Below are positions 1 to 55,287 of a stretch of 55,287 bases of DNA, piece by piece. The notes beneath the pieces are model-generated. The model had not been told where the DNA came from and searched no databases. It was given only the letters and a program-made list of their open reading frames with translations. Made by a program: the position numbers and the translations under genes. This stretch comes from Eubacterium sp. (GTDB lineage Bacteria; Bacillota; Clostridia; Lachnospirales; Lachnospiraceae), in NCBI GenBank assembly GCA_017938215.1, contig JAGBBZ010000016.1, forward strand, positions 1 through 55,287, written 5' to 3'. Positions within the stretch are counted from its first letter, which is position 1. Each line of letters starts with the position of its first letter.

Positions 1-165
1 GATAAAATGGCTGAAATTCGATTGGTTAATAAAGCCAAATGGCTGTTAATCAGCGAACTTAAAATGAACGAACCAGATGCTCATCGCTATATAGAAAAAC
101 AGGCAATGGACCGCTGTGTTTCCAAAAGATACATTGCGGAAGAAATTATCAAGACTTACACTTAA
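1..165 (+). CDS. C-terminal ANTAR domain of a response regulator (partial)
   Basis: The window opens inside a gene. Frame 1 reads 54 codons to a TAA at 163-165. The peptide includes AKWLLISELKMNEPDAHRYI followed by a second helix ending in IAEEIIKTY. This is the three-helix pattern of ANTAR domains, which bind paired hexanucleotide RNA hairpins and prevent transcription termination. In Clostridia such domains usually sit at the end of a receiver-domain regulator for nitrogen metabolism. The receiver part would lie upstream of the window and is not visible. A terminator-like hairpin follows 11 bases after the stop. Confidence 0.8.
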   Translation, partial: DKMAEIRLVNKAKWLLISELKMNEPDAHRYIEKQAMDRCVSKRYIAEEIIKTYT

Positions 166-176
166 TCCCCTACACA

Positions 177-221
177 AGCAGGGTGGTAATGTTTCCCTTT
201 CATTACTACTCTGCTATTTTA
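177..221 (+). terminator. Terminator-like hairpin after the ANTAR gene
   Basis: AGCAGGGTGGTAATG (177-191) pairs with CATTACTACTCTGCT (201-215) over 15 positions, two of them G-U, around a 9-nt loop. A short T-rich stretch follows. Confidence 0.65.
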
Positions 222-303
222 TCGCCTTTTACCCTTTAATTGTCTTTACCAAACAAATGTAAACCATCTGTTGTTATGAAATACATTGGACGATATCCGC
301 AAC

Positions 304-396
304 ATGTCAGACAATGATCTTCTGAATATGGATTATTTTCTTCACGAAGATGATGACCTTGATGATTTTGGAGAAGACGGTTTCTACATCTTCTAA
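304..396 (+). CDS. Possible 30-residue acidic small protein
   Basis: ATG at 304 opens a 30-codon frame ending in TAA (394-396). The peptide is very acidic: its second half has runs such as HEDDDLDDFGED and it ends in GFYIF. A TTG at 286 would add six residues (LDDIRN). A separate 13-codon frame (276-317, starting MKYIGR) overlaps its start. No strong Shine-Dalgarno sequence is visible. It sits between two hairpins, the second a good terminator just past its stop, so the stretch may be an independent short transcript. I do not recognise the peptide. The non-random composition and the flanking terminator are the only support. Confidence 0.4.
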   Translation: MSDNDLLNMDYFLHEDDDLDDFGEDGFYIF

Positions 397-418
397 TCCA
401 CTAGCATCTGTTTGCTAT

Positions 419-446
419 GCCCATCTTTCCTGATGGGTATTTTTTG
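419..446 (+). terminator. Rho-independent terminator after the small acidic frame
   Basis: GCCCATC (419-425) pairs with GATGGGT (432-438) around a 6-nt loop, followed by ATTTTTTG. It lies 22 bases after the small-protein stop. Between here and 490 I see nothing else. Confidence 0.7.
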
Positions 447-490
447 TTCTTATCCTTCCTTTATAGGAAATAAGCAGTTTCTTATAAAGC

Positions 491-516
491 AAAAAAAGAG
501 TGCGAACGCATCGCAC
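491..516 (-). terminator. Terminator of the maltose/PTS operon
   Basis: On the minus strand GTGCGA (516-511) and TCGCAC (505-500) form a stem with a 5-nt loop, followed by seven T (497-491). It is the first good terminator after the enzyme I gene. Confidence 0.75.
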
Positions 517-576
517 CGGAGATACTCCGTCTAACAGACGAATTGATAAAGTGATGGAATTTATACGATATACACT

Positions 577-613
577 ATGGACGAGCGACCGACAAAAACG
601 GGCACTCGTCCAT
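577..613 (-). other. Long hairpin in the 3' region of ptsI
   Basis: ATGGACGAG (577-585) and CTCGTCCAT (605-613) are perfect inverted arms. The inner six bases on each side also pair mostly. No T-run follows, so this may be an RNA-stability or processing hairpin 3' of the ptsI stop rather than a terminator. Confidence 0.5.
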
Positions 614-627
614 AAGCATACACCGGT

Positions 628-2265
628 TTACAACTGGGACAAATCCACCTTGCGTACCGTATCTCTCACCTTCAACACAAAGGACGGCGATACCGAAAGT
701 TCATCAATTCCCATTCGCAAAAATGTCTCTGTCAATGTGGTATCCGCCGCCAATTCTCCGCAAATACCAATCCACGCACCATGATCATGCGCATTCTTCG
801 CCGCCATCTCGATGAGACGAAGAATCGCTTCGTGATGGGTATCGCAAAACCGCTCCACCTTGGGATTTTGTCGGTCACAGGCAAGGGTGTACTGGGTCAA
901 ATCATTGGTGCCCACGCTAAAGAAATCCACCATAGGAGCAAGTTTATCACTGATTATGGCAGATGCCGGAGTTTCAATCATGATACCCAGCTCAATCTCC
1001 TTGGAATACTGAATTCCGTCCGAATCCAATTCCCTCTTTACCTGTTCGCAAAGTGCCAGAATCTCTTCCAGCTCGCTGACACTCACAATCATCGGAAACA
1101 TAATTCCCAGATTTCCATATACCGACGCTCGATACAAAGCTCTCAGTTGTGTTTTGAATACCTCTGGTCTGGACAGACACAGGCGAATCGCCCGCAGTCC
1201 CAAAGCCGGATTTTCTTCCTTATCTAATTGAAAATAATCCACTTGCTTATCTGCTCCGATGTCCAAAGTGCGGATAATGACTTTTTTCGTCGCCATGCTT
1301 TCCAACACTTTTTTGTAAACCACCAGTTGTTCTTCTTCCGTCGGATAATCCGCCTTTTCCAAATACAAAAACTCACTTCGGAAAAGTCCGATTCCTCCCG
1401 CATCGTTTAGGAGAACCGCACCGATGTTGTCTGCACTGCCGATATTGGCGTATACGTTTATCTTCGTGCCGTCCAGCGTTATGTTCTCTTTGCCTTTTAG
1501 TTTCTGCAAAAGCTCCTTCTTCTCAGCTTCTTCCTCTTGCTTTTTCTCATACTCTGCCAGCGTCTCCTCCTCTGGATTCACAATAAATTCTCCCGTAAAC
1601 CCATCGGCAATCGCCATGTCACCGTCCCGAATCTGGTCCAGAAAGTCCTCTCCCACACCAATAATCGCCGGGATATTCATATTTCTTGCCAAAATCGCTG
1701 TGTGAGAATTGGAAGAACCATGGGCGGTAACAAAGGCAAGCACCTTTTCTTTGTCCAGAGAAACCGTCTCACTAGGCGCCAAATCGTCCGCACAGATAAT
1801 CCGCTTTCCCTCTGTGTCTGCCCCCTCCTCGGCACAATTCGTCAGGCAGGCAATGATTCGATTGGATATATCCCGCACATCTGCCGCTCTCGCCTGCATA
1901 TAGCTGTCGTCCATGGAAGCAAACATCTCTGCAAAGTTATCCGCCGTCACCGCCACCGCATACTCCGCATTGACACCCTGCCCCTGTATCATCTCCACGA
2001 TGGCTTCATTGTAATCATCGTCTTCCATCATCATTCTGTGAATCTCAAAAATCTGCGCATTGGTTTCTCCCACTTCCTTCAATGCCTTTTCGTAAATTTC
2101 TTCCAGTTGACTGTCCGCCTCTGCCTTCGCCGCTTCCAGCCGTTCAATCTCTGCCGCCACATCTTCGATTTTCTCCCGCTTCACCTTTATGTCCTGGCGC
2201 TTGAACACCGATATTTTCCCTGTGGCAATGGCCCCATACACACCTTTTCCACTATATGTTGTCAT
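628..2265 (-). CDS. ptsI: Phosphoenolpyruvate-protein phosphotransferase (enzyme I)
   Basis: A 545-residue protein of usual enzyme I length. It takes phosphate from phosphoenolpyruvate and passes it to HPr, the first cytoplasmic step of PTS sugar uptake. The swivelling-domain active site is visible as SSNSHTAILAR with His188. The C-terminal PEP-binding barrel has EFLYL, ELGIMIETP and the GICGELAAD active-site loop with its Cys. ATG 2265 follows a GGAGG six bases upstream. The gene is 53 bases downstream of HPr and is last in the operon. In many Firmicutes ptsH and ptsI form their own operon; here they are joined to maltose genes. The call is secure. Confidence 0.97.
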   Translation of the reverse strand: MTTYSGKGVYGAIATGKISVFKRQDIKVKREKIEDVAAEIERLEAAKAEADSQLEEIYEKALKEVGETNAQIFEIHRMMMEDDDYNEAIVEMIQGQGVNAEYAVAVTADNFAEMFASMDDSYMQARAADVRDISNRIIACLTNCAEEGADTEGKRIICADDLAPSETVSLDKEKVLAFVTAHGSSNSHTAILARNMNIPAIIGVGEDFLDQIRDGDMAIADGFTGEFIVNPEEETLAEYEKKQEEEAEKKELLQKLKGKENITLDGTKINVYANIGSADNIGAVLLNDAGGIGLFRSEFLYLEKADYPTEEEQLVVYKKVLESMATKKVIIRTLDIGADKQVDYFQLDKEENPALGLRAIRLCLSRPEVFKTQLRALYRASVYGNLGIMFPMIVSVSELEEILALCEQVKRELDSDGIQYSKEIELGIMIETPASAIISDKLAPMVDFFSVGTNDLTQYTLACDRQNPKVERFCDTHHEAILRLIEMAAKNAHDHGAWIGICGELAADTTLTETFLRMGIDELSVSPSFVLKVRDTVRKVDLSQL

Positions 2266-2318
2266 ACGAAAACCTCCACTTCCAAGTGCAGATGGTACAC
2301 CAATCCCTCTGTCTGTCC

Positions 2319-2576
2319 TTACAGATTGGCTTCCAAAAATTCCTTTATTCCCGCTTCGGCTGCTTCTTCGTCACAGCCCTCTACTGTAATGGTAACGGTG
2401 TCACCACATTTCACACCAAGCCCCATCAGAACCATAAGTTTTGTGCAGTCCACTACCTTTCCGTCCTTTGTAAGGGTAATCTTGCTGTCATACGCCTTTG
2501 CCGCCTTTACCAACAATCCTGCTGGTCTTGCGTGGATTCCCAATTCGTCCTTAATTGTGTACTCAAATGTTTTCAT
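2319..2576 (-). CDS. ptsH: Phosphocarrier protein HPr without the usual Ser46
   Basis: An 85-residue HPr that carries phosphate from enzyme I to the EIIA domain. The catalytic His15 lies in GIHARPAG. The region that normally holds the regulatory Ser46 reads CTKLMVLMGLG, which puts Lys at position 46. HPr kinase/phosphorylase therefore cannot act on the usual site, and classical P-Ser-HPr/CcpA catabolite repression through this copy is unlikely. The ATG overlaps the malQ stop as ATGA, and AGGAGA lies within the end of malQ, so translation is probably coupled. A second HPr with Ser46 may exist elsewhere in the genome. Confidence 0.95.
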   Translation of the reverse strand: MKTFEYTIKDELGIHARPAGLLVKAAKAYDSKITLTKDGKVVDCTKLMVLMGLGVKCGDTVTITVEGCDEEAAEAGIKEFLEANL

Positions 2577-4072
2577 AATTCATTTCTCCTTCCATATGTT
2601 TCTGTGATTCGTCGCACCTCTTGGCACAACGTGTTGCTCAAATCCGTTTCTTTCAACCGCCATTTCCAGTTGTCACCCAACGTGGAGGGCTTATTCATTC
2701 GACAAGTGTCATCATATCCAAGATAATCCTGCATGGGAATCATACACACCTTTGCCCGACTACGCATAATCAGGCAGATAAATGCCTTGTACAACTCCGA
2801 AGCTGGTGTATATTGGTCACACAAATACTCCCGCGCCAACTCCCGCTCTTCTTCTGTAATAGTTTCAAACCACGATACAATGGTCTGATTGTCGTGAGTT
2901 CCTGTATACGCCACACAGTTTTCCGTATAATTGTGTGGCAAATAATCGTTTCTACTTCCCGTATCTCGCGAATCAAAGGCAAACTCCAACACTTTCATGT
3001 TGGGAAATCCACTTTCCTGCACCAACTGTCGCACCGAATCGGTCACAAATCCCAAATCCTCTGCGATTACTTCCTTCTCGCCCAGTGCCTGCTCCACCGC
3101 TCGGAACAAATCCATACCCGGACCCTTTTCCCAATGTCCATTTTTCGCCGTTTCATCGCCGTAAGGAATGGAAAAATATTCATCAAACCCACGAAAATGG
3201 TCGATTCGCACCACATCATACAGCTGAAAACAATGCGCCAAGCGTCCAATCCACCAACGATAGCCCTCGGCTTTGTGTTGCCGCCAGTCGTACAGAGGAT
3301 TTCCCCACAACTGTCCGTCTGCCGCAAAACCGTCCGGCGGACACCCTGCCACCGCCTTCGGCACATTTTCCTCATTCAGTTGAAACAATTCCGGATTTGC
3401 CCACGTATCGGCACTATCAAAGGCGACATAAATCGGAATGTCACCAACAATCCGTATACCATTATTATTAGCATATTGCTTCAACTTTGTCCATTGTAAA
3501 TAAAAATGATATTGCAAAAATTTATAGAACTCAATGTCCTCTGCCAGTTCTTCGGTGTACCGCCGAATCGCCACCGGCTCTCGCAACCGTATGTCTTTCT
3601 CCCACTCACTCCAAGCGTCACCTGCAAATGTATCTTTTACCGCCATAAACAACGCATAATCCGAGAGCCATTCATTGTTCCTGCAAAATTTCCCATATTC
3701 GGCATCTTCTCGGATATGGCTGTTTTGATACGCCTTTCGTAATAATGGGTATCGTCCATTATGCAATTTTTCATAATCCACATGAGATTGTTCCGTCCCA
3801 AAGTCAACCTCGTCACACTCTTTTCTTGTAAGCAATCCAGCCTTTACAAATTCTTCTAGACTGATAAAGTAAGGATTGCCAGCAAAGGTGGAAAAGGACT
3901 GATAGGGCGAATCGCCGTAACTGGTTGGACCCAGCGGCAAAATCTGCCAATAGCTTTGCCCAGCTTCTTTCAGCCAATCCACAAATCGGTATGCGCTTTC
4001 GGAAAAACTACCGATTCCGTACCGGGAAGGGAGACTGGATACCGAAAGCAAAATTCCTGCACTTCTTTCCAT
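2573..4072 (-). CDS. malQ: 4-alpha-glucanotransferase (amylomaltase, GH77)
   Basis: About 499 residues, the short bacterial amylomaltase form. It moves glucosyl units between maltose and maltodextrins, releasing glucose and longer chains for phosphorylase. Family motifs are SSLPSRYGIGSF at the N-terminus, VVRIDHFRGF (nucleophile Asp), VIAEDLG (acid/base Glu) and YTGTHDNQT (third acidic residue). ATG 4072 has GAAAGG eight bases upstream. ATG 4078, overlapping the previous stop as TGATG, is also possible. The order phosphatase, malQ, HPr fits a maltose pathway. Confidence 0.95.
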   Translation of the reverse strand: MERSAGILLSVSSLPSRYGIGSFSESAYRFVDWLKEAGQSYWQILPLGPTSYGDSPYQSFSTFAGNPYFISLEEFVKAGLLTRKECDEVDFGTEQSHVDYEKLHNGRYPLLRKAYQNSHIREDAEYGKFCRNNEWLSDYALFMAVKDTFAGDAWSEWEKDIRLREPVAIRRYTEELAEDIEFYKFLQYHFYLQWTKLKQYANNNGIRIVGDIPIYVAFDSADTWANPELFQLNEENVPKAVAGCPPDGFAADGQLWGNPLYDWRQHKAEGYRWWIGRLAHCFQLYDVVRIDHFRGFDEYFSIPYGDETAKNGHWEKGPGMDLFRAVEQALGEKEVIAEDLGFVTDSVRQLVQESGFPNMKVLEFAFDSRDTGSRNDYLPHNYTENCVAYTGTHDNQTIVSWFETITEEERELAREYLCDQYTPASELYKAFICLIMRSRAKVCMIPMQDYLGYDDTCRMNKPSTLGDNWKWRLKETDLSNTLCQEVRRITETYGRRNEL

Positions 4073-4077
4073 ACGCA

Positions 4078-4905
4078 TCACCTTTCATACTCAATCATAA
4101 CGCCATAATGGTCGGACACCACCGGGTAGTTTCTACCATTGAAAATCACCTGAGAGCGTGTCACCTTCTCACGCCTTTTGCACCATATCTGGTCAATTCG
4201 CATACCATTGGTGTCCGTAATCTTTTCCTTCCAACCATCGATGACTTCTCCCACCGTAATTCCATTGTCCGCCCGGCTCGCCAGCAAAAAACTGTCCATC
4301 CAGCCCGCTGTGGTTATTTGGTCATAGCCTTCTTTTCGCACTTCCGCGGGACTGTTAAAATCTCCCATAAGCCAAACAGCTTCTTTTTTCTTCATATGAG
4401 AATTGGTCTTTTCCCATTGTCCCTGAAACGGTTCTTCTGCATCGTTCCACCAGCCGTAATGCACACTGTAAAACCATTCCTCCGACAATGCTTCGGTACA
4501 GATTCCCAAAAGCTTGCGGGTTTTCCAGTTGTTGTAGTCATCGACTTCACTTACCTGCACCACATCGGTTTTTCGGATGGGACTGCGGCTCATCAGCGCA
4601 ATGCCCTCGTCGTATTTATCATATCCTTTTTTCTTAGGCAACCACGTCCAGTAATAGGTCTCACCCTTGTCCTGCAACTGTTTCACCGCATTCCACACGT
4701 GATTGTCCTTTCGTATGACAACTCCGTCGTGGCAGGTGCAATAGCCGCTCAGTTCCTTTGCCGGAACTTCCGCTTCACAGCAAGTCTGATTGACCTCCTG
4801 CAAAGCGATAACATCCGGTTTTTCCAGCGAGATTGCGTCTACAAAATCAGCTAACTTCCGTATATAATTTTTCTCCACAAGACTGTGGGTATTTAAGGTT
4901 AACAA
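4078..4905 (-). CDS. mapP: Endonuclease/exonuclease/phosphatase-family protein, probable maltose 6'-phosphate phosphatase
   Basis: A 275-residue protein of the EEP fold. Visible motifs are LNTHS, IALQEV (metal-binding Glu), SVHYGWW, LMGDFNSP and VVSDHYG. EEP proteins can be nucleases or phosphatases. It lies between a PTS EII and malQ, as in the Enterococcus faecalis maltose locus, where MapP dephosphorylates maltose 6'-phosphate. This points to the same role here: the PTS makes maltose 6'-phosphate and MapP returns maltose for MalQ. The start is uncertain. The frame opens only a few codons earlier, no ATG is available, and TTG 4905 gives the expected LTLNTHS beginning, but GAGAGG is about 16 bases away. 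Confidence 0.82.
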   Translation of the reverse strand: MLTLNTHSLVEKNYIRKLADFVDAISLEKPDVIALQEVNQTCCEAEVPAKELSGYCTCHDGVVIRKDNHVWNAVKQLQDKGETYYWTWLPKKKGYDKYDEGIALMSRSPIRKTDVVQVSEVDDYNNWKTRKLLGICTEALSEEWFYSVHYGWWNDAEEPFQGQWEKTNSHMKKKEAVWLMGDFNSPAEVRKEGYDQITTAGWMDSFLLASRADNGITVGEVIDGWKEKITDTNGMRIDQIWCKRREKVTRSQVIFNGRNYPVVSDHYGVMIEYER

Positions 4906-4926
4906 TCGGATAAGTCAACACCTCTC

Positions 4927-7050
4927 TCACAATATGTCTAAAATGTCCGACTTCAGCACATCTGCCTTCGGGCCATAGATTGCTTGGATTCCTGTGTCCT
5001 TTTTCACAAGTCCCAGCGCTCCTTCGGCTTTCCACGCGTCGGCATCTGCCACCAACGATGAATCTTTTACTGTGACACGAAGTCTGGTCATACACGCATC
5101 CACCAGCATAATATTTTCTCGTCCACCCAATAGGGCGATGATTCGCTCCGGCTGGCTATCTCCGGCGATTGCCTTCTTCTGTGACGCCCCCCCGTCTTCT
5201 GCGCCTTCTACGGTATAGTTTCCAAGACGACCCGGTGTGGCGAATTTGAATTTGCCAATCATAAAATACGCCACAAAGTAACCGATGACAAAGAACACAA
5301 TCACGCTAATGACAAAGTTAATAATGTCTCCCGTCAGCCCTGCATTGACGGACATAGGAATTCTCGTGATAAACTCGATGTTGCCAAAGGAGTGAAGACG
5401 AAGGTCGATAACCCCGGCCAGCGCAAAGGCACACCCCTGCAAGATGGCATATACAATATAAAGTGGCAACGCACAGAACATAAACATAAATTCCAGCGGC
5501 TCTGTTACACCTGTAAGGAATACCGCAAGTCCTGTGGAGATAAACATAGAACGATACTTTTTCATCTTGTCTTTGTCCACGCGACGGTACATCGCCACGC
5601 CGATTCCCAGAAGAAGTCCCGTAGCACCAATCATCTGTCCCACCTTAAATCGTGCCGGGATAACACTCTCCATCAAGGCATTGTAGGAAGCCATATCCCC
5701 TGCTCCCTTAAAGTTAATCAAGTCCGTTACCCAAGCGAGCCAAAGCGGGTCTTGTCCAAACACTTCTGTCCCCGCATTGATACCTGTCTGAATCAGGTAA
5801 GTACCACCGAAGGACGTATAATTCATCGGGATGGTCAGCATGTGATGCAAACCAAATGGCAACAACAATCGCTCCAGTGTTCCATAGATAAATGGTGCAA
5901 GAATCGGCGATGTGTCTGCCGAATTAGCAATCCAGATACCAAAGGAATTGATTCCCGCCTGCACAAATGGCCATACCACCGCAAGCACCAACGATACGAT
6001 TACCGACCACACAATGACCACCAGTGGCACAAATCGTTTTCCATTGAAGAAGGAAAGGGCGTCTGGCAATTTTCGGAAATTGTAAAATTTGTTGTAAACC
6101 ACACCACCTACAAAACCGGATATAATTCCCACAAAAACACCCATGTTTAGCGCGGGCGCACCGAGAACCGACGTAAAATAGTTCTCCACCAACATCTCTT
6201 TTCCAAATAGCGAGTTTACCACTGCCCCCGGCGTATTTAACATCTCGCTGGTAACTCCAAAGATTGCTCCCGTAATATTGTTAATCAGGATAAAGGCAAT
6301 CAAAGCGGCAAAGGCACCGCCTGCTCGTTCCTTCGCCCAAGAGCCACCGATGGCTACCGCAAAAAGTACGTGAAGATTGTTGATAATCGCCCAACCGATG
6401 TTCTCCATCACACCGCCGATGGTTACGATGGCACCAAGGTCACCACCTGCCATAGCTACCAGTTTTCCGAGACTAATCATCAATCCCGCCGCCGGCATAA
6501 CGGCGATTACCACCATGAGAACCTTACCCAGCTTTTGAAGGAAGTCGAAGTTCAGACCCTTGCGCTTCTTCTTCGGTTCTTCCGCCACATTCTCTGGCTC
6601 CTCTGAGAAGGAAAGCACCGTTTCTCCCGCCTTCACTTCCCCTTCCACCACACGCATACTCCATTCCTCTGCCCCATCACAGACAATCACCGGCGTAATG
6701 CTGTTGATGTTTTTGGATTTCAGAAGTTCCATATCCACTTCCGCCACCAAATCGCCTATTTTAACGATGTCACCTTCTTTTACGTGAGCCGTAAACCCTT
6801 CTCCACCAAGTGCCACCGTTTCCAGCCCAAAATGCACCAACACTTCCAATCCGTCCTCAGAAGTAAAGCCATAGGCATGTAGTGTTTCTGCTACCGAGGA
6901 GATTTCACCATTCACCGGGCTGTAGATTTTCCCATCCTTTGGAATCACAGCACAGCCATCTCCCAATATCTTGTCTGCAAAGACAGCATCTGGGACTTGT
7001 TCCAGCGGAACTACCGTTCCATTTAATGGAGAACCAATTACATGTTCCAT
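4927..7050 (-). CDS. PTS EIIABC, glucose/maltose family (probable maltose transporter)
   Basis: A 707-residue fused permease in the order IIA-IIC-IIB. IIA (residues 1-160) has the phospho-His in EVLVHFGLETV (His73). IIC (about 185-560) has many hydrophobic segments and the FGLHHMLTIPMNY region. IIB at the C-terminus has DACMTRLR with the phospho-Cys near 653. It imports and phosphorylates a hexose or maltose. ATG 7050 follows AAGGAGGG by seven bases; an upstream in-frame ATG at 7077 lacks this. The downstream mapP and malQ point to maltose, but glucose cannot be excluded. It is first in a five-gene operon, and its promoter overlaps a LacI-type operator. Confidence 0.93.
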   Translation of the reverse strand: MEHVIGSPLNGTVVPLEQVPDAVFADKILGDGCAVIPKDGKIYSPVNGEISSVAETLHAYGFTSEDGLEVLVHFGLETVALGGEGFTAHVKEGDIVKIGDLVAEVDMELLKSKNINSITPVIVCDGAEEWSMRVVEGEVKAGETVLSFSEEPENVAEEPKKKRKGLNFDFLQKLGKVLMVVIAVMPAAGLMISLGKLVAMAGGDLGAIVTIGGVMENIGWAIINNLHVLFAVAIGGSWAKERAGGAFAALIAFILINNITGAIFGVTSEMLNTPGAVVNSLFGKEMLVENYFTSVLGAPALNMGVFVGIISGFVGGVVYNKFYNFRKLPDALSFFNGKRFVPLVVIVWSVIVSLVLAVVWPFVQAGINSFGIWIANSADTSPILAPFIYGTLERLLLPFGLHHMLTIPMNYTSFGGTYLIQTGINAGTEVFGQDPLWLAWVTDLINFKGAGDMASYNALMESVIPARFKVGQMIGATGLLLGIGVAMYRRVDKDKMKKYRSMFISTGLAVFLTGVTEPLEFMFMFCALPLYIVYAILQGCAFALAGVIDLRLHSFGNIEFITRIPMSVNAGLTGDIINFVISVIVFFVIGYFVAYFMIGKFKFATPGRLGNYTVEGAEDGGASQKKAIAGDSQPERIIALLGGRENIMLVDACMTRLRVTVKDSSLVADADAWKAEGALGLVKKDTGIQAIYGPKADVLKSDILDIL

Positions 7051-7096
7051 TGTCAAACCCTCCTTATGAAATTTCATTTCCGTATCTTATGCAACC

Positions 7097-7125
7097 ATCA
7101 TACATCATTTGCATTGCTTTTGCAA
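7097..7125 (-). promoter_or_regulatory. Promoter of the PTS/maltose operon
   Basis: On the minus strand TTGCAA (7125-7120), a 17-bp spacer and TATGAT (7102-7097) precede the EII gene by about 46 bases. Confidence 0.65.
7114..7125. promoter_or_regulatory. Putative LacI-family operator
   Basis: TTGC-TTTT-GCAA is a perfect inverted repeat that overlaps the -35 box of the PTS promoter. Further TTGCA half-sites lie on both sides (7110-7113 and 7131-7135). The divergent LacI-type gene is the obvious candidate to bind it. Confidence 0.5.
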
Positions 7126-7255
7126 GCCTTTTGCATGAAAAAGATCTGTTTTTATGTCATTTTTGTCGGTTTTGCACAGCAATTTTTCACTTCTCTTGTG
7201 CATATTTCACAACGCATTTTCCAAATATTTTCCCGCCTTGCACACTCTTGCACTC

Positions 7256-7280
7256 ATGTTGCACAAATGTAGCGCAACAT
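7256..7280. promoter_or_regulatory. Inverted repeat in the divergent promoter region
   Basis: ATGTTGC and GCAACAT are perfect 7-bp arms separated by 11 bp. TTGCAC recurs at 7238, 7248 and 7259, about one helical turn apart. This lies upstream of the lacI-type promoter and may be a second operator. Confidence 0.4.
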
Positions 7281-7304
7281 ATCGTCGCCATTTTCCGCAA
7301 TCCG

Positions 7305-7333
7305 TTGACTTTCCTATGCAAAAACGATATAAT
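7305..7333 (+). promoter_or_regulatory. Promoter of the LacI-type regulator
   Basis: TTGACT (7305-7310), a 17-bp spacer and TATAAT (7328-7333) match the housekeeping sigma consensus closely. Confidence 0.8.
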
Positions 7334-7364
7334 GAAAGACAATACACAAAAGGAGGTTGCATAT

Positions 7365-8384
7365 ATGTCTGTTACATTAAAAGATGTCGCCGCCCTGGCT
7401 GGTGTTTCTCCTTCCACAGTTTCCCGTGTTTGCAAGGACAATCCATCCATCAGCAGAGAAACCAAGGAGAAAGTGCGTAAAGCCATCGAAGAACTTGGCT
7501 ATGAACCAAATTTCCAATCCGACCAAGAGGAAGTTGCCGGAAACCGAACCATCGGAATTATCTTGCCCCCCTCTCCCAAGGAATCGTTTGAAAACGCGTT
7601 CCATCTGGAAGTGATACGGGGTGTCAGCCAGTTCTGCAACCAACATCATTATATGAATACCATTATCACCGGGCAGGACGAGGAGGAGATTATCCACGTT
7701 CTGAACTCCCTCGTAAAACGGGAAAAGGTGGATGGATTTATCGTTACATACTCCAAACAAGATGACCCTATTATTGATTATCTTTATAATGAGGGTTTGT
7801 TATACATTGTAATTGGAAAAGCATACAAATTTGCCAATCAGACGGTCTACGTGGACAATGACAATGTGCTTGCCGCACAGGAAGCCACCGAATATCTCAT
7901 TCAGCTTGGTCACACCAACATTGCTTACTTGGGAAGTGACAGCAACCTTATGTTTTCCGCCGACCGGAAAGCCGGCTATCAGCTTGCCCTCCTGAACAGC
8001 GGACTTGCTGTCAATCCCGACAACATCATTGAACTTCCCTTTATTCCGGAAGAACATTCCGTCGCCGTACACGCACTTTTGAGCCGTGGAGAGCGGCCGA
8101 GTGCTATTTTGGTCAGCGATGATATATTTGCCGTTGCCTTGGAGCGGGCTTGCATTGAGATGGGAATTTCCATTCCAGAGGATTTATCTATCCTATCCTT
8201 CAACAATTCCCTCTTTGCACGACTAACTTCGCCACCGCTGACGTCCATTGACATCAATTCCGTACAGTTGGGCATCGAAGCGGCTTCGCAAGTCATCAAT
8301 CACATTGAGAATCCAAATCTTCTTGCCACAAAAATCATCGTTCCACACAAGCTCGTGGAACGACACAGTTGCAAGAAAATTTGA
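7365..8384 (+). CDS. LacI-family transcriptional regulator, probable maltose repressor
   Basis: A 339-residue repressor. The N-terminal helix-turn-helix is VTLKDVAALAGVSPSTVSRV with the hinge-helix region after it. The rest is a periplasmic-binding-protein-like sugar sensor (IGIILPP, DGFIVTYS, VYVDNDN, AILVSDD). ATG 7365 lies behind AAAGGAGG. It diverges from the PTS/maltose operon, and inverted repeats lie between the two genes. It is therefore likely a MalR-type repressor of that operon and perhaps of the phosphorylase gene next door. The effector cannot be read from the sequence. A CcpA role is less likely, given the location. Confidence 0.92.
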   Translation: MSVTLKDVAALAGVSPSTVSRVCKDNPSISRETKEKVRKAIEELGYEPNFQSDQEEVAGNRTIGIILPPSPKESFENAFHLEVIRGVSQFCNQHHYMNTIITGQDEEEIIHVLNSLVKREKVDGFIVTYSKQDDPIIDYLYNEGLLYIVIGKAYKFANQTVYVDNDNVLAAQEATEYLIQLGHTNIAYLGSDSNLMFSADRKAGYQLALLNSGLAVNPDNIIELPFIPEEHSVAVHALLSRGERPSAILVSDDIFAVALERACIEMGISIPEDLSILSFNNSLFARLTSPPLTSIDINSVQLGIEAASQVINHIENPNLLATKIIVPHKLVERHSCKKI

Positions 8385-8410
8385 CAGAATGCTACGTTCC
8401 GATAGTAGCG

Positions 8411-8446
8411 AAAAAGGGGTGCGCTTCATGGCACCCCCTTTCTTTC
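8411..8446. terminator. Bidirectional terminator between the regulator and glgP
   Basis: GGGGTGC (8416-8422) and GCACCCC (8431-8437) form a strong stem. A-rich sequence on the left and TTTCTTT on the right let it end both converging genes. Confidence 0.85.
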
Positions 8447-8461
8447 GTGCAAATGTTAGAA

Positions 8462-10714
8462 TTACAATTTCCAAATATCTCGATTGTATTCCTCGATGGT
8501 TCGATCCGAGGAGAAATAACCCGCTTTCGCGATGTTTACCAGCATTTTCTTTGCCCATTCCATGCGATTTTCATAATCCGCATAGGCTTGCTCTCTCGTT
8601 TTCACATACTCGTCAAAATCCGGGAAAGTCATAAACCAATCTTTTCCAATTAATTCTTTGGAAAGTCGCTCCAAGCGAACCTTATCTCCCAACTTCACCA
8701 CCGCCTCACTTGTGATAAAGTCCACCGCCTCTTGGATGGCTGGATTTTCTTCATAATACTTTTTGGCGTTGTAACTGCCATCTTTATACCGTTTCACAAC
8801 GGTATCGCTGGACTCTCCGAAAATATAAATATTTTCATCTTCCACCAGCTGGTGAATCTCCACATTTGCGCCATCTTCGGTACCAAGAGTCACCGCACCG
8901 TTTAGCATAAACTTCATGTTTCCCGTACCGCTGGCTTCCTTCGACGCCAAGGAAATCTGCTCCGAGATGTCACACGCCGGGATAAGTTTTTCTGCCCAAG
9001 TCACGTTATAATTCTCCACCATAACCACATTCAAGTATGGGCTCACTTCCGGGTCTTTTTGAATCAATTCCTGCAAACACAAAATCAAATGAATGATGTC
9101 CTGAGCAATGATATATGCCGGTGCCGCCTTCGCTCCAAAAATCACCATAATCGGCGTGGTTGGCTTCTTTCCCGCCTTGATTTCCAAATACTTGTGAATG
9201 ACATAAAGCGCATTCAACTGCTGCCGTTTGTACTCATGGAGACGCTTAATCTGAATATCAAAAATCGAATCGGCATTTAGAGCGATTCCCTGCTTCTCCT
9301 GCAACGCCTTGGCAAGCTCGCGTTTTTTCGTATTTTTGATGGCAAGCAGTTTTTCCAGCACCACTTTGTCCTCTTTGTACGCCAACAACTGCTTTAACTG
9401 TTTTGCGTCCTTCTTAAAATCGTCGCCGATTAACGATGTGATTAACTCCGTCAACTGTGGATTGCTGTGCAAAAGCCAGCGTCGGAACGTAATTCCGTTG
9501 GTTTTGTTGTTAAATTTCTCTGGATAAATGTTATGAAATCCGTTCAATTCCTCATTTTTCAAAATATCCGTATGCAGAGACGCTACGCCATTGACGCTGT
9601 AGGAGTAATGAATGTCAATGTGCGCCATGTGTACCCGCTCCTCTTTGTCAATGATATACAAAGACGAATCCTCATACTTTCTCCGCACTTTATTGTCCAA
9701 CACCTCGATAATCGGAATCAACTGCGGCACTACTTTCCCAAGATATTCCATTGGCCATTTTTCCAATGCCTCGGCCAATATAGTGTGATTGGTATAAGCA
9801 CAACAGTTGCTCACCACCTCGATGGCATCGTCCATGGTCAGCCCCCGCTCCACCAACAATCGAATCAACTCTGGGATCACCATAGTCGGGTGGGTGTCAT
9901 TAATCTGAATCACCGCATAATCTGCCAAGTCATACAGCTTACATCCCTTGGCAACACTTTCATCGAGAATGAGCCGCGCCGCGCTGGACACCATGAAATA
10001 CTGCTGATAAATTCGAAGCAAACGTCCCGCTTCGTCGCTGTCGTCAGGATAGAGAAACAACGTAAGATTTTTCTCGATGTCCTCTTTGTCAAAGGAAATG
10101 CCCTCTTTCACGATGGACTCGTCCACGCTCTCGACATCAAAGAGATGAAGTTTGTTGGTGGTGCTATCATACCCTGTCACATTCACATCATACATTCTCG
10201 CCGTAACCGTTCCATCTCCAAAGGTAATCGGGTAAGTCACGTCGGTTTTAATGAGCCAACTCTGGTCCGTAATCCATGGGTCAGGCACGGCGGCTTGGGC
10301 GCGGTTCTCAAAGACCTGACGAAACAGACCAAAATGATAGTTTAGTCCCACGCCGTCTCCATTCAATCCCAGCGTCGCGATGGAGTCCAAAAAACAAGCC
10401 GCCAGTCGTCCCAGTCCGCCATTTCCGAGAGACGGTTCCTTTTCCAGTTCCTCAATCTCACTGAGTTTTTTCCCATTTTCTTCCAAAAGTTGTTTTACTT
10501 CCTCATAGATTCCCAGATTGATAAGATTATTGGACAGCAATTTCCCCACAAGAAACTCCGCTGAGATATAATACAATTTCTTTTTCGCTGGCGCCGCTTT
10601 TTTCTGCTGTGCCATCTCCTGAACCATTTTCAGAAGCCCATAGTAAATCTCCTGATTGCTACATTCGGATATGTTTTTATGAAACTCTGCTTGAGTGATT
10701 TCCAACAAATTCAT
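8462..10714 (-). CDS. glgP: Glycogen/maltodextrin phosphorylase
   Basis: A 750-residue alpha-glucan phosphorylase, somewhat shorter than the usual 800-840. It releases glucose-1-phosphate from alpha-1,4-glucans using phosphate and pyridoxal phosphate. Signatures are [51 protein letters not shown] and the PLP-lysine region [23 protein letters not shown] 10714 follows AGGAG. It converges with the LacI-type gene and probably uses the maltodextrins made by MalQ. It has its own upstream region, so co-regulation with the PTS operon would need to come through operators. Confidence 0.96.
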
Positions 10715-10748
10715 AGATACCTACTCCTTTACATATATTATGACTTGT

Positions 10749-10754
10749 ATTATA
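10749..10754 (-). promoter_or_regulatory. Likely -10 box of the glgP promoter
   Basis: TATAAT on the minus strand, about 35 bases before the start codon. The -35 box is poor, which would suit an activated promoter. Confidence 0.45.
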
Positions 10755-10830
10755 CTACTTATAAAATGTACTTTTCTTGTATTATTATGCTTTGTTTTTG
10801 CACAATACTATCCTTGAAAGGAGTTTTTCC

Positions 10831-11724
10831 ATGGACCAGAATCAACACGAATGGTATCACGAAACCAAGAAACACACACCCGATGATTTTCCCTACAACA
10901 CCTATCTCTGCTCCATCCCTCTGGACTTTCAATCCGTAAAGACCCATTGGCACGACGAGGTAGAATTTATCGTCATTAAAAAAGGAGAAGGCATTGTGTC
11001 CGTTGACTTAACTCCCTATACCGTAAAAGCCGGCGATATTATTTTGGTCTTTTCCGGTCAACTTCATTCCATCGAGCAAAAAGATTCTGCCACCATGGAA
11101 TACGAAAATATCCTGTTTCGACCAAGTCTTCTGCGCTCGTTGGGGCAGGACTTTTGCAATGACGCCTTCCTTCAACCGCTTCTCTCTGGAAAAAGAAATC
11201 TCTTTCCGGTTATCGTCGACACCTGCCAATTTCACCGGGAATTATCTGTCCTATTTCATCGCATTGACGAGTTGTGCGACGCGCGCCCTCACGGCTACCA
11301 GCTTGCCATTAAGGGATATTTATTCCAGATTATGTATGTCCTTTTCTCTGCCAGCGGCAATACTTGCTCCGACCGGTCAGCCTATGTCAGCCAAAAATCC
11401 TTGGAAAAGCTAAAACGGATTTTGAGTTACGTCGCCGACCATTACCAACACCCCATCACCATCGAGGAAATTGCAGGATATTGTTTCTACAGCAAATCGT
11501 ATTTTATGAAGTTTTTCAAACAAACCATGGGAATGGGATTTATCCAATACGTCAATGACTACCGACTGGAAATCGCCGCAAAAGAATTGCTTCAAACCTC
11601 CGATAATATTTTGGAAATCGCCGTGCGCACCGGCTTTGACAATCTATCTTACTTCAACCGATGCTTCAAGAAAAAATACGGCGTAACACCCGGAACATAC
11701 AGAAATCCCCCGGCAACCATGTAA
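10831..11724 (+). CDS. AraC-family transcriptional regulator
   Basis: A 297-residue regulator. Residues about 30-110 form a cupin-like sensor (THWHDEVEFIVIKKGEG, VKAGDIILVFSGQLHSIE). Residues about 200-297 hold the two AraC helix-turn-helix motifs (ITIEEIAGYCFYSKSYFMKF and ILEIAVRTGFDNLSYFNRCF, followed by KKYGVTPGTYR). ATG 10831 follows GAAAGGAG. It diverges from glgP, so it may control that gene or a sugar pathway. The target is not evident from the sequence. Small hairpins follow the stop (11725-11740). Confidence 0.93.
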   Translation: MDQNQHEWYHETKKHTPDDFPYNTYLCSIPLDFQSVKTHWHDEVEFIVIKKGEGIVSVDLTPYTVKAGDIILVFSGQLHSIEQKDSATMEYENILFRPSLLRSLGQDFCNDAFLQPLLSGKRNLFPVIVDTCQFHRELSVLFHRIDELCDARPHGYQLAIKGYLFQIMYVLFSASGNTCSDRSAYVSQKSLEKLKRILSYVADHYQHPITIEEIAGYCFYSKSYFMKFFKQTMGMGFIQYVNDYRLEIAAKELLQTSDNILEIAVRTGFDNLSYFNRCFKKKYGVTPGTYRNPPATM

Positions 11725-11740
11725 TCTGGAGCATTCCAGA
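11725..11740 (+). other. Short hairpin after the AraC gene
   Basis: TCTGGA-GCAT-TCCAGA begins right after the stop codon. There is no clear T-run, so this is at best a weak terminator. Confidence 0.4.
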
Positions 11741-11796
11741 CCATGAAAGCCGAGGCATTTCATTTATGCGTATCTCTTTCCGTCTCATTCTGGTTT

Positions 11797-12987
11797 CTAT
11801 TTCTTCACGTAATGGCAAAGATACGGCTTATCGATGTCACTCATCTTTGCTTTGTACATTTGAAGATAATAGTCATCATCATTTCCCTTTAAAATTGTGG
11901 CGCCCGAGTAGAATTGGTACTCTGGTGACAGATAGTAACATGGATCCTGTTTGGCATCCACCACCGGAGTGAATTCTTTCTTCCCATAGTCTGCTTCATA
12001 TATCCCGTCTTGTGTGGCAAGAAGAATCGTATTGTCACTTACCCCTAATTGCATGATGTTAAATCCCTTTTGGTCAAGATTCTTTTCGTCGAATGCCACC
12101 CCCGTCGGCACTTCGTACAACAAATCTCCGTTTTCATCATACACATTCACTTCAATTTGCTTCGTCTCTTCGTTTCCAACGCCCACGGCACAAAAACCGT
12201 CGCCGAACACGAGATCCGTATACGTCACTCCCAGATTTGGAAGATCAATTCCTGTGGTCAGCTTTTCTCCACTACCGCCCCCATATAAGCCTGTGGTTTC
12301 CACATCCCCACACCAAAGATAATAATCCCCATTCGCCATAACATGTACTCGGCATGACATCTGTTCGTTTTCCCGAGCTTTTTTCATGTTTTCAATTCCC
12401 AAATTCTCATACAATGCCTGTATTGAAAGCTCCGGCAACATCAGTCCTGCAATCTGATTCGTCTTCTCATCCACCTTCAATACATACTGCTCTGTAAGAT
12501 AGAAATCATTTTGGTACTTTTCCGAGTCCTTGTAGTAATCCTTCTGTGCCATGGAATTTTCATTCACATGTAGGTAGAAACATCCATCCGCCCCATACTG
12601 ATAGTCGAAAAGCGTCAAGCGCTCCAACTTGGTTTTCTTTTCCTTGAACCATTTTTTCAGTTCCGGTATCCACGGTGCCTCCACTTGTTTCCACTCACCA
12701 TCCACCACTTCGCATTTTGTGATGCAAAAGTCTTCCTCTGTATCAAACTCCTGCACCAACATGTACAAGGTTCCGGTTGGATCCATCCGCACATTGCTAT
12801 AATGAATCATTCGATTTTCACCATAAATATCGGTTGGCGCAAATTCCATCGCCTGTTCCTGATATGCAACCGTCTTGGTATCCGCTATCTTATCCACTGT
12901 CTGTGTGGCATCTCCTGTTGTTCCTTTCTGACAACCACACAGAAGCAATGCACTCACTACCCCGACGATAAGCAATTGTTTCTTCAT
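11797..12987 (-). CDS. Lipoprotein of unknown function, possibly a beta-propeller
   Basis: A 396-residue exported protein. The N-terminus is a lipoprotein signal (MKKQLLIVGVV, lipobox LLCGC), so it should be anchored outside the membrane by a lipid-modified Cys. ATG 12987 follows GGAGG by five bases; upstream in-frame starts lack this. The mature part has repeated blocks with G-x-x-Y-L or D-G-x-Y patterns (GTLYMLV, GCFYLHV, GDYYLWC, ATQDGIYEA, DDYYLQMY) as in blade-like repeats, but I cannot assign a family. It is convergent with the AraC gene and has its own promoter region with two palindromes. Confidence 0.8.
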   Translation of the reverse strand: MKKQLLIVGVVSALLLCGCQKGTTGDATQTVDKIADTKTVAYQEQAMEFAPTDIYGENRMIHYSNVRMDPTGTLYMLVQEFDTEEDFCITKCEVVDGEWKQVEAPWIPELKKWFKEKKTKLERLTLFDYQYGADGCFYLHVNENSMAQKDYYKDSEKYQNDFYLTEQYVLKVDEKTNQIAGLMLPELSIQALYENLGIENMKKARENEQMSCRVHVMANGDYYLWCGDVETTGLYGGGSGEKLTTGIDLPNLGVTYTDLVFGDGFCAVGVGNEETKQIEVNVYDENGDLLYEVPTGVAFDEKNLDQKGFNIMQLGVSDNTILLATQDGIYEADYGKKEFTPVVDAKQDPCYYLSPEYQFYSGATILKGNDDDYYLQMYKAKMSDIDKPYLCHYVKK

Positions 12988-13024
12988 GGTAACCTCCATT
13001 CTACGTCCGTCGACGCAATGTTCT

Positions 13025-13055
13025 TTACAAATTTGTAACCTCATTATATAATGAG
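13025..13055. promoter_or_regulatory. Two adjacent perfect palindromes at the lipoprotein promoter
   Basis: TTACAAATTTGTAA (13025-13038) and CTCATTATATAATGAG (13040-13055) are both perfect palindromes one base apart. The second contains the TATAAT that would serve as the -10 box for the lipoprotein gene on the minus strand. They look like an operator pair. Confidence 0.5.
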
Positions 13056-13140
13056 ATGAGTTGTACGTGAAGTATAACTAGTACAAAATAGAAAGGCTTA
13101 TTTTCTCAAAAAGGGAAAAATAACAAGAGAGGAACGCTAA

Positions 13141-13653
13141 ATGGGAAAAAAATCTACGAAAAAAGACAAAAACATCTATCAAATATGCCGCGAAAATCTG
13201 GAGCTTACAAGGGAAGCAGCCAGCGAACTGCTGGAAAGCATCTCCGATAGCCGCATCGAAAAAATCGAAAGTGGCAAGTCTCTTCCCCATCCGGATGAGG
13301 TGCTGATTATGGCTGACAAATACAAAATGCCAAACCTTCGAAATCAGTTTTGTTCCCACGACTGTCCAATTGGCAGAACTTACATACCGGAAATCACAAT
13401 GAAGGACTTATCCCAGATTACATTGGAGATTCTGGCATCACTAAACTCCGTGGAGAAAAACAAAGACCGTCTCATCGAGATTGTGGCGGACGGCACAATC
13501 TCGGATAGCGAACTGGACGACTTTGCACATATCCAAAATGAATTGGAACATATTTCAGTGGCAGTGGAGTCTCTTCAGTTATGGGTTGAGAAAACCATTC
13601 ACGAAAATGGAATCAATAAAGAAAAATTGGAAGAAATAAGAAAAAAATTATAA
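13141..13653 (+). CDS. XRE-family helix-turn-helix regulator
   Basis: A 170-residue cytoplasmic protein. Residues about 10-65 are a Cro/C1-type DNA-binding domain (IYQICRENLELTREAASELL, ISDSRIEKIESGKSLPHPDE). A Cys motif, FCSHDCPIG, follows, and then a helical C-terminal half that looks coiled-coil-like and could mediate dimerisation. The ATG has GAGAGG eight bases upstream. It diverges from the lipoprotein gene across two palindromes and may bind them. The ligand and target are unknown. Confidence 0.88.
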   Translation: MGKKSTKKDKNIYQICRENLELTREAASELLESISDSRIEKIESGKSLPHPDEVLIMADKYKMPNLRNQFCSHDCPIGRTYIPEITMKDLSQITLEILASLNSVEKNKDRLIEIVADGTISDSELDDFAHIQNELEHISVAVESLQLWVEKTIHENGINKEKLEEIRKKL

Positions 13654-13740
13654 ATTTACTATAAAGTTTCATTTCCTCTCTTCCGATATACAATACGAAC
13701 GACACTACTAACCTCGAATCATAAAGAAAGGAGGATGACT

Positions 13741-13830
13741 ATGACCCATTATCAAATTTTTCACACAAACACATATTTCGCAAGAAACACACAGTCTGGT
13801 TGTCCTTCTAATGATCGAGGTCTGATCTAG
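13741..13830 (+). CDS. Possible 29-residue leader peptide upstream of rtcB
   Basis: ATG 13741 has a near-ideal AAGGAGG seven bases upstream and a 29-codon frame ending in TAG. The peptide starts MTHYQIFHTNTYF. It lies 45 bases before a hairpin with a T-run that precedes rtcB. A second short frame (13843-13887, MTHKKRMDFLMAPV) begins with the same nine bases ATGACCCAT and ends inside the hairpin loop. I recognise neither peptide. A translated leader before a terminator suggests attenuation. Confidence 0.45.
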   Translation: MTHYQIFHTNTYFARNTQSGCPSNDRGLI

Positions 13831-13875
13831 AATTTTATTCCCATGACCCATAAAAAGAGAATGGATTTCCTGATG

Positions 13876-13897
13876 GCACCTGTGTAGGGTGCTTTTT
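13876..13897 (+). terminator. Terminator/attenuator hairpin before rtcB
   Basis: GCACC (13876-13880) pairs with GGTGC (13888-13892) around a 7-nt loop, followed directly by five T. It ends the leader segment 38 bases before the rtcB start. Confidence 0.55.
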
Positions 13898-13935
13898 GTG
13901 TGCGCGAATTTACCGATTTAGAATGGAGATTACGT

Positions 13936-15072
13936 ATGAACACACAAATTATAAGTGGAAACTACGCTTCGGCGACTATTTTTACAACCGATAATGAAAA
14001 AACTGCTTTGGAGGAGTATGCCCGCAAGCAGATTCAGATGCTGTGCGATAACCCAGTAGCAGCGAGGAGCAAGATTCGTGTCATGCCAGATGTGCATCCG
14101 GGAAAGGTGGGTACCATCGGACTTACCATGACTATTGGCACCCAAATTCTCCCGAATCTGGTGGGAGTTGACATGGGCTGTGGCATGACATTGGCATCCA
14201 TCCAAGGCAAGAAAATGGAGATGCAAAAACTGGACCGCATCGTCCAGACCAAGGTTCCGGCAGGGAGTGAAGTCCGCAAGGAAGCACATCATCTAGCAAA
14301 TGAGATGGATCTGTCGGAACTCCGTTGCGCCCATGCCATCCAAAAGGAAAAAGCCCTTTGTAGCCTCGGCACTCTCGGTGGTGGCAACCATTTTATCGAA
14401 GTAGACCAGGATGACTCCGGCGTATTTTATCTGGTGATTCACTCCGGCAGTCGACATCTGGGCGTGGAAGTGACTGAATATTATCTGCGAGAGGGGCAGA
14501 AACATTTGAAAGCGCAGGGCAACGATGTCCCTTATGAGCTAACCTATCTGGAAGGAGAGTTGATGTCAGATTATCTTCATGATCTGCAGATTGCTCAGGA
14601 CTATGCGGCACTTAACCGCGAGATTATGATTCGGGAAATCACAAAGGGCATGAAGTGGAAAATATCTCACATGGAACATTGCATCCACAACTACGTGGAT
14701 TTCTCTGGAGAAGTACCGCTTCTGCGAAAAGGCGCCATTGCTGCCGCCGCTGACACACCTGTCATTATCCCCATCAACATGCGGGATGGCATTTTGCTTG
14801 GCACCGGACTTGGCAACGAGGAATGGAATTGCTCTGCTCCTCATGGCGCCGGGCGAATCTATAAACGGGAAGATGTAAAGTCCCACTTCACCGTCTCTGC
14901 TTTCAAGTCTGAGATGAAAGGGATTTACACGTCTTGCATCAGCAAGGATACCCTGGACGAGGCGCCATTTGCTTATCGCCCTTTGGAAGAAATCCAGGAG
15001 GCTATTTCAGAAACGGTACACATCAATCGGGTACTTCGCCCCATTTACAATTATAAAGCGGGAAAACGCTAG
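13936..15072 (+). CDS. rtcB: RtcB-family RNA ligase
   Basis: A 378-residue protein of the short bacterial RtcB type. RtcB joins RNA 2',3'-cyclic phosphate or 3'-phosphate ends to 5'-OH ends using GTP and Mn2+, for RNA repair. Motifs seen are IRVMPDVHPGKVGTIG, VGVDMGCGMT (metal Cys), LGGGNHFIEV, VIHSGSRHLG and SAPHGAGRIYKR with the guanylylated His region. ATG 13936 has GGAGATTACGT before it; an in-frame ATG at 13900 lacks this. A small Cys-rich gene lies 28 bases downstream with its own AGGAGG, probably co-transcribed. Confidence 0.93.
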   Translation: MNTQIISGNYASATIFTTDNEKTALEEYARKQIQMLCDNPVAARSKIRVMPDVHPGKVGTIGLTMTIGTQILPNLVGVDMGCGMTLASIQGKKMEMQKLDRIVQTKVPAGSEVRKEAHHLANEMDLSELRCAHAIQKEKALCSLGTLGGGNHFIEVDQDDSGVFYLVIHSGSRHLGVEVTEYYLREGQKHLKAQGNDVPYELTYLEGELMSDYLHDLQIAQDYAALNREIMIREITKGMKWKISHMEHCIHNYVDFSGEVPLLRKGAIAAAADTPVIIPINMRDGILLGTGLGNEEWNCSAPHGAGRIYKREDVKSHFTVSAFKSEMKGIYTSCISKDTLDEAPFAYRPLEEIQEAISETVHINRVLRPIYNYKAGKR

Positions 15073-15100
15073 ACGTTTGCATGAATAGGAGGAATGAATC

Positions 15101-15293
15101 ATGGCAAAATATCGAGAGACACCATGTAAGTTTTACGTGGCACATGGCAACTGCAAGAAGGGCCGAAAGGCCATCCACAAGACCTACTGCCAGCACTGCG
15201 ACAAATATTGTCCACGTGCAAAGATCCGACACATTAATAAGAAGAAAGCTTACAACGAAAAAAGGAGCTTGCGTGAGCAAGCTCCTTTTTTTT
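15101..15293 (+). CDS. Small Cys-rich basic protein whose frame enters the terminator without a stop
   Basis: ATG 15101 has AGGAGG upstream and follows rtcB by 28 bases. The first 60 residues are basic and Cys-rich (TPCKFYVAHGNC, YCQHCDKYCPRAK, RHINKKKAYNEK), with Cys at 9, 18, 30, 33 and 37, so a zinc-binding fold is likely. No stop codon occurs before the strong terminator at 15258-15293, which encodes RSLREQAPFF in frame. The frame formally continues to 15682 antisense to the next gene, but termination should give a non-stop mRNA. Rescue-factor genes such as arfA and brfA show this layout. A lost stop codon is the alternative. Confidence 0.65.
15258..15293. terminator. Strong bidirectional terminator inside the end of the small gene
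   Basis: GGAGCTTGC (15264-15272) and GCAAGCTCC (15277-15285) form a perfect stem with a GTGA loop. It is extended by AAA/TTT pairs and followed by eight T. On the minus strand it also ends the LRR protein gene at 15299. Confidence 0.93.
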
Positions 15294-15298
15294 ATGAA

Positions 15299-16447
15299 TT
15301 ACCAGGTCTTTACCGGCTTCACTTTCACGTATTTATAAGTTGTCTTCCACTTCGTCTTCTTCGTGGTAGTAAGCAGCTGGTACTTAACCTTCTTTGTTTT
15401 CTTTCCGTACACTTCGTAAACGGTTGGTGCATTTTTTGTGCTTTTCTTCCACTTCTTTTTCTTTTCCTTATACTGGAAAGAAGTCACAGTGGTTTTCGCC
15501 TTTTTCCACTTGTGTACAAAGTTTTTCTTTTGCTTTTTGCTTGTTACTTTCGTTACCGCCTCTATCTTTTTGACATGGTAGGTAACTTTCTCTTTCTTTG
15601 CAAAAGAAATGGCTTTTGCTTTGTCTACAGTGTAGATTTCTCCGAAGGTGACAGTTCCTTGGAGTTGTCCCCCATTATATAAACGATTTGCTTCTACTTT
15701 GGTATTTTTTCCATTTACGTAAACCTTTTCAGCCCTACAATCGCCGTAAACTTCGTTAAAAGCGAGTTCCTTCAAATTAACTGGAGCGATTACTTCTTTT
15801 GCTGTAACATAAAACCATCCCGCAGCCACATTAATGGTTGATACACTGTTTGGAGTTATCGTTATCTTTTGAATCACTCCGTCGAAAAGGTCATCTGCAT
15901 GAATATGGCATCCAATCTCTACCGTATTAATATCAATAGGAAGGGAATTATCTTCGAACGAAGCATTCACAGGCAAAACAATGTCATCCCAATTGCTGCA
16001 TCCTACAAAACTTCCACTATGAAGATAGATTCCTTCTGGCAAAACCACATTTCGCAATTTTAGACAATCCAGAAATGCATGCTCATAAACTCTTTTTACC
16101 GAAGATGGAATTATCAACTCTTCTACTGTATTTCGGATTCCTTCCATTGCATTAGGAATTTCTCCTGCAATATCACCCTCGTACTCCTCTTTTGCATCAC
16201 CCAGCGCATACACTTGGTATCCATCCAGCTCCGTGGGAATCACAATCCGACCCTCGGTTGACTCGATATTACAAAGTGTTATCTGTTTTTCCTGCTGGTT
16301 CACAATCTGATATGTATAGATTCCTGATTTGTGATAAGGATATGCCTTTTCTAATCCTTCATCCGTAAATGGTAGTGGTAGCATCAGTGCCAAACATAGA
16401 ATCATTGCCATAAATTTTTGTTGCATCAAACTTTGAATTATTAACAT
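15299..16447 (-). CDS. Secreted BspA-like leucine-rich repeat protein (twin 1)
   Basis: A 382-residue exported protein. A signal peptide of about 28 residues starts MLIIQSLMQQ. Next come LRR_5-type BspA repeats (VEELIIPSSVKRVYEHAFLD, LRNVVLPEGIYL). The C-terminal 120 residues are rich in Lys, Thr and Val (KKQKKNFVHKWKKAK, ending KVKPVKTW) and may bind the cell surface. ATG 16447 has GGGAGGG upstream. It is 157 bases downstream of a near-copy at 16605-17750 and probably belongs to the subtilase operon. It may be an adhesin or a substrate or partner of the protease. Confidence 0.85.
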   Translation of the reverse strand: MLIIQSLMQQKFMAMILCLALMLPLPFTDEGLEKAYPYHKSGIYTYQIVNQQEKQITLCNIESTEGRIVIPTELDGYQVYALGDAKEEYEGDIAGEIPNAMEGIRNTVEELIIPSSVKRVYEHAFLDCLKLRNVVLPEGIYLHSGSFVGCSNWDDIVLPVNASFEDNSLPIDINTVEIGCHIHADDLFDGVIQKITITPNSVSTINVAAGWFYVTAKEVIAPVNLKELAFNEVYGDCRAEKVYVNGKNTKVEANRLYNGGQLQGTVTFGEIYTVDKAKAISFAKKEKVTYHVKKIEAVTKVTSKKQKKNFVHKWKKAKTTVTSFQYKEKKKKWKKSTKNAPTVYEVYGKKTKKVKYQLLTTTKKTKWKTTYKYVKVKPVKTW

Positions 16448-16536
16448 AATGGAACCCTCCCATGTATTTTCAACTTGAATACATCGTATCAATTGGATGT
16501 GTCAAAAACATTGTAATTGTTTACATCGTACATATT

Positions 16537-16590
16537 GAAAATTCTCCCTAAAAAACCACTCATTCAGTGAATGTTTCAAGGAGAATTTTT
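16537..16590 (-). terminator. Hairpin region between the LRR twins
   Basis: AATTCTCC (about 16540-16547) and GGAGAATT (about 16579-16586) enclose a smaller CACT/AGTG hairpin followed on the minus strand by GTTTTTT. It may end part of the transcription after twin 2. Confidence 0.45.
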
Positions 16591-16604
16591 TACTTTCTAA
16601 ACAA

Positions 16605-17750
16605 TTACCAGGTCTTTACCGGCTTCACTTTCACGTATTTATAAGTTGTCTTCCACTTCGTCTTCTTCGTGGTAGTAAGCAGCTGGTACTTACCCTTCTT
16701 TGTTTTCTTTCCGTACACTTCGTAAACGGTTGGTGCATTTTTTGTGCTTTTCTTCCACTTCTTTTTCTTTGCCTTATACTGGAAAGAAGTCACAGTGGTT
16801 TTCGCCTTTTTCCACTTGTGTACAAAGTTTTTCTTTTGCTTTTTGCTTGTTACTTTCGTTACCGCCACTATCTTTTTGACATGGTAGGTAACTTTCTCTT
16901 TCTTTGCGAAAGAAATGGCTTTTGCTTTGTCTACGGTGTAGATTTCTCCGAAGGTGACAGTTCCGAGACGCCGACCCCCATACAGACGATTCGCTTCTAC
17001 TTTGGTATTTTTTCCATTTACGTAAACTTTTTCAACTCTGCAATCGCCGTAAACATCGTTAAAAGCGAGTTCTTTCAAATTAACTGGAGCGATTACTTCT
17101 TTTGCTGTAACAAAAACCCAACCCGAAGCTACATCCATATTTGATAGACAATTTGGAGTTATAATTATCTTCTGGATTACACCTTTGAAGAGGCTTTCTG
17201 ATACTATTCTTGCCCCTATTTCTAGTGTAGTTATATCTCCCACAGGAAGCGAGTCGTCCTCATAGTGTGTATTAGCCGGTAAGACAATATGATCCCAATT
17301 GCTGCATCCTACAAAACTTCCACTATGAAGATATATTCCTTCTGGCAAAACCACATTTTGTAATTTCATACAATCCAGAAATGCGTGCTCATATACTCTT
17401 TTTACCGAAGATGGAATTACCAACTCTTCTACTGTATTTCGGATCCCTTCCATTGCATTAGGAATTTCTCCTGCAATATCACCCTCGTACTCCTCTTTTG
17501 CGTCACCCAACGCATACACTTGGTATCCATCCACCTCCGTGGGAATCACAATCCGACTCTCGGTTGACTCGATATTACAAAGTGTTATCTGCTTTTCCTG
17601 CTCGTTCACAATCTGATATGTATAGATTCCTGATTTGTGATAAGGATATGCCTTTTCTAATTCTGCTTCATTGATGGATGGTAGCATCAGTGCCAAACAT
17701 AGAATCATTGCCATAAATTTTTGTTGCATCAAACTTTGAATTATTAACAT
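16605..17750 (-). CDS. Secreted BspA-like leucine-rich repeat protein (twin 2)
   Basis: A 381-residue protein very similar to twin 1 at both ends: same signal peptide, same first LRR block and almost the same lysine-rich end. Residues about 190-230 differ strongly (TLEIGARIVSESLFKGVIQ here, VEIGCHIHADDLFDGVIQ in twin 1). ATG 17750 overlaps the end of the protease gene by seven bases and has GGAGGG upstream, so it is translationally coupled to the protease. The two genes are a recent tandem duplication. The surface-exposed middle seems to be diverging. Confidence 0.85.
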   Translation of the reverse strand: MLIIQSLMQQKFMAMILCLALMLPSINEAELEKAYPYHKSGIYTYQIVNEQEKQITLCNIESTESRIVIPTEVDGYQVYALGDAKEEYEGDIAGEIPNAMEGIRNTVEELVIPSSVKRVYEHAFLDCMKLQNVVLPEGIYLHSGSFVGCSNWDHIVLPANTHYEDDSLPVGDITTLEIGARIVSESLFKGVIQKIIITPNCLSNMDVASGWVFVTAKEVIAPVNLKELAFNDVYGDCRVEKVYVNGKNTKVEANRLYGGRRLGTVTFGEIYTVDKAKAISFAKKEKVTYHVKKIVAVTKVTSKKQKKNFVHKWKKAKTTVTSFQYKAKKKKWKKSTKNAPTVYEVYGKKTKKGKYQLLTTTKKTKWKTTYKYVKVKPVKTW

Positions 17751-19996
17751 AATGGAACCCTCCCAACTGCATAAAAATATCCTGTATGCGCACTATTTGT
17801 GCCAGTATCTCCTCGCATACGGTCAATATAAGAACCCACAAACCAACGTGCTGTATCTATTCGATCCCCCCAAAAATAAGGGTTATCCTCATAAGCTCTA
17901 GCCGATTTTTCTTTCTCAAACGTATACGTCTGTCCATTACATGTTATCGTAATGGTTTTTGTCGTCATATACTGCTTTAATTCATTCATAGACAACTCTC
18001 CCGCCTTAACCAGTCCGTAAACTTTCCAATATGTATCCCATGTGCTTGGTACACCGTCTAGATTTCCCAGGTTAATTCGACTTTCCTCCCGACTGGCAAC
18101 AAAATGATCGTATGGATAATATATCGTTCCATCAGGTTTTGCATACATCATATCCACACTTACTTGCGCACGATGGGCCTGAATATCTGCTACTAGATGC
18201 AAAAACACACCAAGTACCATGTATCCTTTACTTTGAATCGTATTCATATTAATTGAGTTATTTTGACAATCTATCTTCAATTGTTCATGAACGGTTTTCA
18301 AATCCACTATGATTCTACGTTTCATTTTTCTCCCGATATACACGCCATAATAGTAATCCCCGTTATAATTTGTCGCCACCAAATCCAGATTACTGTTTAG
18401 AATCAAACGTCTTCTCGCCAATTCATACAAAAATTGCAAGTGCTCCATTGTTACTTCTGTTAATGTATGATGTGCATTGGCATGATATGGTGGATAACAG
18501 TGTCCCCCCATTGTACTATCTACCTCACCCACAGCATTTCGATTATATTTCGCCAATTTGCTTGAAGCACTAAGGTACGGTAATTTGTCTGTCTGATACG
18601 ATGCCCTCGCTGTAATCCATCGATTATATGTCCTTTGGGTATCACTCTCATTCCCTTTTCCAAAATACGATAAAGGTAGATTATTAATAATCGTAAAATG
18701 CCCTGTATTATCAATTTTCTTCCAATCTCTAGCATTCCACGACCCTTCTACAATAGAATCTTCATCCGACGCCTTCTCTTCAGCGATGACCTGAATCTCT
18801 TTCGCTTTGATCGGGCTAGCACCCTTCTTCTTCATTTGGTTAATAGCATTTTCATAATTTACAAGGTTTGTTCCATTTTCCAGTACAATGGCCGATGATT
18901 CCAGCAAAGAGCGTAATTCTGTACTCTTCATGGACTTTTTAGCACTCATTACTGCTGCTGCAACTCCTGTTACATGTGCTGCCGCGATGCTCGTTCCTTC
19001 TGTTTTTGTAAAAGTTCCCAAATATCCGATTGTCTGTACGTCTTCTCCGGGAGCCACCAAGTCCACTTCGGAATTAGCACTAAAGTCAGAGTTCACTAAT
19101 TTCTCATTAATGCTTCCAACTGAAATCACTTCCGGATACCGTGCCGGATACTGGATTGTTTGCTGATTATTTCCCGCAGAAGCAATCATTAAGATATCCT
19201 GTTGTTCTGCCTTCTTAATAACATCATGCAGAATCTCAGAATACTCATTGGTCCCAAAACTCATACTGATAATATCAATATCATTTTGAATACACCACTC
19301 TAGTGCTTTCACCACTGCACTTATGGATGCTTTATTTTCGGAATCTAATATCTTCACAGAATAAATTTCCGCCTTTTCTGCGATTCCTTCCATTCCCAGG
19401 CCGTTAATCCGAGCTGCGATAACACCTGCCATCTGAGTTCCATGACCACTACTGTCAATCGGTTTATAACCATCTACCTTGTCCGAGAAATCCACCCAAT
19501 CTTTTGTATTCAATTCATCGTGTGTGTCAATTCCGGAATCAATGACCGCAACCTTTACCCCTTTTCCTTTGTACTTATTTTCATGTGGGGTTCCAGCCAC
19601 ACAGGCGATATTCCACGACACCACTTCATTTTTCTTCTTCGGATCATTTATTGCCTTGCAAGGCTTGAACTTTTTAGGATTATCTGTGTGTTCTCCTTTT
19701 TGATGCTCTGGCAAATCCGGTTCCACGGCTACGCATTTTGTAGCTTCACACGCTTGAAGTTCGATATCCTTTTCTACAAGAACCTCTTCATCCTTTAACT
19801 CTTTTGCCTCATCTGCCGTCATTTCTGCTGTAACACTTTGATTCTCATAAAGCAAGTTATCATCTGATTTCTTATGTCGGCTTACAAGCTTTCCCTGTTG
19901 TTTTAGTTCAGCCTTCATGTCACCGAACTCGTCCTCATTTTTTACATGAACAACATAGTTATGCAAAGTATCGTCGTCCTCTGTCTGCTTCACCAT
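17744..19996 (-). CDS. Subtilisin-like serine protease (S8), signal peptide in another frame
   Basis: At least 750 residues. Residues about 1-130 resemble an inhibitor-type propeptide. The S8 domain follows with VIDSGID (Asp), SSGHGTQMAG (His), SAGNNQ (oxyanion) and EGTSIAAAHVTG (Ser). The last 350 residues are a domain I do not recognise, with His-rich stretches (CYPPYHANAHHTL, FLHLVADIQAHRAQV). It should be secreted, yet this frame starts at ATG 19996 without a signal peptide. The signal peptide is encoded just upstream in another frame (19990-20124). The protease frame is also open about 65 bases further upstream, so a single-base indel probably separates the two. Export is lost unless this is a sequence error or programmed frameshifting. 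Confidence 0.85.
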   Translation of the reverse strand: MVKQTEDDDTLHNYVVHVKNEDEFGDMKAELKQQGKLVSRHKKSDDNLLYENQSVTAEMTADEAKELKDEEVLVEKDIELQACEATKCVAVEPDLPEHQKGEHTDNPKKFKPCKAINDPKKKNEVVSWNIACVAGTPHENKYKGKGVKVAVIDSGIDTHDELNTKDWVDFSDKVDGYKPIDSSGHGTQMAGVIAARINGLGMEGIAEKAEIYSVKILDSENKASISAVVKALEWCIQNDIDIISMSFGTNEYSEILHDVIKKAEQQDILMIASAGNNQQTIQYPARYPEVISVGSINEKLVNSDFSANSEVDLVAPGEDVQTIGYLGTFTKTEGTSIAAAHVTGVAAAVMSAKKSMKSTELRSLLESSAIVLENGTNLVNYENAINQMKKKGASPIKAKEIQVIAEEKASDEDSIVEGSWNARDWKKIDNTGHFTIINNLPLSYFGKGNESDTQRTYNRWITARASYQTDKLPYLSASSKLAKYNRNAVGEVDSTMGGHCYPPYHANAHHTLTEVTMEHLQFLYELARRRLILNSNLDLVATNYNGDYYYGVYIGRKMKRRIIVDLKTVHEQLKIDCQNNSINMNTIQSKGYMVLGVFLHLVADIQAHRAQVSVDMMYAKPDGTIYYPYDHFVASREESRINLGNLDGVPSTWDTYWKVYGLVKAGELSMNELKQYMTTKTITITCNGQTYTFEKEKSARAYEDNPYFWGDRIDTARWFVGSYIDRMRGDTGTNSAHTGYFYAVGRVPLC

Positions 19997-20124
19997 GTTC
20001 TCCCAGGAACCTTTACCTTTGTACCTCCATTTGCTTTCACCGCACCTATGTTTCCATAGCTAGTTACTAAAAAAGACAGTATCAACAAACTAGCGACTAT
20101 CTTTTTCATCCGTTTGTGTTTCAT
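19990..20124 (-). pseudogene. Detached signal-peptide segment of the subtilase
   Basis: ATG 20124 has AAGGGGGA ten bases upstream. The 44-codon frame gives a clear signal peptide: MKHKRMKKIVASLLILSFLV, then an AVKA cleavage site, then 13 residues and TGA at 19992-19990. The stop overlaps the ATG of the protease frame. Adding one A to the run at 20030-20032 would continue AVKA directly into the open protease frame (reading WRYKGKGSWEN before MVKQTE). This explains the two frames as one original gene. Confidence 0.75.
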
Positions 20125-20166
20125 TTTCTTTTGTCCCCCTTACCTTATTCGCATAATTCTTTCACA

Positions 20167-20195
20167 AGTATATCAAAGACAATATTTGTTGTCAA
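20167..20195 (-). promoter_or_regulatory. Promoter of the subtilase/LRR operon
   Basis: On the minus strand TTGACA (20195-20190), 17 bp and TATACT (20172-20167). This is a near-consensus promoter 43 bases before the signal-peptide start. The rest of the gap to 20368 is AT-rich with no gene seen. Confidence 0.85.
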
Positions 20196-20368
20196 ATACT
20201 TTTTTTGTAAAAGTATTATGCTTTATAATATCACTCTCCATCCCATTCTCCTTACATAACTCTTCATTTGTCTCTATATATATGACGTTTTAGAAGGCCA
20301 AAAAGTTTCATTTTAATTGTAAACAATTTGTAAACAAATCTCTCTCCTCAAAATAAGAGTGTAGGGTG

Positions 20369-21730
20369 TTATAGTGCCATCGTTCCGTCCGCAAGATCTC
20401 TGGCTACAAACGGAATAAAATAAAACGGTATGGTAAGCAGTTTTTGCTCTGCATTATATCCATAATTATTTTTTGATATTTTAATGGCATATTCAAATTT
20501 GTTATGATTGGAAAACTTTTCTAGCGAGTTGAGCGTACCTCTTCCTTTCTTAACGTCAATCGGGTATAGTTTGTTATCCGATTCTATAATAAACTCAAGC
20601 TCAGAAGATGTCTTCCCACGCCAGTAAAACAACTTATGCTCCTTAGCAATCAACTCGTTTGCAACAAAATTTTCATAAAATATACCGGACAAAGTATTTT
20701 CTCTTTCACTTGATATAAATGAGGCAGCATTGATACCACTTTGATATGAAAACATACCAATATCACCAAGAAACAGCCGAAAATTACTGTCGTTATCCGG
20801 CATAAGCGGCATCGTAATATGCTCCTTCAATTGGAAAGACTGATTGACAACGTGCGCCATCGTGAGCCATTGAATTGATGTTGCAAAATCTCTTGTTTTG
20901 CTCTTTTTCTCAATAAGTCCCGGCGAAAAATTTTTGGACTCTTTGTTTAGTTCTCGGTAAATGTTTTGGAACAATGTGCGAGAACGCAAGACAGCTTCTT
21001 GACTTGCCTGATACAATTCCATGTCTGCAAGGTAATTATCATATAAAACCTTCAAAATTTCTCTAGATTCAAAGAGATTGTTCCCATCAATATATGCTTC
21101 CACTGCTTCCGGCATACCGCCTACAAGCAAGTATTTGTATACCTGCTCCATCGCCAGCTCATGAATTCTTGTGTCTACTGGTTGCTTACTGTCATAGGAT
21201 TGCCTAATCGCATTATAAAGGATCTTGTTGCTATTCATCAAAAACTCGTCGAAAGACATAGGATAAACTGTTATCTGATTTATTTTTCCTACAGGAAAGA
21301 GAAATTTGTCATTTTCCTTTGATCCTCTCTTATGTGTTTCTCTCTGAAGTTTAATACGCACCATTGATCCAGTTGCAATAACCGGAATTTCTCTATAATC
21401 TTGGCAAAAATACTTAAGTGAAGAAATGATGTTCGGACATTCCTGCACCTCATCAAAAATCAGAAGAGTATTTTCATTTATCTGTTTGCCTTTAAACAAC
21501 GAGATGTATTCAATAATCTTTTCGGCATTTGCTGTCCTGGAACAGAATTCTCGAATCTCGTCCTCTTTTTTGCAGTCCACATAAATATGGTTGTCCTTAT
21601 AGTAAGTTTGGGCAAAGATTTCTTGAATGAGATAGGTTTTACCAACCTGTCTAGCCCCCCAAACAATCAAAGGTTTCTTACGTTTATTCTCATTCCAAGC
21701 AATTAATTTTTGTAAAGCAATTCGTTCCAT
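20369..21730 (-). CDS. AAA-family ATPase with DUF4143 domain
   Basis: A 453-residue cytoplasmic protein. Residues 1-130 are an AAA_14 ATPase: Walker A IVWGARQVGKTYL, Walker B LLIFDEVQE, sensor ATGSMV. The C-terminal half is a DUF4143 nuclease-like region (GIFYENFVANELI, YWRGKTSSELEFIIE, PIDVKKGRG) with Glu and Lys placed as in PD-(D/E)XK folds. ATG 21730 has GGAGGTG upstream. Such proteins are common solitary genes in Clostridia and Bacteroidetes, and their cellular role is not established. It has no obvious partner here. Confidence 0.9.
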   Translation of the reverse strand: MERIALQKLIAWNENKRKKPLIVWGARQVGKTYLIQEIFAQTYYKDNHIYVDCKKEDEIREFCSRTANAEKIIEYISLFKGKQINENTLLIFDEVQECPNIISSLKYFCQDYREIPVIATGSMVRIKLQRETHKRGSKENDKFLFPVGKINQITVYPMSFDEFLMNSNKILYNAIRQSYDSKQPVDTRIHELAMEQVYKYLLVGGMPEAVEAYIDGNNLFESREILKVLYDNYLADMELYQASQEAVLRSRTLFQNIYRELNKESKNFSPGLIEKKSKTRDFATSIQWLTMAHVVNQSFQLKEHITMPLMPDNDSNFRLFLGDIGMFSYQSGINAASFISSERENTLSGIFYENFVANELIAKEHKLFYWRGKTSSELEFIIESDNKLYPIDVKKGRGTLNSLEKFSNHNKFEYAIKISKNNYGYNAEQKLLTIPFYFIPFVARDLADGTMAL

Positions 21731-21853
21731 AGAAGCACCTCCAAGCATTTAATAAAAATATTATATCGTAATTTGCACCATTTATCAATTAATTCCAAGA
21801 ATTTTTTGCACCTTTAGCAGTGTTTTTGATGACATTATTTGCACTTTTTTCCA

Positions 21854-21882
21854 TAAAAAATAAGCCCCCGCAAAGCGAGAGC
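21854..21882 (-). terminator. Terminator of the feo operon
   Basis: GCTCTCG (21882-21876) pairs with CGGGGGC (21870-21864) with wobble pairs, then TTATTTTTT. It lies 32 bases after the small Cys-rich gene. Confidence 0.75.
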
Positions 21883-21913
21883 CCATTTTCCTCTTACTCA
21901 AAAACCTATATAT

Positions 21914-22090
21914 TTACCCTTCTCCGTGTGTATCAGAATGACATCCACCACTACACCGACCTTGGGAGGCGCATTTGCCCGCCATCGGGCAACCGATGCA
22001 TTTCACACCCTTTTTCTTTTCTCTCACGATGTAGATAACCGCCACCGCAATGATAATCAGTATAATTCCTGCAACGATGAAACTTTCCAT
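21914..22090 (-). CDS. FeoB-associated Cys-rich membrane protein
   Basis: A 58-residue protein too short for many gene finders. One transmembrane helix (FIVAGIILIIIAVAVIY) is followed by a basic stretch and a Cys-rich tail (CIGCPMAGKC, RCSGGCH). This is the pattern of the small proteins found next to feoB in Firmicutes. They probably assist iron(II) uptake or sense iron or redox state. ATG 22090 lies 21 bases after the feoB stop, with a GGAG-like site. It is the last gene of the feo operon, before a terminator. Confidence 0.85.
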   Translation of the reverse strand: MESFIVAGIILIIIAVAVIYIVREKKKGVKCIGCPMAGKCASQGRCSGGCHSDTHGEG

Positions 22091-22111
22091 ACCAATACTC
22101 CTTTAAGACAA

Positions 22112-24115
22112 TTAATTCAACTTATATTCCGCTACAAAACGCTTTCTCGCCTTAGCAATCAGTACAACTACGATTGCTCCCATCACAAGAACCGCCATCA
22201 AGCCAGCAATGGCTGCACTGCCGTTCAATTTCGCTGGGTCTGTAAGCAACGTACCAATAGTGTATACCAAGTAAGCCACTGTATAACCCGTTGCCAGCTG
22301 CAACGCGATACCGCCCCAAAACCATTTTTTACTCTGCATCTCCGCATTCATCGCACCTAATGCTGCGAAACAAGGTGGCGTGTAAAGGTTGAACATCAAG
22401 TACGCAAGGGCCGCCACTTTTGTAATTCCCATAGCCACTGCCACTTTGTTTCCCTCTCCCACAAGTGCCAATTCCTCAGTATCAATGAAGTTTGTCAGCG
22501 CATAGCATACTGCCAATGTTCCAACCACATTCTCTTTTGCGATAAAACCAGTAATAGAAGCTGCTGCCAACTGCCATGCTGCCACACCTACAATCGGTAC
22601 CAGGATTACACTAATTGGCGCCGCAATGGTTGCAAGAATGGATGTGCTCTCCAGTCCCTCTTCTACCAGCTGCAAGTGCCAGTTAAACGCCTGCATAATC
22701 TGGACGATTGTATTGCATACCAAAATGACCGTTCCCGCTTTGATGATATAGGATTTACCACGAGAAAGCATAGACAGGGTGGCTCTCTTTAAGCTTGGTA
22801 TTTTATACTCCGGAATTTCCATAATAAAGTACGATTTTTTAAATTGGTTTCCAGTAATTGCATTTACAAGCAACGCCCCAAGGAGGATTAACACGATACC
22901 CACAAGGTACATCACAGGTCCTACCCATGTCGCTTCTGGGAAAAAGGCTCCCGCAAACAAAGCGATGACCGGCAACTTTGCCCCGCAAGGCATAAATGGC
23001 GCCAACATTGCTGTGGCACGACGCTCTCTGTCGTTGCGAATGGTACGGCATGACATAATGCCTGGTATGGCACATCCGGTACCAACCACCATCGGAATCA
23101 CGGATTTACCTGAAAGCCCTACTTTCTTAAAAATCGGGTCCAGCACAACCGTGGCACGCGCCATGTAACCACAGTCTTCCAGCAAAGCAATCAGGAAATA
23201 CATTACCATTACCAATGGAAGGAATCCAACTACAGCACCTACACCACCGATGATACCGTCCACCAGTAACGACTGCAAAAATGGATTGGCGCCCTTTACC
23301 ATGCCAGCAACCCACTCCTGAAATGTCTCGATCCAGCCCACAAGCCAATTCGCAATGATGGTTCCCAATGTGGTCTGGGAAATCCAGAATACAAGGAACA
23401 TTACTCCCGCAAAAATCGGAATACCAACAAATGGATTGGTAAGCACTGCATCCACCTGATCCTGCTTATTTTTCTGATTGGTAAACACACTACGCTTCTC
23501 AACCTCTTTGACAATGTCATTGACAAAGGCAAAACGCTTGCGGTCGTTCTCTTCTACTTCTGCTTTGTCCTGAAGATTTACATCCCCTTGTTCATATGGT
23601 GCTTTCTGTACGGAACCTCTTCGAGCGATTGCCTTTTCTACCACGTCCTTCAGACCATTTTCATTGGAAGAAACAGCTGCAGTCTTTACAACTGGACATC
23701 CTAATTTTTCCGACAAAAGTTCAATATCAATTTCTGTGTCTTTCTTGTCATTGACATCGCTCTTATTCAATGCAACTACCATCGGGATACCGAGTTCCAT
23801 CAACTGCGTCGTAAAAAATAAACTACGGCTGAGGTTGGTAGCATCTACAATATTGATGATCACATCTGGCTTTTCATTTTTAATATATGTACTTGTGACA
23901 CTCTCCTCGGATGTAAACGGCGACATGGAATATGCACCCGGCAAATCCACAGCAACCAATTCGTCACTTTCATCATAAAAGCTTTTCTTAATGGGGCTCT
24001 CTTTCTTATCTACAGTAACACCCGCCCAGTTACCAACTCGTTCGCTTCTTCCAGTCAGGGCGTTGAACATCGTCGTCTTGCCGCTGTTTGGATTTCCTGT
24101 TAATGCGACTCTCAT
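22112..24115 (-). CDS. feoB: Ferrous iron transporter FeoB
   Basis: A 667-residue membrane protein. The N-terminal G domain has G1 GNPNSGKTT, G3 DLPGAYS and G4 NKSD, and hydrolyses GTP. The C-terminal two thirds carry about eight to ten membrane segments with the two Gate regions (VVGTGCAIPGIMSCRTI and VVGTLAV). It imports Fe2+ under anoxic conditions. ATG 24115 follows GGAGGATTGAAG. It is the middle gene of feoA-feoB-Cys-rich protein. It is slightly shorter than the E. coli protein (773). Confidence 0.97.
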   Translation of the reverse strand: MRVALTGNPNSGKTTMFNALTGRSERVGNWAGVTVDKKESPIKKSFYDESDELVAVDLPGAYSMSPFTSEESVTSTYIKNEKPDVIINIVDATNLSRSLFFTTQLMELGIPMVVALNKSDVNDKKDTEIDIELLSEKLGCPVVKTAAVSSNENGLKDVVEKAIARRGSVQKAPYEQGDVNLQDKAEVEENDRKRFAFVNDIVKEVEKRSVFTNQKNKQDQVDAVLTNPFVGIPIFAGVMFLVFWISQTTLGTIIANWLVGWIETFQEWVAGMVKGANPFLQSLLVDGIIGGVGAVVGFLPLVMVMYFLIALLEDCGYMARATVVLDPIFKKVGLSGKSVIPMVVGTGCAIPGIMSCRTIRNDRERRATAMLAPFMPCGAKLPVIALFAGAFFPEATWVGPVMYLVGIVLILLGALLVNAITGNQFKKSYFIMEIPEYKIPSLKRATLSMLSRGKSYIIKAGTVILVCNTIVQIMQAFNWHLQLVEEGLESTSILATIAAPISVILVPIVGVAAWQLAAASITGFIAKENVVGTLAVCYALTNFIDTEELALVGEGNKVAVAMGITKVAALAYLMFNLYTPPCFAALGAMNAEMQSKKWFWGGIALQLATGYTVAYLVYTIGTLLTDPAKLNGSAAIAGLMAVLVMGAIVVVLIAKARKRFVAEYKLN

Positions 24116-24151
24116 CTTCAATCCTCCTAAAACTCTTCTTTGCCACTCTTT

Positions 24152-24167
24152 GTTAGTCTTGACTAAC
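24152..24167. promoter_or_regulatory. Putative iron-regulator operator between feoA and feoB
   Basis: GTTAG-TCTTGA-CTAAC, an inverted repeat with a 6-bp centre. The same arms and spacing occur in front of feoA at 24489-24504. Confidence 0.6.
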
Positions 24168-24177
24168 CGCTTGTAAT

Positions 24178-24207
24178 AAAAAATAGTGACCTCGCATCAC
24201 TATTTTT
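24178..24207 (-). terminator. Hairpin between feoA and feoB
   Basis: AAAAATAGTGA (24179-24189) and TCACTATTTTT (24197-24207) form an 11-bp stem with a T-run on the minus strand. It begins right after feoA stops and could end part of the feoA transcripts. Confidence 0.6.
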
Positions 24208-24208
24208 C

Positions 24209-24421
24209 TCATATTGAAATGGCTGCTGCTAAATTCTTATCCATATTATAGCGAGCATCTTTAATGGAAACGATGCATCCACTACGCTTCTGGGCAATCA
24301 CCGTAATCGGCGCTCCACTATAGCATCCCAGAGAAAAGAGAAATGAATTTAACTCTTCGTCGCCGGTCCCGATATTTTTGATAACGTATTCTTCTCCAAT
24401 ATTAGCATCCACTAAACTCAT
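24209..24421 (-). CDS. feoA: FeoA protein
   Basis: A 70-residue SH3-like protein typical of FeoA (MSLVDANIGEEYVIKNIG, LGCYSGAPITVIAQKRSGCI, LAAAISI). It is a cytoplasmic partner of FeoB needed for full Fe2+ uptake. ATG 24421 follows GGAGGAG. It is first in the operon. A strong promoter and an inverted repeat lie upstream. Confidence 0.95.
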   Translation of the reverse strand: MSLVDANIGEEYVIKNIGTGDEELNSFLFSLGCYSGAPITVIAQKRSGCIVSIKDARYNMDKNLAAAISI

Positions 24422-24488
24422 ATCCAATCTCCTCCGTTATATATAGTGATCCGTTACGTCAAACCATACGTACTCAGCACTAATTGTT

Positions 24489-24504
24489 GTTAGATATTGC
24501 TAAC
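24489..24504. promoter_or_regulatory. Putative iron-regulator operator in front of feoA
   Basis: GTTAG-ATATTG-CTAAC lies just downstream of the expected transcription start of feoA, so a bound repressor would block transcription. The arms match those at 24152-24167. Confidence 0.65.
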
Positions 24505-24513
24505 TCTATATTG

Positions 24514-24542
24514 AGAATAATACATTTTTTGGCGTTTGTCAA
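24514..24542 (-). promoter_or_regulatory. feoA promoter
   Basis: On the minus strand TTGACA (24542-24537), 17 bp and TATTCT (24519-24514). Confidence 0.8.
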
Positions 24543-24608
24543 CTGGTTTTTGAATTTTTTGGTAAGATTTAGGCGGTTTCGGTAGAGTTTTTCTTGATTT
24601 GCATTCTT

Positions 24609-25214
24609 CTATAACTCCTCAGTCTTATAAACGGTATATCCTTCATAAGAGTAACTTGCATCGATGCCTTTCATATACATCTCCCGACTCGCTATCTCAT
24701 CTGTCAACTCTTCTCGCAGTATATGTTTGATCTCGATGTCCTTAATGGGACTTCGCTCCATCGCTAGTAGATAATCATTCTTATCTACCTTACTCCAATC
24801 CACGGCTTTTTTTAACTCTTTCTTCAACATCAAATCCAGCCATATACGCATACTTCGACCATTTCCTTCCCGAAATGGATGGGCAATGTTCATCTCGACA
24901 TATTTTTCGATAATTTCATCAAAAGAAGACTGTGGCATCGCTTCGATATTATCAAGTGCCGGTTTCAAATACATCACAGGAGCAAACCGAAAATTCCCTT
25001 TTGCTAAGTTTACATCTCGCACCACGCCGGCAAACTCGTATATTTCGCTAAATAGATAACAATGAATTTCTGCCAAAGCTTGTAAGGAACCTGCTTCTAA
25101 CTTATCCAGATATCCACTTTCAAACAACTCCAACGCTTTTTTCTTACTACGTCTTTCTTCTTCCCTAGCAAGTTCTACCGAATCCGTAATTCCCAGCTTG
25201 TTACTCAGTATCAT
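24609..25214 (-). CDS. fic: Fic-domain protein (putative AMP transferase) with C-terminal inhibitory motif
   Basis: A 201-residue Fic protein. The catalytic loop is HPFREGNGR (His112 to Arg120), the full consensus, so it should transfer AMP from ATP to a target protein hydroxyl. Near the C-terminus SYSYEG (Ser187, Glu191, Gly192) matches the (S/T)xxxE(G/N) inhibitory motif at the position known for class III Fic proteins, which would keep the enzyme self-inhibited. ATG 25214 follows GGAG. No antitoxin gene is adjacent, in line with self-inhibition in cis. The target is unknown. Confidence 0.9.
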   Translation of the reverse strand: MILSNKLGITDSVELAREEERRSKKKALELFESGYLDKLEAGSLQALAEIHCYLFSEIYEFAGVVRDVNLAKGNFRFAPVMYLKPALDNIEAMPQSSFDEIIEKYVEMNIAHPFREGNGRSMRIWLDLMLKKELKKAVDWSKVDKNDYLLAMERSPIKDIEIKHILREELTDEIASREMYMKGIDASYSYEGYTVYKTEEL

Positions 25215-25290
25215 AACATATCTCCTTTCATATCCCTCACTCCATTATACTACACCCACCCCAAAATTCCAACCTTGCAATTTCCCCATC

Positions 25291-25334
25291 AAAAAAGCAT
25301 TTCAAGCAGACTTCTCCACTCAAAATGCTTTTCT
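25291..25334 (-). terminator. Terminator after the HD-GYP gene
   Basis: On the minus strand AGCATTT (25329-25323) pairs with AAATGCT (25302-25296), followed by TTTTTT. The loop is about 20 nt. Confidence 0.65.
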
Positions 25335-25339
25335 CTCTT

Positions 25340-27262
25340 TTATTCCTCCAGCAACGTCACCGTCTGCAAATCATAGGACAACGCCATGCCTTCCTGCGTA
25401 TTAATGCAGTAGAACTTCTTCAAAATACGCTCCGCAATTTCCTTCGCGTTCTCCGTTTCCACGTTTTTCAGCACCACCACATACTGACTGGTGCTATACT
25501 TTGTGATGTCATCCGCCTGACGCAGGGAATCCATCAGCGCCGTGTTGAGCATTGACATCGCCTTTTCCAACGTAACCGCATCTGCTTTTCGCTCCTCGAT
25601 GGTAAACAAAATCATCTGTGCCTGTTCCTCAGAAGTCAGCATTCGCGCCACATATCGGCGAATATCATCCAAGTCCGCAGACGTGGAGCGATTGATCACC
25701 TCCGCCTGACTGTCGTAATACACATGATAACCATTCTTTCCGCTACTTAGCACGTGATACAAGGCACGGTCCGCGCGATTCAAAAGCTCCTCAAATGTCT
25801 TTCGTCGTCCTTCCACCAATGAAATACCAATGGATACAGAAGAATATTCCCCACCGCCTTTTTCTTCCATCTTCGAAAGCACCGTAGCAAAAATCCGTTT
25901 TGCTTGGTTCATTGCTTCTTTTTGCGTCTCGAGATTTGGGTAAAAGATTGCAAACTGATCGCCTTTGATACGACTAAGCAAATCTCCTTCCCCTACATTT
26001 TCCTTCAACACATCAGCAATCTCTTTTAGCAGAGCATCCCCTACAATGTGACCTTTTTCCATATTAATGGCCTTCAGATGATCCAACTGCACCAAATAAA
26101 ATGCGCCACTCTTCTTCGTCTGAAGCACCTGATTTACCTGCTTCTCAATGCTAATTTGATTGAATAATCCTGTCAACTGATCTGTCTCCAGAATACTGTG
26201 AATCTCCTTCAAGTATCCCGCTTCATCCTTCGCTGCTTCATGGTTTTCAGCTGCCTTAACCACCAGATCCTCTTCCAGCGAAAATCCTTCCCGCAGCATC
26301 TCCACGAAAATCCGGCAAAACTCAGGGTCAAACTGCGTTCCACTTCCCGTTTCAAATTCCTGGATAACTTTTTCCTCCGTCAACTTTGGACGGTAGATAC
26401 GAGAAGATGTCATAGCATCATAGGCATCTGCTATTCCCACAATTCGCGCAGTGATAGGAATTTCCTCTCCCTTCAATCCGCACGGATAACCACTTCCATC
26501 ATATCTTTCATGATGATACAACGCACCTTCATTCACATGAGCGATGGTTTTAATATCTTTCAAAATCGCATTTCCCATTACTGGATGCTTCTTTATAATT
26601 GCAAACTCACTATCTGTTAGACGTGACGGCTTATTTAAAATATTGTCCGGCACACCGATTTTACCGATGTCGTGCAACAACGCCACATAGTGAAGATTCT
26701 GACATTCCTCTTCACTCCATCCGAGACGCTTCGCCAATGCCACCGAACATTTCGCCACCCGAGACGAATGTCCACTGGTGTATTTGTCCTTTTCGTCAAT
26801 GGTTCGCGCAATTGCCATGATGGACTGAATCGTTACCAGCTCCACCTCTCTCGTCTTTTCCTCCAGACGAGTTTCCAAATCGTAGCGTAGCTCATTCAGC
26901 TCAATGATTCGGCTAATGCGACGTTTCATTACTTTTGGCACAAATGGCTTCGCAATAAAATCATCCGCCCCAAGAGCCAGACAATCCGACTCCGTTTCCG
27001 GTGTAGAATCCGCCGTCAAAAAGATAATCGGAATCTTTGCCCAAAGTGGATTTTGCTTCACTCTCCGCAACGTCTCTTTCCCATCCATCTCCGGCATATT
27101 GATATCCAACAAAATCAAGTCAGTAGTTCGTTTTTCCAAAAATTGCAACGCCTGAAAGCCTGATATTACCGGCGTCACCTGATAATCCTCAGACAGCTCC
27201 TGCTTCGCTATCGCCAAGTTTGTCTTGCTGTCATCCACCACTAAAATATGTTTCATAAGCAT
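25340..27262 (-). CDS. Response regulator with HD-GYP and degenerate GGDEF domains
   Basis: A 640-residue protein. Receiver domain (1-125): ILVVDDS, phospho-Asp in LILLDINMPEMDG. HD-GYP domain (about 150-320): LHDIGKIG, HHERYDGSGYP and ADAYDAMTS, as in c-di-GMP phosphodiesterases. Then a GGDEF-like domain (about 365-530, TGLFNQ start) whose signature is KGDQF, so diguanylate cyclase activity is doubtful. The last 100 residues may be a further partial domain. ATG at 27262 or 27256 is possible. It starts 12 bases after the hybrid kinase gene, so the pair forms a phosphorelay that probably lowers c-di-GMP. Confidence 0.92.
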   Translation of the reverse strand: MLMKHILVVDDSKTNLAIAKQELSEDYQVTPVISGFQALQFLEKRTTDLILLDINMPEMDGKETLRRVKQNPLWAKIPIIFLTADSTPETESDCLALGADDFIAKPFVPKVMKRRISRIIELNELRYDLETRLEEKTREVELVTIQSIMAIARTIDEKDKYTSGHSSRVAKCSVALAKRLGWSEEECQNLHYVALLHDIGKIGVPDNILNKPSRLTDSEFAIIKKHPVMGNAILKDIKTIAHVNEGALYHHERYDGSGYPCGLKGEEIPITARIVGIADAYDAMTSSRIYRPKLTEEKVIQEFETGSGTQFDPEFCRIFVEMLREGFSLEEDLVVKAAENHEAAKDEAGYLKEIHSILETDQLTGLFNQISIEKQVNQVLQTKKSGAFYLVQLDHLKAINMEKGHIVGDALLKEIADVLKENVGEGDLLSRIKGDQFAIFYPNLETQKEAMNQAKRIFATVLSKMEEKGGGEYSSVSIGISLVEGRRKTFEELLNRADRALYHVLSSGKNGYHVYYDSQAEVINRSTSADLDDIRRYVARMLTSEEQAQMILFTIEERKADAVTLEKAMSMLNTALMDSLRQADDITKYSTSQYVVVLKNVETENAKEIAERILKKFYCINTQEGMALSYDLQTVTLLEE

Positions 27263-27274
27263 TCACACTCTTTT

Positions 27275-30055
27275 CTATCGTATCTCTCGAATCATTCGGG
27301 ACGCCTGCTCCTTTGCCTCCTCATACATGAAGTCATCAATAAGCCCCTTCATATTGATCAACTTATTGAAATGTCCTTCCGGCAATTGCATCTGCGTCAA
27401 CTCATCGATGATGCATAATCCTTCTTCTGCTTCAAATTCATCAATTCGTTGCATGATATTTTCCAACTTTTTAATGTATGCATCCTTCTCAATCACTGGT
27501 GCTTCTTCCTTCGGCATCTCTACCACTTCTTCCACGGATACATATGGTGCGATAGCATCCAGTAACGCTCTGTACTCTCCCAGCAACGCTTCTGCGTCGG
27601 ATTCAATGAATTCGTAGCGTCCTTCCTTTCCTGCCATCTCGTGGGCTTTGGCATGTTCCGACAACGGATACGCTGCCACACTGGCACACACACCTTTTAG
27701 CGCATGAGCCTCAATCGTATAATTGGTATAATCCTTCTTAATCAAAAGCTCGTAAAAACGTTCTACTTTCTTCTGCCCATCTTCATAAATCACCTGCAAG
27801 ATGTTCATGTAAGCATTTCGATCTCCACCAAAAAGTGCAATTCCTTTCTCCACATCCACACCTTGGATGGTCATCTTTCCTGCATCATGGGAAATGCTTT
27901 CTTCCCTTTCCCTTTCACTTTCCTCTTCTGGAAGAGTCTTTAACTGCTTCTCTTGCGGAATCCACTTATGTAATATCGACGCCAATCGCTTCAATTCAAT
28001 CGGCTTCGCAAGGAAATCATCCAACCCTGACTCTAAGAACATCTCCTCCACGCCCTTGATGGCATTGGCCGTCAGTGCAACAATTGGTACTTTCTGGACA
28101 TATTCCGTACCCAGATTACGAATTCGTTGAGTCGTTTCCACACCGTCAAGATGCGGCATCATATGGTCCATAAATATTATATCGTACATTTCTCCAGATT
28201 TTATATAGTCAATTGCTTCAAAACCACTAGAAGCTAATGTAATATCTGCCTTGTACGGCGCCATAAGCCCTCGCGCCACATTCAGGTTAACGAAGTTATC
28301 ATCCACAATAAGAATCTTCGCATCCGGACAGTAGAACTTATTGGTTTTGTGCTTCGTTCCTCCCTGCGTTCCCAGATTCGCAGTACCATTAAACACCGCA
28401 ATCAGCGAAAATACCGTCATCGGCTTGTGGATAAACTGCATCGACTCAAAATTCGGTTCATCCACAAATTCATTTACATCCGCCATAGCTACAATATGTA
28501 TGCGTTGTTCCTTAAGCTCCTTCACCACTGTGCGGACATAATCCATACACGTCCGATAATCAAAGAGAAGGTAACATTTCTTTTCTGGAATCTCCCGAAG
28601 TTCCGTCAATTCCTCAATGGTATCCAGCATCGTGTACCCAATGTCAAAACGCTGCAACAACTTCTCCATGCTACCACGATAATCCTCATTATCTTCATAT
28701 ATAAATAAATGATATTTTTCCACCTGATCGATGGAAGCAATCGGCATCTCGCTGACAATGTTCTGCAAGATCGTCAGTGTAAATGTTGTTCCTTTTCCGT
28801 ACACACTATCAACTTGAATATCTCCCCGCATCATATGTGCCAAGCGATTAGAAATCGCAAGCCCAAGTCCCGTTCCCTGGATGCTTCGATTTTTCTTCGT
28901 GTCCACCTGCGTAAATTCTTCAAAGAGCTTGTCCAGATTTTCTTTCTTAATTCCAATACCAGTATCCGATACGGTAAAGGTAAGCTTCGCCGTATCTTCC
29001 TCCACTTTCTGATAGGAAATCTTTAACTCAATTTTTCCCCTCTGGGTAAACTTCACTGCATTTCCAAGAAGGTTAATGAGAATCTGGCGAATTCGCACTT
29101 CGTCTCCCTGCATCAGCTCCGGAATGTCTGGCGCCACGTCGATGACGAACACCACATCTTTACTGGAAATACGGGCATTGATCAGATTCTGCACATCGTT
29201 GATGGTGGACGTAATATTATAATTGTCCTCAATCAATTCCATCTTCCCGGCGTCAATTTTTGAAAAATCCAAAATGTCATTGATGATATCCAAAAGATTA
29301 TTTGCGGATGTGCGAATAGTGTTCACATACTCCGTACTCAATGGTGGCAACTCTGTTCTTGACAAAAGCTCCGCCATACCACACACCGCGTTCATCGGTG
29401 TACGGATTTCATGGGACATATTCGCAAGGAAGTCTGATTTCGCCTGGGCCGCAACCTCCGCCTCATCCTTCTTGATTTCCACAACCTTAAGCAAATACTC
29501 CACATTTTGTGTCTTTTGCTTCGCAATCTGCATCTGCTGCTTATTCCACCGAAGCAATACAACGATTACCATTACACCAAGGCTGTAGGTAATGGATTTG
29601 ATCAAAAGTTCGGATCCACCATGGGTTTCATTGAACAGCAATTCTGGGTAGCCTAAATAACATACAAAGTATAAAACCACCACATATATATTTTCAAAGG
29701 TTATTAATCGAAAATCCTGATACAAGGCGCCCAAGCATATAACTGCCAAAAGGGTTCCTTGAATCTCTCCGATATTTTCATTGTACACGCCGTACAACGT
29801 GGATAACACCAGTAATCCTGTCGTCGCCATAACAGACTGTATTGTCACAGGAAACCTCTGGCTAAAGGTAGGATAGATCATGACAACAAACATCACTCCA
29901 CAAAACACACTTATGTACATCGGTGCACGACCAATCAATCCGGCTGCAATAAAATAAAGACAGAAAAAAGCAAGCACATAATATACGATCCGTCCCATCT
30001 TCTTTTTTCCATTGATTATCTCTTCCTCTGCCGCCTTGTTTACAAGGTTACTCAT
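27275..30055 (-). CDS. Membrane hybrid sensor histidine kinase
   Basis: A 926-residue sensor. About six membrane segments occupy residues 20-170. Then come HisKA ([11 protein letters not shown]), HATPase ([27 protein letters not shown]), a receiver-like domain missing the acidic residues ([15 protein letters not shown]), and a true receiver ([12 protein letters not shown], phospho-Asp in [13 protein letters not shown]). A C-terminal HPt domain has HALKG, and an extra helical region follows. This is a His-Asp-His relay feeding the HD-GYP regulator next door. ATG 30055 has GGAGGG upstream. The signal is not readable. Confidence 0.93.
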
Positions 30056-30098
30056 ATCGGCATCCCTCCATCCTTTTTCGTAACTTTTCCATACTTTA

Positions 30099-30127
30099 AT
30101 TATACTTTGATTAGGAGAAAATGGCAA
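30099..30127 (-). promoter_or_regulatory. Promoter of the hybrid kinase operon
   Basis: TTGCCA (30127-30122), 17 bp and TATAAT (30104-30099) on the minus strand. Confidence 0.7.
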
Positions 30128-30145
30128 TGTTTTTCGGATGCTTTA

Positions 30146-30174
30146 TTGACGAACTCCGTCCGGGTTATTATAAT
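30146..30174 (+). promoter_or_regulatory. Promoter of the DagK-like gene
   Basis: TTGACG (30146-30151), 17 bp and TATAAT (30169-30174), divergent from the kinase promoter. Confidence 0.8.
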
Positions 30175-30214
30175 AGAAGTAACTATTTGGGACTATGCGA
30201 AAGAGGGATTGCCT

Positions 30215-31063
30215 ATGCGACACATATTTATCATTAATCCGGAAGCCGGAAAAAAAGACCAAAGTGAACGAATTCGCCGCGAGATTCTTGCCGCCTGTGA
30301 CGAGTACGACATTCAGCCATTGATTTTCGTGTCTGAATACGCTGGCTACGAACGTGAAATGGCCAATAAAATGTGCTCCCTGTTCTCCAATGAAGACATT
30401 CGACTGTATTGTTGCGGAGGCTCTGGCACTCTATCACAAATCGTCTCCGGCATTGACAATTTTCAGCATGTGGAGGTTGCTCACTATCCATGTGGTAAGA
30501 ACAACGATTTTATCAAATGCTATGGCACAAGGCAGTTTAAAAAATTTGCTTCTATTAAAAATCTAATCTGCGGTCAGTCCGAGCCCCTCGATCTAATGGC
30601 CGTCGGTGGTTCCTACCTGCTAAATTTCGCTGGATTTGGCACGCAGAACATGTTTTTTAAGGCAACCGAAGAATACGAGATCGAAATCGACGGAAGAAAT
30701 TACAGTGGAGATTATGCCTTTCTTGCCTGCTTCAATGGTTCCCATATATTCGGAAAATACGAACCATTTCCGGAAAGCAAGCCGAATGACGGCGTCATGA
30801 ACATAATCTTAGCCAAAGAAATGTCACTGATCGGGCAACTACGATTCTACCAGAAGTTTATCCGTAATCACTTGGAACGTCTGGATTCTGAGTTTTACAT
30901 TTTGGAAGCAAAAAAGCTTTCCATCACCCAAAAAGATCGAAAGGCTCCGATTACTTTCTATGGGGATAGTGATTGGATCACGTCAGAAAATATGACCACA
31001 ACCATTGAACTCAAACGACGCTGCTTGAACTTTGTAGTGCCGGATGGAGTTCCGAGCTTATAA
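30215..31063 (+). CDS. Diacylglycerol kinase (YegS/DagK)-like protein with altered GGDGT motif
   Basis: A 282-residue protein of the lipid/sphingosine kinase family: FIINPEAGKK at the start, CGGSGTLSQIVSG as the nucleotide loop, PCGKNNDFIKCYG, and GDYAFLACFNG. The family normally has GGDGT; here residue 70 is Ser instead of Asp. It may have lost activity, use another substrate, or represent a Lachnospiraceae subgroup. ATG 30215 has GAGGG upstream. It diverges from the hybrid kinase gene. Expected product if active: a phosphorylated membrane lipid. Confidence 0.8.
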   Translation: MRHIFIINPEAGKKDQSERIRREILAACDEYDIQPLIFVSEYAGYEREMANKMCSLFSNEDIRLYCCGGSGTLSQIVSGIDNFQHVEVAHYPCGKNNDFIKCYGTRQFKKFASIKNLICGQSEPLDLMAVGGSYLLNFAGFGTQNMFFKATEEYEIEIDGRNYSGDYAFLACFNGSHIFGKYEPFPESKPNDGVMNIILAKEMSLIGQLRFYQKFIRNHLERLDSEFYILEAKKLSITQKDRKAPITFYGDSDWITSENMTTTIELKRRCLNFVVPDGVPSL

Positions 31064-31067
31064 AAAT

Positions 31068-31110
31068 GACCACCGGCTCGCTCAGTCGGTGGTCTGTTTG
31101 TTTTATTTGA
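31068..31110 (+). terminator. Terminator after the DagK-like gene
   Basis: GACCACCG (31068-31075) pairs with CGGTGGTC (31087-31094), followed by a T-rich tract. It can also serve the converging anti-sigma gene. Confidence 0.85.
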
Positions 31111-31124
31111 TTGCTTTGTCTTCC

Positions 31125-32111
31125 CTAATCTACCAATTCCAGCTTCTCCATCAGCTCTTGCAATTTTGCCGCGGACTCCTTGTAGCTTTTCACATCTACA
31201 CCAAGCTCTTCCTTTGCGCCTTCTGTAGTCACGGTATAAGTAATAGCTGTGGCTACTCCTTCTGCTTTATACTCCCATGAAATCTCTCCTGCATTGTCAA
31301 TCATCGCAAGCATGACATAGGCGTATTTCTTCATTTTTTCCTGTGCCTTTTCCACATCACCCTTCACCGGATTTTTCAGTAAAAGCTTCCATCCGTAAGG
31401 TTCCTGTGCCGTCTGTAACTCCGATGTAAAATTACCGAAAGAGTCGTAGACTCCGATTTTACTGGCGAGACAATCATTTTGGCTGGCATCCCCGATGTAC
31501 GCATGTTTTTCCTGATACACACCTGCCACATACTCATCAATTTCCACACCATCCTGCCACAGGATATCACCATTAATCTCTACGCACTGAAATGGCTCGT
31601 CAAACTTGCTTTCCAACTGGATTTCCTTGGTCTGTTTTTTGTTCAAAATGGTTTCCGGCGCACAATATATCCCCGCATAAACAACATCATCTTCCATATA
31701 TATATTGCGCTCTTTAACCACGAACCCCTCTGGCGCTGTTCCTGTAATCTGCACCTTATTTCCTGTCACTTCCACATGATAGTCAATGTTTGTCAATACA
31801 TATTCGCCACCATAGATCTCTATAAAAAATCGAATGGCGAACACCAGACCAACCACCGCCAATGCCACCACGCCACTGATGATCACACGGTTTCTTTTCT
31901 TTACCTTTTTTAGAAAGTCAATCTCTCTTTTTTGCTCTTCCTGCTCTACCACCCGCTCCTCCGGTGCCTGCATGTCCGCCAGCACCGACGCACACTCTCT
32001 ACATTCCCTGACGTGCTCTTCAATGGCTTCGTTACTAACTTTGCTTGAAACTCCATCCACATAGGATGGCATAAGATCCTGAATAATCTCACATGGAATC
32101 TGTTTACTCAT
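31125..32111 (-). CDS. Anti-sigma factor with zinc-binding motif
   Basis: A 328-residue membrane protein. The N-terminus has the ZAS zinc motif HVRECRECASVL. One transmembrane helix (VIISGVVALAVVGLVFAIRF) follows near residue 80-100, then a 220-residue outer domain. It should hold the ECF sigma factor at the membrane until a signal releases it. ATG 32111 overlaps the end of the sigma gene by eight bases, so the two are coupled. The outer domain does not resemble a family I can name. Confidence 0.9.
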   Translation of the reverse strand: MSKQIPCEIIQDLMPSYVDGVSSKVSNEAIEEHVRECRECASVLADMQAPEERVVEQEEQKREIDFLKKVKKRNRVIISGVVALAVVGLVFAIRFFIEIYGGEYVLTNIDYHVEVTGNKVQITGTAPEGFVVKERNIYMEDDVVYAGIYCAPETILNKKQTKEIQLESKFDEPFQCVEINGDILWQDGVEIDEYVAGVYQEKHAYIGDASQNDCLASKIGVYDSFGNFTSELQTAQEPYGWKLLLKNPVKGDVEKAQEKMKKYAYVMLAMIDNAGEISWEYKAEGVATAITYTVTTEGAKEELGVDVKSYKESAAKLQELMEKLELVD

Positions 32112-32583
32112 ACTCTCTGCACTCCTTTCGCAACTGCTCCTTGGCACGGTAAAATGTCACTCTCGCCCAGTTTTCCGTCTTCCCCATCACTTCCCCGATT
32201 TCTCGAAACGAAAGATTTCCAAATAGCCGAAGGTGTAGGATTTCCCTCCCTGGCTCCGGAATCTGATGCATTTTCTTCATCAAATCCACCCGAGTAATGG
32301 AGGCGGTCACTTCTGACTCTGCACTTTTCACCGTGGCACTGGCTTCCGTCAATTGTTCCGTCAATGGATTTTTCCGCAAATAGTTCAACCACTGATTTTT
32401 CGCAATGGCACACAGCCATGTAGTAACCTTGCAGCTTCCATCAAACCGATTTATCCCTTTCAGTGCCTGAAAAAATGTCTCCTGGGTCAGTTCCTCCGCC
32501 AAGTCTGCTTGTTTTGTCAGGGAAAGCAGATATCGATATACCATTTGTGAATGCTCTCGATAGATTTCATCCATTGTTTGCAT
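32104..32583 (-). CDS. ECF-type RNA polymerase sigma factor
   Basis: A 159-residue sigma-70 ECF protein. Region 2 is MVYRYLLSLTKQADLAEELTQE through FDGSCKVTTWLCAIAKN. Region 4 is LHLRLFGNLSFREIGEVMGKTENWARVTF. ATG 32583 follows GGAGAG. It directs transcription of a surface or stress regulon and probably its own gene: TGTAACG and TGTATT boxes lie upstream. The anti-sigma gene follows with overlap. Confidence 0.95.
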   Translation of the reverse strand: MQTMDEIYREHSQMVYRYLLSLTKQADLAEELTQETFFQALKGINRFDGSCKVTTWLCAIAKNQWLNYLRKNPLTEQLTEASATVKSAESEVTASITRVDLMKKMHQIPEPGREILHLRLFGNLSFREIGEVMGKTENWARVTFYRAKEQLRKECREYE

Positions 32584-32614
32584 AACTGCTCTCCTTTCTT
32601 TGCTTCTGTTTATT

Positions 32615-32641
32615 AATACAGAAAAGGCGTGTTTCGTTACA
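32615..32641 (-). promoter_or_regulatory. Putative ECF autoregulatory promoter
   Basis: TGTAACG (32641-32635) and TGTATT (32620-32615) on the minus strand resemble the TGAAAC/GTAAC and CGTA boxes of ECF promoters. They lie 32 bases before the sigma start. Confidence 0.5.
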
Positions 32642-32663
32642 AAGTTTTTAAATTTTTTTCGTT

Positions 32664-33566
32664 CTATGGATGACATCGCCCACAAGGCTCATACCCCTGC
32701 TGGATCAAATCCTCACGTTTTCCCTTGAAATTCTCTCGATTTTCTGCCTGGGTTTCGCTGACACTTTCGCAGGCTGGTTTATGAAATTTTCTTGTATTGG
32801 TGTTAAGGACGTAGTTTGTGCTGGTTTTCTCGGATGCTGCTGTATCGGTATCCTGCCGGCTTTCTCCCGTGGCGTAATCAATCTTAATACCCGGCTGCAC
32901 ATTGTAAGCATACACATTGAAGCACACGCCTTCTCCTTTATCCTCCACCGAATACGCTTCCATCTGCACGCCCTTCGCCACCAGATCGTCGCCATCATAA
33001 ATCGGTGTCACCCGATACAATACATGATTTCCTGTACTTTTCACATACTCCGCGATTTCATTTTCAAAGGGAAGCATCCCCTCCGTATTCATGTATCTCG
33101 TGCCCGTAATGAGATTTTTACGATTGGCATTTTCCCCGGAAAGCTGAAAACCAATGAGATGACAACGATTGTACAAATATTTCCCTTCCACGTTGTCATA
33201 CTTCGCGGTTTGCCACCCGGAAGGCTTCACCATACCGATGCTTTCTCGCTCTTCTGTGGGCATAAGTTCCTGCCCGATGTTGGCAAATGCCACCTGGCAA
33301 CGCCCCAGAGAATCCAGCTTGCTGTATTTTTCAAAGGCTTTTTTCTTCTTTTTTTCCTTTTCCGTAAATTCAGGTTGGTTGTCATTTAGAGTTTTGTATG
33401 GGGTTCCTGTATAGTCATCGCCCCCTATTTTCGTTTCCTCTGATTCTTCCGTCTGCGACTGCTCTGTCCGCAATGTCTCTGCCAGCTGCTGCATGGATTC
33501 TCCACTACATGCTGTGAGGGTAAGAGCAAGGGTAAGAAGTAGGGTAAGTAATCTATTTTTCTTCAT
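32664..33566 (-). CDS. DNA/RNA non-specific endonuclease lipoprotein with Ada-like zinc tail
   Basis: A 300-residue exported protein. Lipoprotein signal with lipobox LTAC. The nuclease core is LGRCQVAFANIG then YNRCHLIGFQLSGENANRKN, the His-Asn region of the EndA/NucA-type non-specific nucleases (canonical DRGH is changed to NRCH here). The C-terminal 45 residues (NTRKFHKPACESV, GYEPCGRCHP) are the metal-binding fold often attached to such nucleases. ATG 33566 follows an AAAGTGAG site. It may degrade extracellular DNA for nutrients or aid DNA uptake. Confidence 0.9.
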   Translation of the reverse strand: MKKNRLLTLLLTLALTLTACSGESMQQLAETLRTEQSQTEESEETKIGGDDYTGTPYKTLNDNQPEFTEKEKKKKKAFEKYSKLDSLGRCQVAFANIGQELMPTEERESIGMVKPSGWQTAKYDNVEGKYLYNRCHLIGFQLSGENANRKNLITGTRYMNTEGMLPFENEIAEYVKSTGNHVLYRVTPIYDGDDLVAKGVQMEAYSVEDKGEGVCFNVYAYNVQPGIKIDYATGESRQDTDTAASEKTSTNYVLNTNTRKFHKPACESVSETQAENRENFKGKREDLIQQGYEPCGRCHP

Positions 33567-33770
33567 GTTTTGTCTCACTTTCTTGGTTGGGTTTTTGATC
33601 GTGCGCAAAGTAAATTGTCACACAAAATTATTTTATCGCAAGGCGTGAAGAAACGCAACGAAGAATCGGGAGGTTGAATCCCTTTTGATCGGAATACGAT
33701 TTTTTTCAGGCAAAAACGATCGTTGTTTTTGGCTTCTTACTGTGCTATGATGGGGGTACTCCAAAATAAC

Positions 33771-33798
33771 TTGACAAATTATTATAGAATAGTATACT
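33771..33798 (+). promoter_or_regulatory. Promoter of the Rpn-type gene
   Basis: TTGACA (33771-33776), 16 bp and TATACT (33793-33798). The remaining 33567-33770 stretch holds the nuclease upstream region and nothing else I can assign. Confidence 0.75.
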
Positions 33799-33815
33799 AA
33801 AGGAAAGGTGATTCA

Positions 33816-34763
33816 TTGGGAGAAATAAACGCTAAAGTAAACAATTATCTAGCTAACAGGGAGCGCTTTGCTGATGCAATTAACGTGGGACTATTCCATG
33901 GGAAGCAATTTGTATGTGCCAATGACCTTCACGAATTGGATACAAAAAGTTGGAATAAAAATGCCAAAGAGTATATACGAGATCAGTTAAAATGCTGGCG
34001 TTTTGGTGAAACGAAAGTGATTCTTGGCATCGAAGCCGAGCAAAACATCCAGTATTCCATGCCAGCACGGATGATGAATTATGATGCGCTGACCCTACAC
34101 CAAGAAATACAGGAAATAAAGGCGCAGCACAGGAAAAAGAAGGATTTACCAAAAAGGGAGTATGTGTCTGGGTTTTCTTACAAGGACACATTGTGTCCTG
34201 TTCTATCCATGGTTTTATATCTCGGCAAAGAACATTGGGACGCTCCGTGTCACTTGTCGCAGTTATTGGATTTTGACCAGCTTCCAGATGAAATTCGGAA
34301 TGAGGTTGAAGGAAACTGCAACGATTATCAGATTCATGTTTTGGACGTCAATACTTTGGAAAGTAGTGATATGTTTCAAAGTGACTTGCGGGAAGTCATA
34401 GGCTTCCTCATACACCAAAAGGACAAAACTCAACTGTATTCATACATACGAAATAACGAGAATTTTCACCATCTGAAGGAAGATGCATATGATGTCATCG
34501 TAGCATTGGGAAATATAAAAGGACTGGATATCCGAATGGAACGATATGAACAGAAAGGGGAGATCGATATGTGTCAAGCAATTGAGGAATTGATGCAGGA
34601 TAACTGGAATGAGGGGCATGCGGCTGGGCTAAGCGAGGATCGCGAACGAATTGCCCGTCTAATCCAAAAACTATCGGAGGACAACCGCCTAAACATTCTT
34701 GAACAGGTAGTACAAGATTGCAACATCTTGGAAGAATTAATGAGAGAATACTCTATCTCCTAA
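33816..34763 (+). CDS. Rpn-family (PD-(D/E)XK) nuclease / transposase-like protein
   Basis: A 315-residue protein of the recombination-promoting nuclease group abundant in Clostridia. ILGIEAEQNIQYSMPARMMNYDA holds the E-x-Q nuclease core after a preceding Asp region, followed by VLSMVLYLGKEHWDAP, typical of the family. The start is TTG 33816 with AGGAAAGGTG six bases upstream; no ATG fits. Rpn proteins promote RecA-independent recombination in E. coli, but the role of clostridial copies is unknown. A short decayed copy of its 3' region follows. Confidence 0.85.
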   Translation: MGEINAKVNNYLANRERFADAINVGLFHGKQFVCANDLHELDTKSWNKNAKEYIRDQLKCWRFGETKVILGIEAEQNIQYSMPARMMNYDALTLHQEIQEIKAQHRKKKDLPKREYVSGFSYKDTLCPVLSMVLYLGKEHWDAPCHLSQLLDFDQLPDEIRNEVEGNCNDYQIHVLDVNTLESSDMFQSDLREVIGFLIHQKDKTQLYSYIRNNENFHHLKEDAYDVIVALGNIKGLDIRMERYEQKGEIDMCQAIEELMQDNWNEGHAAGLSEDRERIARLIQKLSEDNRLNILEQVVQDCNILEELMREYSIS

Positions 34764-34771
34764 TTTCGAAA

Positions 34772-34834
34772 GGAACAATACGAACAGAAAGGTGAGATCA
34801 ATATATGTCAAGCAATTGAGGAATTGATGCAGGA
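34772..34834 (+). pseudogene. Decayed duplicate of the Rpn gene 3' segment
   Basis: About 63 bases repeat the segment at 34538-34600 with a few changes (shared GTCAAGCAATTGAGGAATTG). It is out of frame and lacks both ends. Confidence 0.7.
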
Positions 34835-34864
34835 GTGCGAGATTTCATCATGATATACTAGCAC

Positions 34865-34914
34865 TTATTAAAAATGCCGTAGAACCAGTTTAAGCACCCA
34901 ATTCCACAGCATTT
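34865..34914 (-). terminator. Terminator of the Big_2/LRR gene
   Basis: AAATGCTGT (34914-34906) and ACGGCATTT (34880-34872) form a 9-bp stem with one wobble, followed by TTTAATAA on the minus strand. Confidence 0.6.
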
Positions 34915-34935
34915 CTCGAATCACACACAAACTTA

Positions 34936-35847
34936 CTACACTGGACTATTATTATTTGCCCCATTCGAATCTCCAATCACATTAACATCATAGTCCACCA
35001 TTAAGTCTACCAGAAGTGGACATTCACTAACATCCAACGTAGTAAATTGATTTGCAGAACAATAGAAGTATTGTAGCTTACTACAACCACTAACATTTAA
35101 TGACGTTAAACTATTATCGTGACAAAGCAACATCCACAATTTGTCGCAATTACTCATATCCAATGAGGTTAATGAAGGATTATTTGCGCATGTTACCCGA
35201 CTCAAATAAGGAAAATCAGAAAAAGCAAGACTTCCACTTAGATTTTTCCCATCCCATGTAATCTCCGTCAAACGTCCTTCTTCGTTCCATGTGTACTCTT
35301 GTGTATTATCCAAATCTTCACTAATCGTCGCTCCCAATTCTTTCTGGGTAACGATAATGTTTTGTAGCTCTGCAACATCTTCTTCATTCTTCACCACTGA
35401 CACAGGTGTTGTGGTCGGTATCTGCGTTGGCACAGCACTGGCTGTTGGTGCTGGAGTTATGCTAGCTGCTTGCGTTGGTGCTGGACATGACACATCCATA
35501 GGTGGTACTGTTGGGGTTATTACTGGTGTTTTGTTTTCCTCTTCCTTCACCGTCACTTTACATTTTAGCTTTTTCTTTCCAACCCTTGCTGTGATTGTTG
35601 CTTTACCCGCTTTCTTTGCCTTCACTATACCTTTCCCAGTAACCGTGGCTACCTTCTTTTTGTTGGAAGACCATTTTACTTTTGCCTTACTGTTCTTGAC
35701 TTTTATCTTTGCCGTTTTCCCAACAATAATGGTTAGTTTCTTTTTGGATAACTTGGGTTTTGCTGCTGCCTGCATACTTGGGTCGCCGTTGTCTGACAAC
35801 CCAAAAATCAGTGCAAAAACCATTAAACCTGCAATTCTTCTTTTCAT
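34936..35847 (-). CDS. Secreted Big_2 / leucine-rich repeat surface protein
   Basis: A 303-residue exported protein. A signal peptide of about 25 residues (MKRRIAGLMVFALIFGL). A Big_2-like Ig domain rich in Lys (KLTIIVGKTAKIKVKNSK, VKWSSNKKKVATVTGKG). A Thr/Pro linker of about 50 residues. Then LRR units of the type LTSLDMSNCDKLWMLLCHDN. The order is reversed compared with the other surface proteins, with the lysine-rich module first. ATG 35847 follows AAAGGAGG. It is likely cell-wall attached and may be an adhesin. It is last in the large minus-strand series. Confidence 0.82.
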   Translation of the reverse strand: MKRRIAGLMVFALIFGLSDNGDPSMQAAAKPKLSKKKLTIIVGKTAKIKVKNSKAKVKWSSNKKKVATVTGKGIVKAKKAGKATITARVGKKKLKCKVTVKEEENKTPVITPTVPPMDVSCPAPTQAASITPAPTASAVPTQIPTTTPVSVVKNEEDVAELQNIIVTQKELGATISEDLDNTQEYTWNEEGRLTEITWDGKNLSGSLAFSDFPYLSRVTCANNPSLTSLDMSNCDKLWMLLCHDNSLTSLNVSGCSKLQYFYCSANQFTTLDVSECPLLVDLMVDYDVNVIGDSNGANNNSPV

Positions 35848-35882
35848 GATAAATCCTCCTTTGACTTTCTAACTCATATTTT

Positions 35883-37487
35883 CTATTTCACCTTGTACGA
35901 CTTCACTAAAGACTTATAGCCCTTTTTCGTAACCTTAATTCTAATCTTTGTTTTCTTTTTCAGCTTTGAAGACAATTTTAAGGTGAATTTCTTTCCCTTT
36001 ACCTTTGCCTTCTTGTATGACTTCTTGTCAACTTTAATCTTTACTGTAGCCTTCTTGACAGACACTTTTCCAGAGATTTTCTTAGTATTTTTCTTACATT
36101 TTACTTTTGATAGTTTCAATGCTTTGCTTTTTTCTGTACTTGTATCCGTTGGCGAAGGTGTAGGTGCGTTGATGCTTGGTGTAGGAGTCTCTGGTGTAGC
36201 GGTTCGACTTGGTGCCGTTGTCGGTTTCACAGTGACTACTGGTTTTGCACTGGCAACCGGTCTTACCACCATTGGTTTCTCACTAGCAGTCGGCGTTTGG
36301 CTGGCAACCGGACGTGGCGTCACCATTGGCGTGGGAGATGGAGTTGGCATTGGCGTAGACTCCGCATCACTATAGGTACTCATTCGTACTATTATTTCCT
36401 CACCTGATTCCGCGTTGTCCTTCATCAGCAATACATACTTCTGACCTTTTTCCACAGACACTACAACGCCAAAGTCCTTTTCATTGGTGCTTTCTCCCCA
36501 TGAATAGTCTTCGTTTCCTGCTATCTCCTCCTCGCCCTTTACGACAGTAATCTGAGGGTCTGCCGCTTCTGAACAAGAATAAATCATCAACTGCTCCGTT
36601 TCCTCGGCTGTAAATTCATAAGAAATATCATTTGTGAAAGTACACTCTTCTCCTTTCGTAATGATGTCTGACTCCACACTTTGGAACGACACATTTACCG
36701 TTTCCGTTCTGCTGGTATCATCACCAATCAGATACATCAATGCATCGTACTCCACCCCAGCTTCCAGATAGCACTTTCCTTCATTTATGATGATGAGATT
36801 TCCATTGGCATCGTACAAATCAATCTGCACGACACATTCTGAATTTTCCATCAATTCGTTAAACAATGCACTTAGCTCATACCAACCGCTTTTTTCCACA
36901 GAAATTTTTCTGTAAGTTGTCTGATCTGTGGACACATCCAGCGATGTAGTATCTTGCGCAAGTTCGCTAATCTCAAGGCTTTCTTCTTGCGCCATGGAAA
37001 AACGATAGGTACCCGAATACGTATCCTTGTACTCATGAGAAGCACATGTCAACAGCACATAGTATGTCTCTTCTCCCAACAATTCTACCTCATAATCCAT
37101 CTCTGTCTTGTACACAACCGTCTCATTTTCTGCATCCCAATCGCAGGTAGAAAACAATGCATATTCATTCAGTTCGCCGTCCATGACCATTACATTTACA
37201 TATGTGTCATTGTCCTCTGCAATCTCTTCAAGATGAATGGTATACTTGCTGTCTGATTCACCCTCAAACTTGTACAAAACATTGACATCGTATTGCTCAT
37301 TTTCCGCATTCATGGCATACTCAATGGTCGTATCTGTTCCCAATTCATAAGCAGTTGATAGGGAATCATCAAAATCCTGTACGGACGTTGCCTTCACTAC
37401 CTTTGCTGATGGTTTCACTACCAAATATGTACCGCTGGACACAAGGAATGCCAGCGCAACTACCCATGCAATTATTTTCTTTCTCAT
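35883..37487 (-). CDS. Large secreted surface protein with Thr/Pro linker and lysine-rich end
   Basis: A 534-residue exported protein. Signal peptide (MRKKIIAWVVALAFLVS). Two to three beta-rich domains follow, resembling bacterial pre-peptidase-like domains (DTTIEYAMNAEN, YVLLMKDNAESGEEI). Then a Thr/Pro linker (about 385-455, TPMPTPSPTPMV), and a C-terminal Ig-like domain dense in Lys and Val (KISGKVSVKKATVKIKVDKK, ending KSYKVK). ATG 37487 has GGAGGAC overlapping the previous stop and starts four bases later, so it is coupled to the DUF285 protein. The function is unknown; a surface ligand is likely. Confidence 0.75.
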   Translation of the reverse strand: MRKKIIAWVVALAFLVSSGTYLVVKPSAKVVKATSVQDFDDSLSTAYELGTDTTIEYAMNAENEQYDVNVLYKFEGESDSKYTIHLEEIAEDNDTYVNVMVMDGELNEYALFSTCDWDAENETVVYKTEMDYEVELLGEETYYVLLTCASHEYKDTYSGTYRFSMAQEESLEISELAQDTTSLDVSTDQTTYRKISVEKSGWYELSALFNELMENSECVVQIDLYDANGNLIIINEGKCYLEAGVEYDALMYLIGDDTSRTETVNVSFQSVESDIITKGEECTFTNDISYEFTAEETEQLMIYSCSEAADPQITVVKGEEEIAGNEDYSWGESTNEKDFGVVVSVEKGQKYVLLMKDNAESGEEIIVRMSTYSDAESTPMPTPSPTPMVTPRPVASQTPTASEKPMVVRPVASAKPVVTVKPTTAPSRTATPETPTPSINAPTPSPTDTSTEKSKALKLSKVKCKKNTKKISGKVSVKKATVKIKVDKKSYKKAKVKGKKFTLKLSSKLKKKTKIRIKVTKKGYKSLVKSYKVK

Positions 37488-37491
37488 AACA

Positions 37492-39723
37492 TCAGTCCTC
37501 CCATAAACTCTTGTCAAATGCTAATACTCGTTCCGTGACGATACTTGGTCCTCTACCATAACTTCCATTGTAATGGTTTGCGCCAGATTCAAACACACAA
37601 TAAAGGGTATTATCCTCTATCAACATTTCCTCACCCATGTCTGGAACCAACACTTTTTTCGCTACTTTATAGGAGCTTCCGATGTTCGCAGTGTCAACTT
37701 TTTTCGCTCGGATAATGTGCTTGGAAGCACCTTGTCGTCCACTGGACACAGAGATATAGAGGTCACTTCCGTCAAACTCGATTCCATTGATGTATTTGGC
37801 GGCAGATGCACTCATACCGGAAATAGAAGCCGTCGTAATGGTGTCACATTTATACGTTGTCAATACTGGATTATCCGTACTTCTTTCTGTCACCATATAG
37901 CCACATATCTGACCATTTCCACCATTTGTTCCTACCCATAATTTTCCGTCATGATAGGTAAGACAGGATGGAACATTTTTAATCTGAAACGAAGTTCCCA
38001 ACTCCGATTCGCGAATCATCGCCGAATATGGTCCAGAAAAACTTGTCTCAGCAATTTTGCTTTCGATTACATCTTTCTTGATATAATATACTTCTTTCGC
38101 ACCATCCTTGGTGTTCGTCAGCCATACATTATCGCCATCAAAGGCAATGCCTCCATTATGATACTTGTTTGGCAAAACAAGCGTTGTCACATATTCAAAA
38201 CTGCTTCCATCTAACACATAAATAACGGAATTGTAATCCGCTTTCCATATCTGTTTTTTCTTCGCGTCCACTCCCTTATAAGACTCCTGATATGCACTAA
38301 TCAGTATGTAATCTTCCATTCTACATATTCCCTGTGGAACATAAGTGTCGTTGTTCACATACTGTGTTGTATCGCCGGAATCAACAATCGTATTCGTCGT
38401 TGCCAATCCCGGTATCGGAAATGATGTTCCATTTAATGCTTTGTCTGCATTTAGAATTTGGTAAAATGGAGAATTCCATATGTAGTAATAGTTTATCTTA
38501 TTTTGGTAGGTAATAAGGGATGGGATGCGTGGGCAGATGAAGGAGGTAGGGAGACCGTATATTTCGTATCCATCATTTACGCGTGTGTAGGTCATCGCTG
38601 ACTCCAATGATTCTGAAATTTGCGTCACAGTATTTCCATCACTATCAATCCAGTGATAACCTGAAACAGTAGGTAAATAAATTATTGTTCCATACTCAAG
38701 AGTCCATGCCCCTACTTTTATACTCGTTAAGCCGAAGCAGTCGCTAAACATCCAATCCATATCTGTAACCTGTGATGTGTCAAATCCACTCACATCCAGA
38801 CTCGTTAAACCTGAACAACCACTAAACATACAATACATATTTGTAACTTTCGATGTATTGAATCCACTTACATCCAAACTTATTAGGCTTTCACACCCCT
38901 CAAACATAGCATACATATCTGTAACCTGTGATGTGTCAAATCCACTCACATCTAGACTCGTTAAACCTGAACAACCACTAAACATACAATACATGTTTGT
39001 AACTTTCGATGTATTGAATCCACTTACATCCAGACTTGTTATTTTGCTACCGTGACTAAAATAAAACATACAATTCATATCTGTTACTTGAGACGTGTTG
39101 AATTTGCTTACATTCAAGCTACTCAAATTTTTACAATGGCTAAACATTCCACTCATATTTACAACGTGAGATGTATCAAATTGACTTACATCCAACTTTG
39201 TCAAATTAATACAATCAGAAAACATACAATCCATCATTGTGACCTGCGATGTATTGAATCCACCTATATCCAAATTTATCAACTGTTTACACTGATAAAA
39301 CATATGACTCATATTTCTAACCAGCGATGTATTAAATTCACTTACATCCACATCTACTAAATTACTACACTCGCAGAACATATAACTCATATCCATAACT
39401 TGAGACGTGTCAAATCTATTTACATTTATTCTAGTCAGGCGAGTACACTCATCAAACATATAAGCTGTACTCGTTATCCCTGTCACATCTACCTCCGCTG
39501 TTTTAATATACTCTGCATAATCTGTCCATGCTGGACCATATCCATGATAATAACATGGTTCATAATCCCCCTCCCCACTTATCTTCAAATGTCCATCCGA
39601 ATCGATGCTCCACTCCAAATCACCATCTGTACCACTGTACTCGATGGTAGCCGCCTGGGCTCCTTGCCATGGCATCATCGCAAGTGCCACAAAGAAAAAA
39701 ATCATTGCTGCTATCCGTTTCAT
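37492..39723 (-). CDS. Secreted BspA-type DUF285 repeat protein
   Basis: A 743-residue exported protein. Signal peptide (MKRIAAMIFFFVALAMM). About ten 23-26 residue DUF285 repeats occupy residues 85-340 (SGFDTSQVTDM, MFSGCSGLTSLDV). The C-terminal half (about 400-743) looks like a beta-propeller or lyase-like domain (GGIAFDGDNVWLTN, YHDGKLWVGTNGG, NGIEFDGSDLYISV). ATG 39723 follows GGAGG. Many DUF285 proteins in gut Clostridia are adhesins. This C-terminus lacks the lysine-rich tail of its neighbours. Confidence 0.85.
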   Translation of the reverse strand: MKRIAAMIFFFVALAMMPWQGAQAATIEYSGTDGDLEWSIDSDGHLKISGEGDYEPCYYHGYGPAWTDYAEYIKTAEVDVTGITSTAYMFDECTRLTRINVNRFDTSQVMDMSYMFCECSNLVDVDVSEFNTSLVRNMSHMFYQCKQLINLDIGGFNTSQVTMMDCMFSDCINLTKLDVSQFDTSHVVNMSGMFSHCKNLSSLNVSKFNTSQVTDMNCMFYFSHGSKITSLDVSGFNTSKVTNMYCMFSGCSGLTSLDVSGFDTSQVTDMYAMFEGCESLISLDVSGFNTSKVTNMYCMFSGCSGLTSLDVSGFDTSQVTDMDWMFSDCFGLTSIKVGAWTLEYGTIIYLPTVSGYHWIDSDGNTVTQISESLESAMTYTRVNDGYEIYGLPTSFICPRIPSLITYQNKINYYYIWNSPFYQILNADKALNGTSFPIPGLATTNTIVDSGDTTQYVNNDTYVPQGICRMEDYILISAYQESYKGVDAKKKQIWKADYNSVIYVLDGSSFEYVTTLVLPNKYHNGGIAFDGDNVWLTNTKDGAKEVYYIKKDVIESKIAETSFSGPYSAMIRESELGTSFQIKNVPSCLTYHDGKLWVGTNGGNGQICGYMVTERSTDNPVLTTYKCDTITTASISGMSASAAKYINGIEFDGSDLYISVSSGRQGASKHIIRAKKVDTANIGSSYKVAKKVLVPDMGEEMLIEDNTLYCVFESGANHYNGSYGRGPSIVTERVLAFDKSLWED
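38769..39037. repeat. Long direct repeat inside the DUF285 gene
   Basis: About 113 bases at 38769-38881 recur at 38925-39037 with only a few changes, offset 156 bp (two protein repeats). It is a recent internal duplication and a possible site of repeat-number change. Confidence 0.8.
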
Positions 39724-39762
39724 AACATTCCTCCGTTTCTGCTCGTAAAAACATTTACAATA

Positions 39763-39806
39763 GTGGCAAGAGACCACCCATATCCTATCAGATTGTCCCT
39801 TGCCAC
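39763..39806 (-). other. Hairpin between the CHAP and DUF285 genes
   Basis: GTGGCAAG (39763-39770) and CTTGCCAC (39799-39806) are perfect 8-bp arms with a 28-nt loop and no T-run. It may be a processing or partial-termination hairpin inside a long operon. Confidence 0.5.
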
Positions 39807-39824
39807 ATTCTAAGTCCTTTTAAA

Positions 39825-42800
39825 CTACTTCACTTTACATTTCTTCACCTTACTCCAGCTTCCATACACCTTTCCACCAGTGTCTTTCTTGTATGCACGC
39901 ACGCGAACATAGTATGTTTTCTTGGACTTCAAACCTTTCAACGTCTGATTCGATTTCCAACTAGCTACTTTTACTGTCTTTTTCTTCTTTGTGAATTTTT
40001 TGTTCTGCGCATACTGAATCTGATAGCCATCCGCTTCGACAGACCATTTCCATGTTACTTTCAACTTCTTTTTTCCAGATTTCACTACTTTATTTATCGT
40101 AACTTTTGTTGGCTTATAAGTAGTTACAGAAGAATTTGTATTGCTCGTTTTGTTTTCTGGGGAAACAGTTGCCTCTGCTTGCGTATCCTTTTTATCAGTT
40201 GGAGTATTCGTTGCATTTGGAGACGCTACAGGCATCGGAGTGCTGGTTGGTGCTGGTGTTTCCTCCCCATTTTCACTAGGATCACTCACCGCTTTGCTCA
40301 CCACTGCCAAACTAGTCACTTGCGTTCCATCCTCTGCGGTTGCTGCAATAAGTGCTGTTCCACTTTTTTTGGCTGTAACAATTCCATCCTCAACGGTAGC
40401 CACTTCTTCATTGCTACTTTCCCAACTACACTGCACATCCGCATCATCATAGTACACATATAAATAGTCTACGTCATTCTCGTATAAGAACAGATACGGC
40501 GCAGACATTTGCATTTTACTGTCCGCATATTCGCCGATGCCCTTTACCTGACATTCCGCGATACATGAACCAGAACTAGCATATGCGCGCAATATCGTAA
40601 TACCTTTTTTCTTGATCGTAACTTCACCATCTTCTGATACAGAAGCGATACTTTCATCGTCCGTGTACCAATCTACTTCCTGCTCCGTAGCATCTTCCGG
40701 ATAAACCGTTGCATTTACTTGGATTTTTTCGTCTTGCACTCCAATTATTGATGTTTTATCCAATTGGATTTCTTCAACATCAATATCCGTTGTTGTTACT
40801 TCTATATCGCAATAATCCGCATACTTGTTATCTGCTGTACTTATAAATATCTGTGTTTTTCCCACATTATTTGCATATACTGTTCCATCCTCGTTCACCG
40901 TCGCAATTTTATCATTTAAACTATAGAATTTTACTTCGATATCAGGATCCTCATGACTCAGAAAATATGTTATCTGTGAATTTTCTCCACGATTCATTTC
41001 ATATTTTTCTTTCTTTACTACTAAAGCACCTTCGTCATCTTCTCCTGATGCAACGAGGAACGATACACTTACAACATCACTTGTATTTTTATTTGGCTCT
41101 GAAGCAATAAATTGCAAGTATGTATTCTTGTCGATTGTGATGCTACCTTCATAGCGCTGACTTGCCTTCGTTGGAATCGTGCCATCCATTGTGTAATATA
41201 TTTCTGCACCGTTGGAAGCAGAAAGATGTATCTCTTGACTTTTGGTAAATACACCCGACTCTGTATCACAGGATGGAGTTGCTGCCGTTTCAATGTATTT
41301 GTATATTGGATAAATATCCAAACTTTCCTTTACATTGTTAAATCCGTAACTGCTCCAGCCTTCAAAAACCATATTTTCTATCTCAACCGTTTCCGGTACC
41401 AGCGCGTCTTTTCCGTATTCTACTTTTTGTGTACTTATCTTCTCGCCTGCATAATCATAAAAAACAATATCATAGGATTTAATTTTATAATTTGCCATTA
41501 AAACCGTATTTTCTGTTACCGTGTCGCACTTTTCACCATCCGTAGTCGTCCACTCAACAAATTCATATCCTTCAATTTCCGTTACATCCGGATATGTAAC
41601 TGGATCACCATAGTCGAATACTTCTGTGATAACCTCTTCCGTTTCCCAATTCACAAATGCGACACTATATTTGTTCTTTACATATTGTGCCGTTATTTCC
41701 ATATCATCGCGGATATTGGTAACTCCAAAATCCCAACCAACAAACGTATAATTTTCCTCCTCCGGAACTTTTGGAGCAGTTGCACTATGTCCTTCTGTTA
41801 CCTTCTGTGTGTCAATAATATTTCCATTAACATCTTTGAAAACAACAGTATAAACTGGTTTTGGTGCTTCTATGGTTTCTAGATAAAATGGCTCACTTCC
41901 TCCTTCGATTGCCATCATCACTTTGTAATCTCCAGTCTTTTCACTGATTTCCTGACGACAAATAAAGCTATGTGCAAACGAACCATCTTCTTTGATTTCA
42001 ACCTTTCCTACGTACTCGTTGTTCGAATCCGAAGGTTCATCCCCTTTATATACTTGGATGAGCGCTTCCTTTCCTGCAAGAGATGAATCCACCTTACCGG
42101 AAACAGAATATTCTTTTCCATCGTTGTTTTCCAAGTCCTCCATCTTCGCACGATAACGATATGCCGTTCTTGTTTCTATCTCCTTTGACGAATTTGCTGT
42201 AACTTCATTGGTTAACCACTCTGACCAAGTATCCCACCTTGTCCACTTATATGTATAACCTTTCGACCCATCTCTATAAGAATATTCTTTATGAGTTGTT
42301 GCTGGTACATTGGTGGAACTCTTCAAGAACCAAACTTCAGAATTGAAATTCACTCCATATCCATTGTTGTTATTATTTAATCGATACATCGTTTGTCCAT
42401 TATATGTTCCATACACATACATTCTTGGCTGACTATCGTTACTACACTGAGTATATTCATAATATATCATTCCACCCTCATTATAATACGAGAATGCAAG
42501 TTTGTTTGGATCTTTCCAATAATAATACGTGTTTCTTGTATATCCGTTATTATCAGAAACACTTCTAGACTGTACTTCCCTCTTGGTTGTTGTTGTCTCG
42601 ATTGCGCTGTACGCAGTTCTTGACCAACTACTCCATGCACCGAAACTCCACGAGGTATCAAATATAGTATCTGCCAAATCCCAACCTTCGTTCACCGGAG
42701 TTCTTGTCGTTGCAGATAAAAGATTTCTGTAACGATATTCTGTTCGTTCTTCAACTTCTACCTCCTCACCCGGATTCATCTCTGACCAGTCGCTCCACTC

Positions 42801-44711
42801 ACGTTCGATTTCATACGAAACGGTCTGAGAATATGGAATACCAGATGCAAATCGGTCTACGATATACAAACTTACATTTGTTGCCACACCATCATATGGG
42901 ATATACATCTCCTGATTTTCTCTGTATTCCCCTGCTGCCAGGGAAAATGCTCCCGATTCCGTGGAGTTGATTAATTTTCCTTTCGATGTTCTCAAAGAAA
43001 AGATTCCTCGACATCTAGTCCTTTTATCCGGATTATTCTTTATATTGTAGTTTACAATATATCCATCCTCATTATACTCACAGCTGTTAATTTCTACTAA
43101 TACTGGCAAATCCTCATTTGCCCATACATAACAAGCTTTTACTTTTACATTGCCTTGTACATTTTTGTAATCTTCATTATCCCATCCTGCAAAGACATAA
43201 CCTGACTCTGCCGCAGGTGGTTCTGGTGCCGTAGCATCATCCTCGTATAATACCGATTGCGTATCTATGATATTGTCATCTTTATCATAAAAAACTACTT
43301 TGTATGTATTTCTTTTGAACTGGGCAACAATCGTACGGTCGGATGTGACATTGCTATATTCACCCTTCCAACCAGTAAATGTATGCCCTTTTCGACTAAT
43401 TCCATTCGGTGCGGTAGCGGAATATCCATAACGAACTGTCTGCTCGCAAAGCAAATTCTCATTTTCATCTTTATCGTATTCGACAAACCGTACCGTACTT
43501 GGAGCATGTGCCACAATTGTCTTATTTAACGTTGACGTTTCACTATTCTCGCTTCCTTTTGCAAATCCTGTAATTTTGTATTCACCAACATTTGGTAATG
43601 TAAACGCAAGAGAAGTTGCACTTGCAGAAGCAGTTGTTAATGTTTTGGAGTACGTTCCACCTCTGGTTTGTGTTATCGTAAGAGAATATCCTCCTACTGC
43701 ATTTGCATCTGCGCCCCAGTTTACAGTAACGGCATCACCAACTGCATAATCTTTTTTTGCAATACTAAAGGATGGTGCACTTGGTTTCTCTGTTCCTGTG
43801 GTTTTGTCATTTATCCAATCGGTATAACATCGCTTTCCACCGATATCTGCATATATCTGCCAGCTATACACATGACCACGACGCAATGTAAGTCCCAGCT
43901 CTTTTGTTAAATCAAACCAAATATTGGAACTTGAATAATATTGCGCTTTCGCATCCATCATCTCTTCTTTGCTACCAATCACATTATTTCCATCTTTGAT
44001 TTTTATTCCAACTGTTGTAACTCTCCGTTTGCTTGGATTATATACTTTTGCCCGTGGAACAAGATTGGTATCATATTTGTCACAGGATACGGCTTTTACT
44101 TGGGCATTAGCAACAGGGGCCGGGTTAGTGGCGGTACCACTACTGCTTCCTGATAAATAAACATAACCATAGAACGTTTGCACATTACCAGCGTTATCCT
44201 TTGCAATCGTCATAGTTGATGTTGGACATGTTCTTATTATACTATATCCGTGATTTGCATCCGACCGCCATGATCCTCCTTCACTTATATATGCTGTATT
44301 CCCTACTACTTTTTCCAAAATAGCCACGTGTCCTGACCAACACATTATTGCAGGTGCTTTTATCTGTGACCCTCGTGAAAAACCATATGTACGGTATTGA
44401 TTATTCCACCAATTTTGCCCGCTATAAATCGTTGTACCTTTTCCTGTCAATTGTCTCGCTCTTGCAGAAGCAAACCACGCACATCCCGACGTTCCGTAGG
44501 CAAACTTCCCGTGTGTTGGAATTCTCGAATAGTCTGTATATGGAGATGCATTAATATTAATACTGATTCCACCAGTTCCATTCCCCATAATTCCAGATGT
44601 TGCTGCCGCCTGAACAACATTCTTGGGGATACCTGGAATTTCACCTATTGTTGACATCATCAAAACAAAAACTAACACTATCGCTTGTACCCTTCTTCGT
44701 ATCTTCCGCAT
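39825..44711 (-). CDS. Giant secreted multidomain protein with CHAP, InlB-like, chitobiase C-terminal and Big_2 domains
   Basis: A 1628-residue exported protein. Signal peptide ending near residue 36. CHAP peptidase/amidase domain (about 60-190): Cys77 in YGTSGCAWFASARA, His128 in CWSGHVAIL. InlB-like beta-grasp repeats (about 400-520 and 930-1130, with YTFVGWD, YEFVEWT). A CHB_HEX_C-type domain (GAEIYYTMDGTIPTKASQ). Two to three Big_2 domains (about 1210-1440). A Thr/Pro linker (about 1460-1530). A C-terminal Fn3-like domain with a Lys-rich end (KKCKVK). ATG 44711 follows AAGGAGG. The CHAP domain suggests cell-wall hydrolysis; the rest suggests adhesion. Confidence 0.88.
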   Translation of the reverse strand: MRKIRRRVQAIVLVFVLMMSTIGEIPGIPKNVVQAAATSGIMGNGTGGISININASPYTDYSRIPTHGKFAYGTSGCAWFASARARQLTGKGTTIYSGQNWWNNQYRTYGFSRGSQIKAPAIMCWSGHVAILEKVVGNTAYISEGGSWRSDANHGYSIIRTCPTSTMTIAKDNAGNVQTFYGYVYLSGSSSGTATNPAPVANAQVKAVSCDKYDTNLVPRAKVYNPSKRRVTTVGIKIKDGNNVIGSKEEMMDAKAQYYSSSNIWFDLTKELGLTLRRGHVYSWQIYADIGGKRCYTDWINDKTTGTEKPSAPSFSIAKKDYAVGDAVTVNWGADANAVGGYSLTITQTRGGTYSKTLTTASASATSLAFTLPNVGEYKITGFAKGSENSETSTLNKTIVAHAPSTVRFVEYDKDENENLLCEQTVRYGYSATAPNGISRKGHTFTGWKGEYSNVTSDRTIVAQFKRNTYKVVFYDKDDNIIDTQSVLYEDDATAPEPPAAESGYVFAGWDNEDYKNVQGNVKVKACYVWANEDLPVLVEINSCEYNEDGYIVNYNIKNNPDKRTRCRGIFSLRTSKGKLINSTESGAFSLAAGEYRENQEMYIPYDGVATNVSLYIVDRFASGIPYSQTVSYEIEREWSDWSEMNPGEEVEVEERTEYRYRNLLSATTRTPVNEGWDLADTIFDTSWSFGAWSSWSRTAYSAIETTTTKREVQSRSVSDNNGYTRNTYYYWKDPNKLAFSYYNEGGMIYYEYTQCSNDSQPRMYVYGTYNGQTMYRLNNNNNGYGVNFNSEVWFLKSSTNVPATTHKEYSYRDGSKGYTYKWTRWDTWSEWLTNEVTANSSKEIETRTAYRYRAKMEDLENNDGKEYSVSGKVDSSLAGKEALIQVYKGDEPSDSNNEYVGKVEIKEDGSFAHSFICRQEISEKTGDYKVMMAIEGGSEPFYLETIEAPKPVYTVVFKDVNGNIIDTQKVTEGHSATAPKVPEEENYTFVGWDFGVTNIRDDMEITAQYVKNKYSVAFVNWETEEVITEVFDYGDPVTYPDVTEIEGYEFVEWTTTDGEKCDTVTENTVLMANYKIKSYDIVFYDYAGEKISTQKVEYGKDALVPETVEIENMVFEGWSSYGFNNVKESLDIYPIYKYIETAATPSCDTESGVFTKSQEIHLSASNGAEIYYTMDGTIPTKASQRYEGSITIDKNTYLQFIASEPNKNTSDVVSVSFLVASGEDDEGALVVKKEKYEMNRGENSQITYFLSHEDPDIEVKFYSLNDKIATVNEDGTVYANNVGKTQIFISTADNKYADYCDIEVTTTDIDVEEIQLDKTSIIGVQDEKIQVNATVYPEDATEQEVDWYTDDESIASVSEDGEVTIKKKGITILRAYASSGSCIAECQVKGIGEYADSKMQMSAPYLFLYENDVDYLYVYYDDADVQCSWESSNEEVATVEDGIVTAKKSGTALIAATAEDGTQVTSLAVVSKAVSDPSENGEETPAPTSTPMPVASPNATNTPTDKKDTQAEATVSPENKTSNTNSSVTTYKPTKVTINKVVKSGKKKLKVTWKWSVEADGYQIQYAQNKKFTKKKKTVKVASWKSNQTLKGLKSKKTYYVRVRAYKKDTGGKVYGSWSKVKKCKVK

Positions 44712-44742
44712 ACTTATAACCTCCTTATCTTCGTAGTTTTCC

Positions 44743-45309
44743 TTACTGTCTCCACTTCACTTTCTTGAATTTACTAAACTTCACTCCCAGCTTCTTCGCC
44801 ACTTTCTTCCCAAACTTCATGCTCGCTTTGTGCACTTGTTCTTGCTCACTTAGCATAAAGGTTTTGGAGCCACCCTTTACTTTCTTGATTTTTCCGTTTT
44901 GAATTTTAAACATGGTCGCATCTCCGCAACCACCACCAGCAAAGTTTTCCGCGAAGATATACTTCTTGTAGCGGTATACATCCTGCCCTGAAAAACTTTG
45001 AATACTCTCAACCTGTCCTTTGTTATAGCAAAAAACAGATATTCCGCAGATGCTGTAATTGTAGCAATCTCTCTTAAAAAAATACGGATATTTTTTACCA
45101 AGAAGCTTCACATACGCATAGGAAAAGGAATCTAGTCCCATGGGGTAGCTATCTGGATCCTCTGCCACCAGTTGCTACGTTTCGTGCTCGTAAAATCCTT
45201 GATATATTTTCTTCACTTTAGATGTGGAAACTGCCGATGCTTCTGTGGTCCCCATCATCATTGATAGGGCTATCAAGCCAACGATAACTCGCTTCATTAC
45301 CTTTCTCAT
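44743..45309 (-). pseudogene. Small secreted protein interrupted by an in-frame TAG
   Basis: ATG 45309 has AAAGGAGG upstream. A signal peptide (MRKVMKRVIVGLIALSMMMG) leads to KVKKIYQGFYEHET and then TAG at 45177-45175. The same frame continues at once as QLVAEDPDSYPMGLDSFSYA for about 140 more residues to 44743, ending in a Lys-rich tail (KFSKFKKVKWRQ). One point change would restore a 188-residue secreted protein. Other genes here use TAG as a normal stop (rtcB, the lipoprotein), so recoding is unlikely and a nonsense mutation is the simplest view. The family is unknown. Confidence 0.75.
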
Positions 45310-45388
45310 AAAAGTCCTCCTTTTTCGCTTTTTCTCTTGGTTTGATGACATAAATCTCACTTTTTTATCTTACCAACTCAACCGTCCA

Positions 45389-45409
45389 AAAACTTTTCCG
45401 TTTTTTTCA
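45389..45409 (-). promoter_or_regulatory. 21-bp island motif, copy A
   Basis: On the minus strand TGAAAAAAACGGAAAA, then G, then TTTT. Its first three bases are the stop codon of the gene at 45407. A TAAGAT lies 38 bases from the motif start (45372-45367). It is about 80 bases upstream of the small secreted gene at 45309. Copies B and C differ by one base. Confidence 0.7.
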
Positions 45410-46849
45410 CTTCCCCTCCACCATATCCAACACCTCAGTATAGGAATACATCTCTTCCGGCTGGAAACATGTCAAGAGCACCGCATCCATCTCAAATTTC
45501 TTATCTACTGGTGCCATGCCACAGCTCTTCAAGGTGCGATTCGCCATAGACACAAACTGGCGACGTGCTTTTGTCCTATCATATGCTTCTGCTGTTGTCA
45601 GTAGCTCCTGCGTGTACAAATGCTGTGCCACATAGTGAACCATTGGCAAAATGTCGTTGCGACAAATATGGACACAACGGCGACGCTGCTCTTGAATATA
45701 TGTCTGCAACCAAGTTTTCGCCTCTTTTTCATCCTCAATCTGTTTTGTGCCTCGCGTATATGTCGTATACATATCCACAATCCACTGTGGGCAACTATCC
45801 ACGGCGGCTAACTCGTCCATGCTGTTCCATGCTGCACAGGCACGCATTGCTCGCTCCTTTTGCAACGGAATATTGAAAAGATCTGACAGATGTTTTGCTG
45901 TCATGCTCCGAATCCCCTGAAACATTATCCTTTGTTTTCCCTCTGTTCCCCTCCGCTTAGAAGAAACAAACACCTCTGCTAACACTCTTGAATTCGCCTC
46001 CAACTCTGAATATGCCAACTTGGACAGCTCAATGATGTTATCACCCATGTTTTTCGACGTCTTGTAATAGCGGGCATGTCGCCGATTCCCCACGTATTTC
46101 TTTATGATTTCCCGCTCATTGCTGTCGACACTTCGCCGACTTTTTGCCCACTTTTCATAATCCGTCTCTGCCAGCAGGCTGTCCAAACGTTCCTTCGCTT
46201 CCCTGCGAACTTGTATCAATACATTTCGGCGTAATTGATAAATATTCTCCATTACCTCCCAACTATAGCCTTTGAATTTTTCTGTTTTTGTCAACATCCA
46301 AATCATAAACTCCTGTTTCCCCTGCATTTTTCTCACTTCATATTGCTCCCAAAGCTCATCTTCCACCGCCTCATGTTCATACGGTACATCATGAGCCATA
46401 TTCGCCTCATAATGTCGAACCATCTTCTCACACGTTTCAAGAGAAAGCTGATTTTCCAAACCATAAAGGTATATGATTTCTCGATAATCACTAATCTGCA
46501 CTGGCACTTCGCCCAGTCCCAACGTAAGATACTCGTTCAAAATTTCCCGATTCAATCCAAGTATCAACGCGATTTCAAAGACCTGTTCCCGTTTTGGTTT
46601 TGCCACACCTCCGATCCCAAACCATTTGCGAAGCGTCGGCAAGGTGGCAAATTCGTAATGTTTCGTTTGCTTGCGAAATTCCAAAAAAGCTTTACGGCGT
46701 ACGTCTTCCAGTTCCGTCTTATTCTCAAAAGCAAAGCCCATCTGCTGAATGAGAAACGTGTCAAAGCTTAAAAAATAATGATTATCTGCCAGTTCTGTCA
46801 ACACCTGATAAAATAATTCGTCGTCCTTTTTCCTTTGTCTCTTAGCCAT
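45407..46849 (-). CDS. Helix-turn-helix-like regulator-family protein (large form 1)
   Basis: A 480-residue cytoplasmic protein with no signal or membrane segment. Residues about 65-140 (LPTLRKWFGIGG, KREQVFEIALILGLNREI) resemble a degenerate helix-turn-helix and the whole of the small protein at 54381. The middle is helical. The last 36 residues (KKFEMDAVLLTCFQPEEMYS) repeat the tail pattern of that small protein. It is clearly homologous to the protein at 51345. ATG 46849 has GGAG upstream; a TTG at 46861 is less likely. Motif B lies upstream. Likely a transcription regulator or kinase partner, but this is inference. Confidence 0.75.
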   Translation of the reverse strand: MAKRQRKKDDELFYQVLTELADNHYFLSFDTFLIQQMGFAFENKTELEDVRRKAFLEFRKQTKHYEFATLPTLRKWFGIGGVAKPKREQVFEIALILGLNREILNEYLTLGLGEVPVQISDYREIIYLYGLENQLSLETCEKMVRHYEANMAHDVPYEHEAVEDELWEQYEVRKMQGKQEFMIWMLTKTEKFKGYSWEVMENIYQLRRNVLIQVRREAKERLDSLLAETDYEKWAKSRRSVDSNEREIIKKYVGNRRHARYYKTSKNMGDNIIELSKLAYSELEANSRVLAEVFVSSKRRGTEGKQRIMFQGIRSMTAKHLSDLFNIPLQKERAMRACAAWNSMDELAAVDSCPQWIVDMYTTYTRGTKQIEDEKEAKTWLQTYIQEQRRRCVHICRNDILPMVHYVAQHLYTQELLTTAEAYDRTKARRQFVSMANRTLKSCGMAPVDKKFEMDAVLLTCFQPEEMYSYTEVLDMVEGK

Positions 46850-46900
46850 ACCATTCTCCAAACTTTTATAATATGGATATTGTAGAAAAAGGAGGGGCGA

Positions 46901-46921
46901 AAAATTTTTCCGTTTTTTTCA
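46901..46921 (-). promoter_or_regulatory. 21-bp island motif, copy B
   Basis: TGAAAAAAACGGAAAA, then A, then TTTT on the minus strand, identical to copy C. A TACAAT lies at the same offset as in copy A (46884-46879). The start of the regulator gene is 51 bases downstream of the motif. Confidence 0.7.
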
Positions 46922-46997
46922 TTCTGTGTCCGAAATGCGAATGTTGGGGCCGGGACAGTCCTGAATAGTTACGATTCGCTCAGTTTTGTGTATAACT

Positions 46998-47043
46998 AAA
47001 AAATCCCCGCTCCCACGAATTTCTTCACAATGGAGCGAGGATT
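46998..47043 (-). terminator. Terminator of the giant LRR gene
   Basis: AATCCTCGCTCC (47043-47032) pairs with GGAGCGGGGATT (47013-47002) with one wobble, then TTTTTT. The rest of 46850-46997 holds motif B and nothing else seen. Confidence 0.88.
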
Positions 47044-47048
47044 TTCCT

Positions 47049-50000
47049 CTACACCCGAATCTTAACTATCTTCGAGTATTTACTGTATATCTTTTTCTTA
47101 CCTTTCTTTTTGTAAGTTCGTACCTTAAAACGTATCGTTTGTTTCTTCACCATGTATCGGATTTTGAACCTACCTTTATACTTAGATATTTTACTGGAGA
47201 CAAGTTTCAATTTTTTGAACTTGCGCCCTTTTAACGAAATGTATATTTCCACATACTTTCCTTGGTACTTTTTCAGTCTCACTTCCACATACTTCGTACC
47301 TCTGAGAACACCTTTTCGCACGGATATTTTTGGCTTGTGTAACTTGGTATTTGAAGATGATTTGGCAGATGACTTTTCTTTTGCTGTCTCTGTTTTCTCA
47401 TACTCCGATTCTGTAATCATAGGCATCTCCGATTTTGGTACAGAAGTGTCGGTTTCTTCTTGCCTTACCACGGGAGCAGGTGTCTGCACCACTTGTGGTG
47501 TCGGTGTTGGAGAGAATGTACCCTCTGGTGAACCTTCTTCCACATACTCCAAATACGTTACGGGCACTTGGCAATCTTCAAAGGCATCCGGCTCGATTAC
47601 AAGGTCTGGTCTATCATAAATACATATCTCATTCAAATATGTACCCGAACCTGAAAATGCTCCACTTTTTATCCTTGTTACTGTTTTCGGAACCACATAT
47701 ACACCTCCCGATTCCTGTGGCTCCAACCAATTTCCATATTTCATGAATGTGGTGCCATCCTTACTTAACAATGCATTGCCACTTGCCATATAGTATGGAT
47801 TTCTCTCGGACACTTCGATTTTCTGAATGGGAACTTCCCAAAAACCCTTGCTATATGACGTAGTCGTTAGTTGGGTAATCTGTGTATTAGCTCCTAGATA
47901 TAAGTAGTCCATCCCACCACCGATAGCATTGGGTTCCACCTCTTGAATACTATCTGGTAGCCACAGCCCTTGTGCGTTCCTCGCTCCATCTTCTCGTATG
48001 GCTGTCACAATATATTTCACACCATCTTTTAGCACTTTGGACGGTACATGCACATACAAGTTTGTGGTTGGTGTCCCTTCCGGCGTTGTCTCTGCTACAA
48101 AATCAATAACACTTGCCGTCTTTTGTTTCTCATCAAGTTGGTAAACTAAACCATACACATCTTGATTCTCTAAATCCAGTTCCACACAATCCTCTATGGT
48201 TTCTTCCAGAGAAATCATGGCAGGCAACGCATGAGAAATACTGTCACCTAAAATATCTACGATGTGAAAATCCGTTCCATACCCACAAGCTTCGCAATAT
48301 TTCCCTGTTAGTGCCCAAGTTTCACACCGGATATAACTAACTTCTTTTAGCTCATGAATGTGGTCTGACAGCGATTTCCATTGAAGTGTCGCGTCCCCTT
48401 GCTCCATATATTGTTTTACGACAGAATCCTCATTGCCATATAGGACGGTGCGCATCCCTTGAAAACAATGTTCCCCAAGTTCTTTTATAGAATCCGGCAC
48501 ATAAAGTTTGCGCAGCGAAAAATCGTGGTACATCATATAGGAAGGTATGACTTCCAATGTTTCAGGCAATATCATACATTGTAAATTATTACAAAAGGCA
48601 AAGCTATGGTCCATAAAAGAAGTATCACTGTCAAATGTTGTCCCTGCATCTGCCACTATAACCTTCAAGCTGTAACATTGGTAAAACACGTTGGGATTCA
48701 TCAGTTTTGAATTTGGCGGAAGATATATGGAATCCAGCGAAATATTGCGGGTAAATGCGTTCCAGTTAATCGAAACACCCCGGTTCAATCTCACTTCTTT
48801 CAGATACATACATTCATAAAAAGCATATCTCCCGATTTTCGTTACATTTTTTAAGTCAATGGATGTAATCTGGGACTGATAAAACGCATAGTCTTTGACT
48901 TCTTCCACGCTATCTGGCATCTCATACATCGTGTCTGTTGCACAGCTTCCATCATAAAAGTAATAGAATTGTTTTCCATCACCCGATAACAGCGAGCCAT
49001 CTTTTGTTATAAAATTTTCACTGTCCTCCTCTGTCTCAAAGTATATGTTTCGATTCTTACACAGCCCTGTCAAAGAAACGTTTTTTATCCCTTTGTGAAT
49101 ATGCCATAGGATCGTATCTTTTGTTTTTGGAATTACATCTTCTTCCAAAATATTAATCTCGCTGACAGCATATACCACACCATCCTTCTCCACTCGCTTT
49201 GGAAGATGGATTTCCGAAGAGCTCTCCACTTCCTCTTGTTTATCTGTAGCATATCCACGAAATACGGCATAGGAGTCATCATATGATGCTGGATATAAAT
49301 CATACACTCTCCCCTGGCTGTCTTGACATTCCTCGTCTAACATCACACCGGATTTTACATTTACCAGCTGTGCCCCACAATCCGTAAACGCTTCCTCATC
49401 AATCTGAACAAAATCCGCATTTTGAACATAGATTTTCAGAAATTCGGTGTCCCGTTCCTTGGCATATCCCCAAAAGGAATACCCAACGATTCCTGTTACC
49501 TCTTCTGCCACATACAACTCCGTTTTGATATTCTGATTTCCTGCCTTCACCAAACGAGTCATAGAACTATCGTATAATACATTATCTCTGCATACAAAAA
49601 ATGGATTTTCTTCATCCACCGTTATTTTTCCCACATCTCCCAACGCATTTTCCCCTATGTTTTGTACCTTCTTTCCTAAAACCACTTCCTTTACAGATAC
49701 GATTCCATGGTCTTCGATGGTCACAATATGATCCGATAAAATTACGATTTGAGCATTGCTTATGGCATTCTTCCCGATGCTTCGCACTTTATAAATAAAG
49801 CCATCCTTTTGTACACTCAACGGAATTTCAACATACCCATATCGATAGCCTTGTCCGTCGTCATAGTCAACAACCGAAGCCGTGCCAGACTCGTCATCTA
49901 ACTCATAGAACAAGCCTCTCAAATCCATACTATTTTCATCTAGTTCCACCTCTTGTCCAGTCGTATTGTATACAGGAATTGAAAGTTCGTCTGGCATAGA

Positions 50001-51311
50001 AGAATTCTCACTTATTTCCACTTGTTGAAAATCAATCCCCCCTCTACACTTCTCACAATACATACCTGTTACACCCCATGTATCATACGCAAAAAAAGTG
50101 GTTTCCCTCCAACCACACTCCCCTTTGTTTCCAAACCATACATTTATGTATATGTCACTGTTTCGCTCCGTTATCTCCTGTAGCTCTTCAAGACCATTTT
50201 CCTTGAGCAAAGTAACCTCTGCTCCCTTGAAATCTTCTTCCCTAACAGATTGAACTGTTTCCGGAAGACAGATTTGCTCCAAAGAAACACAAGAAACAAA
50301 GGTTCCTTCGGGAATTTCCACCAAATCCTCTGGTAATACACATAGTTCAAGATTATAACACCCATGGAAAATATCTGCTCCCGTCAGCAAGCAGCCCTTT
50401 TCCATAATTACTCGTTTTAACTGGTAACATCGATAAAATGCCCGATGTCCGATGTCGGTTCCCTCTGGCAAGTACATATATTGCAACGATGTATTTTCTG
50501 AAAATGCTAACTCTTCAATCACGGTATTCTTTCGGTTTATTCGCAATTCTTCTAAGTAATAACATTGGCAAAAACACTTGTAGCCAATCCTTTCCACGTT
50601 TTTCAAATCCATTCTCTTAATATATGAATTGGCAAACGCATATTGTGGCAATTCGCTTATGTTTTCTGGTAACACCACTTCCTGTATGGTTGCATAATAA
50701 AATGCCCACTCCTCTACCTTCTCTATCGTTTCTGGAAGGCAAAAAGTGAACGTATTCCCATAACATCTGCTATTAAAATGATACATAATTGTCTTAGAAT
50801 CATCATACAAACTACCGTTTTCACTTACCAAATGTGTATTATCCGAGTGTACATAATAAGCAATATTACAACTTCTGCTGTAGGACCAATTTACACTCTC
50901 GATAAATTTTCCCAGATATATGTCTGCTTTCTGTTTTTCAGACCATTCGTTTCCCGCTGAAAAATCAATTCCAATAATTGGATACTCCACCCCTTCCTCG
51001 ATTACGTAATCCGGTACTCGTAATTCCAATATACCCGACATCTCTCCCTGATGAAAATTAATTAGACATGCTGTCTGTGCTTTTTCATCTAGTTCATACT
51101 CCCAACCATCTTCATCAAGATTGTTGGCATCTAATTCCTTTACTTCCTCTTTCCATATCTCTTCTTCCACCGACCCACTCTCTATATCTCCCTCCGCTAC
51201 CGCCACATCTTCCGCCGCACGCACAGCCACACCATTCTCCGGCACCATGCACAGCACCAGCAGTACCCACACAAGTATCCATGCGATTCTTTGTTTCATT
51301 TCCTTTTTCAT
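47049..51311 (-). CDS. Giant secreted BspA-like leucine-rich repeat protein
   Basis: A 1420-residue exported protein. Signal peptide (MKKEMKQRIAWILVWVLLVL). It contains at least three rounds of LRR_5 units (VEEWAFYYATIQEVVLPENI, LEVIPSYMMYHDFSLRKLY), each opened by an insert such as YELDEKAQTACLINF or YQLDEKQKTASVIDF. The internal similarity suggests triplication of a roughly 400-residue block. A Ser/Thr/Pro linker and a Lys-rich Ig-like end (KPKISVRKGVLRGTKYVEV, ending KIVKIRV) follow. ATG 51311 has AGGAG upstream. It lies 33 bases after the regulator-like gene, so it is probably in the kinase operon. Confidence 0.88.
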   Translation of the reverse strand: MKKEMKQRIAWILVWVLLVLCMVPENGVAVRAAEDVAVAEGDIESGSVEEEIWKEEVKELDANNLDEDGWEYELDEKAQTACLINFHQGEMSGILELRVPDYVIEEGVEYPIIGIDFSAGNEWSEKQKADIYLGKFIESVNWSYSRSCNIAYYVHSDNTHLVSENGSLYDDSKTIMYHFNSRCYGNTFTFCLPETIEKVEEWAFYYATIQEVVLPENISELPQYAFANSYIKRMDLKNVERIGYKCFCQCYYLEELRINRKNTVIEELAFSENTSLQYMYLPEGTDIGHRAFYRCYQLKRVIMEKGCLLTGADIFHGCYNLELCVLPEDLVEIPEGTFVSCVSLEQICLPETVQSVREEDFKGAEVTLLKENGLEELQEITERNSDIYINVWFGNKGECGWRETTFFAYDTWGVTGMYCEKCRGGIDFQQVEISENSSMPDELSIPVYNTTGQEVELDENSMDLRGLFYELDDESGTASVVDYDDGQGYRYGYVEIPLSVQKDGFIYKVRSIGKNAISNAQIVILSDHIVTIEDHGIVSVKEVVLGKKVQNIGENALGDVGKITVDEENPFFVCRDNVLYDSSMTRLVKAGNQNIKTELYVAEEVTGIVGYSFWGYAKERDTEFLKIYVQNADFVQIDEEAFTDCGAQLVNVKSGVMLDEECQDSQGRVYDLYPASYDDSYAVFRGYATDKQEEVESSSEIHLPKRVEKDGVVYAVSEINILEEDVIPKTKDTILWHIHKGIKNVSLTGLCKNRNIYFETEEDSENFITKDGSLLSGDGKQFYYFYDGSCATDTMYEMPDSVEEVKDYAFYQSQITSIDLKNVTKIGRYAFYECMYLKEVRLNRGVSINWNAFTRNISLDSIYLPPNSKLMNPNVFYQCYSLKVIVADAGTTFDSDTSFMDHSFAFCNNLQCMILPETLEVIPSYMMYHDFSLRKLYVPDSIKELGEHCFQGMRTVLYGNEDSVVKQYMEQGDATLQWKSLSDHIHELKEVSYIRCETWALTGKYCEACGYGTDFHIVDILGDSISHALPAMISLEETIEDCVELDLENQDVYGLVYQLDEKQKTASVIDFVAETTPEGTPTTNLYVHVPSKVLKDGVKYIVTAIREDGARNAQGLWLPDSIQEVEPNAIGGGMDYLYLGANTQITQLTTTSYSKGFWEVPIQKIEVSERNPYYMASGNALLSKDGTTFMKYGNWLEPQESGGVYVVPKTVTRIKSGAFSGSGTYLNEICIYDRPDLVIEPDAFEDCQVPVTYLEYVEEGSPEGTFSPTPTPQVVQTPAPVVRQEETDTSVPKSEMPMITESEYEKTETAKEKSSAKSSSNTKLHKPKISVRKGVLRGTKYVEVRLKKYQGKYVEIYISLKGRKFKKLKLVSSKISKYKGRFKIRYMVKKQTIRFKVRTYKKKGKKKIYSKYSKIVKIRV

Positions 51312-51344
51312 CTTTACTCAACTCCTGTGATCTATCATTCCACC

Positions 51345-52688
51345 CTACAATCCCACCACATCGCCGTAGTCATACATTTCTTCTTCCTGATAGCAGGAAA
51401 TCAACATCATATCAAACATATAACTTTCATCCAATGGTGCCATGTTACAAGCAATCATGGTGGCATCCGCTAGATTTCGAAACATCTTTAATGCCTCTTG
51501 TTGGTTATAATCCTCTTCCTCTCTCATCTTTTCCAGATATCTCTGTTGCGCCACATACAAAATCATTGGCAACAAGTCACCACGTTTTACCACCAGCCGA
51601 CGTCGCTTACTTTCCCTGTCAAATTCCTTCAACCACTCTAGGGCTTCCCCAGCATTTTCCAACATCAGCTCGCCACGGTTATAATTTTGTATCAGCTCTG
51701 TCACATGTGCCGGGCAAAGTTCCTCTCCATCCATCTGCTCCAGTTCCCGGATTGCTTGCTTCACGTGAATGTCCATCTCATGACGTTGCGGGATATTAAA
51801 CAAGTCCGACAAGTATTTGCCTGTAGCGACTCTGGTGTAAAGCTCTCCCAGAAGCTTTGTATTTTGCCCAGCTTCCGAGTACGCCAGTTTTGCAAGTTCC
51901 AATATGTTTTCATACAAATTCTGAGACACGTGACGACTGGCATACTTTCGTATCCATTCCACTTCCTTTGAGCCTTTTCCCAGACGCTTTCTTTTTCGCC
52001 ATTCTTCATATCCTGTCTCCGACAAAAGAAGATCCAGACGTTGTTTGGCATCTTGACGCACATAGCCCAGCACCGAATCACGGTATTTGTTCAGATATTC
52101 CTGCACGGTCTTACTGTATCCCTTAAAAAGCTTGGCATGCTGCCACATCCAGTACATAAATTCCTCTTCAGAAACTTGCTTGATATGCTCAAACTGCTGA
52201 TAGATCCACTGGGTATTGAACTCATGGCTGATCTCTTGCTGCGCACTTAGGTTTCGCTCGTACTCTGCCACCATGCTCTCGTACTTTGCGTAATTCTGGT
52301 GATTCTCCAGACAATACATGGCGATAAGCTCCGTATAATCATTGATTTGAAAAGATGGTTCGCTGATTCCCTTTTGCAAAAATTCTTCTGCAGCTACCAC
52401 ATCCAATCCTAGCGAAAATGCAATTCGTATCACCTGTTCTCTGGAAGGCGATTTGAAGTCACGAACGCCAAACCACCTTCGCATCGTTGGAAGCGAAGCT
52501 GGTCTTTCCTCTCCAATCTGATTCAGAAATTTGTGATATGCCTGCTTTCTTATGACATCTGTTTCCTCTGCTGCCTCTTCTTGAGAAAATCCAAGATATT
52601 CCATAAAAAACGTGTCAAACCTCTGAAATTTGTGTTCCTCTCGCATTTGTTCCAAAATACGTTTCACCTTACTGGATAACCCCCGCAA
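51345..52688 (-). CDS. Helix-turn-helix-like regulator-family protein (large form 2)
   Basis: A 447-residue cytoplasmic protein homologous to the one at 45407 over its full length: LPTMRRWFGVRDFKSPSREQ, FSLGLDVVAAEEFLQ, LDLLLSETGYEEWRKRKR, KYLSDLFNIPQ, VKRGDLLPMILYVAQQRYL, and the tail FDMMLISCYQEEEMYDYGDV. The start is unclear. TTG 52688 lies inside the kinase gene, and GTG 52667 just after the kinase stop is an alternative. The overlap or near-overlap with the kinase gene means translational coupling and suggests a functional pair, perhaps as substrate or effector of the kinase. DNA binding is inferred only. Confidence 0.75.
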   Translation of the reverse strand: MRGLSSKVKRILEQMREEHKFQRFDTFFMEYLGFSQEEAAEETDVIRKQAYHKFLNQIGEERPASLPTMRRWFGVRDFKSPSREQVIRIAFSLGLDVVAAEEFLQKGISEPSFQINDYTELIAMYCLENHQNYAKYESMVAEYERNLSAQQEISHEFNTQWIYQQFEHIKQVSEEEFMYWMWQHAKLFKGYSKTVQEYLNKYRDSVLGYVRQDAKQRLDLLLSETGYEEWRKRKRLGKGSKEVEWIRKYASRHVSQNLYENILELAKLAYSEAGQNTKLLGELYTRVATGKYLSDLFNIPQRHEMDIHVKQAIRELEQMDGEELCPAHVTELIQNYNRGELMLENAGEALEWLKEFDRESKRRRLVVKRGDLLPMILYVAQQRYLEKMREEEDYNQQEALKMFRNLADATMIACNMAPLDESYMFDMMLISCYQEEEMYDYGDVVGL

Positions 52689-54207
52689 AACCGCTGTTTT
52701 TCTTCCCTTGTTTCTTCGTTGATGAATTACGTGTGGTAGTTGTAATCGGTGTCCTCGTCGGCGCAGGTGTCGGTGGCAGACCTTTGCTAACCGTAAGCGT
52801 CACCTTGGTTCCTTCCTCCACTTTTTTCCCGGCACGGACACTTTGCTTTACTACTGTGCCTGCTTCCCTACTATGTTCCACACGTTTTACTTTATATTTA
52901 AGTCCAAGTTGTTTCAACTTTTTCTTCGCTGCCGAGGCGCGAAGTCCTATTATCTTCGGCATATCTACTTTTATAATGGGCGACTGCGTTGGTACAACTG
53001 GCACTGCCGTCGGTTCTGAGGTCCCAGCTATTTCTACATCTGTACCTGTCACTGCACTTGTGGAAACTACCTCTACCACGTCTCTATTACCAACCACTTT
53101 ATCAGAGTTCTTCGATGAGAAACCATAAGCTACACCCACCCCAATAGTTCCTACCAATATCATTGCGGCAGCAGTTGCTGCGATTTTTTTATATTTACTC
53201 CACCATGTTTTAGGAATCCCATTCGTCTCTTCCTCATATAGCGCTTGGCACAATTCCCCCATGGTCTGCCAACGATTCTTCGCAGTTACTGCCATTCCCT
53301 TCATGACCGCTTTTCGCTGCTTCATAGAGATTCCGAGCTCCTTCATGGAGATAAGGGACGGCATATCATCTCCCAATGCACGAATCACCGAGTCCACGGG
53401 AGCAGTTCCCGTCATCATAAAATACATCGTAGCACAGATGGAATACACATCGGTATACGATCCCCATTTCCCCCGATACCGATACTGTTCTTCTGGTGAA
53501 AATCCCCGCTTAAACATAACCGTCATGGTCTTTGTATTGTCAATGTTACGCATTCTTGCCGCGCCAAAGTCGATGAGCACAAGGCTTCCGTCCTTTTTTA
53601 TCATCAGATTGTCCGGACTGATGTCGCGGTGAACAATGCCCGTGCTATGGATCTGTTCCAATGCCAAAAGAACTGGGCGCATCGCCGCCATTACCTTTTC
53701 TGCTGGCAGCTTCCCATTTTTAGAAATGTGCTCCTTTACACTGATGCCAGCGATGTACTGCATCACCAGATACGCGGTATTATTTTCATAAAAGAAATCC
53801 AAGACAGACACGATACCTTCCACCTGATTGAATCGAGACAAACACCTTGCCTCCTCCAAAAATTTCTTTAGATACTCATCATAATCCTGTTTTTTCCCAC
53901 TCTCATACAGATACACACTGTTTCCCGAACCACAAATCACATCACGGCTTACCATATCGCTAGGGAAATATTCTTTGATGGCCACTGGGATATCCATGAA
54001 CTTGTCCCACCCCATGTAAGTGATACCAAAGCTTCCCTCTCCCAACACCTTTCCCGTCACGTAGCGACTGGCTAGCTCTGTCCCCGGGGTGAGGCATCGG
54101 GGAATCGGACTATACTCGTCCTGTTTCAGCCCACAAAAAGAACAACCGCCGTCTTGATCCAGCGGCTGCATGCAGCCGATACAAAGGTTGTGATCATTTA
54201 TGTACAT
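52669..54207 (-). CDS. Membrane Ser/Thr protein kinase with zinc ribbon and one PASTA domain
   Basis: A 512-residue protein. Residues 1-30 form a zinc ribbon (Cys9, 12, 22, 25). The kinase domain (about 50-325) has GEGSFGITY, VAIKEY (Lys78), VHRDISPDN and LIDFGAARM, so it should be active. One transmembrane helix (IAATAAAMILVGTIGVGVAYGF) comes near 335-360. A Thr/Pro linker and one PASTA domain (about 415-480, MPKIIGLRASAAKKKLKQLG) lie outside, then a Ser/Thr/Lys tail. PASTA kinases usually carry three to five PASTA units and sense wall fragments; a single unit is unusual. ATG 54207 has AGGAG upstream. It heads an operon with a regulator-like gene and a giant LRR protein. Confidence 0.93.
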   Translation of the reverse strand: MYINDHNLCIGCMQPLDQDGGCSFCGLKQDEYSPIPRCLTPGTELASRYVTGKVLGEGSFGITYMGWDKFMDIPVAIKEYFPSDMVSRDVICGSGNSVYLYESGKKQDYDEYLKKFLEEARCLSRFNQVEGIVSVLDFFYENNTAYLVMQYIAGISVKEHISKNGKLPAEKVMAAMRPVLLALEQIHSTGIVHRDISPDNLMIKKDGSLVLIDFGAARMRNIDNTKTMTVMFKRGFSPEEQYRYRGKWGSYTDVYSICATMYFMMTGTAPVDSVIRALGDDMPSLISMKELGISMKQRKAVMKGMAVTAKNRWQTMGELCQALYEEETNGIPKTWWSKYKKIAATAAAMILVGTIGVGVAYGFSSKNSDKVVGNRDVVEVVSTSAVTGTDVEIAGTSEPTAVPVVPTQSPIIKVDMPKIIGLRASAAKKKLKQLGLKYKVKRVEHSREAGTVVKQSVRAGKKVEEGTKVTLTVSKGLPPTPAPTRTPITTTTRNSSTKKQGKKNSGFAGVIQ

Positions 54208-54273
54208 GTGGGGTCACTCCTGCTGCCTTATTTTTTGATGGATTCCATACATCCTTAGGCCTGTATATACATA

Positions 54274-54302
54274 ATTATAATTTGAATAATGTGCAATTTC
54301 AA
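54274..54302 (-). promoter_or_regulatory. Promoter of the kinase operon
   Basis: TTGAAA (54302-54297), 17 bp and TATAAT (54279-54274) on the minus strand. The sequence resembles the promoter at 54856-54884, suggesting duplication. Confidence 0.75.
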
Positions 54303-54336
54303 GGGAAGATTGGTCTCTAGAAAAAAATAGTCAACG

Positions 54337-54357
54337 AAAATTTTTCCGTTTTTTTCA
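54337..54357 (-). promoter_or_regulatory. 21-bp island motif, copy C
   Basis: Identical to copy B. It lies about 24 bases after the stop of the small regulator gene and about 35 bases upstream of the kinase promoter. Confidence 0.7.
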
Positions 54358-54380
54358 TTGCTTTTTAAAAGACACTTCCT

Positions 54381-54818
54381 CTACTCCAACACATCTTCTC
54401 CCATCTCATACAACAGCTCATTCATGTCGATAAAAGACAACCCCTTCTCGAACCCAAAGATCAAAATGGCATCCCGTCGATTTTTACTATACAGAATCCC
54501 AGCCTGGGCAATGGTCAAAAGTCGATTACATTCCTCCAGATTCATCCCCATTGCCACTGCCAAGGCAATTAGTTTGTCCCGGCTGGCCAGCCGTTCTCCC
54601 TGAAAAATCTGGTATCCGTAGGTACGAGCAAGGTTTGCCTCCCGAATCACATCCGCTTTGTTGCATCCTTTTTTCTGTAACATTTCTTCCAAATATGCTT
54701 TCAATGTCAATCGATCTTTGTCCGGCAACTCTGTCAGCGTATCTTCCAGATGCGACAAAGTGGCACAGGATTTCAACATTTGATTCAATTCATTTGTGGT
54801 TTTTTCATCCAATTTCAT
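54381..54818 (-). CDS. Small helix-turn-helix-like regulator-family protein
   Basis: A 145-residue protein. Residues about 52-103 (KADVIREANLARTYGYQIFQ, RDKLIALAVAMGMNLEECNR) have the layout of an XRE-like helix-turn-helix. The tail (NRRDAILIFGFEKGLSFIDM) matches the tails of the two larger family members at 45407 and 51345, so it looks like their minimal form. ATG 54818 follows AGGGG. It diverges from a second kinase gene and lies upstream of the PASTA kinase. A phosphorylation-controlled regulator is a reasonable guess. Residue positions and pairing are seen; the function is inferred. Confidence 0.8.
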   Translation of the reverse strand: MKLDEKTTNELNQMLKSCATLSHLEDTLTELPDKDRLTLKAYLEEMLQKKGCNKADVIREANLARTYGYQIFQGERLASRDKLIALAVAMGMNLEECNRLLTIAQAGILYSKNRRDAILIFGFEKGLSFIDMNELLYEMGEDVLE

Positions 54819-54855
54819 CACGATTCCCCTTTTTTCTTTTCCAAATTTATGTATA

Positions 54856-54884
54856 ATTATAAATAGAAATATTCGGAATTTCAA
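54856..54884 (-). promoter_or_regulatory. Promoter of the small regulator gene
   Basis: TTGAAA (54884-54879), 17 bp and TATAAT (54861-54856). On the plus strand an overlapping TATAAT (54852-54857) could serve the divergent kinase. Confidence 0.75.
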
Positions 54885-54897
54885 GAGGAGTAAGAAA

Positions 54898-55287
54898 ATG
54901 ACCGACCGCTTATTAACAGAGTGTACTCTGGAACTGTACGAACAACTGGCAAATATCAACGACTGCAACCACGTTTTTCTCATTCGCGAGAAATCCACGG
55001 GACTTCTTTTTGTGAAAAAAGTGTTGGCTCAATACGACGAACCAATTTTTGCAACCTTAAAAGAAGCACAGATTCCAGGCATTCCTACCATTCAACACAT
55101 TTTGCGGGATGGAGAAACTTTGATTCTCATCGAAGATTTTGTCAATGGTCAGACCGTACAGTCTCTTCTCCAAAATGGTCCACTACCGGAGAAGCTGGCA
55201 ATTGACATTTTGAATCAGCTCACCCGCATACTTACTTCATTGCATCGAAGGACTCCGCCCGTCATTCACCGGGACATCAAGGCAAGC
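54898..55287 (+). CDS. Ser/Thr protein kinase, N-terminal part (runs off the window)
   Basis: At least 130 residues. ATG 54898 has AAGAGGAG upstream. The kinase fold starts at once: FLIREKSTGLLFVKKVL (ATP-site Lys), LILIEDFVNGQTVQSLL (hinge) and VIHRDIKAS (catalytic loop). No Gly-rich loop of classic form is seen. The C-terminus and any membrane part lie outside the window. Divergent from the small regulator gene, it is likely a second kinase of the same system. Confidence 0.88.
   Translation, partial: MTDRLLTECTLELYEQLANINDCNHVFLIREKSTGLLFVKKVLAQYDEPIFATLKEAQIPGIPTIQHILRDGETLILIEDFVNGQTVQSLLQNGPLPEKLAIDILNQLTRILTSLHRRTPPVIHRDIKAS

Follow-up and report, generated by a model that had tools for sequence, protein, structure and literature searches.

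Introduction

Genes for two alternative ribosome-rescue factors, arfA of Escherichia coli and brfA of Bacillus subtilis, carry a terminator inside the reading frame, from which stop-less transcripts are expected, and encode small basic products. In arfA this non-stop layout is conserved. The brfA gene is described as having 71 codons with an internal terminator, and a product of about 62 residues (PMC6881298).

A second set of systems joins an RtcB-family RNA ligase to PrfH. The RtcB2-PrfH operon (E. coli ATCC25922; Baranov 2006; Burroughs and Aravind 2019) is reported, for E. coli, to repair 16S rRNA after its cleavage by colicin E3 (PMC9223846), and the additions described for RFH-RtcB systems include a protein that has a positively charged helix at its C-terminus and one or two zinc ribbons (PMC6514570). 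In Pseudomonas aeruginosa, the PA5471.1 leader of armZ-PA5470(prfH), a leader ORF with downstream terminators ahead of an RtcB-like gene beside prfH, reportedly relieves termination once ribosome function is impaired; the same source states that attenuation at PA5471.1 needs confirmation (PMC12057347). Ribosome-mediated transcription attenuators such as vmlR are likewise described as combining a short ORF, mutually exclusive hairpins and a terminator, in the control of drug resistance or amino-acid synthesis.

The locus described here lies in a 55,287 nt stretch of DNA from a Eubacterium sp. (Lachnospiraceae; contig JAGBBZ010000016.1), referred to as the window. It carries an rtcB gene followed by a small gene that has no stop codon ahead of a strong hairpin. 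A reading of the sequence alone had proposed that the small gene is a non-stop rescue factor of the arfA/brfA kind. Comparison with relatives points to a probable local loss of the stop codon, and directs attention to the RNA leader that precedes rtcB.

Results

Gene content of the rtcB operon

The rtcB gene (13936..15072, plus strand) encodes a 378 aa protein of the RNA ligase family (Pfam RtcB, E = 2.1e-57, 195.7 bits against a cut-off of 27), which scores below the NCBIfam cut-offs of the PrfH-linked families PRK09588 and release_rtcB. The window thus has an RtcB-family ligase gene like the RtcB2-PrfH operon, but differs from it in that no prfH lies beside rtcB; behind the small gene, prfH and MoxR/vWA genes are absent. 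PrfH was not found in the assembly of the same genome, which is 68% complete; the one weak match to a release factor covers residues 84-179 at 40%, in a 373-codon frame, and a prfH gene may lie in the missing part. The genome carries a second, more distant RtcB (G000:C29:535-1707), with 45-48% identity to the RtcB of the window, and RtcB proteins of 57-61% identity occur in three genomes of the same genus.

Homologues of the small gene were collected from 31 loci, on contigs labelled mainly Lachnospiraceae and other Clostridia. An rtcB gene lies within the flank of 17 of these, several of the flanks being short. The fullest arrangement is at locus L002, with rtcB, the small gene, pieces of MoxR and vWA genes, and prfH; its PrfH, the only prfH copy scanned, belongs to TIGR03072 (NCBIfam, 193.2 bits against a cut-off of 166.65). 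At L004 the small gene is followed by a MoxR-type AAA gene and a DUF2201/vWA gene, an order also seen by eye at L013, while at L007 the small gene stands ahead of rtcB. A PrfH-like frame directly follows RtcB in two of the three same-genus genomes with an RtcB of 57-61% identity, L039 and L040, and is split in two in the third, L041. The sequence-only reading had linked a rescue factor to RtcB, and this part finds support in the RtcB/PrfH company kept by the relatives; the link to ribosome rescue comes from the content of the operon and not from the missing stop codon, and the non-stop device itself did not hold up (see below).

Five small-gene relatives of a MATDRQTPC type (L027-L031) have neither rtcB nor the leader in the flanks examined, and their neighbours look, by eye, like those of mobile elements. 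Locus L121, read on the minus strand, has a more distant small Cys-rich ORF that is immediately flanked by a terminator-like hairpin upstream and an rtcB gene downstream.

A leader RNA precedes rtcB

A leader with three regions lies upstream of rtcB (13719-13897). Regions 1 and 2, comprising an AAGGAGG Shine-Dalgarno sequence at 13728 and its pairing partner, occupy 13719..13808 on the plus strand and match covariance model R1 with 56.2 bits, the window leader being itself one of the 26 training rows of that model. A leader ORF of 29 codons plus stop (13741..13830, plus strand) spans region 2 (13787..13807, plus strand), which can pair with either region 1 or region 3. Region 3 and the intrinsic terminator before rtcB lie at 13853..13897 on the plus strand (stem 13875-13893, followed by T), as located by terminator scan and folding; region 3 includes the terminator's 5′ arm.

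In relatives, the corresponding leader lies upstream of rtcB, or of whichever gene is first in the operon, and consists of GAAAGGAGGACAAT-ATG, an ORF of 23-33 codons, and a terminator, with a common segment, AGAGGTCTGATTGTCC, near the end of the ORF. The Shine-Dalgarno sequence and the start codon are among the best-conserved columns. In 39 leaders the ORF always spans region 2 and its stop falls 8-36 nt behind it, while region 2 is not always read in the same frame (32, 6 and 1 leaders in the three frames). Since region 2 is read in several frames, translation as such, and not the peptide, seems to matter.

A search of 397 genomes of the family with R1 gave a single match in each of 21 genomes, all directly before the operon, at rtcB in 17 cases (broken in L083 and L088) and at MoxR in four. 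Among 30 RtcB loci, 16 have the leader before rtcB at E 0.001 or better, a further five have weaker matches in that position (E between 0.003 and 1.3), and nine show no match there even at E 5. Outside the family, 391 genomes drawn from the class yielded the genome of the window itself and one false match, inside an ABC transporter gene. No Rfam family matched the leader of the window at gathering scores, and ten leader loci scanned at E 1 gave two weak matches, both away from the leader. The literature matches listed include no earlier description of this leader, the closest precedent being that of Pseudomonas.

Alternative pairings of the leader

The 26 leaders were aligned over regions 1 and 2. 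They had been chosen for their Shine-Dalgarno sequence, the length of the ORF and a pairing of 7 or more, so the evidence for the pairing of regions 1 and 2 (1:2) is biased by the selection; region 3 had no role in it. A helix of nine pairs between regions 1 and 2 is paired in 91.9% of cells, and five of its pairs are changed on both sides, in 15 such cells, whereas slid versions of the helix reach at most 46.6%. On four of five covariation measures none of 500 shuffles was as high, and on the remaining one, further pair types, 15 of 500 were.

The preference of each region for its own partner was compared in 30 leaders. These were left from 40 after omitting one without the region 2 motif, six without a terminator, two that repeated the region 2 of another, and L093, removed manually because the terminator called for it lies just 19 nt behind region 2; region 2 or a terminator was thus not found in seven of the 40. 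Pairing 1:2 averaged −15.2 kcal/mol with the leader's own partner against −12.1 kcal/mol with swapped partners, and the pairing of regions 2 and 3 (2:3) averaged −18.8 against −13.5 kcal/mol (0 of 5000 permutations in each case). The control pairing of regions 1 and 3 showed no preference for the own partner (4774 of 5000).

Six RtcB loci with weak model matches served as hold-outs. A terminator is present in five and none was found in L122. For 2:3, the own pairing beats all 33 foreign partners in three and 32 of 33 in one, and L116 shows no preference, with 17 of 33 foreign partners as good. For 1:2, the own pairing beats all in two hold-outs, and in the rest 3 to 6 of the 33 foreign partners do as well. 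The 2:3 pairing of the window is the weakest of the 30 (−9.8 kcal/mol). The leaders have two features of a ribosome-mediated attenuator, a leader ORF with a Shine-Dalgarno sequence ahead of a terminator, and mutually exclusive pairings with covariation, one of the five hold-outs with a terminator failing on the latter and the window being weak in 2:3.

The small gene and its in-frame hairpin

The small gene begins at ATG 15101 on the plus strand, preceded by an AGGAGG ribosome-binding site (15087..15092, plus strand). The part common to relatives comprises 56 codons (15101..15268), and the frame continues without an in-frame stop for 193 codons, to 15682. A hairpin with a T-run (15260..15293; hairpin 15260-15289, T-run to 15293) lies inside the frame at codons 54-63. 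Its stem is perfect, and as RNA it folds at −24.7 kcal/mol (z = −7.7, none of 200 shuffles as good). The good ribosome-binding site, the absence of a stop before a perfect hairpin within the frame, and the basic product with five Cys (at 9, 18, 30, 33 and 37) noted in the earlier reading are all borne out. By a calculation of ours, around one in two random frames would stay open over the 12 or so codons between the hairpin and the end of the T-run, which makes the missing stop less striking than the hairpin.

A simple consensus scan for terminators gave seven matches and the hairpin was not among them; we think this is because the A-T pairs of the stem use up the T-run. An origin from a dispersed or shared terminator repeat was ruled out, as the hairpin core occurs once in the 1.84 Mb assembly.

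In an alignment of 37 rows of the small protein, H26, C18, C30 and C33 are invariant and C9 nearly so, a pattern that points to a zinc-ribbon-like protein. The conserved core is encoded entirely ahead of the hairpin. No Pfam family, ArfA included, scored above its cut-off, the sole match up to E 1 being CDC24_OB3 (0.34), and nothing scored above cut-off in NCBIfam or PADLOC, with the L008 relative used in part of these scans. No chain fell below E 0.038 in a search of PDB profiles; the best match, ribosomal protein eS26 at that value, was not taken as evidence. An AlphaFold model (mean pLDDT 73.4, pTM 0.43; the other four models 55.6-64.5) shows strands followed by a helix at 47-60, and is too weak to build on. 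By description, the protein fits the zinc-ribbon addition reported for RFH-RtcB systems (PMC6514570).

Stop codons of the homologues

All 31 homologues end in an ordinary stop codon, after residue 57-65 in 30 of them; the other (L026) is a fragment at a contig edge. The stop lies ahead of the best candidate hairpin in 18, inside a weak hairpin in one (L021) and behind a hairpin in none, and no hairpin with a T-run was found in the remaining 12. Only L009 has a strong hairpin right after the stop. Within the 397 genomes of the family, the gene is present in 17, that of the window included, at 19 places, 17 of which were re-examined (all except the window locus and L075). At all 18 places other than the window the frame is closed, at 52-100 codons; in the window it runs for 194. 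Among the loci surveyed, the lack of a stop before an intrinsic terminator is confined to the window, and the proposed arfA/brfA-like device loses its main footing: its layout occurs in none of the 31 homologues and none of the 18 other places, and homologues with normal stops, which the sequence-only reading had named as its refutation, are what is seen. The alternative that the same reading had allowed, a lost stop codon, is favoured, probably as local damage, given that the relatives have the stop.

The small gene was found in none of 36 same-genus and none of 24 same-order genomes, and with the gene absent from these 60 closer relatives, the stop-less layout is not visible in near kin. The stop-less frame is known from a single assembly; it may or may not be fixed in the species, and an assembly error may lie behind it.

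A duplicated convergent gene abuts the hairpin

Beyond the T-run, the open frame runs antisense to a Lys-rich gene on the minus strand (15299-16492), a BspA-type LRR gene that is a tandem duplicate of 16605-17750 (90.4% identity over 1170 aligned bases). The duplicated stretch begins at 15297, 4 nt past the T-run, and the convergent gene has its stop codon 5 nt past the T-run. On the minus strand, the hairpin (−22.3 kcal/mol) follows the stop of the convergent gene and is in turn followed by a T-run. It is a two-way terminator between two gene ends and, being bidirectional, need not belong to the small gene. Both LRR genes (minus strand) have Lys-rich C-terminal ends, and the pair adjoins a gene for a 750 aa subtilase-family protein (Pfam Peptidase_S8; 17744-19996, minus strand) whose C-terminal part is long.

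Discussion

The reading that best joins these observations, and which we consider probable, places the small gene, coding for a zinc-ribbon-like protein, second after rtcB in an RNA-repair operon that begins with the leader; its stop would have been lost locally at the junction with the duplicate, as damage, and control more likely resides in the leader. The stop would have been lost in one lineage where the duplicated convergent gene now abuts, leaving the shared two-way terminator at codon 54. With prfH and the MoxR/vWA genes missing behind the small gene, the weakest antiterminator and a recent duplicate at a new junction, the simplest account would be an operon that is losing its tail. The weakest 2:3 pairing is what would be expected of an operon in decay, and decay would be incomplete, as RtcB is full-length and the leader still recognisable.

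Most transcripts of the small gene would then end without a stop. A tmRNA is present in the genome (150.3 bits against a cut-off of 47, and also found by ARAGORN), and the product of such transcripts should be tagged by it and degraded. A working product would still be possible, because the conserved core is encoded before the hairpin, as in BrfA.

A simpler lesion was considered, in which a small indel near the gene end, real or an assembly error, shifted the frame past the stop with no larger rearrangement. Six consecutive A where the hairpin begins offer a site for it, and changing the length by one base closed the frame early in one of two trials and not in the other; however, a stop within a few codons in one of two alternative frames is often due to chance, and the edge of the duplicate a few nt away is a sufficient cause, which makes an indel unlikely.

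For the leader, the anatomy suggests how switching could work. With no ribosome loaded, 1:2 would form, the terminator would form and the operon would be off. With free translation, the ribosome would cover region 2 and the terminator would again form. A ribosome stuck near the start would cover region 1, letting 2:3 form and block the terminator, so that the operon would be on. This agrees with what is reported for PA5471.1, to which the leader is likened by description and not by sequence. The operon of the relatives differs from that of Pseudomonas in adding the small Cys-rich gene and MoxR/vWA, with the leader preceding whichever gene is first; compared with attenuators such as vmlR as described, the leader would control RNA repair and not drug resistance or amino-acid synthesis. 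Since a similar leader is reported for armZ-prfH, the leader type is already known, and the Lachnospiraceae form is a new variant.

As to the signal, it may tentatively be suggested, though we hold it at somewhat less than an even call, that the leader is a sensor of ribosome damage: ribosomes that load at the near-perfect Shine-Dalgarno sequence but do not elongate, for example because their 16S rRNA is cut, would stay on the leader start, leave region 2 to the antiterminator and switch on the operon that repairs or clears them. The genes induced would be those for RtcB, the zinc-ribbon-like protein, MoxR/vWA and PrfH, and the system would correspond, in Gram-positive bacteria, to the armZ-prfH leader of Pseudomonas, with an RNA architecture of its own. 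The pairings by themselves do not name the signal, and a small molecule or a protein of the operon could take the place of the translating ribosome. We regard this as rather improbable, because the Shine-Dalgarno sequence and start codon are so well conserved, because the ORF always covers region 2 and ends shortly behind it in a variable frame, and because the Pseudomonas leader reportedly senses stalled ribosomes (PMC12057347).

Least of all does a true brfA-kind gene survive, one whose product tmRNA destroys unless trans-translation is overloaded: the in-frame hairpin with its T-run, the good ribosome-binding site, the core completed before the hairpin, the tmRNA of the genome and the proportions of brfA itself would suit it, but the layout recurs in no homologue or other place, the hairpin is common to the convergent gene, the sequence is unrelated to ArfA and BrfA at the sensitivity used (no Pfam family, ArfA included, above cut-off), and the protein is Cys-rich, has invariant residues that point to a zinc ribbon and sits in an RtcB operon, all of which make it very improbable. 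The new stop-less layout may since have become useful.

If, as in the preferred reading, the missing stop is a local lesion, the stop-less gene by itself teaches little. The leader matters more, offering a testable control mechanism for RNA repair of the RtcB-PrfH type in gut Lachnospiraceae. It ties a small unannotated Cys-rich family and the MoxR/vWA pair to ribosome repair, and suggests that sensing of stalled ribosomes arose before such operons in both Pseudomonas and Firmicutes.
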